This document shows positions 1 to 43,325 of a stretch of DNA of 43,325 nucleotides, one piece after another. The notes under the pieces are model-generated. The model had not been told where the DNA came from. It made no database searches and saw nothing but the letters and a program-made list of their open reading frames with translations. The stretch comes from Verrucomicrobiia bacterium (GTDB taxonomy: Bacteria; Verrucomicrobiota; Verrucomicrobiia; Limisphaerales; DASXHY01): assembly GCA_035629175.1 (NCBI GenBank), contig DASPIL010000042.1:1-43325 (forward strand), read 5' to 3'. Positions within the stretch are counted from its first letter, which is position 1. Every line of letters begins with the position of its first letter. A program made the translations under genes and the position numbers.

Positions 1-636
1 ACCGAGAGCCTGCCGCAGATTTTCGCCAAGGAGCTGGGGGAACTGCTGACGATCGCTGCGCGTGATGTGCAGCTGGAGATCATCTGCCCCCGCGGCGTCA
101 AACCGCTGGGATTCATCGGACGCACTGAGACGTTCGAGAACCAGCGGTCCGTTGTGAAGCTGAGCCACCTCACGAGCGGCCAGACGCGGACACTCTTCCT
201 GCGCTGCCGCGTGGTCGAAGAAACCCCCGAGATCGCCCAGGTCAACGTGGCCTATGCGGATGAAATCGAAGGCGGATCTCAAAACTCGCAGGCAACGCTG
301 CGCGTGCGCTTCACTGAAGATCGCGAGGTGGCGAGCCGCTCTGTGAACAAGGCCGTGATTGCCGAAAAGGAACTGTTCTACACCGGCGTTCTGAAAGATG
401 AAGCCCTTGCAGATGCGGATGCAGGCAACCTGGCGGCGGCCGCAAGCAAACTGAAGAAGCAGTCGATCATTCTGCAGAACAACGTGCAATACGCCCCCGC
501 GCCGGCGCAGGCCGCGATGGAACGCGAACTCAAGAATCTGGAGGACCGCAGCCAGCAACTCGAATCCGGCCGCTACGATGCGCCCACCCGCAAAGCGTTA
601 TCGTCCGAATCGTTCTCCACGCGCAACTCGAAATGA
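1..636 (+). CDS. VWA-domain (YfbK-like) protein, C-terminal part only
   Basis: The reading frame is open from the first base, so this is the last 211 residues of a longer gene. The segment has the all-beta region that follows the von Willebrand A domain in Ca-activated-chloride-channel-like proteins: an LPQIFAKELGELLT helix, then VQLEIICPRGVKPLG and a run of beta strands. The C-terminus is helical and polar (ANLAAAASKLKKQS, ERELKNLEDRSQQLES). The VWA domain and its MIDAS residues would lie upstream and cannot be seen. The stop is TGA at 634-636. A sensor kinase follows on the same strand after about 160 bases. The role is unknown; in this family metal-dependent protein binding is usual. The family call rests on the post-VWA region alone. 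Confidence 0.6.
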   Translation, partial: TESLPQIFAKELGELLTIAARDVQLEIICPRGVKPLGFIGRTETFENQRSVVKLSHLTSGQTRTLFLRCRVVEETPEIAQVNVAYADEIEGGSQNSQATLRVRFTEDREVASRSVNKAVIAEKELFYTGVLKDEALADADAGNLAAAASKLKKQSIILQNNVQYAPAPAQAAMERELKNLEDRSQQLESGRYDAPTRKALSSESFSTRNSK

Positions 637-796
637 GATCCGCCGCGCCGTAGCGCAGATGTCCAAACCTGCTGTGTCGCCGCGTCCAGGCCTGGCTGGC
701 TATCACCGCCTGGCGGGTTGGATACCGCGATACAGCAGACTGAAACTTCTGCAGCTACGGGTTTGCCTTCTGCGCAGCGCCACGCTTGCCCCGCCC

Positions 797-2746
797 ATGC
801 GCCTTGCAAATCCTGAACCTTCCTTGAATGCTGCTCCGATGCGGAAAGTCGCGGTTCTGTTCGTGCTCGCGGTATTCATTCCCAGCCTCGTGCTGGCATG
901 GCTCGCATTGCGCTCGCTCCGTGACCAGCAGATCGTCATTGAACGCCAGCAGTCAGTACTCTACCAGGGCGTGACTGATCGAGCGGCAAAACGCGTGCAG
1001 GACCTGATGGCGCAACACCAACAGGATTTCAGCCGAAGGATCGAGGCGATGCTCGCGCGAAATTCCGCCCGCGAGATCGCCGCCTCGTTTGATGAACGCC
1101 TGAAAACAAACTGGCCGCCTGCCAAGGTCGGATTTGTGGTGACGACGGGCGGCGACATTCTTTCGCCCGGAACCAACAGCCGCAAGGATGCGCAACTGTT
1201 CCGCGAGTTGAACGAATCATTCCTGGAGAACCGGGAACCGGCTGAGGTGTACGTTAACAATTCCCTTTCTGATCAGCCCCTCGCCCAGAACACCAGCTCG
1301 GCTGGCATCCAGAGTTCCGAACGCACCCAACTCGCCGCTCCCCGCCAGACCGCATCCCGCGCCGCGCCGCCGCCTTCGTCCTCTCAAAACATGGTGCAAC
1401 TGAAGTCGGCGCCAACTCGCGCCATACAGCCGCAGAAAAAACTCGAGCCGCTTCGGAAGGAACAACCCTTGCAGGATGCCATGCACGAGCAGGAACTCTC
1501 GAAAATCGCCCCGGCCGAAGCCGAATTCAAGCAGCTGATCGGCAACGCCAGCCAGGGCACGCTCGCGCGCTTCGTCGACAATCAACTCAGCATCCTGTTC
1601 TGGTATCGCCCGGCCGAACAGCCCCGCTACATCTTCGGAGCGCAACTGGATCTCGCTTCCCTCGTTCATGAACTCGCGCCGATCGTGGCGGCAGTGGATC
1701 GCCAGCTCCGCACAGAATTATGCATTGCCTTGCTCAATGACGCTGCCAAGCCCGTGGCTCTTTCAGACAAATCGTTCCAGGGCGATTGGAAACGTCCGTT
1801 TGTGGCGACTGAGATAGGCGAAACGCTGCCGCATTGGGAGGTGGCGGCTTACCTCTTGAATCCTGGCCAGCTTACGGCGTCTGCGCGAACCGTTCGATTC
1901 ACCGTCAGCCTGCTGGTCGCGTTGCTGATCGTTGCAATTGGAACTGGCAGCTGGTTGATCGTTCGTGATCTCAACCGGCACCTGCAGCTCGCGCGTCAAA
2001 AAACAGATTTTGTCAGCAACGTGTCGCACGAGCTCAAGACGCCGCTCACCGCCATTCGCATGTTTTCGGAAATGCTCGCGGAAGGCCGGGTGACGGATCC
2101 AGGGAGGCAGCGCTCCTACTTGAACATCATCACGGCGGAAACGTCGCGCCTCACCCGCCTCATCAACAACGTCCTCGATTTCTCGCGCATGGATCGAGGC
2201 GAGAAGAAATATGATTTTCGAGATTGTGATCTCAACCAACTGGTCCGCGAGACCACGGAGTCGTATCGACCGCACCTGGAAAACCATCAATTCACGTTAA
2301 ACACCGAGTTCGAGGCAGATGCGATCAAGATCCATGCGGATTGCGATGCCATTTCCCAAGTGATCCTCAACTTGCTTTCCAACGCGGAAAAATATTCGGG
2401 TGAGCAGAAGGATGTATGCGTAACGGTCTCGCATTCGAAGGGCTCCCCACCCTTTGCTGAAGTGCGGATAGCAGATCGCGGCCTCGGCGTTCCCGCTGGC
2501 GCCGAGGAGCGCATCTTCGAACAATTTTATCGCGCCCATGATTCCCTCAGCAGCGGCATCCAGGGATCCGGACTGGGACTCACGCTCGCGCGGCAGATCG
2601 CCCGGGCACACGGGGGCGATGTTACCTGCGAGCGGCGCGAAGGCGGCGGCAGTGTGTTCTGCCTGAGGCTTCCTTGGAGCGCAGACACAAGCCGCCAGCG
2701 CGCAACTCTGAATTCGCATTATGAAAACGAGAATCCTGGTGGTTGA
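797..2746 (+). CDS. Membrane sensor histidine kinase
   Basis: Orthodox two-component kinase of about 649 residues. A hydrophobic segment near the N-terminus (VLFVLAVFIPSLVLAWLAL) and a second one at about residues 375-395 (VSLLVALLIVAIGTGSWLIV) bracket a periplasmic domain of some 340 residues that includes a Gln/Ala/Pro-rich linker. The kinase core is clear: HisKA box NVSHELKTPLTA with the phospho-accepting His near residue 411, N box LNLLSNAEKYS, G1 box ADRGLGVP, F box EQFYRAH and G2 box GSGLGLTLA. The frame stays open upstream to 578, but that part overlaps the preceding gene and is Arg/Pro rich, so ATG 797 (or ATG 839, which would begin MRKVAVLF) is preferred; neither has a clear ribosome-binding site. 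The end overlaps the response-regulator start by 26 bases, so the two are translationally coupled partners. The signal sensed is unknown. Confidence 0.85.
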   Translation: MRLANPEPSLNAAPMRKVAVLFVLAVFIPSLVLAWLALRSLRDQQIVIERQQSVLYQGVTDRAAKRVQDLMAQHQQDFSRRIEAMLARNSAREIAASFDERLKTNWPPAKVGFVVTTGGDILSPGTNSRKDAQLFRELNESFLENREPAEVYVNNSLSDQPLAQNTSSAGIQSSERTQLAAPRQTASRAAPPPSSSQNMVQLKSAPTRAIQPQKKLEPLRKEQPLQDAMHEQELSKIAPAEAEFKQLIGNASQGTLARFVDNQLSILFWYRPAEQPRYIFGAQLDLASLVHELAPIVAAVDRQLRTELCIALLNDAAKPVALSDKSFQGDWKRPFVATEIGETLPHWEVAAYLLNPGQLTASARTVRFTVSLLVALLIVAIGTGSWLIVRDLNRHLQLARQKTDFVSNVSHELKTPLTAIRMFSEMLAEGRVTDPGRQRSYLNIITAETSRLTRLINNVLDFSRMDRGEKKYDFRDCDLNQLVRETTESYRPHLENHQFTLNTEFEADAIKIHADCDAISQVILNLLSNAEKYSGEQKDVCVTVSHSKGSPPFAEVRIADRGLGVPAGAEERIFEQFYRAHDSLSSGIQGSGLGLTLARQIARAHGGDVTCERREGGGSVFCLRLPWSADTSRQRATLNSHYENENPGG

Positions 2747-3416
2747 GGATGATCCGCACATTCTGCTCGGACTCGAGGAGTTGCTGCGCACCGAAGGATT
2801 CGAAGTCGCTTCCTGCGCGCGCGGCGATCAGGCCCTAGCCGCGGTGGAACAGCATCGGCCCGGTTTGATTCTTCTCGACGTCATGCTGCCGGGCGCGAGC
2901 GGTTATGACATTTGCAAGCGGCTGCGCGCCAGGAATGTCGCCACGCCCATCCTGATGCTGACGGCTAAAGGCCAGGAGATCGACAAGGTGGTCGGACTGG
3001 AACTCGGGGCCGATGATTACGTGACGAAACCCTTTGGCGTTCGCGAACTGCTGGCCCGAATTCATGCCTTGCTGCGGCGAGCCTCTCCCGCCGTCGCCGA
3101 AAACGAAAACGGAAGCGAGGTGTTCTGGATTGGTGATGCAGAGGTGAACGCCCGCACGTTTCAACTGCGGCGCAACGGCGTGGTCGAGGAATTGACCGCG
3201 CGCGAACTCAAGCTGCTGCAACTGTTTCAGGCGCGAAAAGGCGAGGTGCTATCGCGCGATGAGCTGCTGAATCAGGTCTGGGGGGTGAATTATTATGGAA
3301 CGACGCGGACACTCGACCAGGTGATTGTGCAGCTGCGGCGCAAGCTCGGCGACCAGGGAAGCGAACCCAGACATTTGCTCACGGTTCACGGAGTTGGATA
3401 TCGGTTGCGCGGTTGA
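2721..3416 (+). CDS. OmpR-family response regulator
   Basis: A 231-residue DNA-binding response regulator. The receiver domain (about 1-118) has the acidic pair in VVEDDPH, phospho-acceptor Asp53 in LILLDVMLPG, Thr81 in MLTAKG and Lys103 in VTKPFGVREL. The C-terminal winged helix (about 135-231) has ELTARELKLLQLF, the GEVLSRDELLNQVWG segment, the recognition-helix region TRTLDQVIVQLRRKLGD and the closing HGVGYRLRG typical of OmpR/PhoB. It starts inside the last codons of the upstream kinase gene (26-base overlap) and is almost certainly its partner. Phosphorylation should control promoter binding; the target genes cannot be told from the window. Confidence 0.93.
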   Translation: MKTRILVVEDDPHILLGLEELLRTEGFEVASCARGDQALAAVEQHRPGLILLDVMLPGASGYDICKRLRARNVATPILMLTAKGQEIDKVVGLELGADDYVTKPFGVRELLARIHALLRRASPAVAENENGSEVFWIGDAEVNARTFQLRRNGVVEELTARELKLLQLFQARKGEVLSRDELLNQVWGVNYYGTTRTLDQVIVQLRRKLGDQGSEPRHLLTVHGVGYRLRG

Positions 3417-3467
3417 CGGCGGATCTTCACCGCGGCAACAAGGGCACATCACATGACGGCAGCGAAC

Positions 3468-5252
3468 TCAGCGGCTGTCGACGATTTCGTTGCAGGCTTT
3501 CAGTTCCACCCAGAAGCGGCTGCCCTTTCCAGGCTCGGATTCGACCCCGACTTTACCACCCATTCTTTCCGTGACCTTGCGAACGAGCGCCAGCCCAATT
3601 CCATTGCCCTCGTATTGACGGCTCCCGCGCTGGAACATGCCGAACATGCGCGGCGCCAACTCCCGCGGAATCCCAATTCCATTATCCTCAAACCAGATAC
3701 GCGCCACGCCATCCAGGTATTCACCGCGCACTCTCACGTGCGGTTGCTGGCGCTGTTCCACGAACTTCACCGCGTTGTTCAAGAGGTTCGAGAAGCACTG
3801 CGTCAATCCTGCTTCATTTGCAAACACCGTCGGCAAATCGTCCGCGACTTCGATGCGCGCGCCGGGCGGCTGAAACTCCGGGTACGATTCGATCATTCCC
3901 TTGAGGAGCTTTCGCGTGTCGACGGGTCGCAAGGGCAGTTCCTGCCGCACGCTTCGGCTGTAGCTGAGGGCGTCCGTGATCAGGCGATCCATGCGCCCCG
4001 CGGCGGTGATGATGCGATTGAGAAAATCCCGGCGCGACGCTTCATCCAGCTGGTTCGCCACGAGCAGCTCGCAAAAGCCCTGCATCGCCCGCAACGGCGC
4101 GCGCATGTCGTGCGTGATGCTGTAGGAAAAATGTTCCAGTTCATCCACCATCTCGCGCAATTGCGCCGTCCGGTCTTCAACCAGCCTTTCTAGATTATTG
4201 TTTGTTTCCGCCAGGGCTTCGTGCAGGCGGCGCACCTCGAGAATGAGCGAGCATTGCGCGGCAACCCATTCGATGATGCGGAAATCCGCGGTCGTCCAGA
4301 GGCGGGGACGGTTTGAATACACTTCCACGGCGCCAACGGGTTCGTCATCCAGCCGAACAGGCGATGACAATACGGATCGAAACGGAAACGAACCATCGGA
4401 CGCGAGAACCGCAAGATCGCGGCGCGCATCGAGATCCTCGACGAAGGCCGTGCGATTTTGCCGCATGACAATCCCGGCAAAGGAACCGTTCAGCGGGAGC
4501 AGCCGTTGCGAACGCCCAATGCTGCCGATGGATGCCGTCACTGCGACCTGCTCGTCCAAAGCTTGCACCACGGCAGCGGCGCTCCCCGAGCCGCCGAGCA
4601 GTTCGAGCGCGCAGCGGCAGATATCTTGAAGCACGGAATCATCGGAAGTGGTGACCCGCAGGGATTGCAACAGCGTCTGCAGCATTTTTTCCCGCTGAGT
4701 CAATTCATCATTGGTCGCGTGGAGTTCTTCGGACTGAGCCTGCAACTCTTCCGCCTGTTGCTGCAGTTCCTCGGATTGCTGCTGCAATTCTTCATTCTGC
4801 TGCGCCATTTCCTCAGCCTGCGCCTGCAGTTCCTCGTTCTGATGGCTTATCTCCTCATCGCGGGCGGCGAGTTCGTCGTTGGTCTGCTGCAACTGCTGAT
4901 TTTGAATCTCAAGCCGGCCCAGGAGGCGCACAATCATGTCGACCGCCAGCGCCACGACAACCGTGTTCACAACCTGCATCTGCCAATGCAACGTTGTCCA
5001 AAGATCCCGCGGCGCAAGAAGATAAAGCGCTTTGTAAGCCGACATCGCGATGAAGACACCTGTCATCGCCCAGAGCAGTTTGCGGTCGCGATGCCACAGG
5101 CAAAGCAATAACGGCAGGCCGTAGGTCAGCGTGATGAACCGATCGGGGAACAAGTAGAGGCGCACGTATGCCATCAGGCCGACAGAAACGGCAAAAATAG
5201 CGACCGATACGGCGGCAGAATAGGTTCGTCCGACTGCACCTCCGGAATTCAT
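3468..5252 (-). CDS. GAF-domain sensor histidine kinase with long coiled coil
   Basis: A 594-residue kinase. Four hydrophobic stretches (about 12-32, 41-53, 60-80, 92-110) form an N-terminal membrane module. Residues about 112-190 are a striking coiled coil of repeated (Q/E)-EEL-QxQ units. A GAF domain spans about 205-340. The kinase core follows: DHp box YSITHDMRAPLRAM with His381, N box NLLNNAVKF, G1 box EDNGIGIP, F box GMFQRG and G2 box GNGIGLALV. The HDMRAPL form is that of phytochrome-like and CheR/CheB-PAS kinases. It begins one base after the stop of the CheR-like gene, so the two are probably co-translated, and the long Q/E coiled coil resembles the linker found in CheB-CheR-PAS fusions. 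No receiver domain is attached; the partner regulator is not obvious. Confidence 0.85.
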   Translation of the reverse strand: MNSGGAVGRTYSAAVSVAIFAVSVGLMAYVRLYLFPDRFITLTYGLPLLLCLWHRDRKLLWAMTGVFIAMSAYKALYLLAPRDLWTTLHWQMQVVNTVVVALAVDMIVRLLGRLEIQNQQLQQTNDELAARDEEISHQNEELQAQAEEMAQQNEELQQQSEELQQQAEELQAQSEELHATNDELTQREKMLQTLLQSLRVTTSDDSVLQDICRCALELLGGSGSAAAVVQALDEQVAVTASIGSIGRSQRLLPLNGSFAGIVMRQNRTAFVEDLDARRDLAVLASDGSFPFRSVLSSPVRLDDEPVGAVEVYSNRPRLWTTADFRIIEWVAAQCSLILEVRRLHEALAETNNNLERLVEDRTAQLREMVDELEHFSYSITHDMRAPLRAMQGFCELLVANQLDEASRRDFLNRIITAAGRMDRLITDALSYSRSVRQELPLRPVDTRKLLKGMIESYPEFQPPGARIEVADDLPTVFANEAGLTQCFSNLLNNAVKFVEQRQQPHVRVRGEYLDGVARIWFEDNGIGIPRELAPRMFGMFQRGSRQYEGNGIGLALVRKVTERMGGKVGVESEPGKGSRFWVELKACNEIVDSR

Positions 5253-5253
5253 T

Positions 5254-6231
5254 TCAAGCCGCCTCCTTTCTAAAGATGCACGGCGCGATTCGCGTCATCG
5301 GCAGCTGACCAGGCGGTCGTTCAGCTTTTCCGGTGACCAGCAATCCGCCCACCGAGAGTCGCGAGACAATGGTCTCCCAGATCAACACGGACTGCGCTGG
5401 CTCCAGGTAAATCGCCACGTTGCGGAACAGGATAACGTCCCACTCGTTGATAGATCGATAGGTAAGAACATTTTCCACGGACCAATGAAGATGGCGCGAA
5501 ATCTCGGGTCGCAGAACAAACATCCCTCCCTCCCGTTCAAACCAACGCTCGCGCCAATCCAATTCCAGCGTGGATACCGCTCCGGCACTGTAGCATCCTG
5601 ATCGGGCGCGATGAATGGCCTCAGGCCGGCAGTCCGCTCCCAGCAGATAACTGCCCGCCAGCGCGCCGGCTTCCGCCAGCAGCATTGCCATCGAACAAAG
5701 TTCCTGCCCATCCGACACCCCCGCGCTGTACACGCGCAAACGGCCGCGTCCGGCAAGCAGCTCGGGAATCGAAACGCGGCGCAGATGTTCGAACACGGCG
5801 CGATCACGAAAGAATTCAGTGACGCCAATGAGGAGCACGTTAAGCGTTCGCGGAACAAGGTGAGGCTGCCGTTCCAGCAGCTCACGCGCGGCTTTTCCGG
5901 AATCGACACGCAGAAGGCGAAAACACGCCGCGACACGGCGCTGCACCGCGATCGCCCGGTACGCTGCGGGATCGAGACCCGCCTGCTGCAGCAGCCATAC
6001 GGCGAACGGTTCCGGATGAATCGCGGAGGGTGGATTTCTCCGCACCGCCCGGGCTCTTGAGGGCGCCGCAGAACGCGGCCGCGAGCATGGCCCCGGAAGC
6101 TCCCGAACCAGATGTTTCGGCGCTGCGCCCTCGAAATGGATGTAGGCCAACGAGTTCAAAATGGACTCGAGTGTTTGACCATAATCGCGCCGATTTTCAA
6201 AGTGTTTTTTTGCTTTCCGGCCGCCCTTCAT
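5254..6231 (-). CDS. CheR-type (SAM-dependent) methyltransferase-like protein
   Basis: A 325-residue protein resembling chemotaxis methyltransferase CheR. A helical N-terminal domain (about 72-125) precedes VTEFFRDRAVFEHL, equivalent to the CheR VTxFFRD motif. The SAM-binding region reads RVYSAGVSDGQELCSMAML where CheR normally has GCSTGEEPYSxAM, so the glycine-rich loop is altered. DVILFRNVAIYL matches the CheR DxIxCRNVLIYF motif with the Cys replaced by Phe. The first about 65 residues are Arg/Pro rich and may not be translated; ATG 6231 lies only 17 bases from the divergent transporter start, so an internal non-ATG start is possible. No CheB, CheA or chemoreceptor gene lies nearby. With the downstream kinase it may form a signalling pair whose methylation activity is uncertain. 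Confidence 0.75.
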   Translation of the reverse strand: MKGGRKAKKHFENRRDYGQTLESILNSLAYIHFEGAAPKHLVRELPGPCSRPRSAAPSRARAVRRNPPSAIHPEPFAVWLLQQAGLDPAAYRAIAVQRRVAACFRLLRVDSGKAARELLERQPHLVPRTLNVLLIGVTEFFRDRAVFEHLRRVSIPELLAGRGRLRVYSAGVSDGQELCSMAMLLAEAGALAGSYLLGADCRPEAIHRARSGCYSAGAVSTLELDWRERWFEREGGMFVLRPEISRHLHWSVENVLTYRSINEWDVILFRNVAIYLEPAQSVLIWETIVSRLSVGGLLVTGKAERPPGQLPMTRIAPCIFRKEAA

Positions 6232-6248
6232 TACTCTGCGCGCGTTCT

Positions 6249-7808
6249 GTGAATTTAAAGAGTCTCGTCGACAGGCATTCCGTGGCGTTCTGGTTTGGAA
6301 CGCTCTACATCCTCATCGGATTTACACTGCACCTTCCCGACTACATTGCGCAGCGTGACTCGGCCTTCATCATGCATGGAAACCCCATGTCGCACCTGAT
6401 GCATTTCGGGATGGTGTTGATCATCATTGGCATCGCCCTCACCGCCTACGGCCTCTTTCCTGTCCACACTGGCGCTCCTGATGCCAGCCGCGATTTCCAG
6501 CTGCATGCGATGGATGACGTGCGGCTGAATCGCAAGCATTGGCAACTCATCAGCGTGCTTGGAATTGCGCTGGTTGTGGACGTCATGAAACCCGCCACAC
6601 TCGGCTTTGTGGTTCCCGGCATTCGCCATGAATATGCCATTTCCGCGCGGCAGGCATCGCTGCTCCCGTTCTTCGCGATGATCGGCACAACGCTGGGCTC
6701 GATCATCTGGGGCGTGCTTGCCGACCGCATGGGACGCCGCGGATCCATCCTGCTGGCTTCGCTCGTGTTTGTTGCAACAGGGATTTGCGGATGCATGCCC
6801 GAGTTCAAATGGAATCTGTTGATGTGCCTGCTCATGGGAATGTCGGCGGGAGGCATGTTGCCGATCGTGTTCGCCTTGCTGGCCGAAATCATTCCGTCCC
6901 GGCATCGCGGCTGGTTGTCGGTGCTCGTGGGCGGGCTGGGCACCGCGGGCGGTTACCTTGCGGCGAGCGGCGCCGCGGCGTGGCTGGAACCGATCTTCAG
7001 CTGGCGCATGCTGTGGCTCCTCAACGTGCCCACCGGATTCCTGGTGATTCTTCTCAGCCGCTTCATTCCGGAGTCGCCACGATTCCTCCTGCACGAAGGA
7101 CGTGTGGAGGAAGCCCGGCGAACCCTTGCGAAATTCGACATCGATCTGGTGCCCGTTACAGGAACCGCGGCCGCACCGCCAGCGCGGCCTTCTGCGGCAC
7201 AACTCTTTCGAAAACCCTACGCCGTCCTGACCTTCACCGTGTGCCTTTATGGTGTTGCGTGGGGCCTCGTGAACTGGGGATTTCTGACCTGGCTGCCAAC
7301 GATCTTGCAGGATTACCTGAAGCTGGATGGGAAGATTGCGAATCGACTGCTGGCGAAGTCTGCGTTGTTCGCCGTCCCCGGCTGTGCGCTCGTGGCGCTG
7401 CTGTACGGTTTCTGGAGCAGCCGCAAAACGATGATCCTGTTTGCCCTCGCAACGGCGACGACCCTTGTGGGATTCGCATTATTCAAGCCTGGCGACAGCA
7501 CAGCCTGGTTCACGGCACTTACGGTTTCTTTGCTGATCGGATTGAGCGGCATGATTGCAATGCTCTCGCCCTACAGCGTCGAGCTCTATCCCACGCGCTT
7601 GCGTGCGACAGGCGGAGGTGTCACTGCCGGCAGCAGCAAGGTGGGCGGCGTGGTTGGGCCCGCAGGCGTGGCATTCATCCTTTCGGCCTTTCCTGGCCTT
7701 GCGGTTCCAGCCTTGTCGTTATGTGTGCCGCTGCTGGCCGCCGCAACTGCATTGGCCTGGAAAGGACGCGAGACTTCGGGCGTTAAGCTCGAGGATATTC
7801 ACCGTTGA
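6249..7808 (+). CDS. MFS transporter, metabolite:H+ symporter type
   Basis: Integral membrane transporter of about 519 residues. The core has 12 predicted helices, MFS motif A as GVLADRMGRRGS between helices 2 and 3, FIPESPRFLL after helix 6 (the PESPRxL motif of sugar-porter-like families), and ELYPTRLRATGGG near helix 11. Two further hydrophobic segments (FWFGTLYILIGFTLHL and MHFGMVLIIIGIALTAYG) precede the core, giving a probable 14 segments. The frame is open from 6030, but that part is antisense to the CheR-like gene and Arg/Pro rich; GTG 6249 (VNLKSLVDRH) is chosen, with GTG 6282 as an alternative. The substrate is unknown. The last 10 bases overlap the end of the convergent HAD gene. 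Confidence 0.8.
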   Translation: MNLKSLVDRHSVAFWFGTLYILIGFTLHLPDYIAQRDSAFIMHGNPMSHLMHFGMVLIIIGIALTAYGLFPVHTGAPDASRDFQLHAMDDVRLNRKHWQLISVLGIALVVDVMKPATLGFVVPGIRHEYAISARQASLLPFFAMIGTTLGSIIWGVLADRMGRRGSILLASLVFVATGICGCMPEFKWNLLMCLLMGMSAGGMLPIVFALLAEIIPSRHRGWLSVLVGGLGTAGGYLAASGAAAWLEPIFSWRMLWLLNVPTGFLVILLSRFIPESPRFLLHEGRVEEARRTLAKFDIDLVPVTGTAAAPPARPSAAQLFRKPYAVLTFTVCLYGVAWGLVNWGFLTWLPTILQDYLKLDGKIANRLLAKSALFAVPGCALVALLYGFWSSRKTMILFALATATTLVGFALFKPGDSTAWFTALTVSLLIGLSGMIAMLSPYSVELYPTRLRATGGGVTAGSSKVGGVVGPAGVAFILSAFPGLAVPALSLCVPLLAAATALAWKGRETSGVKLEDIHR

Positions 7809-8538
7809 GAAGAGAATCCGGGCTGCGCGAATTCCTGTTGCACGACATGCTCGGAACAATCGGGCGCACACGACTCCAGCAGCTTGTCGATTAATTCCTC
7901 CACGCCAGCGCCGTGGCTGGCCGTGGTCACGTAGTGCACCTGTTTCTTCAGGAAATCCAGCGCATTGGCGACAGCCGCCGAGTAACCGCAGAACGCGAGG
8001 AACGCATGATCGTTCTCGGCATCGCCAACGGCCACGGTGTCCGCTGCCGAGATGTTCAATTCCTTCAGCGCCGCAGTCAGCCCGGTAGTCTTGTCCACAT
8101 CGTGCGGCAGTACCATCAGCGCCCCCTTGTTGAGGACCACCTTCCACTTGATCCCGAGCTTCTCGATGGCTTCCAATACAACGGTGTGAAATATCTCCTG
8201 CGTTGCCACGATCGTGCCTCCAACTGAGAGCGGGCTGACAGCCTTCAAGCGGAGGTAATCGACAAAGTCCTTGGGCGGTTCGGGGGCGAGAAGGCGTTTT
8301 TCACGCGTCACGGGGTTGTAAAGGAGCGCTCCGTTCTCCACGACCAGCAGGTCGAAAATCCCCGTGAACGGACAAACGTTGAAGAGATCCGGCAATTCAC
8401 GGCCTGTGACAGCAACAGTTTGCGGCCCGAATCCTTCCAGCGGCTCAGCGCGCGGAAGGTTGAAGGCGCCACTTCACCATGACGCGCAATCGTGCCGTCG
8501 TAATCCGTTGCCAATGCCGCAAACTTTGCCGGGTTCAT
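7799..8538 (-). pseudogene. HAD-superfamily (Cof-type) phosphatase, one-base frameshift
   Basis: Two overlapping minus-strand frames together make one HAD phosphatase of about 246 residues. The first (from 8538) starts MNPAKFAALATDYDGTIARHG, with the DxDGT nucleophile motif, and runs to SGRKLLL. The second continues VTGRELPDLFNVCPF and reaches the motif-IV region VAVGDAENDHAFL near 8000. Reading across needs one extra base between 8410 and 8411, where the text goes from KLLL straight into the TGR motif out of phase. Both halves are well conserved, so this is either a sequencing/assembly deletion or a very recent mutation. The 5' end overlaps the stop of the ROK kinase gene by 4 bases (ATGA), and the 3' end overlaps the convergent transporter. 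The expected substrate is a sugar phosphate or similar metabolite. Confidence 0.8.
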
Positions 8539-9512
8539 AAATCCACCGTCTTTAATGCCTTGTGCGCGGCGCCCAATGCCACGGCCAGGCCCTTCAGTTT
8601 TGCCGGCTTGACCTTCAAGGCGGCGCCGACCTCGGGCACCAGGTACTCTCGCAATCCTTTTTCCAGCTCAGGCACAATCACCTTGGGCATCTCATCAATC
8701 AAGCCCCCGCCTAACACCACCATCTCTGGATTCAAAAAATTGACCACGTTGGAGAGCGCGATGCCAACCACGCGCATCCGCGCCCCAAGCATTTCCTCGA
8801 TGCGACTGTCGCCATGCTCAATCGCGCGCCGCAGCACCCCCCATCCCACCTTTGACATGTCGCTGCCGACCTTCTTGCGAAGAAAAGGCGCCCACTCTTT
8901 GGAAGCCATCGCCAGGGCTTCACTCGCGATGGCTGCCTTGCTGGCGATGCGATCGATGATCCCATGGCTCAGCGCCGCTTCGCGCCCTCCCACGGGTTGC
9001 GCCAGCAGGCAGCCGATCTGGCCGCCCAGGCCGCTTGCCCCCAGATGCAGGCGATCCCCGATAATGGCGGCACCCCCGACCCCTGTTCCAAAGAAAACTC
9101 CGATCACATGAGCGCATCCGACTGCCGCGCCGAGGCGATGTTCACCATACACGCCCAACTGCACATCGTTGCCGATGATGATCTTCGCCCCGGGAATCGC
9201 TTCCTTCAGGTGTTTGCCGACGGGGTAATTCTCAAGGCAAACGAGATTCGGCGACTGCTTCACCTTCAGCTTTTCCTCATCGACAAGTCCCGCGAAACCG
9301 ACGCCGATGGCAGCGATTTCGCGCTTGTGCTTTCCGGCCGCGCGCTCCAGCCGTTTCACTGATTTCAGCAACGTTTCAGTGAATTGATCACGGCCTTCAT
9401 CCGGGGACGTCTTGAATTTGATCTCTTCAAGAACGCCGCATTTTTCATCGACGAGAATGCATAGCGTCTTGGTGCCTCCGACGTCGATTCCGACCGCAGC
9501 GGGTTTCTTCAT
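8535..9512 (-). CDS. ROK-family sugar kinase (glucokinase-like)
   Basis: A 325-residue ASKHA-fold kinase. The phosphate-1 motif GIDVGGTKTLCILVD is at the N-terminus, then AIGVGFAGLVDEE, the catalytic-Asp motif IGNDVQLGVYGE, FFGTGVGGAAIIGD and the adenosine motif VVLGGGLIDE. The frame extends upstream to 9578 but ATG 9512 (MKKPAAVGID) fits the family. The usual ROK zinc site (a His followed by CxCGxxGCxE) is absent; the segment reads LGGQIGCLLAQPVGG. It may therefore be a divergent ROK enzyme or one with changed substrate preference. It sits in a minus-strand group with the DUF5069 gene upstream and the HAD phosphatase overlapping by 4 bases, which suggests linked phosphorylation and dephosphorylation of a sugar; this is inference. 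Confidence 0.85.
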   Translation of the reverse strand: MKKPAAVGIDVGGTKTLCILVDEKCGVLEEIKFKTSPDEGRDQFTETLLKSVKRLERAAGKHKREIAAIGVGFAGLVDEEKLKVKQSPNLVCLENYPVGKHLKEAIPGAKIIIGNDVQLGVYGEHRLGAAVGCAHVIGVFFGTGVGGAAIIGDRLHLGASGLGGQIGCLLAQPVGGREAALSHGIIDRIASKAAIASEALAMASKEWAPFLRKKVGSDMSKVGWGVLRRAIEHGDSRIEEMLGARMRVVGIALSNVVNFLNPEMVVLGGGLIDEMPKVIVPELEKGLREYLVPEVGAALKVKPAKLKGLAVALGAAHKALKTVDL

Positions 9513-9574
9513 TAAGGTGTGCGCGCAACCTAACGCAGGGTTGCACACCGGAAATGGGGCGAGTTGCCCAAACC

Positions 9575-10006
9575 TCAACCGCGCTTTTCGTCGGCGTCAA
9601 TGTAATCGACGAAACAGCGGATATCCTCGCGATGCGACAACCCGCTCTGTTCCTTGCGCTGCTTCAAGCGGTCCTGTCCCGTGACGTCGTCAGCCGTGGG
9701 ATAATCCATCATGCGGCGGCGATGCTCGTCCTTCACTGAGTCGGGTTTCTTCACGTTTTTCAAAACCCAGTCGCAGACCTCTCCGTCAGTGATGCTGCGC
9801 CGCACAACTTCCTTGAACTGTTCGGCATCGACGCCTGCAAGCTCGAGCCACAAGCCGTCGAATCCCTTGCAAAGGTTCGGCTGGTAATCTGGGTGCAGCC
9901 TCCCGGCGAAGTGCAGGCGCAATTTGTCGATGAAGCGCGGCAGATGCATCCAGCCACACATCGTTTCACGCGGGCTGCGGGGATAAATGATTTCGTTCAT
10001 AGTCAT
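9575..10006 (-). CDS. DUF5069 domain protein
   Basis: A soluble protein of 143 residues (141 if ATG 10000 is used). It matches my memory of the DUF5069 family in YPRSPRETMCGWMHLPRFIDK near the N-terminus and CKGFDGLWLELAGVDAEQF followed by DGEVCDWVLKN in the middle. No catalytic signature is evident, and the family is of unknown function and common in Verrucomicrobiota and Planctomycetota. The two candidate starts are six bases apart (MTMNEI or MNEI). It lies 62 bases upstream of the ROK kinase start on the same strand and may head that operon. A second, divergent DUF5069 gene lies at 21830. Confidence 0.75.
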   Translation of the reverse strand: MTMNEIIYPRSPRETMCGWMHLPRFIDKLRLHFAGRLHPDYQPNLCKGFDGLWLELAGVDAEQFKEVVRRSITDGEVCDWVLKNVKKPDSVKDEHRRRMMDYPTADDVTGQDRLKQRKEQSGLSHREDIRCFVDYIDADEKRG

Positions 10007-10214
10007 TCTACAGATTCCAACACGCCTGCGAACGCGGCGATGCCCATCATATGAAGGCGCGTTGAACCCGTGTCAATGTCACCCAATTTGGAATCTCAGC
10101 ATCTTGAGGCGCAATCCTAGGACGACGGCTCGGAATTGTAGATTGCCGAACCGAACACGAGACAAATTATCGACACGAGACAAATTCGTGGTGCGCCCAC
10201 GGAGAGTTCGTCTC

Positions 10215-10244
10215 TTGACGCCACCTCGCCGAGTTCTCCATAAT
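10215..10244 (+). promoter_or_regulatory. Candidate sigma-70 promoter for the PD40 protein
   Basis: A -35 box TTGACG (10215-10220) and a -10 box CATAAT (10239-10244) are separated by 18 bases, leaving a leader of about 45 bases before the start codon. Just upstream, the 14-base word ACACGAGACAAATT occurs twice (10155-10168 and 10173-10186), 18 bases apart, which could be an operator or a chance duplication. Identified by eye only. Confidence 0.45.
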
Positions 10245-10276
10245 CCGATTGCTTGAATATTGCCTCGATCGGTTTT

Positions 10277-10285
10277 AGAGGAGGT
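10277..10285 (+). promoter_or_regulatory. Strong Shine-Dalgarno site that fixes the start at 10295
   Basis: The nine bases AGAGGAGGT are an almost ideal anti-16S match, nine bases before ATG 10295. This shows that the in-frame TTG at 10253, which would add 14 residues, is not the start. Most other genes in the window lack so good a site. Confidence 0.75.
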
Positions 10286-10294
10286 CGGATCGTC

Positions 10295-13200
10295 ATGGGT
10301 CGGAACCTCCTGGTATGCGTTGTTGCGGTTCTTTCCGGATTCCCCCTTAAAGCCGCGCCTCTCCTTATCTCGGAACGGAACGCTTCGTTCCCAGGGGGCG
10401 AAACGGGCGATTCTGATTCCGCAGCGCCAATTATTAGTCACGACGGGCGATATGTCCTTTTTGCCAGCGCGGCATCTGATCTTCTTGCCACTCGTCTGAC
10501 GGACCTCAAACCCGACGTCAATGTGTTCCTGAAAGATCGGGTTGAGAATTCGATCAGCCTCATCAGCGTGAGCGCTTCGGGTGGCGGCGGGAATGGCTGC
10601 TCGTATCCCTGTGGTATTTCCGAGGATGGCCGATACGTCGTATTCGGAAGCGAGGCCGATAACCTTGTGCCGGGTGACACCAACCGGGCCGGCGATGTTT
10701 TCATGCGCGATCGACTTGCAAATGCAACGCACTTAATCAGCTGCAACGGCGCGGTTCAGGGAAACTTTGAATCCCGCGATCCTGTGATGTCGCGCGACGC
10801 GCATTATGTTGCGTTTTGCAGCGATGCGGACAATCTCGCGCCGGGTGACACCAACCGGGAGCCGGATATTTTTCTGGCCGATACGCAGTCGGGAACCCTT
10901 TCATTGGTCAGTACAGGACAGATCTACCAGCCGTTTTTAATGTTTCCCCGCGGAAGCGCCACGCCGGCGATCTCGCCTGATGGCCGCTACGTGGCATTTT
11001 TCAGCGGGTCTACGAACCTGGTCCCTGCCGCGCGTCACGCAGGGGAACTCTACATTCGAGACCGAATTGCAAATCAAACGTTATGGGCCAGCACGAATGC
11101 TCGCGCGCTGTATCAAGAATGTTTTGGGGGATCCAATGGCCTTTCGGGCAATCCGTCATTCAGTGGCGATGGAACGCATGTTGTCTTCCAAACCTATCCA
11201 CACCGATCGCAACCGGGACCCGGCCTCGTTCTGCGCTTCGACATTATCACAGGATCGACAACCATTATTGCGACAAACGCGCTGGTGGATTCCTTTCACA
11301 TGTCTGGTATCGACATGAATCCAGTGAGCAGCAACGCTCAGTTTGTTGCGTATTTGCAGCAGGATGCTGTTGGAGCGAGTTCGCTGTGGATTTGGGATGA
11401 GCAAACGGGGAGCGCAAGATTGGCGACGCCGGAATTTGGCGGGGAAGATTCAGCCTCGGGAGATGTGCGCCAGCCCATCCTGAGCGCGTCGGGAAGCCAC
11501 GTCGCATTTATCAGCACTTCGACGAATCTTACGGCTGAGGCTTTGCAGCCCGGAACGCGCCTGTATGTGAGAAACCTTGTGAACAACACGACCCGCAGGG
11601 TTGATCAAGGCGATTCCATAACGCAACAGCCTGCGCTGGTCGAAACGTGGTCGATGGATTCAGAAGGCCGTGTGCTTGTTTTCGATTCCACGAAGGATGA
11701 TTTGGCAGCACAGGATTTCAACGATAGCACCGATATTTTCATCGCCGACCTGCAAAGCGAAACGATTGGGTTGATCTCATCAAGGTCAACCCCGGCGCCT
11801 AGCATGGGTGGGAATGGCCACAGTTGGATCTCGACGGGCGCGGCGAACCACGATGGATCCCGGATTGTTTTCTGCAGCAACGCTGACGACCTCGTCCCTG
11901 GGGATACGAACGGTGTGCAGGACGTGTTTGTTCGTGACATGGATTCCGGCACTACGAGTCTGATCAGCGTATCGATCACAGGCGGCGCCGCGTTGGGAGC
12001 ATCTTCGGAACCGGCGATCAGCGGCGATGGCCGTTATGTGGTATTCAGCAGCGCTGCCGACAATCTTGTTCCAGCGGATTTCAACCGGGCGCAGGACATT
12101 TTTCTGCGAGACCTTGTGTTGAACACGACATCGCTGGTGAGCGTTGGAAGCAATGGAGTCAGTTTCGGTTCTCATTATTCTTTCGACCCAAGAATCAGCA
12201 GCGACGGCCGTTTTGTTCTTTTTGCCAGCTACGCCACGAATTTGGCACGCGGCTCGGACCCGGCGGTATATCGATCGGAACGCCTTTATGTGCGCGACCT
12301 GTCCACGGGAGTCACCCGTGCCCTGCTGGAGCACCCATGGAATACCGGGTTCGGGACGATGACCCCGGATGGACGCCATATTGCATTTTTTGCGTATCCT
12401 TCCGGGTTTGGGGCTGCGCGCGTTCATATCTGGGACACGCAAGCGGGGGCGCGCGTCTACACGAATATTTCGAACGTTCGTGAACTATCGATCAGTCCTG
12501 ACGGCAGCAAGCTTGCCATGCTGGTGGGATTCCGGCTCAACGTTGAGCACTTGAATTCCCACACCCTTACGGTTGTGGCGACGAATGCGGGGCGGGTCGG
12601 AAGCTTTAGCGAAGAGGGCGACGTGCTGGCTTATCTGTCCTCTCCCCCATTTCGCGGCGACGTTTATCAGTTCGATGAAGCATCGGGATTGAGCCGGCTG
12701 GTCTCGCGCCGTCATGGCGCGCCCGAAGTGGGAACTGCCGGAGCTCGAAGTGTGATCGTAAGCCCCCATGGGCGATTCATCGTGTACCGGACCATTTCGG
12801 CGCTCGACGTTCCGAACGATGCGAATGGAAGAGCGGATCTTGTCCTGTTTGATCGGCACACGGATACAACCTTCCTGGTGAGCGCGAGTGTTGTGGAGGA
12901 TCGCGCCGCAGGCGGCAGCTCACAAATGCCTGTGTTTAGCGGCGATGGCCAATACCTGTTTTTCCAAAGTACCGCGAGGGATTTGTCGACTTCCCATCCA
13001 GGTTCATTCCTGAATGTCTACAGGCTTCGCCTTCCGTCGGCTCAGGAGATTGTCGATCTGGACGGGGACAAGATGGATGACCAATGGGAAACGATGTTTT
13101 TCGACACAGCGGATCGAGATGGAACGGATGACTTCGATCTGGATGGCTCTGCGGACTTCGATGAATTCAAGGCAGGAACGAATCCGACCAACGCTCTTTC

Positions 13201-13420
13201 GGTATTGAGGCTAACCATCGCCATCACGAACGCAGCGATCTCCGTCCGATGGCCCGCCACCTCGAGCCGCACGTATCTGGTGCAGCAGCGGGACGAAGCA
13301 AGCTCGCACGCGTGGGAGGCAACCGCGTCAGGGAAGAGCATCGTCGGCCAGTCGGGCTTCATGACGGAGGCGGTTTCGACAAACGGCCAGCGGATGTATC
13401 GAGTCCTTCTGCAGGACTAG
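10295..13420 (+). CDS. Secreted PD40/TolB-like beta-propeller protein
   Basis: A 1,041-residue exported protein. A signal peptide is evident (MGRNLLVCVVAVLSGFPLKAA). The body is made of many PD40/WD40-like blades whose strands repeat the pattern SxDGRYVxFxSxADNL followed by DTNxxxDxFxRDxxxxTTxLxS; at least ten copies can be seen over residues about 45-900, more than one propeller can hold. Residues about 935-970 are Asp-rich and resemble calcium-binding type-3 repeats (DLDGDKMDDQWE, DLDGSADFDEFKAGTNP). The end is a small beta domain, the usual tail of secreted verrucomicrobial proteins and perhaps a sorting or surface-retention module. It stands alone, with its own promoter and ribosome-binding site. 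Ligand and function are unknown; periplasmic or surface binding of protein or polysaccharide is plausible. Confidence 0.85.
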   Translation: MGRNLLVCVVAVLSGFPLKAAPLLISERNASFPGGETGDSDSAAPIISHDGRYVLFASAASDLLATRLTDLKPDVNVFLKDRVENSISLISVSASGGGGNGCSYPCGISEDGRYVVFGSEADNLVPGDTNRAGDVFMRDRLANATHLISCNGAVQGNFESRDPVMSRDAHYVAFCSDADNLAPGDTNREPDIFLADTQSGTLSLVSTGQIYQPFLMFPRGSATPAISPDGRYVAFFSGSTNLVPAARHAGELYIRDRIANQTLWASTNARALYQECFGGSNGLSGNPSFSGDGTHVVFQTYPHRSQPGPGLVLRFDIITGSTTIIATNALVDSFHMSGIDMNPVSSNAQFVAYLQQDAVGASSLWIWDEQTGSARLATPEFGGEDSASGDVRQPILSASGSHVAFISTSTNLTAEALQPGTRLYVRNLVNNTTRRVDQGDSITQQPALVETWSMDSEGRVLVFDSTKDDLAAQDFNDSTDIFIADLQSETIGLISSRSTPAPSMGGNGHSWISTGAANHDGSRIVFCSNADDLVPGDTNGVQDVFVRDMDSGTTSLISVSITGGAALGASSEPAISGDGRYVVFSSAADNLVPADFNRAQDIFLRDLVLNTTSLVSVGSNGVSFGSHYSFDPRISSDGRFVLFASYATNLARGSDPAVYRSERLYVRDLSTGVTRALLEHPWNTGFGTMTPDGRHIAFFAYPSGFGAARVHIWDTQAGARVYTNISNVRELSISPDGSKLAMLVGFRLNVEHLNSHTLTVVATNAGRVGSFSEEGDVLAYLSSPPFRGDVYQFDEASGLSRLVSRRHGAPEVGTAGARSVIVSPHGRFIVYRTISALDVPNDANGRADLVLFDRHTDTTFLVSASVVEDRAAGGSSQMPVFSGDGQYLFFQSTARDLSTSHPGSFLNVYRLRLPSAQEIVDLDGDKMDDQWETMFFDTADRDGTDDFDLDGSADFDEFKAGTNPTNALSVLRLTIAITNAAISVRWPATSSRTYLVQQRDEASSHAWEATASGKSIVGQSGFMTEAVSTNGQRMYRVLLQD

Positions 13421-13700
13421 CGAGAGCTGGATCGGCACATCCCCTTCTTTGGCATTTATTGCAACAGCTTGTGGGCGCGAAACACGGATGAAAAATCGAT
13501 CCATGGATGCAGTCGAGGCTCAATCTGTTGCAACCAACGCGCCTGCAACAGCTTGATGTGGCGACATCAGAAAAATTACATAGAATTCGTGCCAATCAGT
13601 GTAATCCGTGTCCTGCAGCCCGCAACCCGCGCCTGATTAACGGAGATTCGCGCCCCATTTCCAATCACAGCCTTCGGCTGACCAAAAAACAAAAATGCGT
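13421..13700. other. Intergenic stretch without a gene
   Basis: No reading frame here looks coding. It holds degenerate pieces of a dispersed repeat often seen between genes in environmental genomes, with words such as AACACGGATGAA and GTGTAATCCGTGT. The word GCAACAG occurs twice (near 13458 and 13545). No clear terminator for the preceding gene was found. Confidence 0.4.
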
Positions 13701-13730
13701 TTGACACTGCGGCAGGTTCCAATCAATTTA
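13701..13730 (+). promoter_or_regulatory. Candidate promoter for the SAM-riboswitch operon
   Basis: A perfect -35 hexamer TTGACA lies at 13701-13706. At 17-18 bases downstream the -10 region is weak (CAATTT or AATTTA, 13724-13730). It is about 25 bases before the riboswitch P1 helix, which is the right place for the start of the leader transcript. The -35 box is convincing, the -10 box is not. Confidence 0.45.
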
Positions 13731-13754
13731 TCCGCATTCGTTGATAGCAACGAA

Positions 13755-13867
13755 CTCATAAAGAGTGGTCGAGGGACTGGCCCGAAGACGCCACGGCAAC
13801 CGGTTGCAGCGCGATTTGCAATGTCCAGGTGCCAATTCCAGCTCCGAAAAAACCGGAGGAAAATGAG
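13755..13867 (+). promoter_or_regulatory. SAM-I (S-box) riboswitch
   Basis: The class signature blocks occur in order: the AAGAG kink-turn side of P2, GAGGGACTGGCCCGAAGA, GGCAACCGGTTGC and CAGGTGCCAATTCCAGCTCC. P1 closes by pairing CTCAT (13755-13759) with ATGAG (13863-13867). SAM binding stabilises P1. The 3' strand of P1 is also part of an alternative helix: TGAGAAG (13864-13870) can pair with CTTCTCA (13892-13898), the 5' arm of the downstream terminator. High SAM should therefore favour termination and low SAM read-through, so the downstream genes are expected to be induced by methionine/SAM shortage. Confidence 0.95.
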
Positions 13868-13886
13868 AAGAGCGCGCGCACTTTGA

Positions 13887-13918
13887 AACCTCTTCTCACG
13901 CGAGAAGGGGTTTTTTTA
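13887..13918 (+). terminator. Riboswitch-controlled intrinsic terminator
   Basis: An 11-base-pair stem (AACCTCTTCTC with GAGAAGGGGTT, one T-G pair) encloses the loop ACGC and is followed by seven T. Its 5' arm overlaps the antiterminator partner of the SAM-I riboswitch, so it is the expression platform of that switch, 40 bases before the first gene. Confidence 0.9.
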
Positions 13919-13958
13919 TTACCCTCCTCGAGTTTGGCAGGCGCCAGAGAACGATTTT

Positions 13959-15215
13959 ATGGACAAGACTGACAGCTTCATGAGAGCGCTGAAATGCCGC
14001 GAGTGCGGCCGCGAATACCCGCTCACCGCAACGCACGTTTGCGAATTCGACTTCGGACCGCTCGAGGTCGTGTATGACTACGATCACATCAAAAAGTCAC
14101 TGACGCGCGAAAGCATCGCGTCCCGTCCCAAGAGCATGTGGCGCTACCGCGAATTGCTTCCCGTTGCATCCAGCCCCACGGTCGGACTGCAGGTGGGATT
14201 CACCCCCCTCGTGAAAGCCGATCGCCTCGCCAAACGCCTCGGCATCCGCGAACTCTGGATCAAGAACGACACCGTCAATTATCCCACGCTCTCCTTCAAG
14301 GACCGCGTTGTGAGCGTCGCACTCAGCCGCGCCCGCGAACTCGGGTTCACCACGGTCGCCTGTGCTTCCACGGGCAACCTCGCCAACTCCGTCGCTGCCA
14401 ATGCCGCATCCGCAGGCCTCAAGGCGTACGTGTTTATTCCACACGACCTGGAGCAGGGAAAGATCCTCAACTCGCTCATCTATGGCGCCAACGTGATCGG
14501 CATCAAAGGCCATTACGACGAAGTCAACCGGCTTTGTGCCGAGATCGCAGGCAAGTTCGGCTGGGCGTTTGTGAACGTGAACATGCGACCTTATTACGCT
14601 GAAGGTTCCAAAAGCATGGCCTACGAAATCGTCGAGCAACTCGGATGGCAGATTCCACAACACACCGTCGTCCCCATGGCTTCGGGCTCATTGCTCACGA
14701 AGATTCACAAGGGTTACCAGGAGCTCATCAAGCTCGGCCTTGCGAAGGAATCTGAAACCCATGTTCACGGCGCGCAGGCGACGGGTTGTTCCCCGATTTC
14801 CGCTGCGCAAAAGAACGGCCTCGATTTCTTCAAACCGGTCAAGCCGAACACGATCGCGAAGTCGCTGGCCATTGGCACGCCCGCCGACGGCTTTTACGCG
14901 TTGAAAGTCATGAAGGAAACCGACGCCGCGGCAGACGATGTCACGGACGATGAGATTCGCGACGCGATTCGCTTGCTGGCCGAGACCGAAGGCATTTTCG
15001 CGGAAACCGCGGGAGGTGTTACAGTGGGTGTCGCGAAGAAGCTGATTGCCGCGGGAAAAATTCCCGCGAACGATTCCGCCGTCCTCTGCATCACAGGAAA
15101 TGGCCTCAAGACGCTCGACGCGGTCGATGGTCATTGCGGCAAGCCGCGCGAGATCAAGCCGAGCCTTCGCGAGTTTGAAGCGCTTGTCGAAAATGAAGTG
15201 AAGTTAACCGCATAG
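13959..15215 (+). CDS. thrC: Threonine-synthase-family PLP enzyme; candidate sulfur-carrier-dependent homocysteine synthase
   Basis: A 418-residue fold-type II PLP enzyme of the threonine synthase family. The N-terminus has a short Cys motif (CRECGREY, then Cys28) and a linker, then the catalytic domain: GFTPLVKADRLAKRLG, Schiff-base Lys114 in TLSFKDR, ASTGNLANSVAANAA, VPMASGSLLTK and TGNGLKTLDAV. Family membership is clear and annotation as threonine synthase is the default. The context argues for another or additional role. A SAM-I riboswitch and terminator precede it, and genes for a ThiS-like sulfur carrier (4 bases downstream) and a NIL-domain protein follow. Threonine synthase uses O-phosphohomoserine, which is also a possible acceptor of sulfide for homocysteine. 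The start ATG 13959 follows the terminator by 40 bases with only a weak ribosome-binding site. Substrate choice cannot be read from sequence by eye. Confidence 0.85.
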   Translation: MDKTDSFMRALKCRECGREYPLTATHVCEFDFGPLEVVYDYDHIKKSLTRESIASRPKSMWRYRELLPVASSPTVGLQVGFTPLVKADRLAKRLGIRELWIKNDTVNYPTLSFKDRVVSVALSRARELGFTTVACASTGNLANSVAANAASAGLKAYVFIPHDLEQGKILNSLIYGANVIGIKGHYDEVNRLCAEIAGKFGWAFVNVNMRPYYAEGSKSMAYEIVEQLGWQIPQHTVVPMASGSLLTKIHKGYQELIKLGLAKESETHVHGAQATGCSPISAAQKNGLDFFKPVKPNTIAKSLAIGTPADGFYALKVMKETDAAADDVTDDEIRDAIRLLAETEGIFAETAGGVTVGVAKKLIAAGKIPANDSAVLCITGNGLKTLDAVDGHCGKPREIKPSLREFEALVENEVKLTA

Positions 15216-15219
15216 ATTT

Positions 15220-15495
15220 ATGGCAAAGAAAGTCCGCATCCCCACCCCGCTCCGCAAACTGACCAACAACGAGGAACTCGTTGAGGTCGAGGCGGCAACC
15301 ATTGGCGACGCAATCAATGAATTGCAAACCCGCTATCCTGGAATCCAGGAACGGCTGATCGATGAAAAAGGCGAGGTGCGCCGCTTCGTCAACGTGTACG
15401 TCAACGAGGAGGACATCCGCTTCCTCAAGAACCAGCACACGCCCCTGAAGGATGGCGACGAAATCAGCATCATCCCCGCGATTGCAGGCGGTTAG
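15220..15495 (+). CDS. ThiS/MoaD-family sulfur carrier protein
   Basis: A 91-residue beta-grasp protein. It has the MoaD/ThiS layout: N-terminal strand KKVRIPTPLRKL, a helix over IGDAINELQTRYPGIQERL, the strand FVNVYVNEEDIRFL, and the closing DGDEISIIPAIAGG with a C-terminal Gly-Gly. In this family the terminal glycine is adenylated by a ThiF/MoeB-type enzyme and converted to a thiocarboxylate that donates sulfur. No activating enzyme or JAMM protease is in the window, so one must be supplied elsewhere. It starts four bases after the PLP enzyme stop and shares its riboswitch leader. This resembles CysO with CysM in Mycobacterium and HcyS in Wolinella methionine synthesis, but with a threonine-synthase-type partner. 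Confidence 0.9.
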   Translation: MAKKVRIPTPLRKLTNNEELVEVEAATIGDAINELQTRYPGIQERLIDEKGEVRRFVNVYVNEEDIRFLKNQHTPLKDGDEISIIPAIAGG

Positions 15496-15508
15496 TCCAC
15501 TCAAGATC

Positions 15509-15802
15509 ATGGCCACCAAGACCAAAAAAGCGGGCGTGCAAAAGACGACCCTCAAGACGCCGACGCAGCGGCGGCTCTGGCTGATGTATCCGCCTCGGCT
15601 GATCAAGAAGCCTCTCATTTGGGAACTCGGCCAGAAATTCAAGGTGGTTACCAACCTGCGCCAGGTGAATGTCAGCGACGAGATTGGAATTGTCTGCCTG
15701 GAATTGGATGGCGCTCGTGACCAGGTGAAAGCTGCGATCACCTGGCTTGAGCAGCTCGGCGTCAAAGTCGAGCCTGTTGAGATTAACGTGATCGAAAGCT
15801 GA
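15509..15802 (+). CDS. NIL-domain protein
   Basis: A 97-residue protein whose residues about 18-97 form a NIL domain (RRLWLMYPPRLIKKPLIWEL, then a DEIGIVCLELDG strand and a last helix and strand). NIL is the ACT-like domain found at the C-terminus of the methionine importer ATPase MetN and in proteins linked to methionine and homocysteine synthesis, where it is thought to sense or bind sulfur amino acids. The frame is open from ATG 15452, but that start lies inside the sulfur-carrier gene; ATG 15509, 13 bases after its stop, is preferred. It is the third gene of the SAM-riboswitch operon and may regulate or assist the PLP enzyme. The end converges on the threonine ammonia-lyase gene with a 15-base gap. 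Confidence 0.85.
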   Translation: MATKTKKAGVQKTTLKTPTQRRLWLMYPPRLIKKPLIWELGQKFKVVTNLRQVNVSDEIGIVCLELDGARDQVKAAITWLEQLGVKVEPVEINVIES

Positions 15803-15817
15803 GGCTTTGCGCGGACT

Positions 15818-17050
15818 TCATGCCGTTCGCTGCAGCTCCTGAAATCCGTTCGACTCAAAGCCTTCGCGATTCAGCCGCACGCGGAGCCGTTCGATGTGCG
15901 AGGCGTCTTCAGTCTCCACGATACAATGAACGCTGACCGTGCTGAGATCCTGTCCGCCAAATGCTCGGTCATGGTTGATGTCCACAAAGCTCGCACCTTC
16001 TTCGGCGACAATGGAAGCGAAGCGCGCGAGCCCGCCGGGTCGATCGCTGATTGTCACGGTAAACCTGCAAAGGCGGCCATCCGACGCCAGACCACGATCG
16101 AGAACGCGGCCAAGCATTGTGAGATCAATATTGCCGCCGCATAGCGGGAGCGCGACCCTCTTCCCTTTCAGCTCAGGCACTTTTCCAGCAAGACAGGCAG
16201 CCAGTCCCGCCGCGCCCGCGCCTTCCACCACGCCTTTTTCCAATTCAGCCAGCCGCAGCACGGCCAAGGCGAGATCGCGTTCGCAAACGGTCACCATGCG
16301 ATCAATCCGATCGCGCGCCACGGCGAACGCGTTGCCGCCCACCTGGGCGACGGCTAATCCATCGGCGAGCGTGGGCTGAAGTTCCACGGGCACGGGCTGT
16401 CCCGCCTTCAGCGCCGCGGTAAAACTTGCAGCGCGCTCAGGTTCCACGCCGATGACTTTGATGTCCGGCTTGAGGTGCTTCACGACAAGCGCGATGCCCG
16501 CAATCAATCCACCGCCACCCACGGGAACAATAATCGCGTCGAGATCGGGAACCTGCCGGATGACTTCCAATCCAATGGTCCCCTGGCCCGCGATGATTGG
16601 AGGATCATCGTAGCCATTGATGTAGGTGAGTTCCTCCCGTTGTTGAACTTCGTCGGCATGCTGGCGAGCTTCGCCAAGGTTTGCGCCGTGAAGGAGGACG
16701 CGGGCTCCGAATCGGCGGCAATTCACGACCTTGGTCAGCGGCGCGAATCGCGGCATCACGACTGTGGCGGGGATTCCCAGCAACTGTGAATGGTAAGCAA
16801 GGCCGAGCGCGTGGTTTCCGGCGGAAGCGGCGACGATACCGCGTTTCCGCTGCTCGACCGGAAGGAGCAGCAGCGCATTCCGCGCGCCGCGCTCCTTGAA
16901 GCTTCCCGTGCGTTGGAGATATTCGAGTTTGCAGAACACCTGCATTCCCGTTGCTTCGGAAAGCGGAATGGAAGAAGGGCAAGGCGATTCATACACGTGC
17001 CCGCGGATGCGTTCCGCCGCGGCCCGAACATCATTGAATTGCACGACCAT
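15818..17050 (-). CDS. ilvA: Threonine ammonia-lyase (threonine dehydratase) with ACT domain
   Basis: A 410-residue PLP enzyme that should convert threonine to 2-oxobutyrate and ammonia, the first step towards isoleucine. The catalytic domain has YLQRTGSFKERGARNA with Schiff-base Lys52, SAGNHALGLAYH, the phosphate-binding loop VPVGGGGLIAG and LPLCGGNID. A C-terminal ACT-like domain (about 330-405, FTVTISDRPGGLARFASIVAEEGA) suggests allosteric control by an amino acid. The frame is open to 17239, but the extra 63 residues are Cys/Arg rich and unlike the family; ATG 17050 (MVVQFNDVRAAAERI) is chosen. It converges on the SAM-regulated operon. Serine dehydratase activity is also possible. Confidence 0.9.
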   Translation of the reverse strand: MVVQFNDVRAAAERIRGHVYESPCPSSIPLSEATGMQVFCKLEYLQRTGSFKERGARNALLLLPVEQRKRGIVAASAGNHALGLAYHSQLLGIPATVVMPRFAPLTKVVNCRRFGARVLLHGANLGEARQHADEVQQREELTYINGYDDPPIIAGQGTIGLEVIRQVPDLDAIIVPVGGGGLIAGIALVVKHLKPDIKVIGVEPERAASFTAALKAGQPVPVELQPTLADGLAVAQVGGNAFAVARDRIDRMVTVCERDLALAVLRLAELEKGVVEGAGAAGLAACLAGKVPELKGKRVALPLCGGNIDLTMLGRVLDRGLASDGRLCRFTVTISDRPGGLARFASIVAEEGASFVDINHDRAFGGQDLSTVSVHCIVETEDASHIERLRVRLNREGFESNGFQELQRTA

Positions 17051-17257
17051 CCGTTCACTAACCGCCGAAATCTTTCGCGTGTCAATCGCCGCAAAACAAT
17101 GCGCCCGCCTCGGAGCGCAGGAATGTTCGCGATGCGAAGGCTTTGGCAAATCACAAAGTGTTGGGCAGTTCGCACATTGCTGCGGCCGGACGGGCGCACG
17201 CCTCTGTCTCTTTGCCCTTTGCCGCCTCGAGCAATTCAAGCTAGCGTCTAGGCATCA

Positions 17258-18349
17258 ATGGCGGCGAAACGGATGACCATACAATCGCTCGGGTGGAACG
17301 CCGAACTGCAACAGAGCTTCGATGCGATCGCAAAGCCAAGCCTGCTCCCTGGCCGCGTCGCGGTCGAAGACAAGCATCACTTTGTGATCTTCGCTGATGC
17401 AGGCACGTTCATTGGAAAAGTCACTGGCAAGTTCCTGCACGAGCACCGCAATCGCGCCTTGCTCCCGAAGGTGGGCGATTGGGTCGTATTCTCCCTGGTT
17501 AAAGGCGAAGCGGAACGAGCCCAGATCCATTTTGTCCTGCCACGTCGGACCAAGCTGTCCCGCAAGGTGGCTGGCCGGGAAACCGAGGAACAGGTGATGG
17601 TCACGAACGTGGACATCGCTTTCATCGTCCAGGCCCTCGACGCCTCTTTCAACCCGGGCCTCCTTCAGCGGCATCTCGCCATGGTCGTGGAAGGCGGGGT
17701 GCGGCCAGTGATCGTTCTCAACAAGGCCGATCTTTGTGATGATATTGAGGCGAAGAATGCGACGGTGGAACGCATTGTGGGCGAAGCCCCAACAATCGCC
17801 GTCAGTGCCAAGACCGGCCGCGCCATGGCCCGCCTCAAAAAACTCGTCCGTCCTGGCGAGACCGTCGTGTTCATCGGGGCGTCAGGTGTGGGAAAGTCGA
17901 CACTCATCAATCACATCTATGGCGAGGACATCCTGCCGACCACTGAGGTTCGGGAAAGCGACGCCAAGGGCAGGCACACGACCACCTGGCGCGAACTCAT
18001 CGTGCTCGATAACGGCGGGCTCGTGATCGACACGCCTGGAATGCGCGAGTTCCAGATGTGGATGTCGGGCGAGACCAGCAGGGAAGCCTTTGCGGACATT
18101 GAGGAAATCGCATTGCGCTGCCATTTCCGGGATTGCAGCCATACATCGGAAAAACGCTGCGCCGTGCTTGAATCTGTCGAAAAGGGAGAACTGCCGCGCG
18201 AACGCTATGAGTCCTTTGTGAAGCTCACGCGCGAACTGAAGTTTTTGAACGAGGCGGCGCGACAGCGCGAATTCGTGGAACGCAAGCGAGCGCGAGGTGC
18301 CGAGCGAAGCCGCGCAGCCGCACAACCGATCAAGACCAGCGAGGATTAA
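17258..18349 (+). CDS. rsgA: Ribosome biogenesis GTPase RsgA
   Basis: A 363-residue circularly permuted GTPase that acts in late 30S subunit assembly. An OB-fold domain occupies about 30-110 (VEDKHHFVIF, PKVGDWVVF). The G motifs come in the permuted order: G4 VLNKADL, G5 VSAKTG, then G1 GASGVGKSTLIN and G3 DTPGMREF. The C-terminal zinc site is present as CHFRDCSHTSEKRCAV. The tail is rich in Arg, Ala and Lys. Starts at ATG 17258 (MAAKRMTIQ) and ATG 17273 (MTIQ) are both possible. It is divergent from the ammonia-lyase gene (start-to-start about 200 bases) and convergent with the UPF0173 gene, 13 bases away. Confidence 0.95.
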   Translation: MAAKRMTIQSLGWNAELQQSFDAIAKPSLLPGRVAVEDKHHFVIFADAGTFIGKVTGKFLHEHRNRALLPKVGDWVVFSLVKGEAERAQIHFVLPRRTKLSRKVAGRETEEQVMVTNVDIAFIVQALDASFNPGLLQRHLAMVVEGGVRPVIVLNKADLCDDIEAKNATVERIVGEAPTIAVSAKTGRAMARLKKLVRPGETVVFIGASGVGKSTLINHIYGEDILPTTEVRESDAKGRHTTTWRELIVLDNGGLVIDTPGMREFQMWMSGETSREAFADIEEIALRCHFRDCSHTSEKRCAVLESVEKGELPRERYESFVKLTRELKFLNEAARQREFVERKRARGAERSRAAAQPIKTSED

Positions 18350-18362
18350 TCCTTCCGAAAAA

Positions 18363-19073
18363 TCAGTCAGCCGGCGGCTTGCCGGAGTTTTCGCTGAACT
18401 CCATCGATTCCCCGGGTTGAAGCAGATGCAAACGCTTGCTCACCTTCTGGAACTTTGCCACAGCCTCACGATGATCGATGCGGATCGGCGGGAAAGTGTC
18501 GTAATGCACGCCAACAATGTGATTACAACGCACGAAGTCGGCTGCCTTCAGGGCGTCATCGGGACCCATCGTGAAATTGTCGCCAATGCAGAGGATCGCG
18601 AACTTCAATTGCGTGGATTCGCCGATGAGTTTCATGTCCATCGTCAGCGCGGTATCACCTGAGTAATAGAAATTGCCTTCGGGCGTCTCGACCACGAACC
18701 CACCTGGATTCCCGCCGTAACTTCCGTCCGGCATGCTGCTCGAATGAATGGCGTTGACGTATTTGACCGCGCCGAAATCGAATCGGAAGGCGCCGCCATG
18801 GTTCATCGCATGCGTCTTTTTGATCCCCTGCGCCTCGAACCAGTTGCAGACTTCGAAATTGCTGATGAGCGTTGCGCCGGTTCTCTTCCCGATTGCGACG
18901 GCATCAGCGACATGGTCCGCGTGGCCATGCGAAATCAAGATGAAATCGGCCTCAATTCCATTGATGTTGATATTCTTGGCGAGTTCGTTGGGTGTGATGA
19001 ACGGATCGAAGAGGAGGCGATGCTTGGCAGTTTCAACCAGGAACGCGGAATGTCCGAAATAGGTCAGTTTCAT
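18363..19073 (-). CDS. UPF0173 metal-dependent hydrolase (metallo-beta-lactamase fold)
   Basis: A 236-residue soluble protein starting MKLTYFGHSAFLVE. It carries the metal-binding motif SHGHADHVAD of the metallo-beta-lactamase fold, then NHGG, YYSGDTALTMDMKLI (the later Asp ligand) and GVHYDTFPPI. This pattern is that of the UPF0173/YtkL group of small hydrolases, whose physiological substrate is not established. The frame is open to 19172 but the extra 33 residues do not fit the family, so ATG 19073 is chosen. It is monocistronic as far as can be seen and ends 13 bases from the convergent rsgA gene. Confidence 0.9.
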   Translation of the reverse strand: MKLTYFGHSAFLVETAKHRLLFDPFITPNELAKNININGIEADFILISHGHADHVADAVAIGKRTGATLISNFEVCNWFEAQGIKKTHAMNHGGAFRFDFGAVKYVNAIHSSSMPDGSYGGNPGGFVVETPEGNFYYSGDTALTMDMKLIGESTQLKFAILCIGDNFTMGPDDALKAADFVRCNHIVGVHYDTFPPIRIDHREAVAKFQKVSKRLHLLQPGESMEFSENSGKPPAD

Positions 19074-19433
19074 AATCCTCTGATGAATGCCGCAACTATT
19101 CATGGTCGCAGCGCATGGGTCAAGGGAGGCACATCCCCGCGCCCGTGAGGGCTGATTAAAGTGGGTGATCAAACTGGTTGATTAAACTCCCCCTCTGCCG
19201 AGCGAAGCGGGAGGAGGGGGCCCGGGGGGAGGAGGCACCCACATAAACGGCAGGGCTCTTTTCTTCGTCTCTGCCATCTCTGCGGCCTCCTGTTAAACGC
19301 CTTTGCGGAGGCTAAACTGCACCCAAATGTTTTTAACAGAAGCTCGCAGAGGAAGCACAGGTCCAGATTCAGGGCCGATTTCACTCCCTCTCCCCGCTCC
19401 TGCCACACGCGGAGAGCCAAGCGCGCAGCGCAC
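19074..19433. other. Intergenic stretch with a GC-rich hairpin, no gene
   Basis: Nothing coding is visible between the hydrolase start and the rpoD terminator. A GC-rich imperfect hairpin at 19189-19220 (CCCCCTC at one end, GAGGGGG at the other, loop around GAGCGAAGC) resembles the palindromic repeats found inside hsdM and hsdR. A fragment CTCCCTCTCCCCGCTCCT near 19383 may be a further decayed copy. Confidence 0.4.
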
Positions 19434-19438
19434 AAAAA

Positions 19439-19464
19439 AAGCGGCCCGATTGCTCGAGCCGCTT
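19439..19464 (-). terminator. Intrinsic terminator of rpoD
   Basis: On the minus strand an 11-base-pair stem (AAGCGGCTCGA with TCGGGCCGCTT, one T-G pair) closes a GCAA tetraloop and runs directly into a T tract (complement of 19434-19440). It lies 25 bases beyond the rpoD stop and is one of the clearest terminators in the window. Confidence 0.9.
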
Positions 19465-19488
19465 GTGAAATTGGTTTGGAATCCTGGC

Positions 19489-21447
19489 CTACGCCGCTGC
19501 TTCTTCCTCAGCTTCCAAAAAGCCCTGAAGGTGGCGCACACGCGTCGGATGACGCAGCTTGCGGAGGGCCTTCGCTTCAATCTGGCGGATGCGTTCGCGG
19601 GTGACATTGTACATCTTGCCGATTTCCTCGAGCGTCCGCTCGTATCCATCGATCAACCCAAAGCGCATCTCCAGGATCTTGCGTTCGCGTTCGGTCAGCG
19701 TTGTCAGCACATCACCGAGCTTTTCCTTCAGCAGGCTGTAGCTGGTGACATCCGACGGATTTTCGGCCGACTTGTCTTCGATGAAGTCGCCGACGCTCAC
19801 GTCGCCTTCGTCGCCTACGGGCGCGTGGAGGGAGATCGGCTGTTGCGCCATTTTGAGCAGCGAATTGATTCGGCTCACGGGCATGTGCATCTCATCCGCC
19901 AGCTCTTCCGGCGTAGGCTCACGTCCCAGCTCCTGGGTGAGCTGCTTCTGCGCGCGCCAGAGCTTGTTCATGATTTCAATCATGTGCACTGGGATGCGAA
20001 TCGTGCGCGCCTGGTCGGCAATCGATCGGGTGATCGCCTGGCGAATCCACCAGATGGCGTAGGTCGAGAACTTGTATCCGCGGCGATACTCAAACTTTTC
20101 GACGCCCTTCATCAGCCCAATGTTGCCTTCCTGGATCAGGTCGAGGAACGACTGGCCGCGGTTCGTATATTTCTTCGCAACCGAAACCACCAGGCGCAGG
20201 TTGGCTTCCGCCATGTGCGTCTTGGCCTGCTGGGCGCGATCTGCCGACAGTTTCAGGTCGTCAAATGCCTTGTAGAATTCATCGCGCGATTTGCGAACGA
20301 ACAATTCCAGCGTGGCGATCTTGGCCTTTTCCGATTCAATCTCGGCCGTGCGGAACTGCGCCTTGGGCATGCCCTCCAGCTCCTGGATACGGCGCAGGCT
20401 CGCCTGGAACTTCTCGTGCACGTTGCCCGCAACGACGATCATTTCTTCAATGACCTTCTGCTTGTAATAAAACTTGGGGAACATGGCCTGGAGCTTCTTA
20501 TCCAGCTTCTGCAGGTCCTTGAGCATGGCCTCCCGGCGGCTCTTTTGGGCAACCTTGCGCCAGCCCAGGAATCTGTTGTCGACGTCCGTGTCCATCGACC
20601 GGACCTTCTTGATCAACACGCGAAGGTTCTTCAGGTGGCGGTCGCGATTTGCGACCTGCTTGTCCACGATCACCCGGTCAAAGCGTTCTTTCGGCGGCTC
20701 GGACAAAAGCTTCTCTGCAATGGCAATGTGCTCTTTCGCGGCGAAACCCAGGCTGTAAACCAGGCGCTTCATGTCGAGCTCGGCGTCCTCGATCTTTTTG
20801 CAGATCTCGACTTCCTGTTCGCGGGTGAGCAACGGAACCTTGCCCATCTGGTTCATGTACATCCGAACCGGGTCGTCCAGGATCTCGAGCCGCGAATCCT
20901 CGTCGGCCTCCTCAGCCTGTGCCGGCTTGGCGCGTTCGACTTCGGCCTGGTCCACGATCTCCACTTCAAGCGTGCGGAGCTTCGTATACAGTTCGTCGAG
21001 ATCGTCAGGATTCAGGTTGTCCGGCAGGACATCGTTGATGTCATCGTACGTGACGTATCCGTTCTCCTGCGAGAGGTGCAGGAGGGTTTTGATGGTTTCG
21101 GTGAGGTCAATGGAGGCTCCGGGAACGCCCGGAACCGGCGGATTGGCTGGTGGCGTGAGTGGCGGTTGAATCGGCATTTTAGACGGCGAAGACGCTTTGA
21201 CGTGGCCATGATCGCTTTTCTGGCCATGCGAACCGTGAGAATTCTTGATTTCGGGCTTTTTAAGCTCGGTTTTCGGGCGCAAGGGCTGGGCGGACTTGCC
21301 TGGCAAAGCCTGCGCTGATTTGCTGGAAATGATAAATCGACGGCGAACCGGCTTCGCGACGGGCTTGGGAGCAACCACTCGCTCTTTGCCTCGCGAGTGC
21401 CGTTTTGACTGACCGCTCGACGATTTCACCGATTTCTTGTTCAGCAT
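19489..21447 (-). CDS. rpoD: RNA polymerase primary sigma factor (sigma-70/RpoD)
   Basis: A 652-residue housekeeping sigma factor. The first about 100 residues are a basic Ser/Lys/Pro-rich tail without clear structure. Region 1.1-like sequence follows ([21 protein letters not shown]), then region 1.2 ([21 protein letters not shown]). An extended non-conserved region of about 170 residues precedes regions 2.1-2.4 ([55 protein letters not shown]), region 3 ([14 protein letters not shown]) and region 4 ([32 protein letters not shown]). The regions that bind core enzyme and promoter are intact. It is a single gene with its own terminator; no primase gene lies upstream as in many bacteria. The non-conserved region is Lys/Arg rich and may be lineage-specific. 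Confidence 0.97.
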
Positions 21448-21829
21448 AAATACTCAGACGCCCTCGACAGTGTTTAGTTCATACATTCCGCGTCCATTCA
21501 GGACGTAGAACCAGCCGGGGCTCGATTTCGCTAAGCTCGCCCGCCAGAGGCGTTTGAAGACAGCAAACACCGGAGACTGAAGCTCACGGACAATACACTA
21601 GCAGCGTCTGAACGCAAATAGACGCAGCGTGAAACGTAAGCTCAGTTTACCGTTCGCCAAGGTCCCCCCGGGCGAGCGACGACTCCACCACACAACGCCG
21701 TGCCCTTGCAAGCAGGAAATGACAAATCGGCACAAATCCGGAACCCCGGGACCATGGGGTTGCTTGCCTACTGGAAGAAGCACGCGTTTCAAACGACGGT
21801 TCGGAAATTCGCTAATTCGTACTAATCTC
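21448..21829. other. Divergent intergenic region between rpoD and the DUF5069 gene
   Basis: This 382-base region should contain the promoters of rpoD (minus strand) and of the 21830 operon (plus strand), but no pair of boxes is convincing by eye. A reading frame is open on the plus strand from 21629 in phase with the DUF5069 gene, but its Arg/Pro/Cys composition is not protein-like. A small inverted pair AACCCC/GGGGTT occurs near 21743-21762. Confidence 0.35.
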
Positions 21830-22132
21830 GTGAAAACCAGCAAAATTGATGATCTGAAGCGGTGGGCCAAGGACTTGCGCCAGGAAGAGCCCCGGGCCCC
21901 GGGTGAAAGTCTCGGAGGCCTCGACGGGGGAGCTCGCGTCTTCGATAAGTGCCGCGCTTCCCTCGTAGGATGGCAGGGCGATTATCAATTTGGCTGCCCC
22001 TTTGACCAGGCATTCGCCCGAAGAGCCGGAATTCGCCTGGAAGACTTTAAGGACATCGTTGCCTCAGGCGCCTCGGACGCAGAAGTGGCAGAATGGCTCA
22101 CTCTCAATGCCGGCAAAGGAAAACACGGTTGA
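21830..22132 (+). CDS. DUF5069 domain protein, second copy
   Basis: A protein of about 100 residues if GTG 21830 is the start (VKTSKIDDLKRWAKDL). It shares the DUF5069 layout: RAPGESLGGLDGGARVFDKCR, then GDYQFGCPFDQAFARRAGI and SDAEVAEWL. It is clearly different in sequence from the copy at 9575 and is probably a paralogue of another subgroup. No ATG fits, and an upstream extension to 21629 lacks family character. It is followed after 23 bases by a small membrane protein on the same strand, so the two may be co-transcribed. The function of the family is unknown. Confidence 0.65.
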   Translation: MKTSKIDDLKRWAKDLRQEEPRAPGESLGGLDGGARVFDKCRASLVGWQGDYQFGCPFDQAFARRAGIRLEDFKDIVASGASDAEVAEWLTLNAGKGKHG

Positions 22133-22155
22133 GTTCACATCAAACAGGAACCCAT

Positions 22156-22653
22156 ATGAACAACGACAACACAGATAACCCGGGATACACGCCGAAACGC
22201 CTTCAATGGAATGCATTCCTGATCGCCAGCTTGATTGCCGGATTTGTCCTTATGGTCGTGCCCCGTGCCAGCCCGTGGTCGGGACTGACGTTCTTTGCGC
22301 CCGTGGTCATGGGTCGGGTGCTTCCTGAAGATGTCGCGATGCCGATCATGACTTCGAAGACCCTGCATCTGGGGTTGTCGCTTTTGTATGGGCTTCTGAT
22401 CTCGCTGGCGGTTTCCCGCATTGCTCAATTGTGGGCGGTGTTGACAGGTGCGCTGGTTGGACTGGGCCTCTACGCCGCGAATCTCGCTGTCGTCAGCGCG
22501 GCATTTCCGGAACTGAGGGGCGACGAGACTGTTGTGGCGTTTGCTCATCTGTTCTTCGGGGGAATTGTGGGCGGTGCCTACCGCGGTCTTCTGAGACGCC
22601 GCGTGAACGACCTTCCCAGTGCACCCGAGGAAGGACACGTCGAAGCGCGATAG
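22156..22653 (+). CDS. Small integral membrane protein, unknown function
   Basis: A 165-residue protein with four probable membrane helices: FLIASLIAGFVLMVVP, LHLGLSLLYGLLISLAV, LWAVLTGALVGLGLYAANLAVV and VVAFAHLFFGGIVGGAYRGLL. The N-terminus is polar (MNNDNTDNPGYTPKRLQWN) and the tail is charged. The layout, with a glycine-rich last helix, recalls small membrane proteins of unknown function; I do not recognise the family. ATG 22156 is chosen because ACAGGAAC lies just before it; the frame is open from 22093, which would overlap the DUF5069 gene. Probably co-transcribed with that gene. Confidence 0.65.
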   Translation: MNNDNTDNPGYTPKRLQWNAFLIASLIAGFVLMVVPRASPWSGLTFFAPVVMGRVLPEDVAMPIMTSKTLHLGLSLLYGLLISLAVSRIAQLWAVLTGALVGLGLYAANLAVVSAAFPELRGDETVVAFAHLFFGGIVGGAYRGLLRRRVNDLPSAPEEGHVEAR

Positions 22654-22947
22654 CGGACGGCAGACCGTACAGCGGCTCGCCTGGACCGCAGGCTTCAGCC
22701 TGCTTCAGCATTAAAGATGCGAGAGTGGCTTGGCTTGGCACGAACCGCAGTACCAACGCTGCACTGCGCAACACCCCTGGAGTCCTGGAGCAAAACAACC
22801 GCGGGTCCGACTGTCACATTATTTGTCCACGAGTTGAGGCGCGTGAACGCCGCGCCTGGGGCAACTGTTCCATCTGCGGGATAATTTTGTCGCCCCCGGG
22901 GTGCGCCACTTGCATCGCCCGGGAAGCGACTCTATTTTGCGCGTGCA
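22654..22947. other. Intergenic region before uvrA, one palindrome
   Basis: No gene is visible in these 294 bases. The palindrome CAGGCTTCAGCCTG at 22689-22702 has the same centre and size as the REP-like palindromes around the RAYT gene at 32.5-34.0 kb and may be a solitary copy. A promoter for the uvrA pair is expected here but none is clear. Confidence 0.4.
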
Positions 22948-25900
22948 ATGCCCAAACCACCCGCGCGGTCTGCCATTCGTCTCAAAGGCGTCCGTCATCA
23001 CAATCTAAAAAATTTCAACCTCGACCTGCCGCTCAATCGACTGATCGTCATCACAGGCTTGAGTGGTTCGGGCAAAAGTTCCCTCGCATTCGACACACTG
23101 TTTGCTGAGGGCCAGCGACGCTATATCGAAACGTTTTCGCCTTACGCGCGGCAGTTCTTCGACCGCATGGACAAGCCGCAGGTCGACAGCATCGAGGGCA
23201 TTCCCCCCGCAATCGCCATCGAACAGCGAAACGCCGTCAAGACAACCCGCTCGACAGTCGGAACGATGACCGAGATCTGCGATCACATGAAGGTCGTGTG
23301 GTCGCACCTGGCCGAACTCCGCTGCCGGCAGTGCGGACGCCGCGTGTGCAAGGATTCACCCCAACGCATCTGGGACCAGGTGCGCGACACGGCTTCAGCT
23401 TCGGCCGGCCGCGATGCGGCGGAAGTGCTCATCACGTTCGACATACCGCTGAGCGACAAGCTGCCGCTCACGGAATCGCTGGCACTCATCGCGAAACAGG
23501 GATATCAACGCGTTCTCCTGAAGGGGGAGATTTTGCGGCTGGCCGAAATTCCGCCGGAATCGCCCGATCGGCTTGCGTTGTGTGTGATCACGGTTTTGCA
23601 GGATCGTGTGAAAATCGCGCCGGCCAATCGCTCCCGCTTCACGGAGGCGTGCGAACAGGCGTATCATTTTGGCAAAGGCAAACTGGCCATTCACTTTCTT
23701 GGGGCTCAAACCAATCCAGCAGGTCCCCTGCTCTTCTCGAATCGGTTTCATTGCGCCGAGTGTGATATCGATTTCCGCGAACCTTCCCCTGCCCTCTTCA
23801 GCTTCAATCATCCGATTGGTGCCTGCCCCGCCTGCAAGGGTTTTGGACGGGTCATCTCCATCGATTACGACCTCGCGGTTCCAGATCGAACACGAACGAT
23901 CGCGCAGGGCGTCGTGCGTCCCTGGCTGACCGGCACGGGAGCCGAAAGCCAGGCCGACCTGCTTCGCGCCTGCCGCAAGCTGAAAGTCCCCACGGACGTC
24001 CCGTTCGAGCAACTTCCAAAGAAATGGCAGGACTTCGTCATTAATGGCGAACCCGACTACGGCACGGATCCGGAACACGAATGGCCGCGCGCGTGGTATG
24101 GCGTGAAGGGATATTTCCGCTGGCTGGAATCGAAGGCTTACAAAATGCACGTGCGGGTGCTGTTGTCCCGCTACCGTGCGTACACGCTTTGCCCAAGTTG
24201 CGGCGGCGCGCGGCTGCAGCCCGAAGCCTTGCTGTATCGCCTTCCCTCAGCTGACAAATCCGCGAGCGGCCTCACCCTGTCCGATTTCTATCAGTTGTCG
24301 ACCCGCGATGCGCTCGCAGTGATTGAATGCATTGTTGCCGGCCGGACGGGCGCGAAAGCCAACGAGCCCATTTCACTCGTGCTTTCGGAAGTGCGATCCC
24401 GCCTTCGCTTCTTGAACGACATCGGGCTCGGTTACCTCACCTTGGATCGGCCCACGCGGTCGCTTTCAGGCGGCGAAACGGAACGCGTCAATCTCACGAC
24501 ATGCCTTGGCACGCGGCTCGTGAACACATTGTTCGTTCTCGATGAACCCAGCGTCGGCTTGCATCCGCGCGACACCGACCGCCTCATTCGCATCCTTGAA
24601 CAATTGCGCGATGCGGGAAACACCGTTGTCGTGGTGGAACACGAAGCCAGCGTCATGCGCGCCGCCGATCAACTTGTGGACATCGGCCCGGGGCACGGCG
24701 CGACGGGCGGCAATCTGGTTTTTCAGGGGACCTTTGCCGAAATCCTGAACTCCGGGGAATCCCTGACGGGCAAATACCTCGGCGGCAGAACGGGCATCGA
24801 AATTCCCGAACGACGCCCCGTTTCTTTTTACAATTCGGAGAACAGCTCCAGTGAAGTGTTGGCGCTGAACGAAGCCGCTGTTCCATTCGGCAAATCCGCG
24901 GAAGGAACCCGTTCGCTGACGATTCGCAATGCTTCGCGCCACAACCTGCAGAATGTGTCCGCCGACATTCCACTGTCGCGCTTCGTTGCAGTCACGGGCG
25001 TGAGCGGCTCAGGGAAAACGACGCTTATTCGTGAAGTTCTTCTGCCCGTTCTGGAAGCGAAACTACGATCGCAAAACCTTGCCGCCGCGAACGGCAGCAA
25101 GGCCTCGCAAGGTCTCGACGAAGCGGAAACCTCGGACGAGAGTGCGGACGCAGAGAATGTTCCGGCGAGCGGAAGTTCGCAGTCTGCAACGTTGAGCGGC
25201 GTCGAGCATCTCGACTCTGTTGTGCTTGTGGATCAATCCTCGCTCGGCAAGACACCCCGTTCCAATCCCGCGGTTTACACAGGCGCCTTCGATGACATCC
25301 GCGAAGTCTTCGCACAATCGGAAATTGCGAAGCAGCGCGGACTGAATGCCAGCGCGTTCAGCTTCAACTCAGGCCAGGGCCAATGCGAACGCTGCCGCGG
25401 CGCAGGGTTTGAAAAGATCGAGATGCAGTTCCTCAGCGATGTCTTCATCCGCTGTCCGGATTGCAACGGCCGCCGTTATCGGCAGCACATTCTCACCGTA
25501 AAGATCAACGGCACGGCTGCCATTGCCGATCGTCAACATTCGACGCGCAAAGCGGATGGCTGGTCGATTGCCGACACGCTCGATGCAACAGTGGATGAAG
25601 TCGTGGAATTTCTGGCAGGCTTCCCCGAATCGAAGCCTGCCCGGCGCGCGACGAGCAGTTTGCAACTGCTCCAGGAAGTGGGTTTGGGTTATCTGAAGCT
25701 CGGCCAGCCGATCAACACGCTTTCAGGCGGAGAAAGCCAGCGCTTGAAACTCGTGCGGCATCTCACTGAATCGTCCGCGGCAGCCTCTTCCTCGGACAAG
25801 CCGAAATCCACGGCGCTCTTCCTCTTTGACGAACCCACGACGGGCCTGCACTTCGACGACGTCCGTGTGCTGCTCAAGGTCTTCCAACGGCTTGTGGACG

Positions 25901-26160
25901 CAGGGCATTCCGTGCTCGTGATCGAGCACAACATCGACGTGATCAAGTGCGCGGATTGGGTGATTGATCTTGGTCCGGACGCGGGCGACGCAGGTGGCCG
26001 CGTTGTGGTTTGCGGAACCCCGGAGGAAGTCGCCGCTTGTGAGGAAAGTCATACGGGTGCGGCCTTGCGCTCGGTTCTCAACGTTGAATCGCTCCCTCCT
26101 CGCGCGAACCCGCACGGCCGGTTTGACTCGTTCAAACGGAACGAACGAGTTTTGTCGTGA
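22948..26160 (+). CDS. uvrA: UvrA-like excinuclease ABC subunit A, first of a tandem pair
   Basis: A 1,070-residue UvrA with the full two-ABC layout. First half: Walker A GLSGSGKSSLAF (from residue 37), a putative UvrB-binding insertion, zinc module CAECDIDF to CPAC, second Cys pair CPSCGGARL, ABC signature LSGGETERV and Walker B FVLDEPSVGLH. Second half: Walker A GVSGSGKTTLI, zinc finger CERCRGAGF to CPDCNGRRY, signature LSGGESQRL and Walker B FLFDEPTTGLH. Unusual features are an acidic Ser/Ala-rich insertion of about 35 residues after the second Walker A and an extra CxxC pair (CRQCGRRVC) near residue 125. UvrA finds bulky DNA lesions and loads UvrB. The next gene is another UvrA that starts within this stop codon, so the two are made together. 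Confidence 0.9.
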   Translation: MPKPPARSAIRLKGVRHHNLKNFNLDLPLNRLIVITGLSGSGKSSLAFDTLFAEGQRRYIETFSPYARQFFDRMDKPQVDSIEGIPPAIAIEQRNAVKTTRSTVGTMTEICDHMKVVWSHLAELRCRQCGRRVCKDSPQRIWDQVRDTASASAGRDAAEVLITFDIPLSDKLPLTESLALIAKQGYQRVLLKGEILRLAEIPPESPDRLALCVITVLQDRVKIAPANRSRFTEACEQAYHFGKGKLAIHFLGAQTNPAGPLLFSNRFHCAECDIDFREPSPALFSFNHPIGACPACKGFGRVISIDYDLAVPDRTRTIAQGVVRPWLTGTGAESQADLLRACRKLKVPTDVPFEQLPKKWQDFVINGEPDYGTDPEHEWPRAWYGVKGYFRWLESKAYKMHVRVLLSRYRAYTLCPSCGGARLQPEALLYRLPSADKSASGLTLSDFYQLSTRDALAVIECIVAGRTGAKANEPISLVLSEVRSRLRFLNDIGLGYLTLDRPTRSLSGGETERVNLTTCLGTRLVNTLFVLDEPSVGLHPRDTDRLIRILEQLRDAGNTVVVVEHEASVMRAADQLVDIGPGHGATGGNLVFQGTFAEILNSGESLTGKYLGGRTGIEIPERRPVSFYNSENSSSEVLALNEAAVPFGKSAEGTRSLTIRNASRHNLQNVSADIPLSRFVAVTGVSGSGKTTLIREVLLPVLEAKLRSQNLAAANGSKASQGLDEAETSDESADAENVPASGSSQSATLSGVEHLDSVVLVDQSSLGKTPRSNPAVYTGAFDDIREVFAQSEIAKQRGLNASAFSFNSGQGQCERCRGAGFEKIEMQFLSDVFIRCPDCNGRRYRQHILTVKINGTAAIADRQHSTRKADGWSIADTLDATVDEVVEFLAGFPESKPARRATSSLQLLQEVGLGYLKLGQPINTLSGGESQRLKLVRHLTESSAAASSSDKPKSTALFLFDEPTTGLHFDDVRVLLKVFQRLVDAGHSVLVIEHNIDVIKCADWVIDLGPDAGDAGGRVVVCGTPEEVAACEESHTGAALRSVLNVESLPPRANPHGRFDSFKRNERVLS

Positions 26161-28931
26161 AGTTTGAACCCGCTCCACCACCCATCCCTCTTACTGTGTA
26201 CAAAGACACCGAACTTCCATCCTCCGACAGCATTGCCATTCACGGCGCGCGGGAGCATAACCTGAAAAACCTTTCCCTCAGCCTGCCGCGCGACAAGTTC
26301 GTCGTCATCACAGGCGTCAGTGGATCGGGCAAGAGCACGCTCGCGTTCGACCTCATCTTCGCTGAAGGCCAGCGGCGGTTTCTCGATTCCATGAACGTGT
26401 ACGCCCGGCAGTTCGTGGAACAGATGTCGCGGCCCGACGTGGATCTGATCACAGGCATTCCGCCCACGGTGAGCATCGAACAACGCAACTCGCGCGGTGG
26501 CGGCAAGAGCACGGTGGCAACGGTTACTGAGATGTTTCACTTCGTTCGCCTGCTGTTTGCAAGGCTCGGCACGCAGCATTGCCCCGATTGCCAGCTGCCC
26601 GTCGAAGCGCAAACACGTGATGAACTGGGGAGGCGGCTGCGTGACGAGATGAAGCAGCGCGGCGATCTCCTCTTGCTCGCGCCGATTGTGCGCAATCGCA
26701 AAGGATTTCACAGCGACGTCGCTGAATGGGCCGCGAAGCATGGGTATCGCGAAATTCGCGCCGACGGAAAAATTCATCGCACGAGCCAGCCGTTCCGGCT
26801 CGATCGATTCAAGGAGCACGATGTTGAAGTTGTTGTGGGAGTGATTGCTTCCAATCGCAAGGGTGCGGCAGGTTCGAAGGCTGCCGAGGCTGAGATGCAG
26901 GAGAAGATCGACGAAGCGTTGAAGCTCGGCCATGGAACACTGTTCGCGCTCGACAATCACAAGCACGTGACGGTGCATTCAACCGAACGTTCCTGCCCGA
27001 AATGCGGACGTTCATTCGAGCCGCTCGATCCCAAAAACTTCAGTTACAATTCCGCCCAAGGCTGGTGCCCGAAATGTCGCGGCTTTGGAGAATTGTTCTA
27101 CATGCCCGAGGACGTCGATCGTGGCGCGCGCGAGGATGCGATCGCGGAAAGCTGGTTTGAATGGCAGGAAGGCCAGCGGGAACCTTGCCCGGAATGTCAC
27201 GGAGCGCGGCTGAACCCGATCGCACGTGCTGTGCGGCTCAGGGTGCAGGGATCGCTGCTGAAGCTCGCCTCCGCGCAGGACCTCACCGTTGAGGCGCTGG
27301 GCGGCATGAGCGTCGAGCAGGCGGAACAGCTTTTTCGCAAGGTGAAGTTCTCGGGCCGCGCGGCGGAAATCGCTCGCGACATTCTGCCCGAGATTCGCGA
27401 GCGGCTGAAGTTCCTCAATGAAGTCGGACTCGGGTACCTGCAGCTGGGACGCTCCGTTCCAACCTTGTCGGGCGGCGAAGCGCAGCGCATTCGTCTCGCG
27501 GCGCAACTCGGCTCGAACCTGAGCGGCGTCCTCTATGTCCTCGATGAACCCACAATCGGCCTGCACGCGCGCGACAACGAGCAACTGCTCGCCACCCTGC
27601 AGAAACTGCAGTCGCGTGGGAATTCGGTCATAGTTGTGGAACACGACGAGGAAACGATGCGGCGCGCCGATTACATCATTGACCTGGGCCCCGGCGCGGG
27701 AGTTCACGGCGGGCAAGTCGTCGCAGCAGGGACGCTTGCCGAACTCCTGGAACACGAGAATTCGATCACAGGACGCTGCCTTCGCAACCATAAGACCTAT
27801 CCGACGCGCGGGAAGCGGCGGCCGATTGAACTGCCGCAGTTGCAAAATGAAACCGAAGCTCGAGCTCGAAAATCTGAGAAAATTTCAGGCACTCCCGCGC
27901 TAATGTTGAAGGAAGCTGCGGTGAACAACCTGAAGAACGTCACGATCCAGTTTCCGCTTGGACGTTTTGTTGTTGTGACCGGCGTGAGCGGCTCGGGCAA
28001 GAGCACGCTGGTTCGCGAATGCCTGCTGCCCGCCGTGACGCAGGCGTTGAGCCGGAAGGGTCGCGGGCCGAAGCCGCCCAACCTTTCCGGATACGATTGC
28101 TTGAAGGCGGTTTATGAAGTCGATCAATCGCCGATTGGCCGGACTCCGCGCTCCATTCCCGCGACGTATGTCGGCTTCTTCGATGAGATGCGCCAGTTGT
28201 TTGCGCAGCTTCCCGAAGCACGCCTGCGGGGATACACGCCCAGCCGTTTTTCGTTCAACAGCGCGCAGGGACGCTGCCCGGAATGCGAGGGAGCGGGCCA
28301 GATCAAGGTCGAGATGAACTTTCTTCCACCTGCGTTTGTGCGCTGTGAAACTTGCGAAGGCTGCCGCTTCAATCGCGAAACGCTCGATGTCGAATACGGC
28401 GGCAAGAACATCGCCCAGGTGCTTGAGCTTTCGGTTGAAGAAGCGCTCGAGTTCTTTTCGGGTGTTCCTAAAATCAAACGCGCCTTGCAGGCGTTGTGCG
28501 ACACGGGGCTCGGTTATCTCAAGCTCGGCCAGCAAAGTCCCACGCTCAGTGGCGGCGAAGCCCAGCGCGTCAAGCTCGTCACCCATCTTCTCACTGGCTT
28601 GAAGGACCCCGAGCTGTTCGATGCGTCGCAAAAACGCAATCTGTTCATCCTCGAAGAACCCACGATTGGATTGCACATGGCGGACGTCCAGCGATTGGTT
28701 GACGTGATTCAACGCCTTGTCGACGCAGGTCATTCGGTAATCGTGATCGAACATAATCTTGACCTCATTGCCGAAGCGGACTGGGTGATCGACCTCGGAC
28801 CCGAAGGCGGAACAGGCGGCGGCGAACTCGTCGCGGAAGGAACACCCGAAACGATCTCGCGGATTCGTTCCTCGCACACGGGCCGATTCCTAAAACCGCT
28901 GCTGCAGACGCCGCAATCGCGATCGCACTGA
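26157..28931 (+). CDS. uvrA: UvrA-like excinuclease ABC subunit A, second of a tandem pair
   Basis: A 924-residue UvrA paralogue starting at GTG 26157, which overlaps the previous stop as GTGA. It has all expected motifs twice: Walker [13 protein letters not shown], zinc module CPKCGRSF to [14 protein letters not shown], signature LSGGEAQRI and Walker [12 protein letters not shown]; then Walker [12 protein letters not shown], zinc finger CPECEGAGQ to CETC, signature LSGGEAQRV and [11 protein letters not shown]. The last Walker B has Glu where Asp is usual. The short N-terminal extension is Pro rich. The two proteins differ too much to be a recent duplication. Chlamydial UvrA, as I recall, is one double-length chain, so this pair may be the unfused equivalent and the two may form a heterodimer. 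Confidence 0.9.
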
Positions 28932-28944
28932 ACTGCAAGAAACT

Positions 28945-28974
28945 CGCAGCGCAGACCTCCGAGTCTGCGCTGCG
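28945..28974 (+). terminator. Perfect 12-bp inverted repeat after the uvrA pair
   Basis: CGCAGCGCAGAC (28945-28956) and GTCTGCGCTGCG (28963-28974) form a perfect 12-base-pair stem with a six-base loop, 14 bases after the UvrA stop. A T run (GTTTTTTC) follows only about 9 bases later. It could be a terminator, or a dispersed palindromic repeat; the spacing to the T run makes the first less certain. Confidence 0.5.
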
Positions 28975-29075
28975 ACGGATGCGTTTTTTCGAAGACTCGA
29001 CCGGCGCCATGTTTGCTGCACCGACAGGCAGTTATGCCCTGTGCCCGAGCACGTGTTGGATCATGATCTAACCCG

Positions 29076-31841
29076 ATGCACCTCAGCCCTCGGTCCTTTA
29101 GAGCCACACCTGTGAGATTTCAATGCCACGGTTGCAAGACAGCGATACGTTCGCTTCTCGCAGCGCTGTTGATTTGCTTCAGCATCTCGCTGGCACCCGC
29201 AGCGGTGTCAGGCACAAAGTCTGCATTGATCATGCTCGTGAGCCTCAACGATGCGCCGATCGATTGCACGGTTGCGGAGGTGAACGGCATGGTGTTCACG
29301 AATTCGCCGTTGAACGTCGATTCGTTTTACAACGCCGCCACCTGGGGAAGCATCCGCTGGACGGGCAGCGTGATCAACGTGAGCATCAACGACAGCATCA
29401 CGCCGTGCGACACCGATAATTGGGCGAACCAGGCGGACACGGCGGCGCGAGCGCTCGGTTACGAACCGAACAATTACACGACGCGTGTCTACACCTTTCG
29501 TTCGTCTCAAACGACGTGCGGTTATGCATTTGCGTACGGCAACCGCGTGATCAACTTCCACGGCACGGACCTCTTCGCTTACGCGCACGAGATGGGACAC
29601 ACGATTGGGTTCCATCACTCCGTGACGGACCATAACAACGATGGCGTGTTTGAGGATGCGTACGGCGGCAAGGACGATTGCATGGGTGGCGAATCCTACA
29701 CGTTCAACGCGCCACATGCCATCTGGGGCGGCTGGCTTCCGCATCGGCCCGAAGGCAGTGGCGGCTGGCGTCAGATTACGAGTGACGGCACATACCAGAT
29801 CAGCCCGCTGGAAATCGATCCAACGAATGCGCTGCCAAACTCGCAGGCTTTGAAGATCGTTCCGCCGGTTGGAAATCCGTATTTCCTTTCGTTTCGTCAA
29901 CCGCTCGGTTTCAACCGCGGTTGGACCGCATCACAGGTGGGCAAGGACGGCCGGACGGGAACCGGCAACGACCCTGTTCCGCCGATCTCCGCGAACTACC
30001 CGCCTTACTATTACAAGTATGCCTACGGCGTCGGTGTGCATCGACATAGCGGCGGGACGGGCGCGGAAACGTATGAGATCGCGGTGCTCGAAAACCATCA
30101 GCAGTTGACGCTTCCAGGAACTGGAATCGTCATTCGCCAAACCGCACGTGACACCAACAAGGTCACCCTGAGCATCACGGGATTCAACGGCAGCACTGCT
30201 CCCAACGGCGTGACGCTGTTCGAGCACGTGAACTACGGCGGCGCGCAAAGCCAGGTACTGACGCCGGGCAACTACAACCTGTCCCAACTCGGCGGTAAAG
30301 GCGTGCCGAACGACTGGGCGTCATCGTGTCGGATTCCTCCCGGGATCACCTTGGTCCTGTATCAACACGACAACTTCGGGGGAACGGCCTGGACGAATAC
30401 CAGCAGCGTGACCAACCTCGCGCTGCTCAATCCCGGTGGTGCTGACAACCAGCTCTCCTCCTGCCGTGTGTTCTTCACGTCAGGACAGGCGCCTCCCGTC
30501 CCCGCAGATCTGTCGGCCATCGTCAGTCATTCGCAAGTGCGGCTTTCCTGGTCGCCCACACCTTCCGCAACCAACTACGTCATCAAGCGCGGACCAGCTG
30601 TTGGCGGACCGTTCGCGGTCATCGCGACCGCGCCGATCTCATCGTTCACGGATACAGGCCTCACCAACGGCATCGCAGCGTATTACACCATTGCAGCAGC
30701 GAACGCTTTCGGTTCAAGCCCTGACTCCTCGCCGCTCGTCGCAGTTCCGACAAGCGATCTGATCGCGCGTTGGAAGTTCGATGAAAATGGCGGCTCGCTT
30801 GCCGCGGATGCGTCGGGCAACAACAACAACGGCATTCTCGTAAACGGACCCACGTGGTTCGCGCCCGGAAAATTCGGAACCGCCGCATTAACCTTCAACT
30901 CGGCAAACCTGCGTTCGGTGACGATTCCCCATTCCAGCAGTCTCAACAATCCCACGAAAGCCATCACGTTGTCAGCCTGGGTCTACGCGTTCGATTGGAA
31001 TGGAAACCGCCGCATTTTACAGAAGGGAAATGCCGACAACCAGTATCGGCTGCTGGCTGAGAACTCAGTGCTGAAGTTCCATTTGAATGGCGTCGATCAA
31101 TTGACCGCTCCACTTCCGCCCATCAATGCGTGGGTGCACATTGCGGCCACATGGGACGGCCTGACCATGCTCCTCTACACAAATGGCATTGTGATGGCCA
31201 CGCGCGAGGCGGGGGGCACTATTTCAACGACAGCCGATGTTCTCGCCATCGCGCGCAAGAACACGAGCGGTGTCGCGGGCGATTACTTTAACGGCCGGCT
31301 TGATGACGTCCGCATTTACAACCGGGCGCTCGCGCCTGGGGAGATCGCGTCGATGATGACAAACTCGGCGCCGCAATTCGCATCGGATGTAATCGCCTTG
31401 GACGCTGTGACTGCAGGCGAAGCTTTCCATGGAACATTGGCGCTGCAGGCCCAGGACGCTGACAACGACACGCTTTCGTTTTCGAAATTAAACGGCCCGG
31501 CATGGTTGTCGGTATCGGCGAACGGAAATCTGTCCGGAACTCCGCTTTCTTCCGACGCCGGTACGAATACGTTCAACGTCCGGGTCACGGACGGACACCT
31601 GATGGACACAGCGCTTATGCACATTCACGTGCTGTCCGCCGCGAACATCACGGCCACAATAGTGACTGAAAGTTCCGATCTGCAGCTCCGTTGGACTGGC
31701 GGCATCCCGCCTTACCAACTGCAAATGCGGACGAACCTGGAGGCCGGTGACTGGACGACGATTGGAGAAGCGATCTTCGGCAATGAGTTGACTGTGACGC
31801 CGACGAACGCCGCGGCGTGGTATCGGATCCTCGGCAACTGA
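29076..31841 (+). CDS. Secreted metzincin metallopeptidase with crystallin, Fn3 and LamG modules
   Basis: A 921-residue exported protein. A basic N-terminus and hydrophobic segment (LLAALLICFSISLAPAA, about 27-43) form a signal peptide. The peptidase domain (about 45-330) has the extended zinc motif HEMGHTIGFHH (His171, Glu172, His175, His181) and a Met-turn DDCMGGES (Met203), the gametolysin (M11)-like metzincin pattern. A beta/gamma-crystallin unit follows (VTLFEHVNYGGAQSQVL and VLYQHDNFGGTAW), then a fibronectin type III domain (about 475-560), a LamG/concanavalin-like domain (LIARWKFDENGG to DDVRIYNRAL, about 565-755) and a cadherin-like putative-Ig domain (LSGTPLSSDAGTNTFNVRVTDG). The substrate is probably an extracellular protein or a matrix glycoprotein. 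A GTG at 29112 is an alternative start. Monocistronic. Confidence 0.88.
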   Translation: MHLSPRSFRATPVRFQCHGCKTAIRSLLAALLICFSISLAPAAVSGTKSALIMLVSLNDAPIDCTVAEVNGMVFTNSPLNVDSFYNAATWGSIRWTGSVINVSINDSITPCDTDNWANQADTAARALGYEPNNYTTRVYTFRSSQTTCGYAFAYGNRVINFHGTDLFAYAHEMGHTIGFHHSVTDHNNDGVFEDAYGGKDDCMGGESYTFNAPHAIWGGWLPHRPEGSGGWRQITSDGTYQISPLEIDPTNALPNSQALKIVPPVGNPYFLSFRQPLGFNRGWTASQVGKDGRTGTGNDPVPPISANYPPYYYKYAYGVGVHRHSGGTGAETYEIAVLENHQQLTLPGTGIVIRQTARDTNKVTLSITGFNGSTAPNGVTLFEHVNYGGAQSQVLTPGNYNLSQLGGKGVPNDWASSCRIPPGITLVLYQHDNFGGTAWTNTSSVTNLALLNPGGADNQLSSCRVFFTSGQAPPVPADLSAIVSHSQVRLSWSPTPSATNYVIKRGPAVGGPFAVIATAPISSFTDTGLTNGIAAYYTIAAANAFGSSPDSSPLVAVPTSDLIARWKFDENGGSLAADASGNNNNGILVNGPTWFAPGKFGTAALTFNSANLRSVTIPHSSSLNNPTKAITLSAWVYAFDWNGNRRILQKGNADNQYRLLAENSVLKFHLNGVDQLTAPLPPINAWVHIAATWDGLTMLLYTNGIVMATREAGGTISTTADVLAIARKNTSGVAGDYFNGRLDDVRIYNRALAPGEIASMMTNSAPQFASDVIALDAVTAGEAFHGTLALQAQDADNDTLSFSKLNGPAWLSVSANGNLSGTPLSSDAGTNTFNVRVTDGHLMDTALMHIHVLSAANITATIVTESSDLQLRWTGGIPPYQLQMRTNLEAGDWTTIGEAIFGNELTVTPTNAAAWYRILGN

Positions 31842-31940
31842 ACAGGCCACAGTGCGTGCACACGCCCGCAGCGTGGCAGGTGGGGCGCGGCGTTCACGCA
31901 CCTCCAGCGTTCGCGAGCGCAGCACGGCATCAATCTCCCA

Positions 31941-31956
31941 CACGGGCGCGCCCGTG
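31941..31956. repeat. 16-base perfect palindrome upstream of tRNA-Ser
   Basis: CACGGGCGCGCCCGTG is a perfect palindrome about 65 bases before the tRNA. It could be part of the terminator region of the preceding gene or a protein-binding site; there is no T run. Confidence 0.4.
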
Positions 31957-32021
31957 CGACGCGGTGCATTATTCTTGGGCTTGTTTTTTGGTTGAAGCCA
32001 ATCAATCTTAGCGCGGCAATT

Positions 32022-32111
32022 GGAGAGATGGCAGAGTGGTTTAACGCGCACGCCTGGAAAGCGTGAATACCTTCACGGGTATCGGGGGTTCGAATCCCCC
32101 TCTCTCCGCCA
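32022..32111 (+). tRNA. tRNA-Ser (anticodon GGA)
   Basis: The acceptor stem GGAGAGA pairs with TCTCTCC (32101-32107). The D loop contains GGTTTAACG, the anticodon stem is CACGC/GCGTG around CTGGAAA (anticodon GGA), a long class II variable arm follows (ATACCTTCACGGGTATC), and the T arm is GGGGGTTCGAATCCCCC. The CCA end is encoded (32109-32111). It is a serine acceptor for UCC/UCU codons. Accessory DNA (RAYT, type I restriction locus) begins just downstream; tRNA-Ser genes are common island integration sites, but no integrase and no duplicated tRNA end were found. Confidence 0.97.
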
Positions 32112-32520
32112 CTGTCTCCGCAATTTCACATGGATCCCCGAGGCAGAATCGCGTTTACGTGAATTGCGCGAATCTTCTCGAATCAAATAGGGGTTGTTGA
32201 TTTACCACGAAATACACGAACCATACGAAACTCGCGCAGGCGGCCTTCGCGTGAGCCTTCGGTTTTTGCGGGGCACGATTTCACCGAATAAGAAGAAGGA
32301 GAACCACGAATCACACGAACTACACGAAAAAGAGGATGCCAAACCGCACTGCTCCACCCACTACTCCCCAGTTGGCCGGAAACGAAGGTCGCCTGGAAGG
32401 AACGGGCGGAGCAAAATACGACTGGGCGCAACAAGCGATGGAATACTGGACCCGACCGGGTGAAGGCCGCGTGCAAGACCAACAAGTCCTCCGCCATCGC
32501 GCACGGCCTGGCGTGAGTGC
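32112..32520. other. Gene-free stretch downstream of tRNA-Ser
   Basis: No convincing gene. Two short arrays of a common intergenic repeat are present: ACCACGAAATACACGAAC at 32203-32220 and ACCACGAATCACACGAAC at 32303-32320, about 100 bases apart. Such ACACGAA words are frequent between genes in related environmental bacteria. Short frames here have biased composition and no recognisable protein. Confidence 0.4.
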
Positions 32521-32780
32521 TGGGTGTCCACCCTTCAGGGTGTTCGGGTAACCGGCTGAAGCCGGGACACCCTACAGTTCGGTGTCCACCCTTCAGGGTG
32601 TTTCGAAAGTTGATTCGCGGGCGGATTTGAGCAGCGGAAATGCGAGAACCGGAACACACGCTAAAGCGTGCACACCATGCGCTGGGTGTCCACCCTTTAG
32701 GGTGTTCTGGGGATCAGCCTGAAGGCTGGACACCAAACGGGCCGGACACCGAACCGCTGGGCACCACACTTTAGCGTGCA
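32521..32780. repeat. Left cluster of REP-like palindromes
   Basis: At least seven 14-base palindromes of one design (arm, then CTTTAG, CTTCAG, CTGAAG or CTAAAG core, then arm) occur: CACCCTTCAGGGTG at 32529-32542 and 32587-32600, CCGGCTGAAGCCGG at 32552-32565, CACGCTAAAGCGTG at 32657-32670, CACCCTTTAGGGTG at 32691-32704, CAGCCTGAAGGCTG at 32715-32728 and an imperfect CACACTTTAGCGTG at 32765-32778. They are separated by shared words such as GGTGTCC and GGACACC. The last ends 15 bases before the RAYT gene, so they are its likely substrate repeats. Confidence 0.8.
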
Positions 32781-32792
32781 TCTGAAACGATC

Positions 32793-33410
32793 ATGGGCAA
32801 GCCCGAATATCTGTGGCGGAAGCTGACACCAAACCAACGCATTGAATTGCTTGATTGGCGGAAGCGGCAGGGCCTGCCTTGGCATCGCCCGCCGCATCGG
32901 GCCAGCGAGAAGACGCGTTACCATGTCACGGCGGCGTGTTTCGAACACCGCTCAATAATTGGTCACAATGCGGAACGGATGGCGTCCTTCTCCCATACGC
33001 TGCTTGATGTGTTGCGCCAACGTGAAACGCAGATTCACGCCTGGTGCGTGCTGCCAAATCATTATCATGCGCTGATCGAAACTCCGGGCATCCTCGAAGT
33101 GCTGGCGGATCTGGGCCGAATGCATGGCCGCCTTTCGTTTCAGTGGAATGGCGAGGAGCAAACACGAGGACGTCAGGTATGGTGCGGGGCGGTTGAACGG
33201 TTCATGCGCAACGATGCGCATTTCTGGGCAACGATGAACTATGTTCATCACAATCCGGTGCATCACGGGTACGTCGGTCATTGGCAGGACTGGCCTTTTT
33301 CCAGCGCGGCGGACTATTTGAGCGGGATGGGACGCGAGGAAGCGTCGCGGATTTGGAAAGAGTTTCCCGTGTTGAAATATGGAAAGGGTTGGGATGATCC
33401 TGAGATGTGA
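32793..33410 (+). CDS. REP-associated tyrosine transposase (RAYT, Y1-transposase family)
   Basis: A 205-residue single-domain HUH enzyme. The metal-binding motif is PNHYHALIE (His90, His92), the likely catalytic Tyr150 is in MNYVHHNPVHHGYV, and the family closing motif WQDWPFSSAADYL is present. RAYTs are domesticated relatives of IS200/IS605 transposases; they cut single-stranded REP hairpins and are thought to spread them. The gene is flanked on both sides by clusters of palindromes of one design, as expected for a REP/RAYT locus. The N-terminus (MGKPEYLWRKLTPNQR) is of the longer subtype. All key residues are intact, so the enzyme may be active. Confidence 0.9.
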   Translation: MGKPEYLWRKLTPNQRIELLDWRKRQGLPWHRPPHRASEKTRYHVTAACFEHRSIIGHNAERMASFSHTLLDVLRQRETQIHAWCVLPNHYHALIETPGILEVLADLGRMHGRLSFQWNGEEQTRGRQVWCGAVERFMRNDAHFWATMNYVHHNPVHHGYVGHWQDWPFSSAADYLSGMGREEASRIWKEFPVLKYGKGWDDPEM

Positions 33411-33420
33411 GAATGGGATG

Positions 33421-33552
33421 CCACGCTAAAGCGTGCACACCGTGCGCTGGGTGTCCACCCTTTAGGGTGTCCGGGAAACCCGGTTGAACCGGAACACCCT
33501 ACAGCTCGGTGTCCACCCTTTAGGGTGTCAGGTAAGCCGGCTAAAGCCGGGA
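33421..33552. repeat. Right cluster of REP-like palindromes
   Basis: Palindromes of the same design as on the left follow the RAYT gene by about 11 bases: CACGCTAAAGCGTG at 33422-33435, CACCCTTTAGGGTG at 33456-33469 and 33514-33527, a CCGGTTGAACCGG hairpin at 33480-33492, and CCGGCTAAAGCCGG at 33537-33550. The order (CACGCT type, then CACCCT, then CCGGCT) partly repeats that on the left. Confidence 0.8.
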
Positions 33553-34615
33553 CACCGAACGTTAGAACGGCTGTCTGCCTCACTACGACTGTCTGTCTTG
33601 TGTCGCAGAGACAACGATTTGGAGCGGAATGAGATGCGCACAATTCCGTTTCAATCTACGGCCTTACAGGCGTTTTCTCGTCCCGCTTTTGCGTTGTACG
33701 GGATGCAGTCATCTTTCAGCATCCACCCGGTTTCCGTCTCTCAACGTCCAAGCCCGTCGCGTCGGAATCCGCGGTTCGAAAATCCCTCCCGTTTCACGAA
33801 ATCGAGTCCCTCGTCCCATGCGCAACGCTCCGCTTCCGCGCGTCCGTTAAAGCCAAAAAACCACCCTAAAAACGAGCTGTAAGGCCAATAAATTCATCTC
33901 GATTCGCGCCATCCACTTCCACCATCGTCACTTGCCTCCGCGACACAGAGCAAATTGCAGATGAAGGGTGGACACCCAGCGCATGGTGTTCACGCTTCAG
34001 CGTGCCAAATGGGGCAAGTCTGGTGAGGAATTTCTCGGTGGCGCATCATAAACGTCAGACAAATTTGCTCTGACCAATCTGCATTCCCGCGCCGCCTCCT
34101 GTCATCAAGAGGTGCTCGGCGTGACGCTTGCGGAGAACAACATCAACATCAGCATCGGACACAAAGCTCCGGGCGTGTATTTCCCGGAACTGAGCGCTCA
34201 ATGCAACGCCCCTGACCACTTTTCTACTCCAGGAACGTTCAGCCGTTTCGGCCATTGGAATTCGCACTTCTTTCGGCCTTCGAGGACTCGGACTTCGGAT
34301 TTCAAGCTAAAAGGCGAGATGACCAAACATTAATGGGAGCGTTTCACATTGAGCCCAGCTTTGCCCGCTCATCGTGAGCGCCAGGCTCGCGGAAGAACCC
34401 CCCGGTGTCTTTTTTCCATGAGTCAACGACCCTTTCGGCCCCCCCCCAGTTCTTCCCCTCCGGGGTCTTTTAATTTGAGTCAACTCGCGCAATGACGGGC
34501 CCTCAGATTCTGTTTGCGCGACAACAGGCTTGAAATACTATCCCGCCCGGAGTCTGGCATGGCGACAACCACTTTTATTTCAAAGTTCTCTTTCCCGTAT
34601 TCTGCTTAACGTTCT
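33553..34615. other. About 1.1 kb without a recognisable gene, one distal REP palindrome
   Basis: Frames of up to 130 codons exist but look non-coding (Ser/Arg/Pro rich, no motif). One more REP-like unit, CACGCTTCAGCGTG, lies at 33991-34004, preceded by GGGTGGACACCC, so it is the same composite in reverse order. A C-rich tract (GGCCCCCCCCCAG) occurs near 34440. A weak promoter-like pair, TTGCGC (34514-34519) and TACTAT (34537-34542) with a 17-base spacer, lies about 75 bases before hsdM. The stretch may be decayed mobile DNA. Confidence 0.4.
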
Positions 34616-36364
34616 ATGCACTGGGTCGCTCCATCTGAGAAAAGCATCCACACGGAGACCTTGGAAAAACGCCTCTGGGATTCCGCCGACCAGTTTCGCG
34701 CCAATTCCGGCCTCAAGGCCCAGGAATACTCCGGCCCGATCCTCGGCATCATCTTCCTACGATTCGCGGAAGTCCGCTTTGCACTGCAACGCGCCAAGCT
34801 GGAGAAAGCCTCTGCCTCGTCCAGGCGCGGCTCGCGCGTGGATGAACCCGCCGCCTATCACGCCGAGGGCATCCTCTACCTCGCGCCCAACGCCCGGTTC
34901 GATTTCCTCCTGAATCTGCCCGAAGCAAAGGACATTGGCGCGAAGGTGAACGACGCCATGCGGGACATCGAGAAGCACAACCCGCAGCTCGCCGGCGTCC
35001 TGCCCAAGACCTACAACCTCTTCACCAGCACCCTCCTCAAGGAGCTGCTCAAGAAAGTCTCCGAGATTCCCGCCACCGTGGACTACGACGCCTTCGGGCG
35101 CATCTACGAATACTTCCTCGGCGAGTTCGCCCGCACCGAAGGCCAGAAAGGCGGCGAGTTCTACACTCCCTCCTGCATCGTCCGCCTCCTCACCGAAATC
35201 ATCGAGCCCTACCGCGGGCGCATCCTCGATCCCGCGTGCGGCTCGGGCGGCATGTTCGTCTCCTCCGCGCGATTCGTGGCGGAACATAAAAAGAATCCCA
35301 GCGCGGAACTCTCCATCCACGGCGTCGAGAAGACCGACGAAACCGGACGCCTCTGCCGCCTGAACCTCGCCGTGCATGGCCTCGAAGGCGACATCCGCCA
35401 CGGCGGCCAGGTGAACAGCTATTACGACGATCCGCACAAGGCAACGGGCCAGTTTGATTTCGTCCTCGCCAATCCACCGTTCAATGTGAACGCAGTGGAC
35501 AAGGAACGGTTGAAAGACTCCGTCGGGCCCGGCCGCCGCTTCCCGTTCGGCCTGCCGCGCACCGACAACGCTAATTACCTCTGGATTCAACTCTTCCACT
35601 CCGCGCTAAAGAATGGGGATGCCCGAACTTCGGGCGGCAGGGCCGGATTCGTCATGGCCAACTCCGCCTCCGACGCCCGCGCCTCCGAACAGGAAATCCG
35701 GCAGAAACTCATCGAAAGCCGCGCGCTGGACGTGATGGTCGCCGTCGGCCCGAATATGTTTTATACGGTGACGCTCCCTTGCACGTTATGGTTTTTGGAT
35801 AAGTCGAAAGCGACACCCTCTCCCACTGGGAGAGGGAGGAGCGGAGCGGAGGGTGAGGGAAAACAGAACCGAGCGGATACAGTTCTGTTTATAGATGCCC
35901 GCCACATTTACCGGCAGGTGGACCGCGCACACCGCGACTGGACGTCCGCGCAGATTGGGTTCCTCGCCAATATTGTGCGGCTTTACCGGGGCGAGCCGCC
36001 GGATTACACGCTGGGTGGAGCTGAGGCCAAGGCCAAGGTCGAGGAGCTGTTTGCCGCACAACCCTCAACCCGGCCTGGCGGCCACCCTTCTCCCAGTGGG
36101 AGAAGGGCCGGGGATGAGGGTATCGCCCGGTATCGCGACATCCCGGGTTTATGCAAAGCCGCGACCCTGAAAGAAATTGAGACTGAGGGATGGAGTCTGA
36201 ATCCAGGGCGATATGTGGGCGTCGCGCCGGGCGAAGCCGTGAGCGACGGGGACTTCAAGGAACAACTCGAAACCCTGAACGAGGAACTAGAAACGTTGAA
36301 CGCCCAAGCCCGCGAGTTGGAAACCACAATTGCGAAGAACGTCGCGGAAATCCTGGAAGCATGA
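34616..36364 (+). CDS. hsdM: Type I restriction-modification DNA methyltransferase (M subunit)
   Basis: A 582-residue N6-adenine methyltransferase. The N-terminal helical domain (about 14-160, [20 protein letters not shown]) is that of HsdM. The catalytic domain has [15 protein letters not shown] motif [11 protein letters not shown] (from residue 205) and catalytic motif IV ANPPFN (from residue 285). The C-terminus is a coiled tail ([18 protein letters not shown]) that contacts HsdS. Two insertions disturb the otherwise conserved C-terminal part: residues about 399-417 and about 481-502, both encoded by GC-rich palindromic repeats and rich in Pro, Ser, Gly and Arg. Both keep the frame, so the protein may still fold. 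The stop overlaps the next start (ATGA). It methylates host DNA as M2S and joins HsdR for cleavage. Confidence 0.93.
35621..35635. repeat. Short palindrome inside hsdM
   Basis: GCCCGAACTTCGGGC (arms of seven, one central base) encodes part of the segment [11 protein letters not shown], a flexible loop between the catalytic motif and AGFVMANS. It may be a small inserted hairpin, as similar loops in HsdM proteins are usually shorter, or simply a chance palindrome. Confidence 0.35.
35816..35862. repeat. Palindromic repeat inserted in frame in hsdM, copy 1
   Basis: The stretch contains CCCTCTCCC and GGGAGAGGG around the loop ACT, then GGAGCGGAGCGGAGGGTGAGGG, whose end pairs back toward the start. 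It encodes [17 protein letters not shown], a low-complexity segment placed between LWFLDKSK and the conserved [10 protein letters not shown] of HsdM. It has the look of a mobile intergenic palindrome that has landed inside a gene without breaking it. Confidence 0.7.
36061..36121. repeat. Palindromic repeat inserted in frame in hsdM, copy 2
   Basis: CCCTTCTCCC and GGGAGAAGGG surround AGT, flanked by CCCTCAACCCGG on the left and CCGGGGATGAGGG on the right, which also pair. It encodes [20 protein letters not shown], inserted between EELFAAQ and [11 protein letters not shown]. It is the same family as copy 1 and the copy in hsdR. Confidence 0.7.
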
Positions 36365-36771
36365 GCGACGCATCCCAATCACAACTGATTCTCTACCAAA
36401 CGGCCGATGGTCAGACCCGCATCCAATGCCGGTTTGAGAATCAGAATGTGTGGCTGACGCAGGCGCTGATGGCGGAGTTGTTCCAGACTACCGTTCCGAA
36501 CATCAACCTCCACATCAAGAACATCCTCGACGAGGGCGAATTGACCGAGGGGGCAACTATTAAGGATTACTTAATAGTCCGGTTGAAAGGCGGGCGGCAA
36601 GTGCGACGCCCAAGGCCAAGCGGACATCATGAATCTGCTCGAAGCCGAAGTGAAGAAACTCCCGAAGCGGAAAAAGGGAGGGAAGAAATGAAACTCGAAA
36701 CCTTGAACGCCCAGGCCCGCGACCTCGAACAAACCATTGCCCGCAACGTGGCGGAGATTCTGGAGGGGTGA
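36361..36771 (+). pseudogene. RhuM-like protein, truncated and fused to a second HsdM tail
   Basis: The first about 75 codons (SQLILYQTADGQTRIQCRFE, NVWLTQALMAELFQTTVPNI, GATIKDYLIVR) match the N-terminal helix-turn-helix-like part of RhuM/virulence-family proteins often found inside type I restriction operons. After GGRQV the match ends, where a full protein would go on for about 250 residues. The frame then runs through unrelated residues and ends in [26 protein letters not shown], a diverged copy of the HsdM C-terminus just upstream. In the other frame the same stretch reads ADIMNLLEAEVKKLPKRKKGGKK and stops at an ATGA junction (36688). So most of the RhuM gene was deleted and an HsdM-type 3' end was joined on. 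The start overlaps the hsdM stop by four bases. Confidence 0.7.
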
Positions 36772-36773
36772 CG

Positions 36774-38036
36774 ATGGACTGCGTTCTCAAAGACCTCATC
36801 GCGGTTTCAAAGGACGGAGAGTGGGGCAAGGGCGAGCCGTTCGATGAATCCGTTGAGATGCTCGCGATTCGCGGGACGGACTTTGAAGACGTGCGCTTTG
36901 GAAACACGGCGACAACGCCGCGCCGACATATTCCGCAGCACATTGCCGAACGGAAAAGGCTTCAGCCTTGGGATGTCGTCATCGAAGCTGCCGGCGGAAC
37001 GAAGAATCAGATTACTGGCCGAACTGTTCTCCTTCGCCCGCAGTTGTTTTCCCGCTCAGAATTCCCACTGACATGCGCGAGCTTCAGCCGGTTCATCCGG
37101 TTCAACACCGAGCTTTGCGAGCCGGAGTTCATGTTCTGGTATCTCCAGCACCTTTACGCATCCGGCTCGATGCACGCCTATCACACACAGCACACCGGCG
37201 TTGCTCGCTTCCAGTGGACAACATTTTCAGAGCGTGAGCCGCTTTCCCTCCCCCCGCTGCCGGTGCAACGGCGGATTGCGGGCATCCTGTCGGCCTACGA
37301 CGAGCTGATGGAGAACAGTCAGCGGCGCATCCGGATTTTGGAGGTGATGGCCCGCGCCCTCTACCGCGAGTGGTTCGTCCACTTCCGCTTCCCTGGCCAC
37401 GAAAAGCACCCGCGCGTGGCCTCCCCCCTCGGCGACATCCCCCAAGGCTGGGAGTGGCGTGAGCTGAATGAACTTGGTTTTCTCGGGCGAGGCAAATCGC
37501 GGCACCGGCCGCGAAATGAGGCTTCACTCTACGGTGGACCTTACCCGTTCTTCCAAACCGGGGACATCAAGGAAGCTCGAATCTTCCTCCGAAGCCACAC
37601 CCAGACTTACGGCGAGGCAGGTCTTGCCCAAAGCAAGCTTTGGCAACCCGGCACGCTTTGCATAACCATAGCGGCCAACATCGGTGAGACTGCGATTCTG
37701 GCCAAGACGGGCTGCATTCCTGACAGCGTCGTCGGCTTCGTACCGGACCTTGAGAAGTCCGATGCGTTCTACGTGAAGATGTATCTGGAGTCGATTAAGC
37801 AGCAAATGCAGAACGTCTCGCGCGGCACGACTCAGGACAACCTGAGTGTAGAGAAGCTGCTCGGCTTTCGGGTGCTGACGCCGCCGCCGTCCATCATCCG
37901 CGCGTTTCGCGAGAAAGTCTTGCCGATGCTGGACTTTCTGAACGTGCTCCTGCAAAAGGAAGAAAACCTCCGCCGAACGCGCGACCTGCTGCTGCCGCGC
38001 CTGCTGTCGGGGCAGGTGGAACTCGAAACCAGTTGA
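36774..38036 (+). CDS. hsdS: Type I restriction-modification specificity subunit (S)
   Basis: A 420-residue specificity subunit with two target-recognition domains. TRD1 (about 1-155) ends in FSEREPLSLPPLPVQRRIAG, and the central conserved helix ILSAYDELMENSQRRIRILE follows. TRD2 (about 210-365) opens at GDIPQGWEWRELNEL, contains a GDI motif and ends at LLGFRVLTPPPSIIRAF, with the distal helix LQKEENLRRTRDLLLPRLLSG. The two helices space the half-sites and bind HsdM. ATG 36774 has GGAGGGG eight bases before it; GTG 36768 is the other option and overlaps the preceding stop. The recognition sequence cannot be predicted by eye. Ends three bases before the ATPase gene. Confidence 0.92.
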   Translation: MDCVLKDLIAVSKDGEWGKGEPFDESVEMLAIRGTDFEDVRFGNTATTPRRHIPQHIAERKRLQPWDVVIEAAGGTKNQITGRTVLLRPQLFSRSEFPLTCASFSRFIRFNTELCEPEFMFWYLQHLYASGSMHAYHTQHTGVARFQWTTFSEREPLSLPPLPVQRRIAGILSAYDELMENSQRRIRILEVMARALYREWFVHFRFPGHEKHPRVASPLGDIPQGWEWRELNELGFLGRGKSRHRPRNEASLYGGPYPFFQTGDIKEARIFLRSHTQTYGEAGLAQSKLWQPGTLCITIAANIGETAILAKTGCIPDSVVGFVPDLEKSDAFYVKMYLESIKQQMQNVSRGTTQDNLSVEKLLGFRVLTPPPSIIRAFREKVLPMLDFLNVLLQKEENLRRTRDLLLPRLLSGQVELETS

Positions 38037-38039
38037 ACC

Positions 38040-40577
38040 ATGCCCAAGCACCCAGATGCAGTTGGCTATGTGAACGACCTCGCCAAGGAGGTAAACGAAC
38101 AATGGTTCAGAATGGTCTGCGACCTCGCGGCTGTGAGTGGTGTTTCAGCACTCGACCAACAGATGATCGACACGCTTTTCGCTCTCTATACGGTCAAGGC
38201 GAGCTACATCGGCATCAAGCCCGCCGCAGCCGTTGCTGCTGCCGCAGTCGCCGCAGTTCCAGCAGACTCCCTTGAGCAACTCGCAGGATTCACAAACTTC
38301 AAACTCCTCGGCGATGCGCTCGACGTTAGTTTAAAGAAGCGCGTCACTTTAATCTTTGGCGCGAACGGCAGCGGCAAATCCAGCCTGTGCGAATCCTTGA
38401 AAGTTCTCGCAACACCGGGGGTGCCAAGCCGACCGCTTGAAAACGTCCGTGTGGCTGGCGCGGTCACACCGACATTCCGCTTCAAGTTCAAGAGCGACGC
38501 CATCCCGCAGACTTGGACACCTGCCGCGGGGTATGGACCGCGACGAGCGACGGTTAAATACTTCGACACGGCGATTGCGCTCCAGAACGTGACCAACGCG
38601 GTCGAGCCCGGACGTGTGATAATTGTCGCACCGTTCAAGCTGCATATTTTCGAGTGGGCCAAAGCGTTGACGACCAAGTTCCGCGAGGCACTGCAACGGT
38701 CACAACTCGACAACGCAGCGAAGCTCACTCAGGCGTTGCAAGCGATTCGGACCGACTTCGTAAAGTTCAAGGCTCGCCCCTTGGCGCTCATTGATGACAA
38801 GACCGTTTCCACGCTCGCGGCACAAATCAAACTTGGCGAGGAGTTCAACGACCAAGAATTATTGCGCGAGAAACGAGCTGCCGCCGCCGAGTTGGAGAAG
38901 GCAACATCCGAAGAAGGATTGAAGCTTCTTCGCGCGGAGCACCGTGAGCTGGAAACCTTGCTGACGGCGTTGGACTCCCTGCTGACCTCCGCGGCGGCAC
39001 TTTGGGGACTAGACCCGGCGAACAAGGCGAAGACCCTCGCGAACAAGCAGGCCGCTCAGGAGGTGCTTGCGAAGGCACTCATCCCGGAAGGCAGCACGCT
39101 CGATAGCCTGCTGACTTTGCTTCGCGCTGCGTCTCCAATGTGCAAGATGGACGAGGCAACGGACCATGCGTGTCCGCTTTGCAAACGCGGTCTGGGTGCT
39201 TCCGAAGTTGAGTTGTTCAAGCAGTATCATGGATTGCTCGTTGGCGAACTTGAGAAAGACATCTCTGCCATCAAGGTCGACCTCATCAAGGCTCGCGACC
39301 TCTCAGCCGCAGTCGGACAGATTGACCGGAAAGCGTGGGACAAATGCAAAACCATAGCCGATGAGATTCTCACGGCGGCCAAGACCGGAGCGGAGTTGAT
39401 CGTGGCGAGTTGCGACATCTCAAAAGAACCGACCGCAGACGCCAAAGCTGCGTTGGAGTCGCTCAAGACTTCGGCGGTTACGTGGGCGGCGCAGATGGAA
39501 TCGAAGAAGACCGCCATTGACGCCGCTGCAAAGGGACGGGAGGAACTGGTGAAGCAGTTGGCAAAACTGCGCATTGAGCTTGAACCGTTGGAGTATGCCC
39601 AGGCCATTGCTGATGCGATGGAGAAGTTGCGCGAAACCCAGCGCATGGTGAACAGCGCGCAGTTCTGGAAAGAAAAGCTCCCGGCATTTACGCAAGTGCT
39701 GAAACGGATAACCGAGACAGCGAAGGACGCTCACGAGGATTTGGTGGTCACGGACTTTGAGGCGCGGTTGGACGCGGAATACCGGGCACTCGCGGAAAAG
39801 GGCATGGCAGCATTCGGCGTGAAGCTCGCGAGGAAAGGCGCGGACGCTTCCGTGACGGTGTTGCCACAGGTCGGCGGCAAGGGAATTGACGGCGTGTTGA
39901 GCGAGGGTGAGCAGCGGCTTCATGCGCTGGCGTTGTTCTTTGCCGAACTTGAAACCTGTCCGCAATCGGTCTTGGTGTTCGATGACCCGATCTCCAGCTT
40001 TGACTACAACTACATCGCGAACTACTGCGCCAGGCTCAGGGATTTCACGGTGAAGCATCCAGCGAGGCAGATTGTCGTTCTCACGCACAACTGGGAGTTC
40101 TTTGTCCAACTCCAAGCGACGATGAACCAAGCCGGCCTCGACGGTCACCTTTCAGTGCATGTTCTGGAGAACTGCACAGTCGTCGCCGACTACAGCGAGA
40201 AGATTGATGAACTGAAGAACGACATCAGCACGGTCTTGGCAACGGCGGGAGAGCCAAGCAAGCCCAAGAAAGAGGAGCTTGCCGGGAAGATGCGGCGGCT
40301 GATTGAGGCCGTTGTGAACACACACGTCTTCAACCACCAGCGGCATCAATACAAACAGAAGAGCCAAGCAATCACTGCCTTCCAGAGTTTCACAAAAGTC
40401 GTGCCATTACTCCCAGCCGAGGCCACCACCCTGCGTGACCTCTACGCGAAATTGAGCATCACGGAGCACGATGACCCACGGAACGCTTACGTGAACACCG
40501 ACAAGGCGATGTTCCAGACTCGCTACAACCAGATTCTCGGCATCGAAGCCGCAATCATTGGCCGCATTCCACCGTAA
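38040..40577 (+). CDS. AAA_13-type ATPase, PrrC/RloC-like, with Cys hook
   Basis: An 845-residue SMC/ABC-type ATPase. Walker A is GANGSGKSS (from residue 107), the ABC signature LSEGEQRLHALALFFAEL (from 620), Walker B SVLVFDDPISSFD (about 643-655) and the His switch VVLTHNWEFF (His683). Between them lies about 350 residues of Ala/Glu/Lys-rich coiled coil with a CPLC pair (Cys378, Cys381), placed like the zinc hook of RloC and Rad50. This architecture and the type I restriction context match the anticodon nucleases PrrC and RloC. The C-terminal domain has R752/R753 and E756 in KMRRLIEAVVNTHVF with several His nearby, compatible with but not proving the Arg-x3-Glu...His nuclease triad. A long Ala-rich stretch (59-73) is odd. 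The next gene encodes a double-HEPN protein. Confidence 0.82.
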   Translation: MPKHPDAVGYVNDLAKEVNEQWFRMVCDLAAVSGVSALDQQMIDTLFALYTVKASYIGIKPAAAVAAAAVAAVPADSLEQLAGFTNFKLLGDALDVSLKKRVTLIFGANGSGKSSLCESLKVLATPGVPSRPLENVRVAGAVTPTFRFKFKSDAIPQTWTPAAGYGPRRATVKYFDTAIALQNVTNAVEPGRVIIVAPFKLHIFEWAKALTTKFREALQRSQLDNAAKLTQALQAIRTDFVKFKARPLALIDDKTVSTLAAQIKLGEEFNDQELLREKRAAAAELEKATSEEGLKLLRAEHRELETLLTALDSLLTSAAALWGLDPANKAKTLANKQAAQEVLAKALIPEGSTLDSLLTLLRAASPMCKMDEATDHACPLCKRGLGASEVELFKQYHGLLVGELEKDISAIKVDLIKARDLSAAVGQIDRKAWDKCKTIADEILTAAKTGAELIVASCDISKEPTADAKAALESLKTSAVTWAAQMESKKTAIDAAAKGREELVKQLAKLRIELEPLEYAQAIADAMEKLRETQRMVNSAQFWKEKLPAFTQVLKRITETAKDAHEDLVVTDFEARLDAEYRALAEKGMAAFGVKLARKGADASVTVLPQVGGKGIDGVLSEGEQRLHALALFFAELETCPQSVLVFDDPISSFDYNYIANYCARLRDFTVKHPARQIVVLTHNWEFFVQLQATMNQAGLDGHLSVHVLENCTVVADYSEKIDELKNDISTVLATAGEPSKPKKEELAGKMRRLIEAVVNTHVFNHQRHQYKQKSQAITAFQSFTKVVPLLPAEATTLRDLYAKLSITEHDDPRNAYVNTDKAMFQTRYNQILGIEAAIIGRIPP

Positions 40578-40597
40578 TCCATGCCTCAGCTACACAA

Positions 40598-41410
40598 ATG
40601 AGCAATAACCAGAAACTAAAACCTTGGGCGGCCGGTCCATTCGAGTTGATTCGGCATGGTGATGGACACCTCAAAGGTGGGACGGATTTCGACAAACGGA
40701 TGGCTCTTGTCAGCTTCGACAACGCAGTCGAGGTGTCCATCACGACGCACCTTCAGCTTCACCCGTCACAGAGGGGCGGCAAGACTTACGAGGGGAAGAA
40801 AGTTCAACATTGGCTTTCCAATTTTCACGCGAAGCTGGAGTTCCTCGAAGAGTTCTTGGTAGAGCGGAAGATTCCGATCGAAGTCTCGATTGATGAGATT
40901 GTGTGGTATCACCAGCTACGCAACGAGCTTTATCATTCTGGAAATGGGATGACACCGGAGGTGCATTGCCTCGTCGAGGCACAACATGCCGCTGTTTGGG
41001 TTTTCTCCGTCCTCTTCGGCGTTGACCCGAAGGGATTGCTTCAGGAAGCAAAGCCAGTCGAGACTCCGCGCAGAATCATTGATGCCAGTCAACTGACAGG
41101 GAAATCGCTGTTCCTTGAGATATTCATTGACCTTGAAAGAGCGATTCTCGGGACTTTGCGCGGCGCGGGTGTCTTGCCGGACCAGGCACACCACGTTCCT
41201 GCTCGGAAAGGATGGATGGACCTAAAAAAATTGTATCCAGACCTTCCACACCAGTTTGATGAACTCGTAGCCAAGGCGACGCAGGTCAGGAATGCATTGG
41301 TGCATGGCGCGCCGGTTGAATTGACCGAGCATGAGCTTCTTGGACTCGCAGACAAGGTGGAACAAGTCACTACGACAGTTCGCGAAAAGATGGCCCGGCA
41401 AAAACGCTGA
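40598..41410 (+). CDS. Double-HEPN-motif protein, candidate RNase effector
   Basis: A 270-residue soluble protein that I do not recognise as a named family. Two segments have the HEPN ribonuclease motif Arg-Asn-x3-His: QLRNELYHSG (R108, H113) and QVRNALVHGAP (R231, H236). Each lies in a helical region of about 100-120 residues, so the protein looks like two HEPN domains in tandem (about 30-140 and 165-265). HEPN RNases are effectors in toxin-antitoxin, abortive-infection, type III CRISPR and anticodon-nuclease systems. It starts 20 bases after the RloC-like ATPase gene and is followed by hsdR, so it is within the restriction operon. It could be a toxin, a partner of the ATPase, or a non-catalytic binder. 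No antitoxin gene is adjacent. Confidence 0.7.
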   Translation: MSNNQKLKPWAAGPFELIRHGDGHLKGGTDFDKRMALVSFDNAVEVSITTHLQLHPSQRGGKTYEGKKVQHWLSNFHAKLEFLEEFLVERKIPIEVSIDEIVWYHQLRNELYHSGNGMTPEVHCLVEAQHAAVWVFSVLFGVDPKGLLQEAKPVETPRRIIDASQLTGKSLFLEIFIDLERAILGTLRGAGVLPDQAHHVPARKGWMDLKKLYPDLPHQFDELVAKATQVRNALVHGAPVELTEHELLGLADKVEQVTTTVREKMARQKR

Positions 41411-41419
41411 CTCCCAAAA

Positions 41420-41496
41420 TTTCTCCCATGCCCCACGCCTACACCGAAGACCAGCTTGTCGAGCAGCCGCCGGAAGGGGAAAGGCTTAAGGCTTAA
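41420..41496 (+). pseudogene. hsdR: Truncated duplicate of the hsdR 5' end
   Basis: ATG 41428 begins MPHAYTEDQLVEQP, the same first residues as the hsdR gene at 42222, then reads PEGERLKA and stops at 41494-41496. Bases 41420-41468 are identical to 42214-42262 (49 bases). This is the left copy of the duplication that brackets the four-helix-bundle element; it shows that hsdR originally began here, 17 bases after the HEPN gene. Confidence 0.85.
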
Positions 41497-41515
41497 TGCT
41501 GAAGGCTGAAATTGC

Positions 41516-41734
41516 ACGAGGGAAAAACCTCAGGATCTGAAACCGAGAACCAGGGCGTTCGCGCTGCGCATCATCCACATGTATTCCGAGCTGCCGAAGA
41601 ACGACACGGTCGCACAGGTGCTGGGCAAGCAAGTTCTGCGTTCCGGAACATCGGTGGGCGCGAACTATTGCGAGGCGTCTCGTGGGCGGAAGGGAAAGGC
41701 TGAAGGCTTAATGCTGAAGGCCGAAATTGCATGA
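41516..41734 (+). pseudogene. Degenerate copy of the four-helix-bundle gene
   Basis: The frame reads TREKPQDLKPRTRAFALRI, then MYSELPKNDTVAQVLGKQ, matching the intact gene at 41828 but with the start codon changed from ATG to ACG (41516-41518). Bases 41600-41689 match 41912-42001 over 90 bases with one difference. The match ends at EASRGR, where the sequence passes into an inverted-repeat end and stops at 41732-41734. So it is a truncated copy lacking the last about 60 residues. Confidence 0.8.
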
Positions 41735-41827
41735 GGGAATAGCCACACCTTCAGCGTTAAGCCTTTAGCCTTTAGCATTTCTCCAAAAGGGGAAGGCTGA
41801 AGGCGAAATGCGGAAGGCTGAAGTGTT

Positions 41828-42196
41828 ATGAGCGAAAAGCCGCAGGACTTGAAACCTAGGACGAAGGCGTTTGCCCTTAGGATCATTCGCATGTATTCCG
41901 ACCTGGCCAAGAACGACACGGTCGCACAGGTGCTGGGCAAGCAAGTTCTGCGTTCCGGAACATCGGTGGGCGCGAACTATTGCGAGGCGTCTCGCGGGCG
42001 GTCCAAAGCCGAGTTCATTTCCAAGATTGGCGATTGCCTCAAGGAAATCGAAGAAACCGAGTATTGGCTCGAATTGATCGTGGACAGCGGTCGTGTGTCT
42101 GCCGCGAAGATGGCCGATCTGATCGACGAAACCCGCCAACTGGTGGCAATTGTGACGACCATTGATAAACGTTCGAAAGCAAACCTTCAGCATTAA
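41828..42196 (+). CDS. Four-helix-bundle protein (23S rRNA intervening-sequence protein family)
   Basis: A 122-residue all-helical protein. It has the family core: FALRIIRMYSDLAKN, QVLGKQVLRSGTSVGANYCEA, KAEFISKIGDCLKEIEETEYWL and ADLIDETRQLVAIVTTI. These proteins were first seen inside intervening sequences of 23S rRNA genes and are common as stand-alone genes flanked by repeats; their function is unknown, with RNA binding or dimerisation proposed. Here the last codons and the stop lie within the right inverted repeat (42184-42201), so the gene and the element end are one unit. It lies between the HEPN gene and hsdR and is probably a passenger rather than a part of the restriction system. 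Confidence 0.88.
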   Translation: MSEKPQDLKPRTKAFALRIIRMYSDLAKNDTVAQVLGKQVLRSGTSVGANYCEASRGRSKAEFISKIGDCLKEIEETEYWLELIVDSGRVSAAKMADLIDETRQLVAIVTTIDKRSKANLQH

Positions 42197-42221
42197 GCCT
42201 TTAGCCTTTAGCCTTTCTCCC

Positions 42222-43191
42222 ATGCCCCACGCCTACACCGAAGACCAGCTTGTCGAGCAGCCCGCCATCGGGTTGTTCGCGGAGCTTGGTTGGCAGGTGG
42301 CCGGGCCGCCGCTCACGGCAGGCGTTGCCGGTGAGCCTCGTGACGCGGGGTTGCTCGGTCGCGAGACTAAGGGCGAGGTGGTGCTGGTTCCGCGGTTGCG
42401 CGCGGCGTTGGAGAAGTTGAATCCCGCGCTGCCGCCCGAGGCCATCACCGCCGCCGTGGATGAATTGACCCGCGACCGTTCCGCGATGTTGCTCGAACAG
42501 GCGAACCGCGAGGTTTATCGGTTGTTGAAAGAGGGAATCCCGGTGAGCGTCGCAGATACCGGAGATTCGACACCTCACCCCGGCCCTCTCCCCGGTCGAG
42601 GCGGAGAGGGTGGTGCAAGCCGCACGGGCAATCCTCAGCGCGGAGAAGGCAAGGGAGGACAGACGACTGTCCGCGTCCGCGTGATTGATTGGGAGCAGCC
42701 AGCGAACAATGATTTCCTGCTGGTCAGCCAGTTCAGCGTCACGGGAGCGCTCTACACCTGCCGCCCGGATTTGGTGGGCTTCGTCAACGGCCTGCCGCTG
42801 GTGGTCATCGAGTTGAAGAAGCCCGGCGTGCCCGCGCGCGCGGCGTTCGACGAGAACCTGACGCACTACAAGGCGGAGATTCCGCAGCTCTTCTGGTTCA
42901 ACGCGCTGCTCATCGCCTCGAACGGCACGGACAGCCGCGTCGGTTCGATCACGGCGGATTGGGAGCGGTTCTTCGAATGGAAACGCATCGAGCGCGAGGA
43001 CGAGCCGCGCCGGGTGTCGCTGGAAGTGATGATTCGCGGCACATGCGATCGGTCGCGTCTGCTCGACCTGGTGGAGAATTTCACCCTGTTCTCGGAGCAT
43101 AAGGCGGGATTGGCCAAGATTGTTGGTCAGAATCATCAAGTGCTCGGGGTCAATGCGGCAATTGCGTCGTTGTTGCGGCGGCGTGGCGGAG
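42222..43191 (+). CDS. hsdR: Type I restriction endonuclease subunit R, 5' part, interrupted
   Basis: The first about 323 codons of HsdR, the ATP-dependent translocase and nuclease. MPHAYTEDQLVEQPAIGLFAELGW starts at ATG 42222. The N-terminal nuclease domain has RPDLVGFVNGLPLVVIELKKPG (the Asp and Glu-x-Lys of the PD-(D/E)xK site), then FDENLTHYK, WFNALLIASNGTDSRVG, RGTCDRSRLLDLVENF and GQNHQVLGVNAAIASLLRRRGG. The helicase motifs that should come next are absent: at 43192 the sequence turns into the 3' end of a group II intron in antisense orientation. About 35 codons between SVADTG and GGQTTVRVRVIDWE come from a palindromic repeat. The gene is therefore probably inactive unless the rest is read some other way; the distal part would lie outside the window. 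Confidence 0.88.
42569..42655. repeat. Palindromic repeat inserted in frame in hsdR
   Basis: The stretch starts ACACCTCACCCCGGCCCTCTCC and contains GGCGGAGAGGGTGG. It encodes TPHPGPLPGRGGEGGASRTG and further Gly/Arg-rich residues before GGQTTVRV. It is the classic CCTCACCC...GGTGAGG type intergenic palindrome read in frame, and is related to the two copies in hsdM. Confidence 0.7.
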
Positions 43192-43325
43192 ATAGGGGTA
43201 GGAGCGAGGGATTAACCTCGCCCCTCCCTCCAAACCGGACGGGCGGATTTCCCGCATCCGGCTTTCCGTTTAGTGGTTCCTGTCCGGAGTTGGCTCGCTT
43301 CGGCTCGGGCTGTGGCCAGGGAGAT
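43192..43325 (-). mobile_element. 3' end of a group II intron (domains V and VI), antisense in hsdR
   Basis: On the minus strand, 43265-43232 is a 34-base hairpin matching intron domain V: AAGCCGGAT pairs with GTCCGGTTT (two G-U pairs), a two-base CC bulge follows, and GCGG pairs with CCGC under an AAA-containing loop; the AGC triad is present. It is followed by domain VI, in which GGGGCGAGG pairs with CCTCGCTCC around TTAAT. A bulged A (complement of 43199) lies eight bases from a 3' end in ...CTAT, as expected for the branch point and the AY terminus. The intron reads opposite to hsdR, so it cannot be spliced from the hsdR message. Its 5' part and reverse transcriptase lie beyond the window. 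Confidence 0.75.

Follow-up and report, generated by a model that had tools for sequence, protein, structure and literature searches.

Inverted arrays of short repeats frame IVP genes in small, very probably mobile elements at operon junctions

The 745-nt insert at the start of hsdR in the window (the whole analysed stretch of 43,325 nt from a Verrucomicrobiia bacterium) very probably belongs to a widespread class of small mobile units, which consist of an array of short repeats, an IVP gene and an inverted array, are usually about 400–500 nt long and insert from arm to arm. Among 159 IVP genes from about 20 phyla, 84–87% are flanked by inverted arrays of 7–9-nt repeats, compared with about 5% of controls. 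The units insert at gene junctions of operons, mostly in the sense of transcription; insertion creates short duplications and leaves both neighbours intact, and the element exists with and without the IVP gene. IVP genes are annotated as ‘four helix bundle protein’ or ‘S23 ribosomal protein’, occur in many phyla, with as many as about 15 copies in a genome, and, to our knowledge, have no known role. Being the core of a mobile unit would give these genes a biology and tie them to the intervening sequences of 23S rRNA.

The insert at the hsdR start

The insert lies in an hsd operon, exactly at the start of hsdR. The features of the locus are as follows.

34616–36364: hsdM, hsd operon
36768–38036: hsdS, hsd operon
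38040–40577: AAA ATPase gene, hsd operon
40598–41410, + strand: 270-aa gene upstream of the insert and co-directional, without Pfam match, member of the hsd operon
41420–41468, + strand: left copy of the 49-nt direct repeat, a displaced hsdR start that is not followed by hsdR
41469–42213, + strand: inserted segment of 745 nt, composite IVP element
41481–41507, + strand: outer 5′ arm, tandem array with unit AAGGCTT (7 nt, 3.9 copies; TRF), inverted partner at 42184–42216
41525–41689, + strand: truncated first IVP copy
41692–41784, + strand: mini-element without IVP gene, inverted heptamer arrays at 41696–41725 and 41748–41780, loop of 22 nt
41787–41823, + strand: 5′ arm of the intact element, unit AAGGCGG/AAGGCTG (TRF)
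41828–42196, + strand: intact IVP gene, 122 aa, four-helix bundle, PF05635/TIGR02436
42184–42216, + strand: 3′ arm, tandem array of CCTTTAG (7 nt, 4.7 copies; TRF), overlapping the 3′ end of the IVP gene
42214–42262, + strand: right copy of the 49-nt repeat, the working hsdR start (ATG at 42222)
from 42222 (ATG): hsdR, HSDR_N match

The insert is thus a composite of a truncated IVP copy with its 5′ arm, a mini-hairpin without IVP gene and an intact IVP unit. Segment 41474–41689 is 86% identical to segment 41786–42001. An earlier note on this DNA had described an insertion between perfect 49-nt copies of the hsdR start that leaves hsdR with an intact start. Both statements were confirmed, the copies lying at 41420–41468 and 42214–42262 and the right one carrying the ATG. 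The note had also described perfect inverted ends of 18 bp. A perfect 18-nt inverted match is indeed present (AAGGCTTAATGCTGAAGG, 41488–41505, and CCTTCAGCATTAAGCCTT, 42184–42201), together with inner copies. However, the ends of the insert are tandem arrays of a 7-nt unit (AAGGCTT/AAGGCTG), so the 18-mer is just their best-matching portion. TRF reports such arrays at 41481–41507, 41696–41725, 41748–41780, 41787–41823 and 42184–42216. With up to one mismatch, the core 16-mer of the repeat has no second site in the 5.4-Mb genome, and it is therefore not a shared transposon end. The literal 18-base repeat, which the earlier note had suggested searching for at other IVP genes, is private to the window locus at this level of mismatch, so that such a search would have pointed away from a correct idea.

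The window IVP scores 63.8 bits against PF05635 (cut-off 33.8) and 79.4 against TIGR02436 (cut-off 24). Its AlphaFold2 model is a four-helix bundle with a pLDDT of 94.6, and the closest structures are 2RLD (TM 0.82) and 2GSC (TM 0.73–0.77), for the latter of which a homopentamer is the state known from the literature. A distant likeness exists to Avd of diversity-generating retroelements (4DWL, TM 0.69, E about 1), and homology of IVP and Avd has been suggested (PMC10053308). IVP is the sole protein family found in the element. As the earlier note had supposed, no transposase is encoded there, and the plasmid elements of about 400–500 nt described below likewise carry no gene besides IVP; nor does the element contain an ORF for a Y1 (HUH) transposase. 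A search for IVP relatives found none among viral contigs and a single weak match among phages.

Elsewhere in the window, Rfam reports a SAM riboswitch (13753–13869, +) and a tRNA gene (32022–32108, +). A group II intron RNA domain (RF00029, 53.7 bits; 43192–43266, −) lies within hsdR near the contig end, and a group II intron apparently interrupts this gene.

Architecture and placement of the arrays

Flanking arrays were assessed in two sets of IVP genes. The first comprised 76 genes, taken from the own genome and from 30 further genomes of the order and scored by the complementarity of the 350 nt before and the 350 nt after the gene. The mean was 20.5, compared with 9.5 for flanks swapped between loci, and 87% of the genes exceeded the 95th percentile of this null. 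The second, independent set comprised 83 IVP copies from about 20 phyla, found with a family-consensus query and hence biased to canonical IVPs; here the inverted-flank score reached at least 12 in 84% and at least 17.5 in 58%. Random placements of the same size at the same loci reached these values in 4.6% and 0.15%. The difference at 17.5 shows that the inverted flanks are not due to chance. Convincing arms were not seen in about 15% of IVP copies.

Of 85 elements, 59 have a repeat unit of 7 nt, 18 one of 8 nt and 3 one of 9 nt, and both arms share the unit length in 82. Within the own genome, the unit sequence differs at each IVP locus: L001 carries arrays with an 8-nt AGGGACGA-like unit, L002 the 7-nt unit ATGGCAA and L005 the 8-nt unit AAAAGCTG, while no inverted arrays were found at L004 and L006. 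No terminal inverted repeat is conserved across copies. The conserved feature is the architecture, inverted arrays of 7–9-nt units, and the unit sequence is private to the lineage.

The IVP lineage is reflected in both the sequence and the unit length of the arms, and the two arms of one element change together. Array similarity increases with IVP identity, from a 5-mer cosine of 0.04 below 35% identity to 0.41 at 70–90%; the correlation (Mantel rho 0.18, z 7.1) also holds between taxa. The unit length equals that of the nearest IVP relative in 66 of 84 elements (45 expected), and matches fall to 54 (p = 0.05) if pairs with similar arrays are excluded. For IVP pairs at 55–70% identity, the arms of one element score 24.6 against each other and 11.6 across elements, the own-arm score being higher in 127 of 130 pairs. 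As the arms match within but not between elements, the sequence drifts while complementarity is kept. The purE start, ATGAACC, is identical to the unit there, which raised the possibility that arms are copied from the target; this was rejected, since other sites show no such agreement and related arms turn up in contexts that have nothing in common.

Elements were observed at operon gene junctions in at least 15 phyla. Both neighbours are co-directional with the IVP gene in 70% of cases (53% of control genes), and the upstream neighbour in 87% (68% of control genes). Junctions include sdhA|sdhB, purK|purE, argC|argD, ffh|folD, gltA|sucC (L023), paaA|paaB (L149), RND fusion protein|pump (L053), fadB|fadA in three genera and, on cyanobacterial plasmids, cas6|cas4 and cmr2|cmr3; in several Bacteroidota the element adjoins sufB. 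Names of neighbours without Pfam call or record annotation were read from the sequence. Often the following gene takes its start or N-terminal codons from the 3′ arm (purE, cas4). For annotation, this means that inserts can provide the start and the N-terminal codons of core genes. Flanks conserved across taxa raised the question of 23S rRNA, which Rfam ruled out, with no rRNA in the window or at L104, L031, L119 and L141; the flanks are operon genes, and the window element does not lie inside a 23S rRNA gene.

Occupied sites, empty sites and mini-elements

The earlier note had proposed that IVP genes are mobile units and that occupied and empty sites be compared at homologous loci. This comparison gave consistent boundaries, from arm to arm. 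At one site of a T4SS operon, the element is present in Trichormus variabilis plasmid C and in Scytonema NIES-4073. The same site is empty in Nostoc linckia and Aulosira, which are about 97% identical and read AAAAAGTAATTAACAAATAA(A/T)TATG. The occupied site reads ..AAAAAGTAAT|AAATCAGAATTCAG...CTTCTTT|GTAATTAAC.., so that the duplication is GTAAT; between the two elements, one arm varies by two units. Several Nostoc plasmids share a four-gene operon in which two adjacent junctions can hold an element. At the first, pNsp_c has an element and seven other plasmid copies do not; at the second, pNsp_a, pC052_D and pNPM1 carry an element and five copies lack it. The duplicated bases at these sites read TTCTA and ATG (or TAATG/TTATG), each length being resolvable only to 3–5 nt. 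At the first junction, the insertion splits a stop/start overlap, TAATG, and the signals of both genes are retained. Over 419 nt, the elements of Trichormus and pNsp_a share 78% identity, with the match stopping at the arms, although their operons are unrelated. The Trichormus and Nostoc empty sites could in principle be precise excisions. The Anabaena cas6|cas4 and Picosynechococcus cmr pairs were too unclean for a duplication to be read.

Other sites are polymorphic as well. At purK|purE of Mucilaginibacter, the element is present in 3 of 30 species; others have lone arrays, and an empty junction measures 61 nt. At the iscA|sufB junction of Christiangramia, 12 of 23 species carry an element; these elements fall into three IVP clades (32–53% identical between clades), with pseudogenes and a remnant among them, and ffh|folD is occupied in 7 of 24 species. 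Some copies at the same site are orthologous and track the species (L124/L138).

These junctions also hold other inserts. A different palindrome is found at purK-purE of Mucilaginibacter in L197–L199, L202–L207, L210 and L218 (GTCATTGCGAGG..., ...CCTCGCAATGAC), making the junction a hot spot for unrelated small palindromic elements. In L208 and L201, purK-purE carries a different, protein-coding insert of about 600 nt; that of L208 is preceded by the same type of heptamer arm, so arms of this kind may also serve a different cargo. At ffh-folD of Christiangramia, L332, L333 and L348 contain a further palindromic element (GCCCCCTAACCCCCAAGGGGG ... CTCCTCCCCTTGGGGGAGG); the one in L348 precedes an apparent remnant of an IVP 3′ arm.

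Elements without the gene were found in 400 kb of one Mucilaginibacter genome (G042, C4:1–400000; L223–L242). Here, arrays lie near every IVP gene, mostly on both sides, and nine further inverted array pairs enclose no IVP gene but loops of 20–102 nt. For four of these nine, the match to arms of IVP elements sampled from this genome is far closer than that to arms of other genomes; in one example, ATAGTTGATGGTTCATAGTTCAT equals the purK|purE arm. The inner hairpin of the window insert is the same kind of object. Together with the clean plasmid pairs of occupied and empty sites, the mini-elements that share resident arms support the idea of a mobile unit. The same 400 kb contain 85 short tandem arrays (unit 6–10 nt), most of them unpaired, and arrays must thus also have other sources or fates.

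The 49-bp duplication, which the earlier note took as part of the element's insertion, did not prove general. Direct repeats outside the arms exceed the 99th percentile of the null in about 5% of elements, so long target duplications were rejected as a general signature; clean empty sites show 3–5 bp, and the 49 nt of the window are therefore unusual and inconsistent with a staggered cut of 3–5 nt. The 3′ end of the mini-element (41778–41784) reads TTTCTCC, which is also the first 7 nt of the duplication, and the duplication may therefore be partly element-borne or reflect microhomology. In the same operon, the 3′ end of hsdM (36285–36364) recurs at 36692–36771 (80 nt, 75% identity). The roughly 330 nt in between resemble a RhuM-type fragment, with no Pfam match at E 0.001, and the arrangement has the appearance of an older insertion whose duplication restored the gene. 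This second long duplication hints that such duplications can arise there by another route. A search for a clean empty hsdR site within the phylum found none; L268 retains only a 74-nt fragment of the hsdR start.

Movement and related systems

The co-variation of arms and IVP suggests that an IVP oligomer would recognise, as DNA, the repeated unit in both arms. We propose that it would bring the ends together or onto a hairpin, and that a nuclease or a replication or repair enzyme encoded outside the element would finish the insertion. Strand switching in the hairpin during replication would probably keep the arms matched. The placement at junctions probably reflects survivorship, as such inserts alone would spare both genes and keep the IVP gene transcribed. 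At the hsdR start of the window, a duplication of 49 nt, unusually long for these elements, restores the start codon. On this basis it is possible, and we propose it tentatively, that IVP elements are autonomous, transposase-free mobile DNA whose ends are a self-renewing pair of arrays, with the recognised unit free to drift provided that both ends drift together, and that the many heptamer arrays without explanation in bacterial genomes, such as the cyanobacterial STRRs and the GGGAATC pairs of Xanthomonas, are their mini-elements and remains.

A different possibility, which we regard as rather unlikely, is that the element acts at the RNA level, its arms making a transcript stem that RNase III cuts out, with DNA mobility being incidental. 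In Coxiella, an IVP ORF lies within the 23S rRNA IVS, whose 28-bp terminal stem is cleaved by RNase III; the ORF is preceded by three tandem GACAGAT heptamers, which vary in length between strains (PMC4990558). The window element, too, has terminal inverted repeats that could pair into a stem enclosing its IVP ORF, and elements are sense-oriented in transcribed operons. However, selection on RNA pairing, sought through an excess of G·U mismatches, gave no signal: G·U-compatible mismatches in the arms number 120 and A·C mismatches 164. This argues, indirectly, against selection for pairing of the sense transcript and for a cause at the DNA level. Mini-elements and short duplications are also left unexplained. 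To about the same degree, we doubt that the unit is a passenger whose arms serve an unrelated resident transposase as ends, with IVP as cargo or accessory. Duplications of 3–5 bp are typical of DDE enzymes, and mini-elements with the same arms occur without IVP. On the other hand, a foreign transposase would be expected to impose one common end sequence, whereas the elements of one genome have no common arm sequence and the arms vary with IVP.

It is distinctly improbable that IVP acts like Avd with a reverse transcriptase in trans, so that element RNA is copied into new sites. The likeness of the fold to Avd, two RT genes in the own genome and the group II intron fragment within the same hsdR would fit such a process. 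RT (PF00078) is, however, missing from 5 of 13 IVP-rich genomes, including the isolates G040 and G046, which weakens a resident RT as the motor; since these are draft assemblies, the absence is strong but not absolute. Least probable is an immobile origin: the gene would be old and inherited vertically, arrays would have grown around it by replication slippage, and the hsdR case would be a duplication of local origin. Same-site copies that track species and the 80-nt hsdM-end duplication around a fragment in the same operon agree with it. It is contradicted by empty sites at about 97% identity unless every one of them is a deletion, by the independent occupation of two junctions of one operon and by three IVP clades at a single junction within one genus.

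Autonomous movement by IVP elements would pose the question of how long ends stay complementary under drift and how DNA moves without an enzyme of its own; the plasmid pairs allow tests. In open-access text, we found no link of IVP genes to inverted repeat arrays outside rRNA. The elements share the protein family and terminal inverted repeats around the ORF with the 23S rRNA IVS of Leptospira and Coxiella (PMC4990558). The IVS lie in rRNA helices and are described as rRNA elements, whereas the present elements lie at junctions of protein-coding operons and have private repeat units, short duplications and mini forms without IVP. Like MITEs and REP/RAYT, they comprise autonomous-looking and gene-less forms with common inverted ends, but they contain neither transposase nor Y1 protein and the end sequence is particular to each element. 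Target duplications (GTAAT in Trichormus; TTCTA, ATG or TAATG/TTATG in Nostoc; 49 nt in the window) are shared with insertion sequences, unlike which the elements have no own transposase and no conserved end sequence. The four-helix-bundle fold is shared with the DGR accessory protein Avd (4DWL), but reverse transcriptase, template and variable repeat are missing.

IVP elements would also offer an origin for long-unexplained heptamer arrays. Xanthomonas genomes contain about 70 pairs of convergent GGGAATC heptamer arrays each, mostly intergenic, described as G-quadruplex repeats with neither a mobile-element nor an IVP link being made (PMC4692102). These pairs resemble the arms in being convergent heptamer arrays, and Xanthomonas campestris, which carries them, is the source of the IVP structure 2GSC (XCC0516); we predict that they are mini-elements. 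The same paper mentions the STRR repeats (PMC4692102). Heptamer arrays are the ends of the IVP elements found here on Nostoc and Trichormus plasmids. The STRR heptanucleotide repeats of cyanobacteria (Calothrix, Nostoc), by comparison, are intergenic tandem heptamers reported as plain repeats.

Follow-up and report, generated by a model that had tools for sequence, protein, structure and literature searches.

Terminators and attC sites are targets of group IIC introns. In passages of PMC7923331 and PMC10190682, their recognition mode is described as a short EBS1-IBS1 pairing, a one-base IBS3 and a hairpin in the 5' exon. Introns of classes g6, U1 and U2 likewise follow terminators, according to sections of PMC8919778. 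Two of the nine group II intron copies of Pseudomonas putida KT2440 lie in REP elements (passages of PMC1525189). GTAG-tagged REPs are short palindromes bearing GTAG at one end; some of them are situated within ORFs, and the verrucomicrobium O. terrae is rich in them (passages of PMC3733652). The word "intron" is absent from the main text of PMC3733652, hsdR is unmentioned in the main text of PMC8547433, and PMC3552965, searched for words on target sites, yielded nothing useful. Across the extracts of the literature covered, which joined group II introns with hsdR or restriction-modification, or with REPs or palindromes, no description of the arrangement reported here was found.

The window analysed here is a 43,325-nucleotide stretch from a Verrucomicrobiia bacterium (assembly GCA_035629175.1, contig DASPIL010000042.1, here C42). 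Very probably, a complete, mobile and endonuclease-less group II intron landed antisense in the hsdR gene of this bacterium by way of a hairpin target, with restriction most likely lost as a result. As in group IIC introns such as that of E. rectale, in the features given in sections of PMC10190682, the maturase is without a detected endonuclease domain, and a 5' exon hairpin, a short EBS1-IBS1 pairing and a one-base IBS3 are found here too. Unlike the group IIC introns of those sections, which target intrinsic terminators, the element is mostly found at dispersed palindromic repeats, one of them within a coding gene. Landing in palindromic repeats is shared with P. putida KT2440, although REP insertions are a minority there, by the figures in the passages of PMC1525189, whereas seven of the nine 5' exons here carry one repeat type, one of them inside a gene. 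The repeat itself resembles the GTAG REPs, as characterised in the passages of PMC3733652, in being a GTAG-ended palindrome inside an ORF, but is additionally an intron target. The type of element is already known; what is modestly new is its way into a coding gene, through a repeat that serves as landing pad.

Positions 43192-43325 on the minus strand contain the final 134 bases of the intron, which match without difference the 3' end of a copy on a second contig (C66) and comprise the end of the reverse transcriptase (RT)/maturase ORF, domain V, domain VI and the 3' end ...CTACCCCTAT; the window stops inside the intron because C42 ends there. Domains V and VI (43192-43266, minus strand) match the complete RF00029 (Intron_gpII) model, positions 1-77, in cmscan with 53.7 bits (E 6.5e-8) against a gathering score of 40 bits. 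The fold of domains V-VI, computed on the identical C66 copy, has an energy of -44.3 kcal/mol (z = -4.6), and none of 200 dinucleotide shuffles folded as low. Domain V consists of 34 bases with an AGC triad, as counted by hand on the fold, while domain VI contains one bulged A, the predicted branch point, at the eighth base from the 3' end, and the intron terminus is AT. Each of these features had been claimed from the letters alone in the preliminary description, which had also named a group II covariance model as a check, and both the model match and the fold bear them out.

A complete intron of 1868 bp is present on C66 of the same assembly (L023, positions 2470-4337), with the 5' end GTGCG (GUGCG in the RNA), and the ends of C42 and C66 have the same 135 bases in common. 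Its ORF codes for a 466-aa RT/maturase with the Pfam domains RVT_1 (5.4e-41) and GIIM (3.6e-16), which scores 368 bits against TIGR04416 (cut-off 300), and Pfam detected no endonuclease or nuclease domain in it. Among solved structures the best sequence match of the maturase is PDB 7uim (220.9 bits), which we take to be the maturase of the E. rectale group IIC intron, followed by GsI-IIC (173.2), 6me0 (159.3) and LtrA (145.5). The intron body gave no match to the Rfam group II D1-D4 models up to E = 1, so that the ribozyme class is not readable from Rfam; from the maturase and the target features, the element is concluded to work like a IIC intron and is likely to belong to class C. Related maturases were found at 80 loci in a scan of genome contigs from which the source genome was possibly excluded, the best being 71% identical (L064, a Verrucomicrobia MAG). 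The intron was matched in part by 20 of 58 genomes, its own included, and elsewhere the matches were either short or divergent, such as 86% over 87 bases and 67% over 676. Contig C1 has a second, distinct RT locus (L024, positions 75000-81000), in which domain V is matched weakly and a GTGCG comes after a terminator-like stem and T-rich tail.

The 5' part of hsdR (42222-43191, plus strand; 323 codons) encodes the nuclease domain HSDR_N (3e-44) and covers positions 89-260 of TIGR00348; both profiles match the translation of 42162-43190 right up to the intron. TIGR00348 continues at positions 269-669 on C66, so that the two halves meet on the profile, and this hsdR remainder immediately adjoins the 5' end of the intron, in the antisense orientation. 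When the flanks in the window and on C66 are joined, a single open frame of 1146 aa results, with the junction in codon 324, between HSDR_N and the SWI2/SNF2 motor and C-terminal domains. An antisense intron end interrupting hsdR had been proposed from the window alone, and the search past its end located the RT, the GUGCG 5' end and the missing half of hsdR, in the antisense orientation, all on C66. The adjacency of C42, intron and C66 is well inferred from the end overlap and the hsdR frame, rather than read from a spanning read or contig, and recombination among identical copies could have re-paired the flanks. Assemblers break at identical repeats, and almost every end of this intron coincides with a contig end, as might be expected if the end of C42 were an assembly chimera in which an intron tail was misjoined to an hsdR that is intact in the cell. 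Such a misjoin is nevertheless highly improbable, as on both contigs hsdR breaks off precisely at the edge of the intron, with the target hairpin at one junction and the C at +1 at the other, and the assembly contains no uninterrupted copy of the gene.

Nine 5' ends of the intron were identified in the genome (C66, C33, C46, C67, C107, C70, C85, C69 and C74), all nine beginning with GTGCG, as were nine 3' ends together with their flanks (C42, C26, C76, C22, C21, C20, C15, C12 and C5). The 3' end of the C66 copy, whose flank is a single exon base, is additional to these. The copies are near-identical or identical over 108-135 bases, up to the contig breaks, and almost all of their ends are contig ends; identical intron copies thus account for the breaks in C42 and in several further contigs. 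The internal 1421 bases of the intron occur once in the assembly, which suggests that the copies were probably collapsed during assembly; the C66 intron may therefore be a consensus, and the copy in hsdR could differ internally. Taken together, an intron of approximately 1868 bp is probably present in about nine near-identical copies, and their presence at nine sites suggests recent movement.

Since the window holds just 134 bases of the intron and every 3' end is at a contig end, the length of the copy in hsdR is not directly readable, and hsdR might carry only a 5'-truncated 3' fragment, with the whole copy on C66 belonging elsewhere. The nine 5' ends, however, match the nine 3' ends in number, and the 5' flank on C66 corresponds precisely to the portion of hsdR that the window lacks, antisense to the intron and in the right frame, which makes a truncated fragment very unlikely and favours a whole intron within hsdR. 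Open frames of more than 300 codons reach the junction in two of the nine 5' flanks (L033, which is hsdR, and L037) and in two of the nine 3' flanks (the window, which is hsdR, and L026), counted per side with the 5' and 3' flanks of the eight other copies left unpaired. With so few flanks in long frames, most copies are probably located outside genes.

The type I restriction-modification system is complete in its parts, with hsdR in two pieces accompanied by hsdM (34616-36364, plus strand; N6_Mtase 1e-69, HsdM_N 1.3e-18), coding for the N6-adenine methyltransferase subunit, and hsdS (36768-38036, plus strand; Methylase_S 3.3e-15, PADLOC Specificity_I 1.1e-75), coding for the specificity subunit, both in intact frames. 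As HsdR is cut between its nuclease and motor domains, restriction by this system has probably been lost. The preliminary description had stated that restriction was probably lost and modification kept; the cut hsdR and the intact hsdM and hsdS frames agree with this, and the loss of restriction itself is deduced from the anatomy of the locus. The one other HsdR in the genome is encoded by a full frame (1115 aa) on C98, so the cell need not be restriction-free.

Read into the intron, the disrupted hsdR frame extends to 516 aa in total, with 323 HsdR codons followed by 193 antisense-intron codons and a stop, and both hsdR halves remain open into the antisense intron. A split but working HsdR might therefore be envisaged, in which the 516-aa nuclease half and a motor half of about 820 aa plus at most 153 intron-derived residues are produced as two chains that then assemble, particularly as the linker between them tolerates large inserts in relatives. 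This is scarcely credible, however, given that the possible starts of the motor half are mostly within the intron and that inspection revealed no clear ribosome-binding site before them. Under the favoured reading of a disrupted gene, the antisense intron could not be spliced from the hsdR mRNA and HsdR would be split between nuclease and helicase/translocase, so that the type I system would most likely methylate without cutting.

Folding places a hairpin just before the intron in all nine 5' exons. In seven of the nine, a perfect stem of 7 bp or more ends 2-5 nt short of the insertion site, compared with 256 of 12,362 sampled window positions, and the remaining two contain a stem with one mismatch. 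The 5' exon ends in GCTA in eight cases and in GCCA in hsdR, while the first base of the 3' exon, the IBS3 position (43191 on the minus strand in the window), is C in 9/9. A palindrome of one repeat type, as read by eye, is present in seven of the nine 5' exons; the hairpins of L039 and L040 are unrelated to it in sequence, so that what all sites have in common is the structure plus the last bases. A search permitting up to three mismatches located the common palindrome at 31 places in the genome, some of which are occupied sites, and at none with the reversed control. The hsdR copy has GTAG at one end, read directly from the sequence, and this GTAG-type palindromic repeat is carried in frame, in the linker of HsdR. 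A 205-aa Y1_Tnp-like ORF (window 32793-33410; 22.7 bits, just below the Pfam cut-off of 23) is possibly a RAYT responsible for mobilising these repeats.

An alignment of 17 introns shows that TAGC at intron position 198 pairs with the 5' exon, with covariation between the two. Nineteen related loci were scanned, of which 16 were aligned beside C66 (L066, L072 and L154 were unused), and the misaligned L157 was left out of the EBS1 count, giving 16 rows including C66. Across these 16 introns 76 of 80 positions are paired between EBS1 and IBS1, as against a mean of 40.3 and a best of 62 among 100,000 shuffles, where the relatives' intron starts were picked by hand among sometimes several GTGYG candidates, the EBS1 letters were read by hand from the alignment, and the C66 row was scored with the exon found at the eight other copies. 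In that row the exon of hsdR would give 3/5, its GCCA being mismatched at one position with the four-base EBS1, which fits the eight others, and the relative L085 also pairs poorly (3/5). By hand count, 10 of the 15 relatives examined have their lowest-energy stem ending 2-4 nt upstream of the chosen site, the exceptions being L155, L157, L070, L071 and L075, with L065 omitted for its short upstream sequence. The hairpin energies of the relatives at the sites used are weakly below those of mononucleotide shuffles (z -2.9 to +0.4).

The linker between nuclease and motor is short in four of five aligned HsdR homologues (L165, L167, L170 and L172), and that of the window's HsdR is approximately 50 residues longer, with the palindromic repeat region coding for the addition. 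The fifth homologue (L166, positions 1-3483, from the relative G010) contains DUF559 in frame at the same place (PF04480 1.9e-34), which indicates that the linker tolerates insertions. Such tolerance may have let the landing pad persist in frame before the intron arrived. Low-complexity stretches in HsdR (window 42222-43191, at about codons 118-150) and in HsdM (34616-36364) look like further in-frame repeat insertions, and the HsdR stretch differs among homologues.

The intron is thus envisaged to recognise a short DNA hairpin, then GCTA as a four-base IBS1, then C at +1. The hairpins in this genome are mostly copies of the GTAG-type palindromic repeat, one of which, already in frame inside the hsdR linker, would have served as landing pad, and the intron would have reverse-spliced there into the strand opposite hsdR. 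A broader two-step route is conceivable, though put forward tentatively and with slightly less than even confidence, in which a mobile palindromic repeat spreads, sometimes in frame within genes such as hsdR, and thereby distributes landing pads, and a hairpin-seeking intron, normally kept out of genes by its aim at terminators, then follows it on either strand, the lineage being a repeat specialist in this bacterial order. The favoured reading would account for a broken restriction gene, with one selfish repeat acting as landing pad for another within a coding gene. The locus also provides a compact natural case for asking whether introns that target hairpins are guided by palindromic repeats instead of terminators.

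Several other features are encoded in the window. Between hsdS and hsdR are located a gene for an AAA/SMC-like ATPase (38040-40577, plus strand; AAA_13 1.3e-20, PADLOC candidate PDC-S06 7.9e-46) and, beside it, a 270-aa ORF (40598-41410, plus strand) without a match in Pfam, NCBIfam or PADLOC, and these two (38040-41410) are possibly an embedded defence pair. A gene coding for a 23S rRNA intervening-sequence (four-helix bundle) protein occurs at 41828-42196 and is preceded by a partial near-duplicate of its own start, seen by eye in the region 41540-42196. A SAM riboswitch is present on the plus strand at 13753-13869 (79.2 bits).
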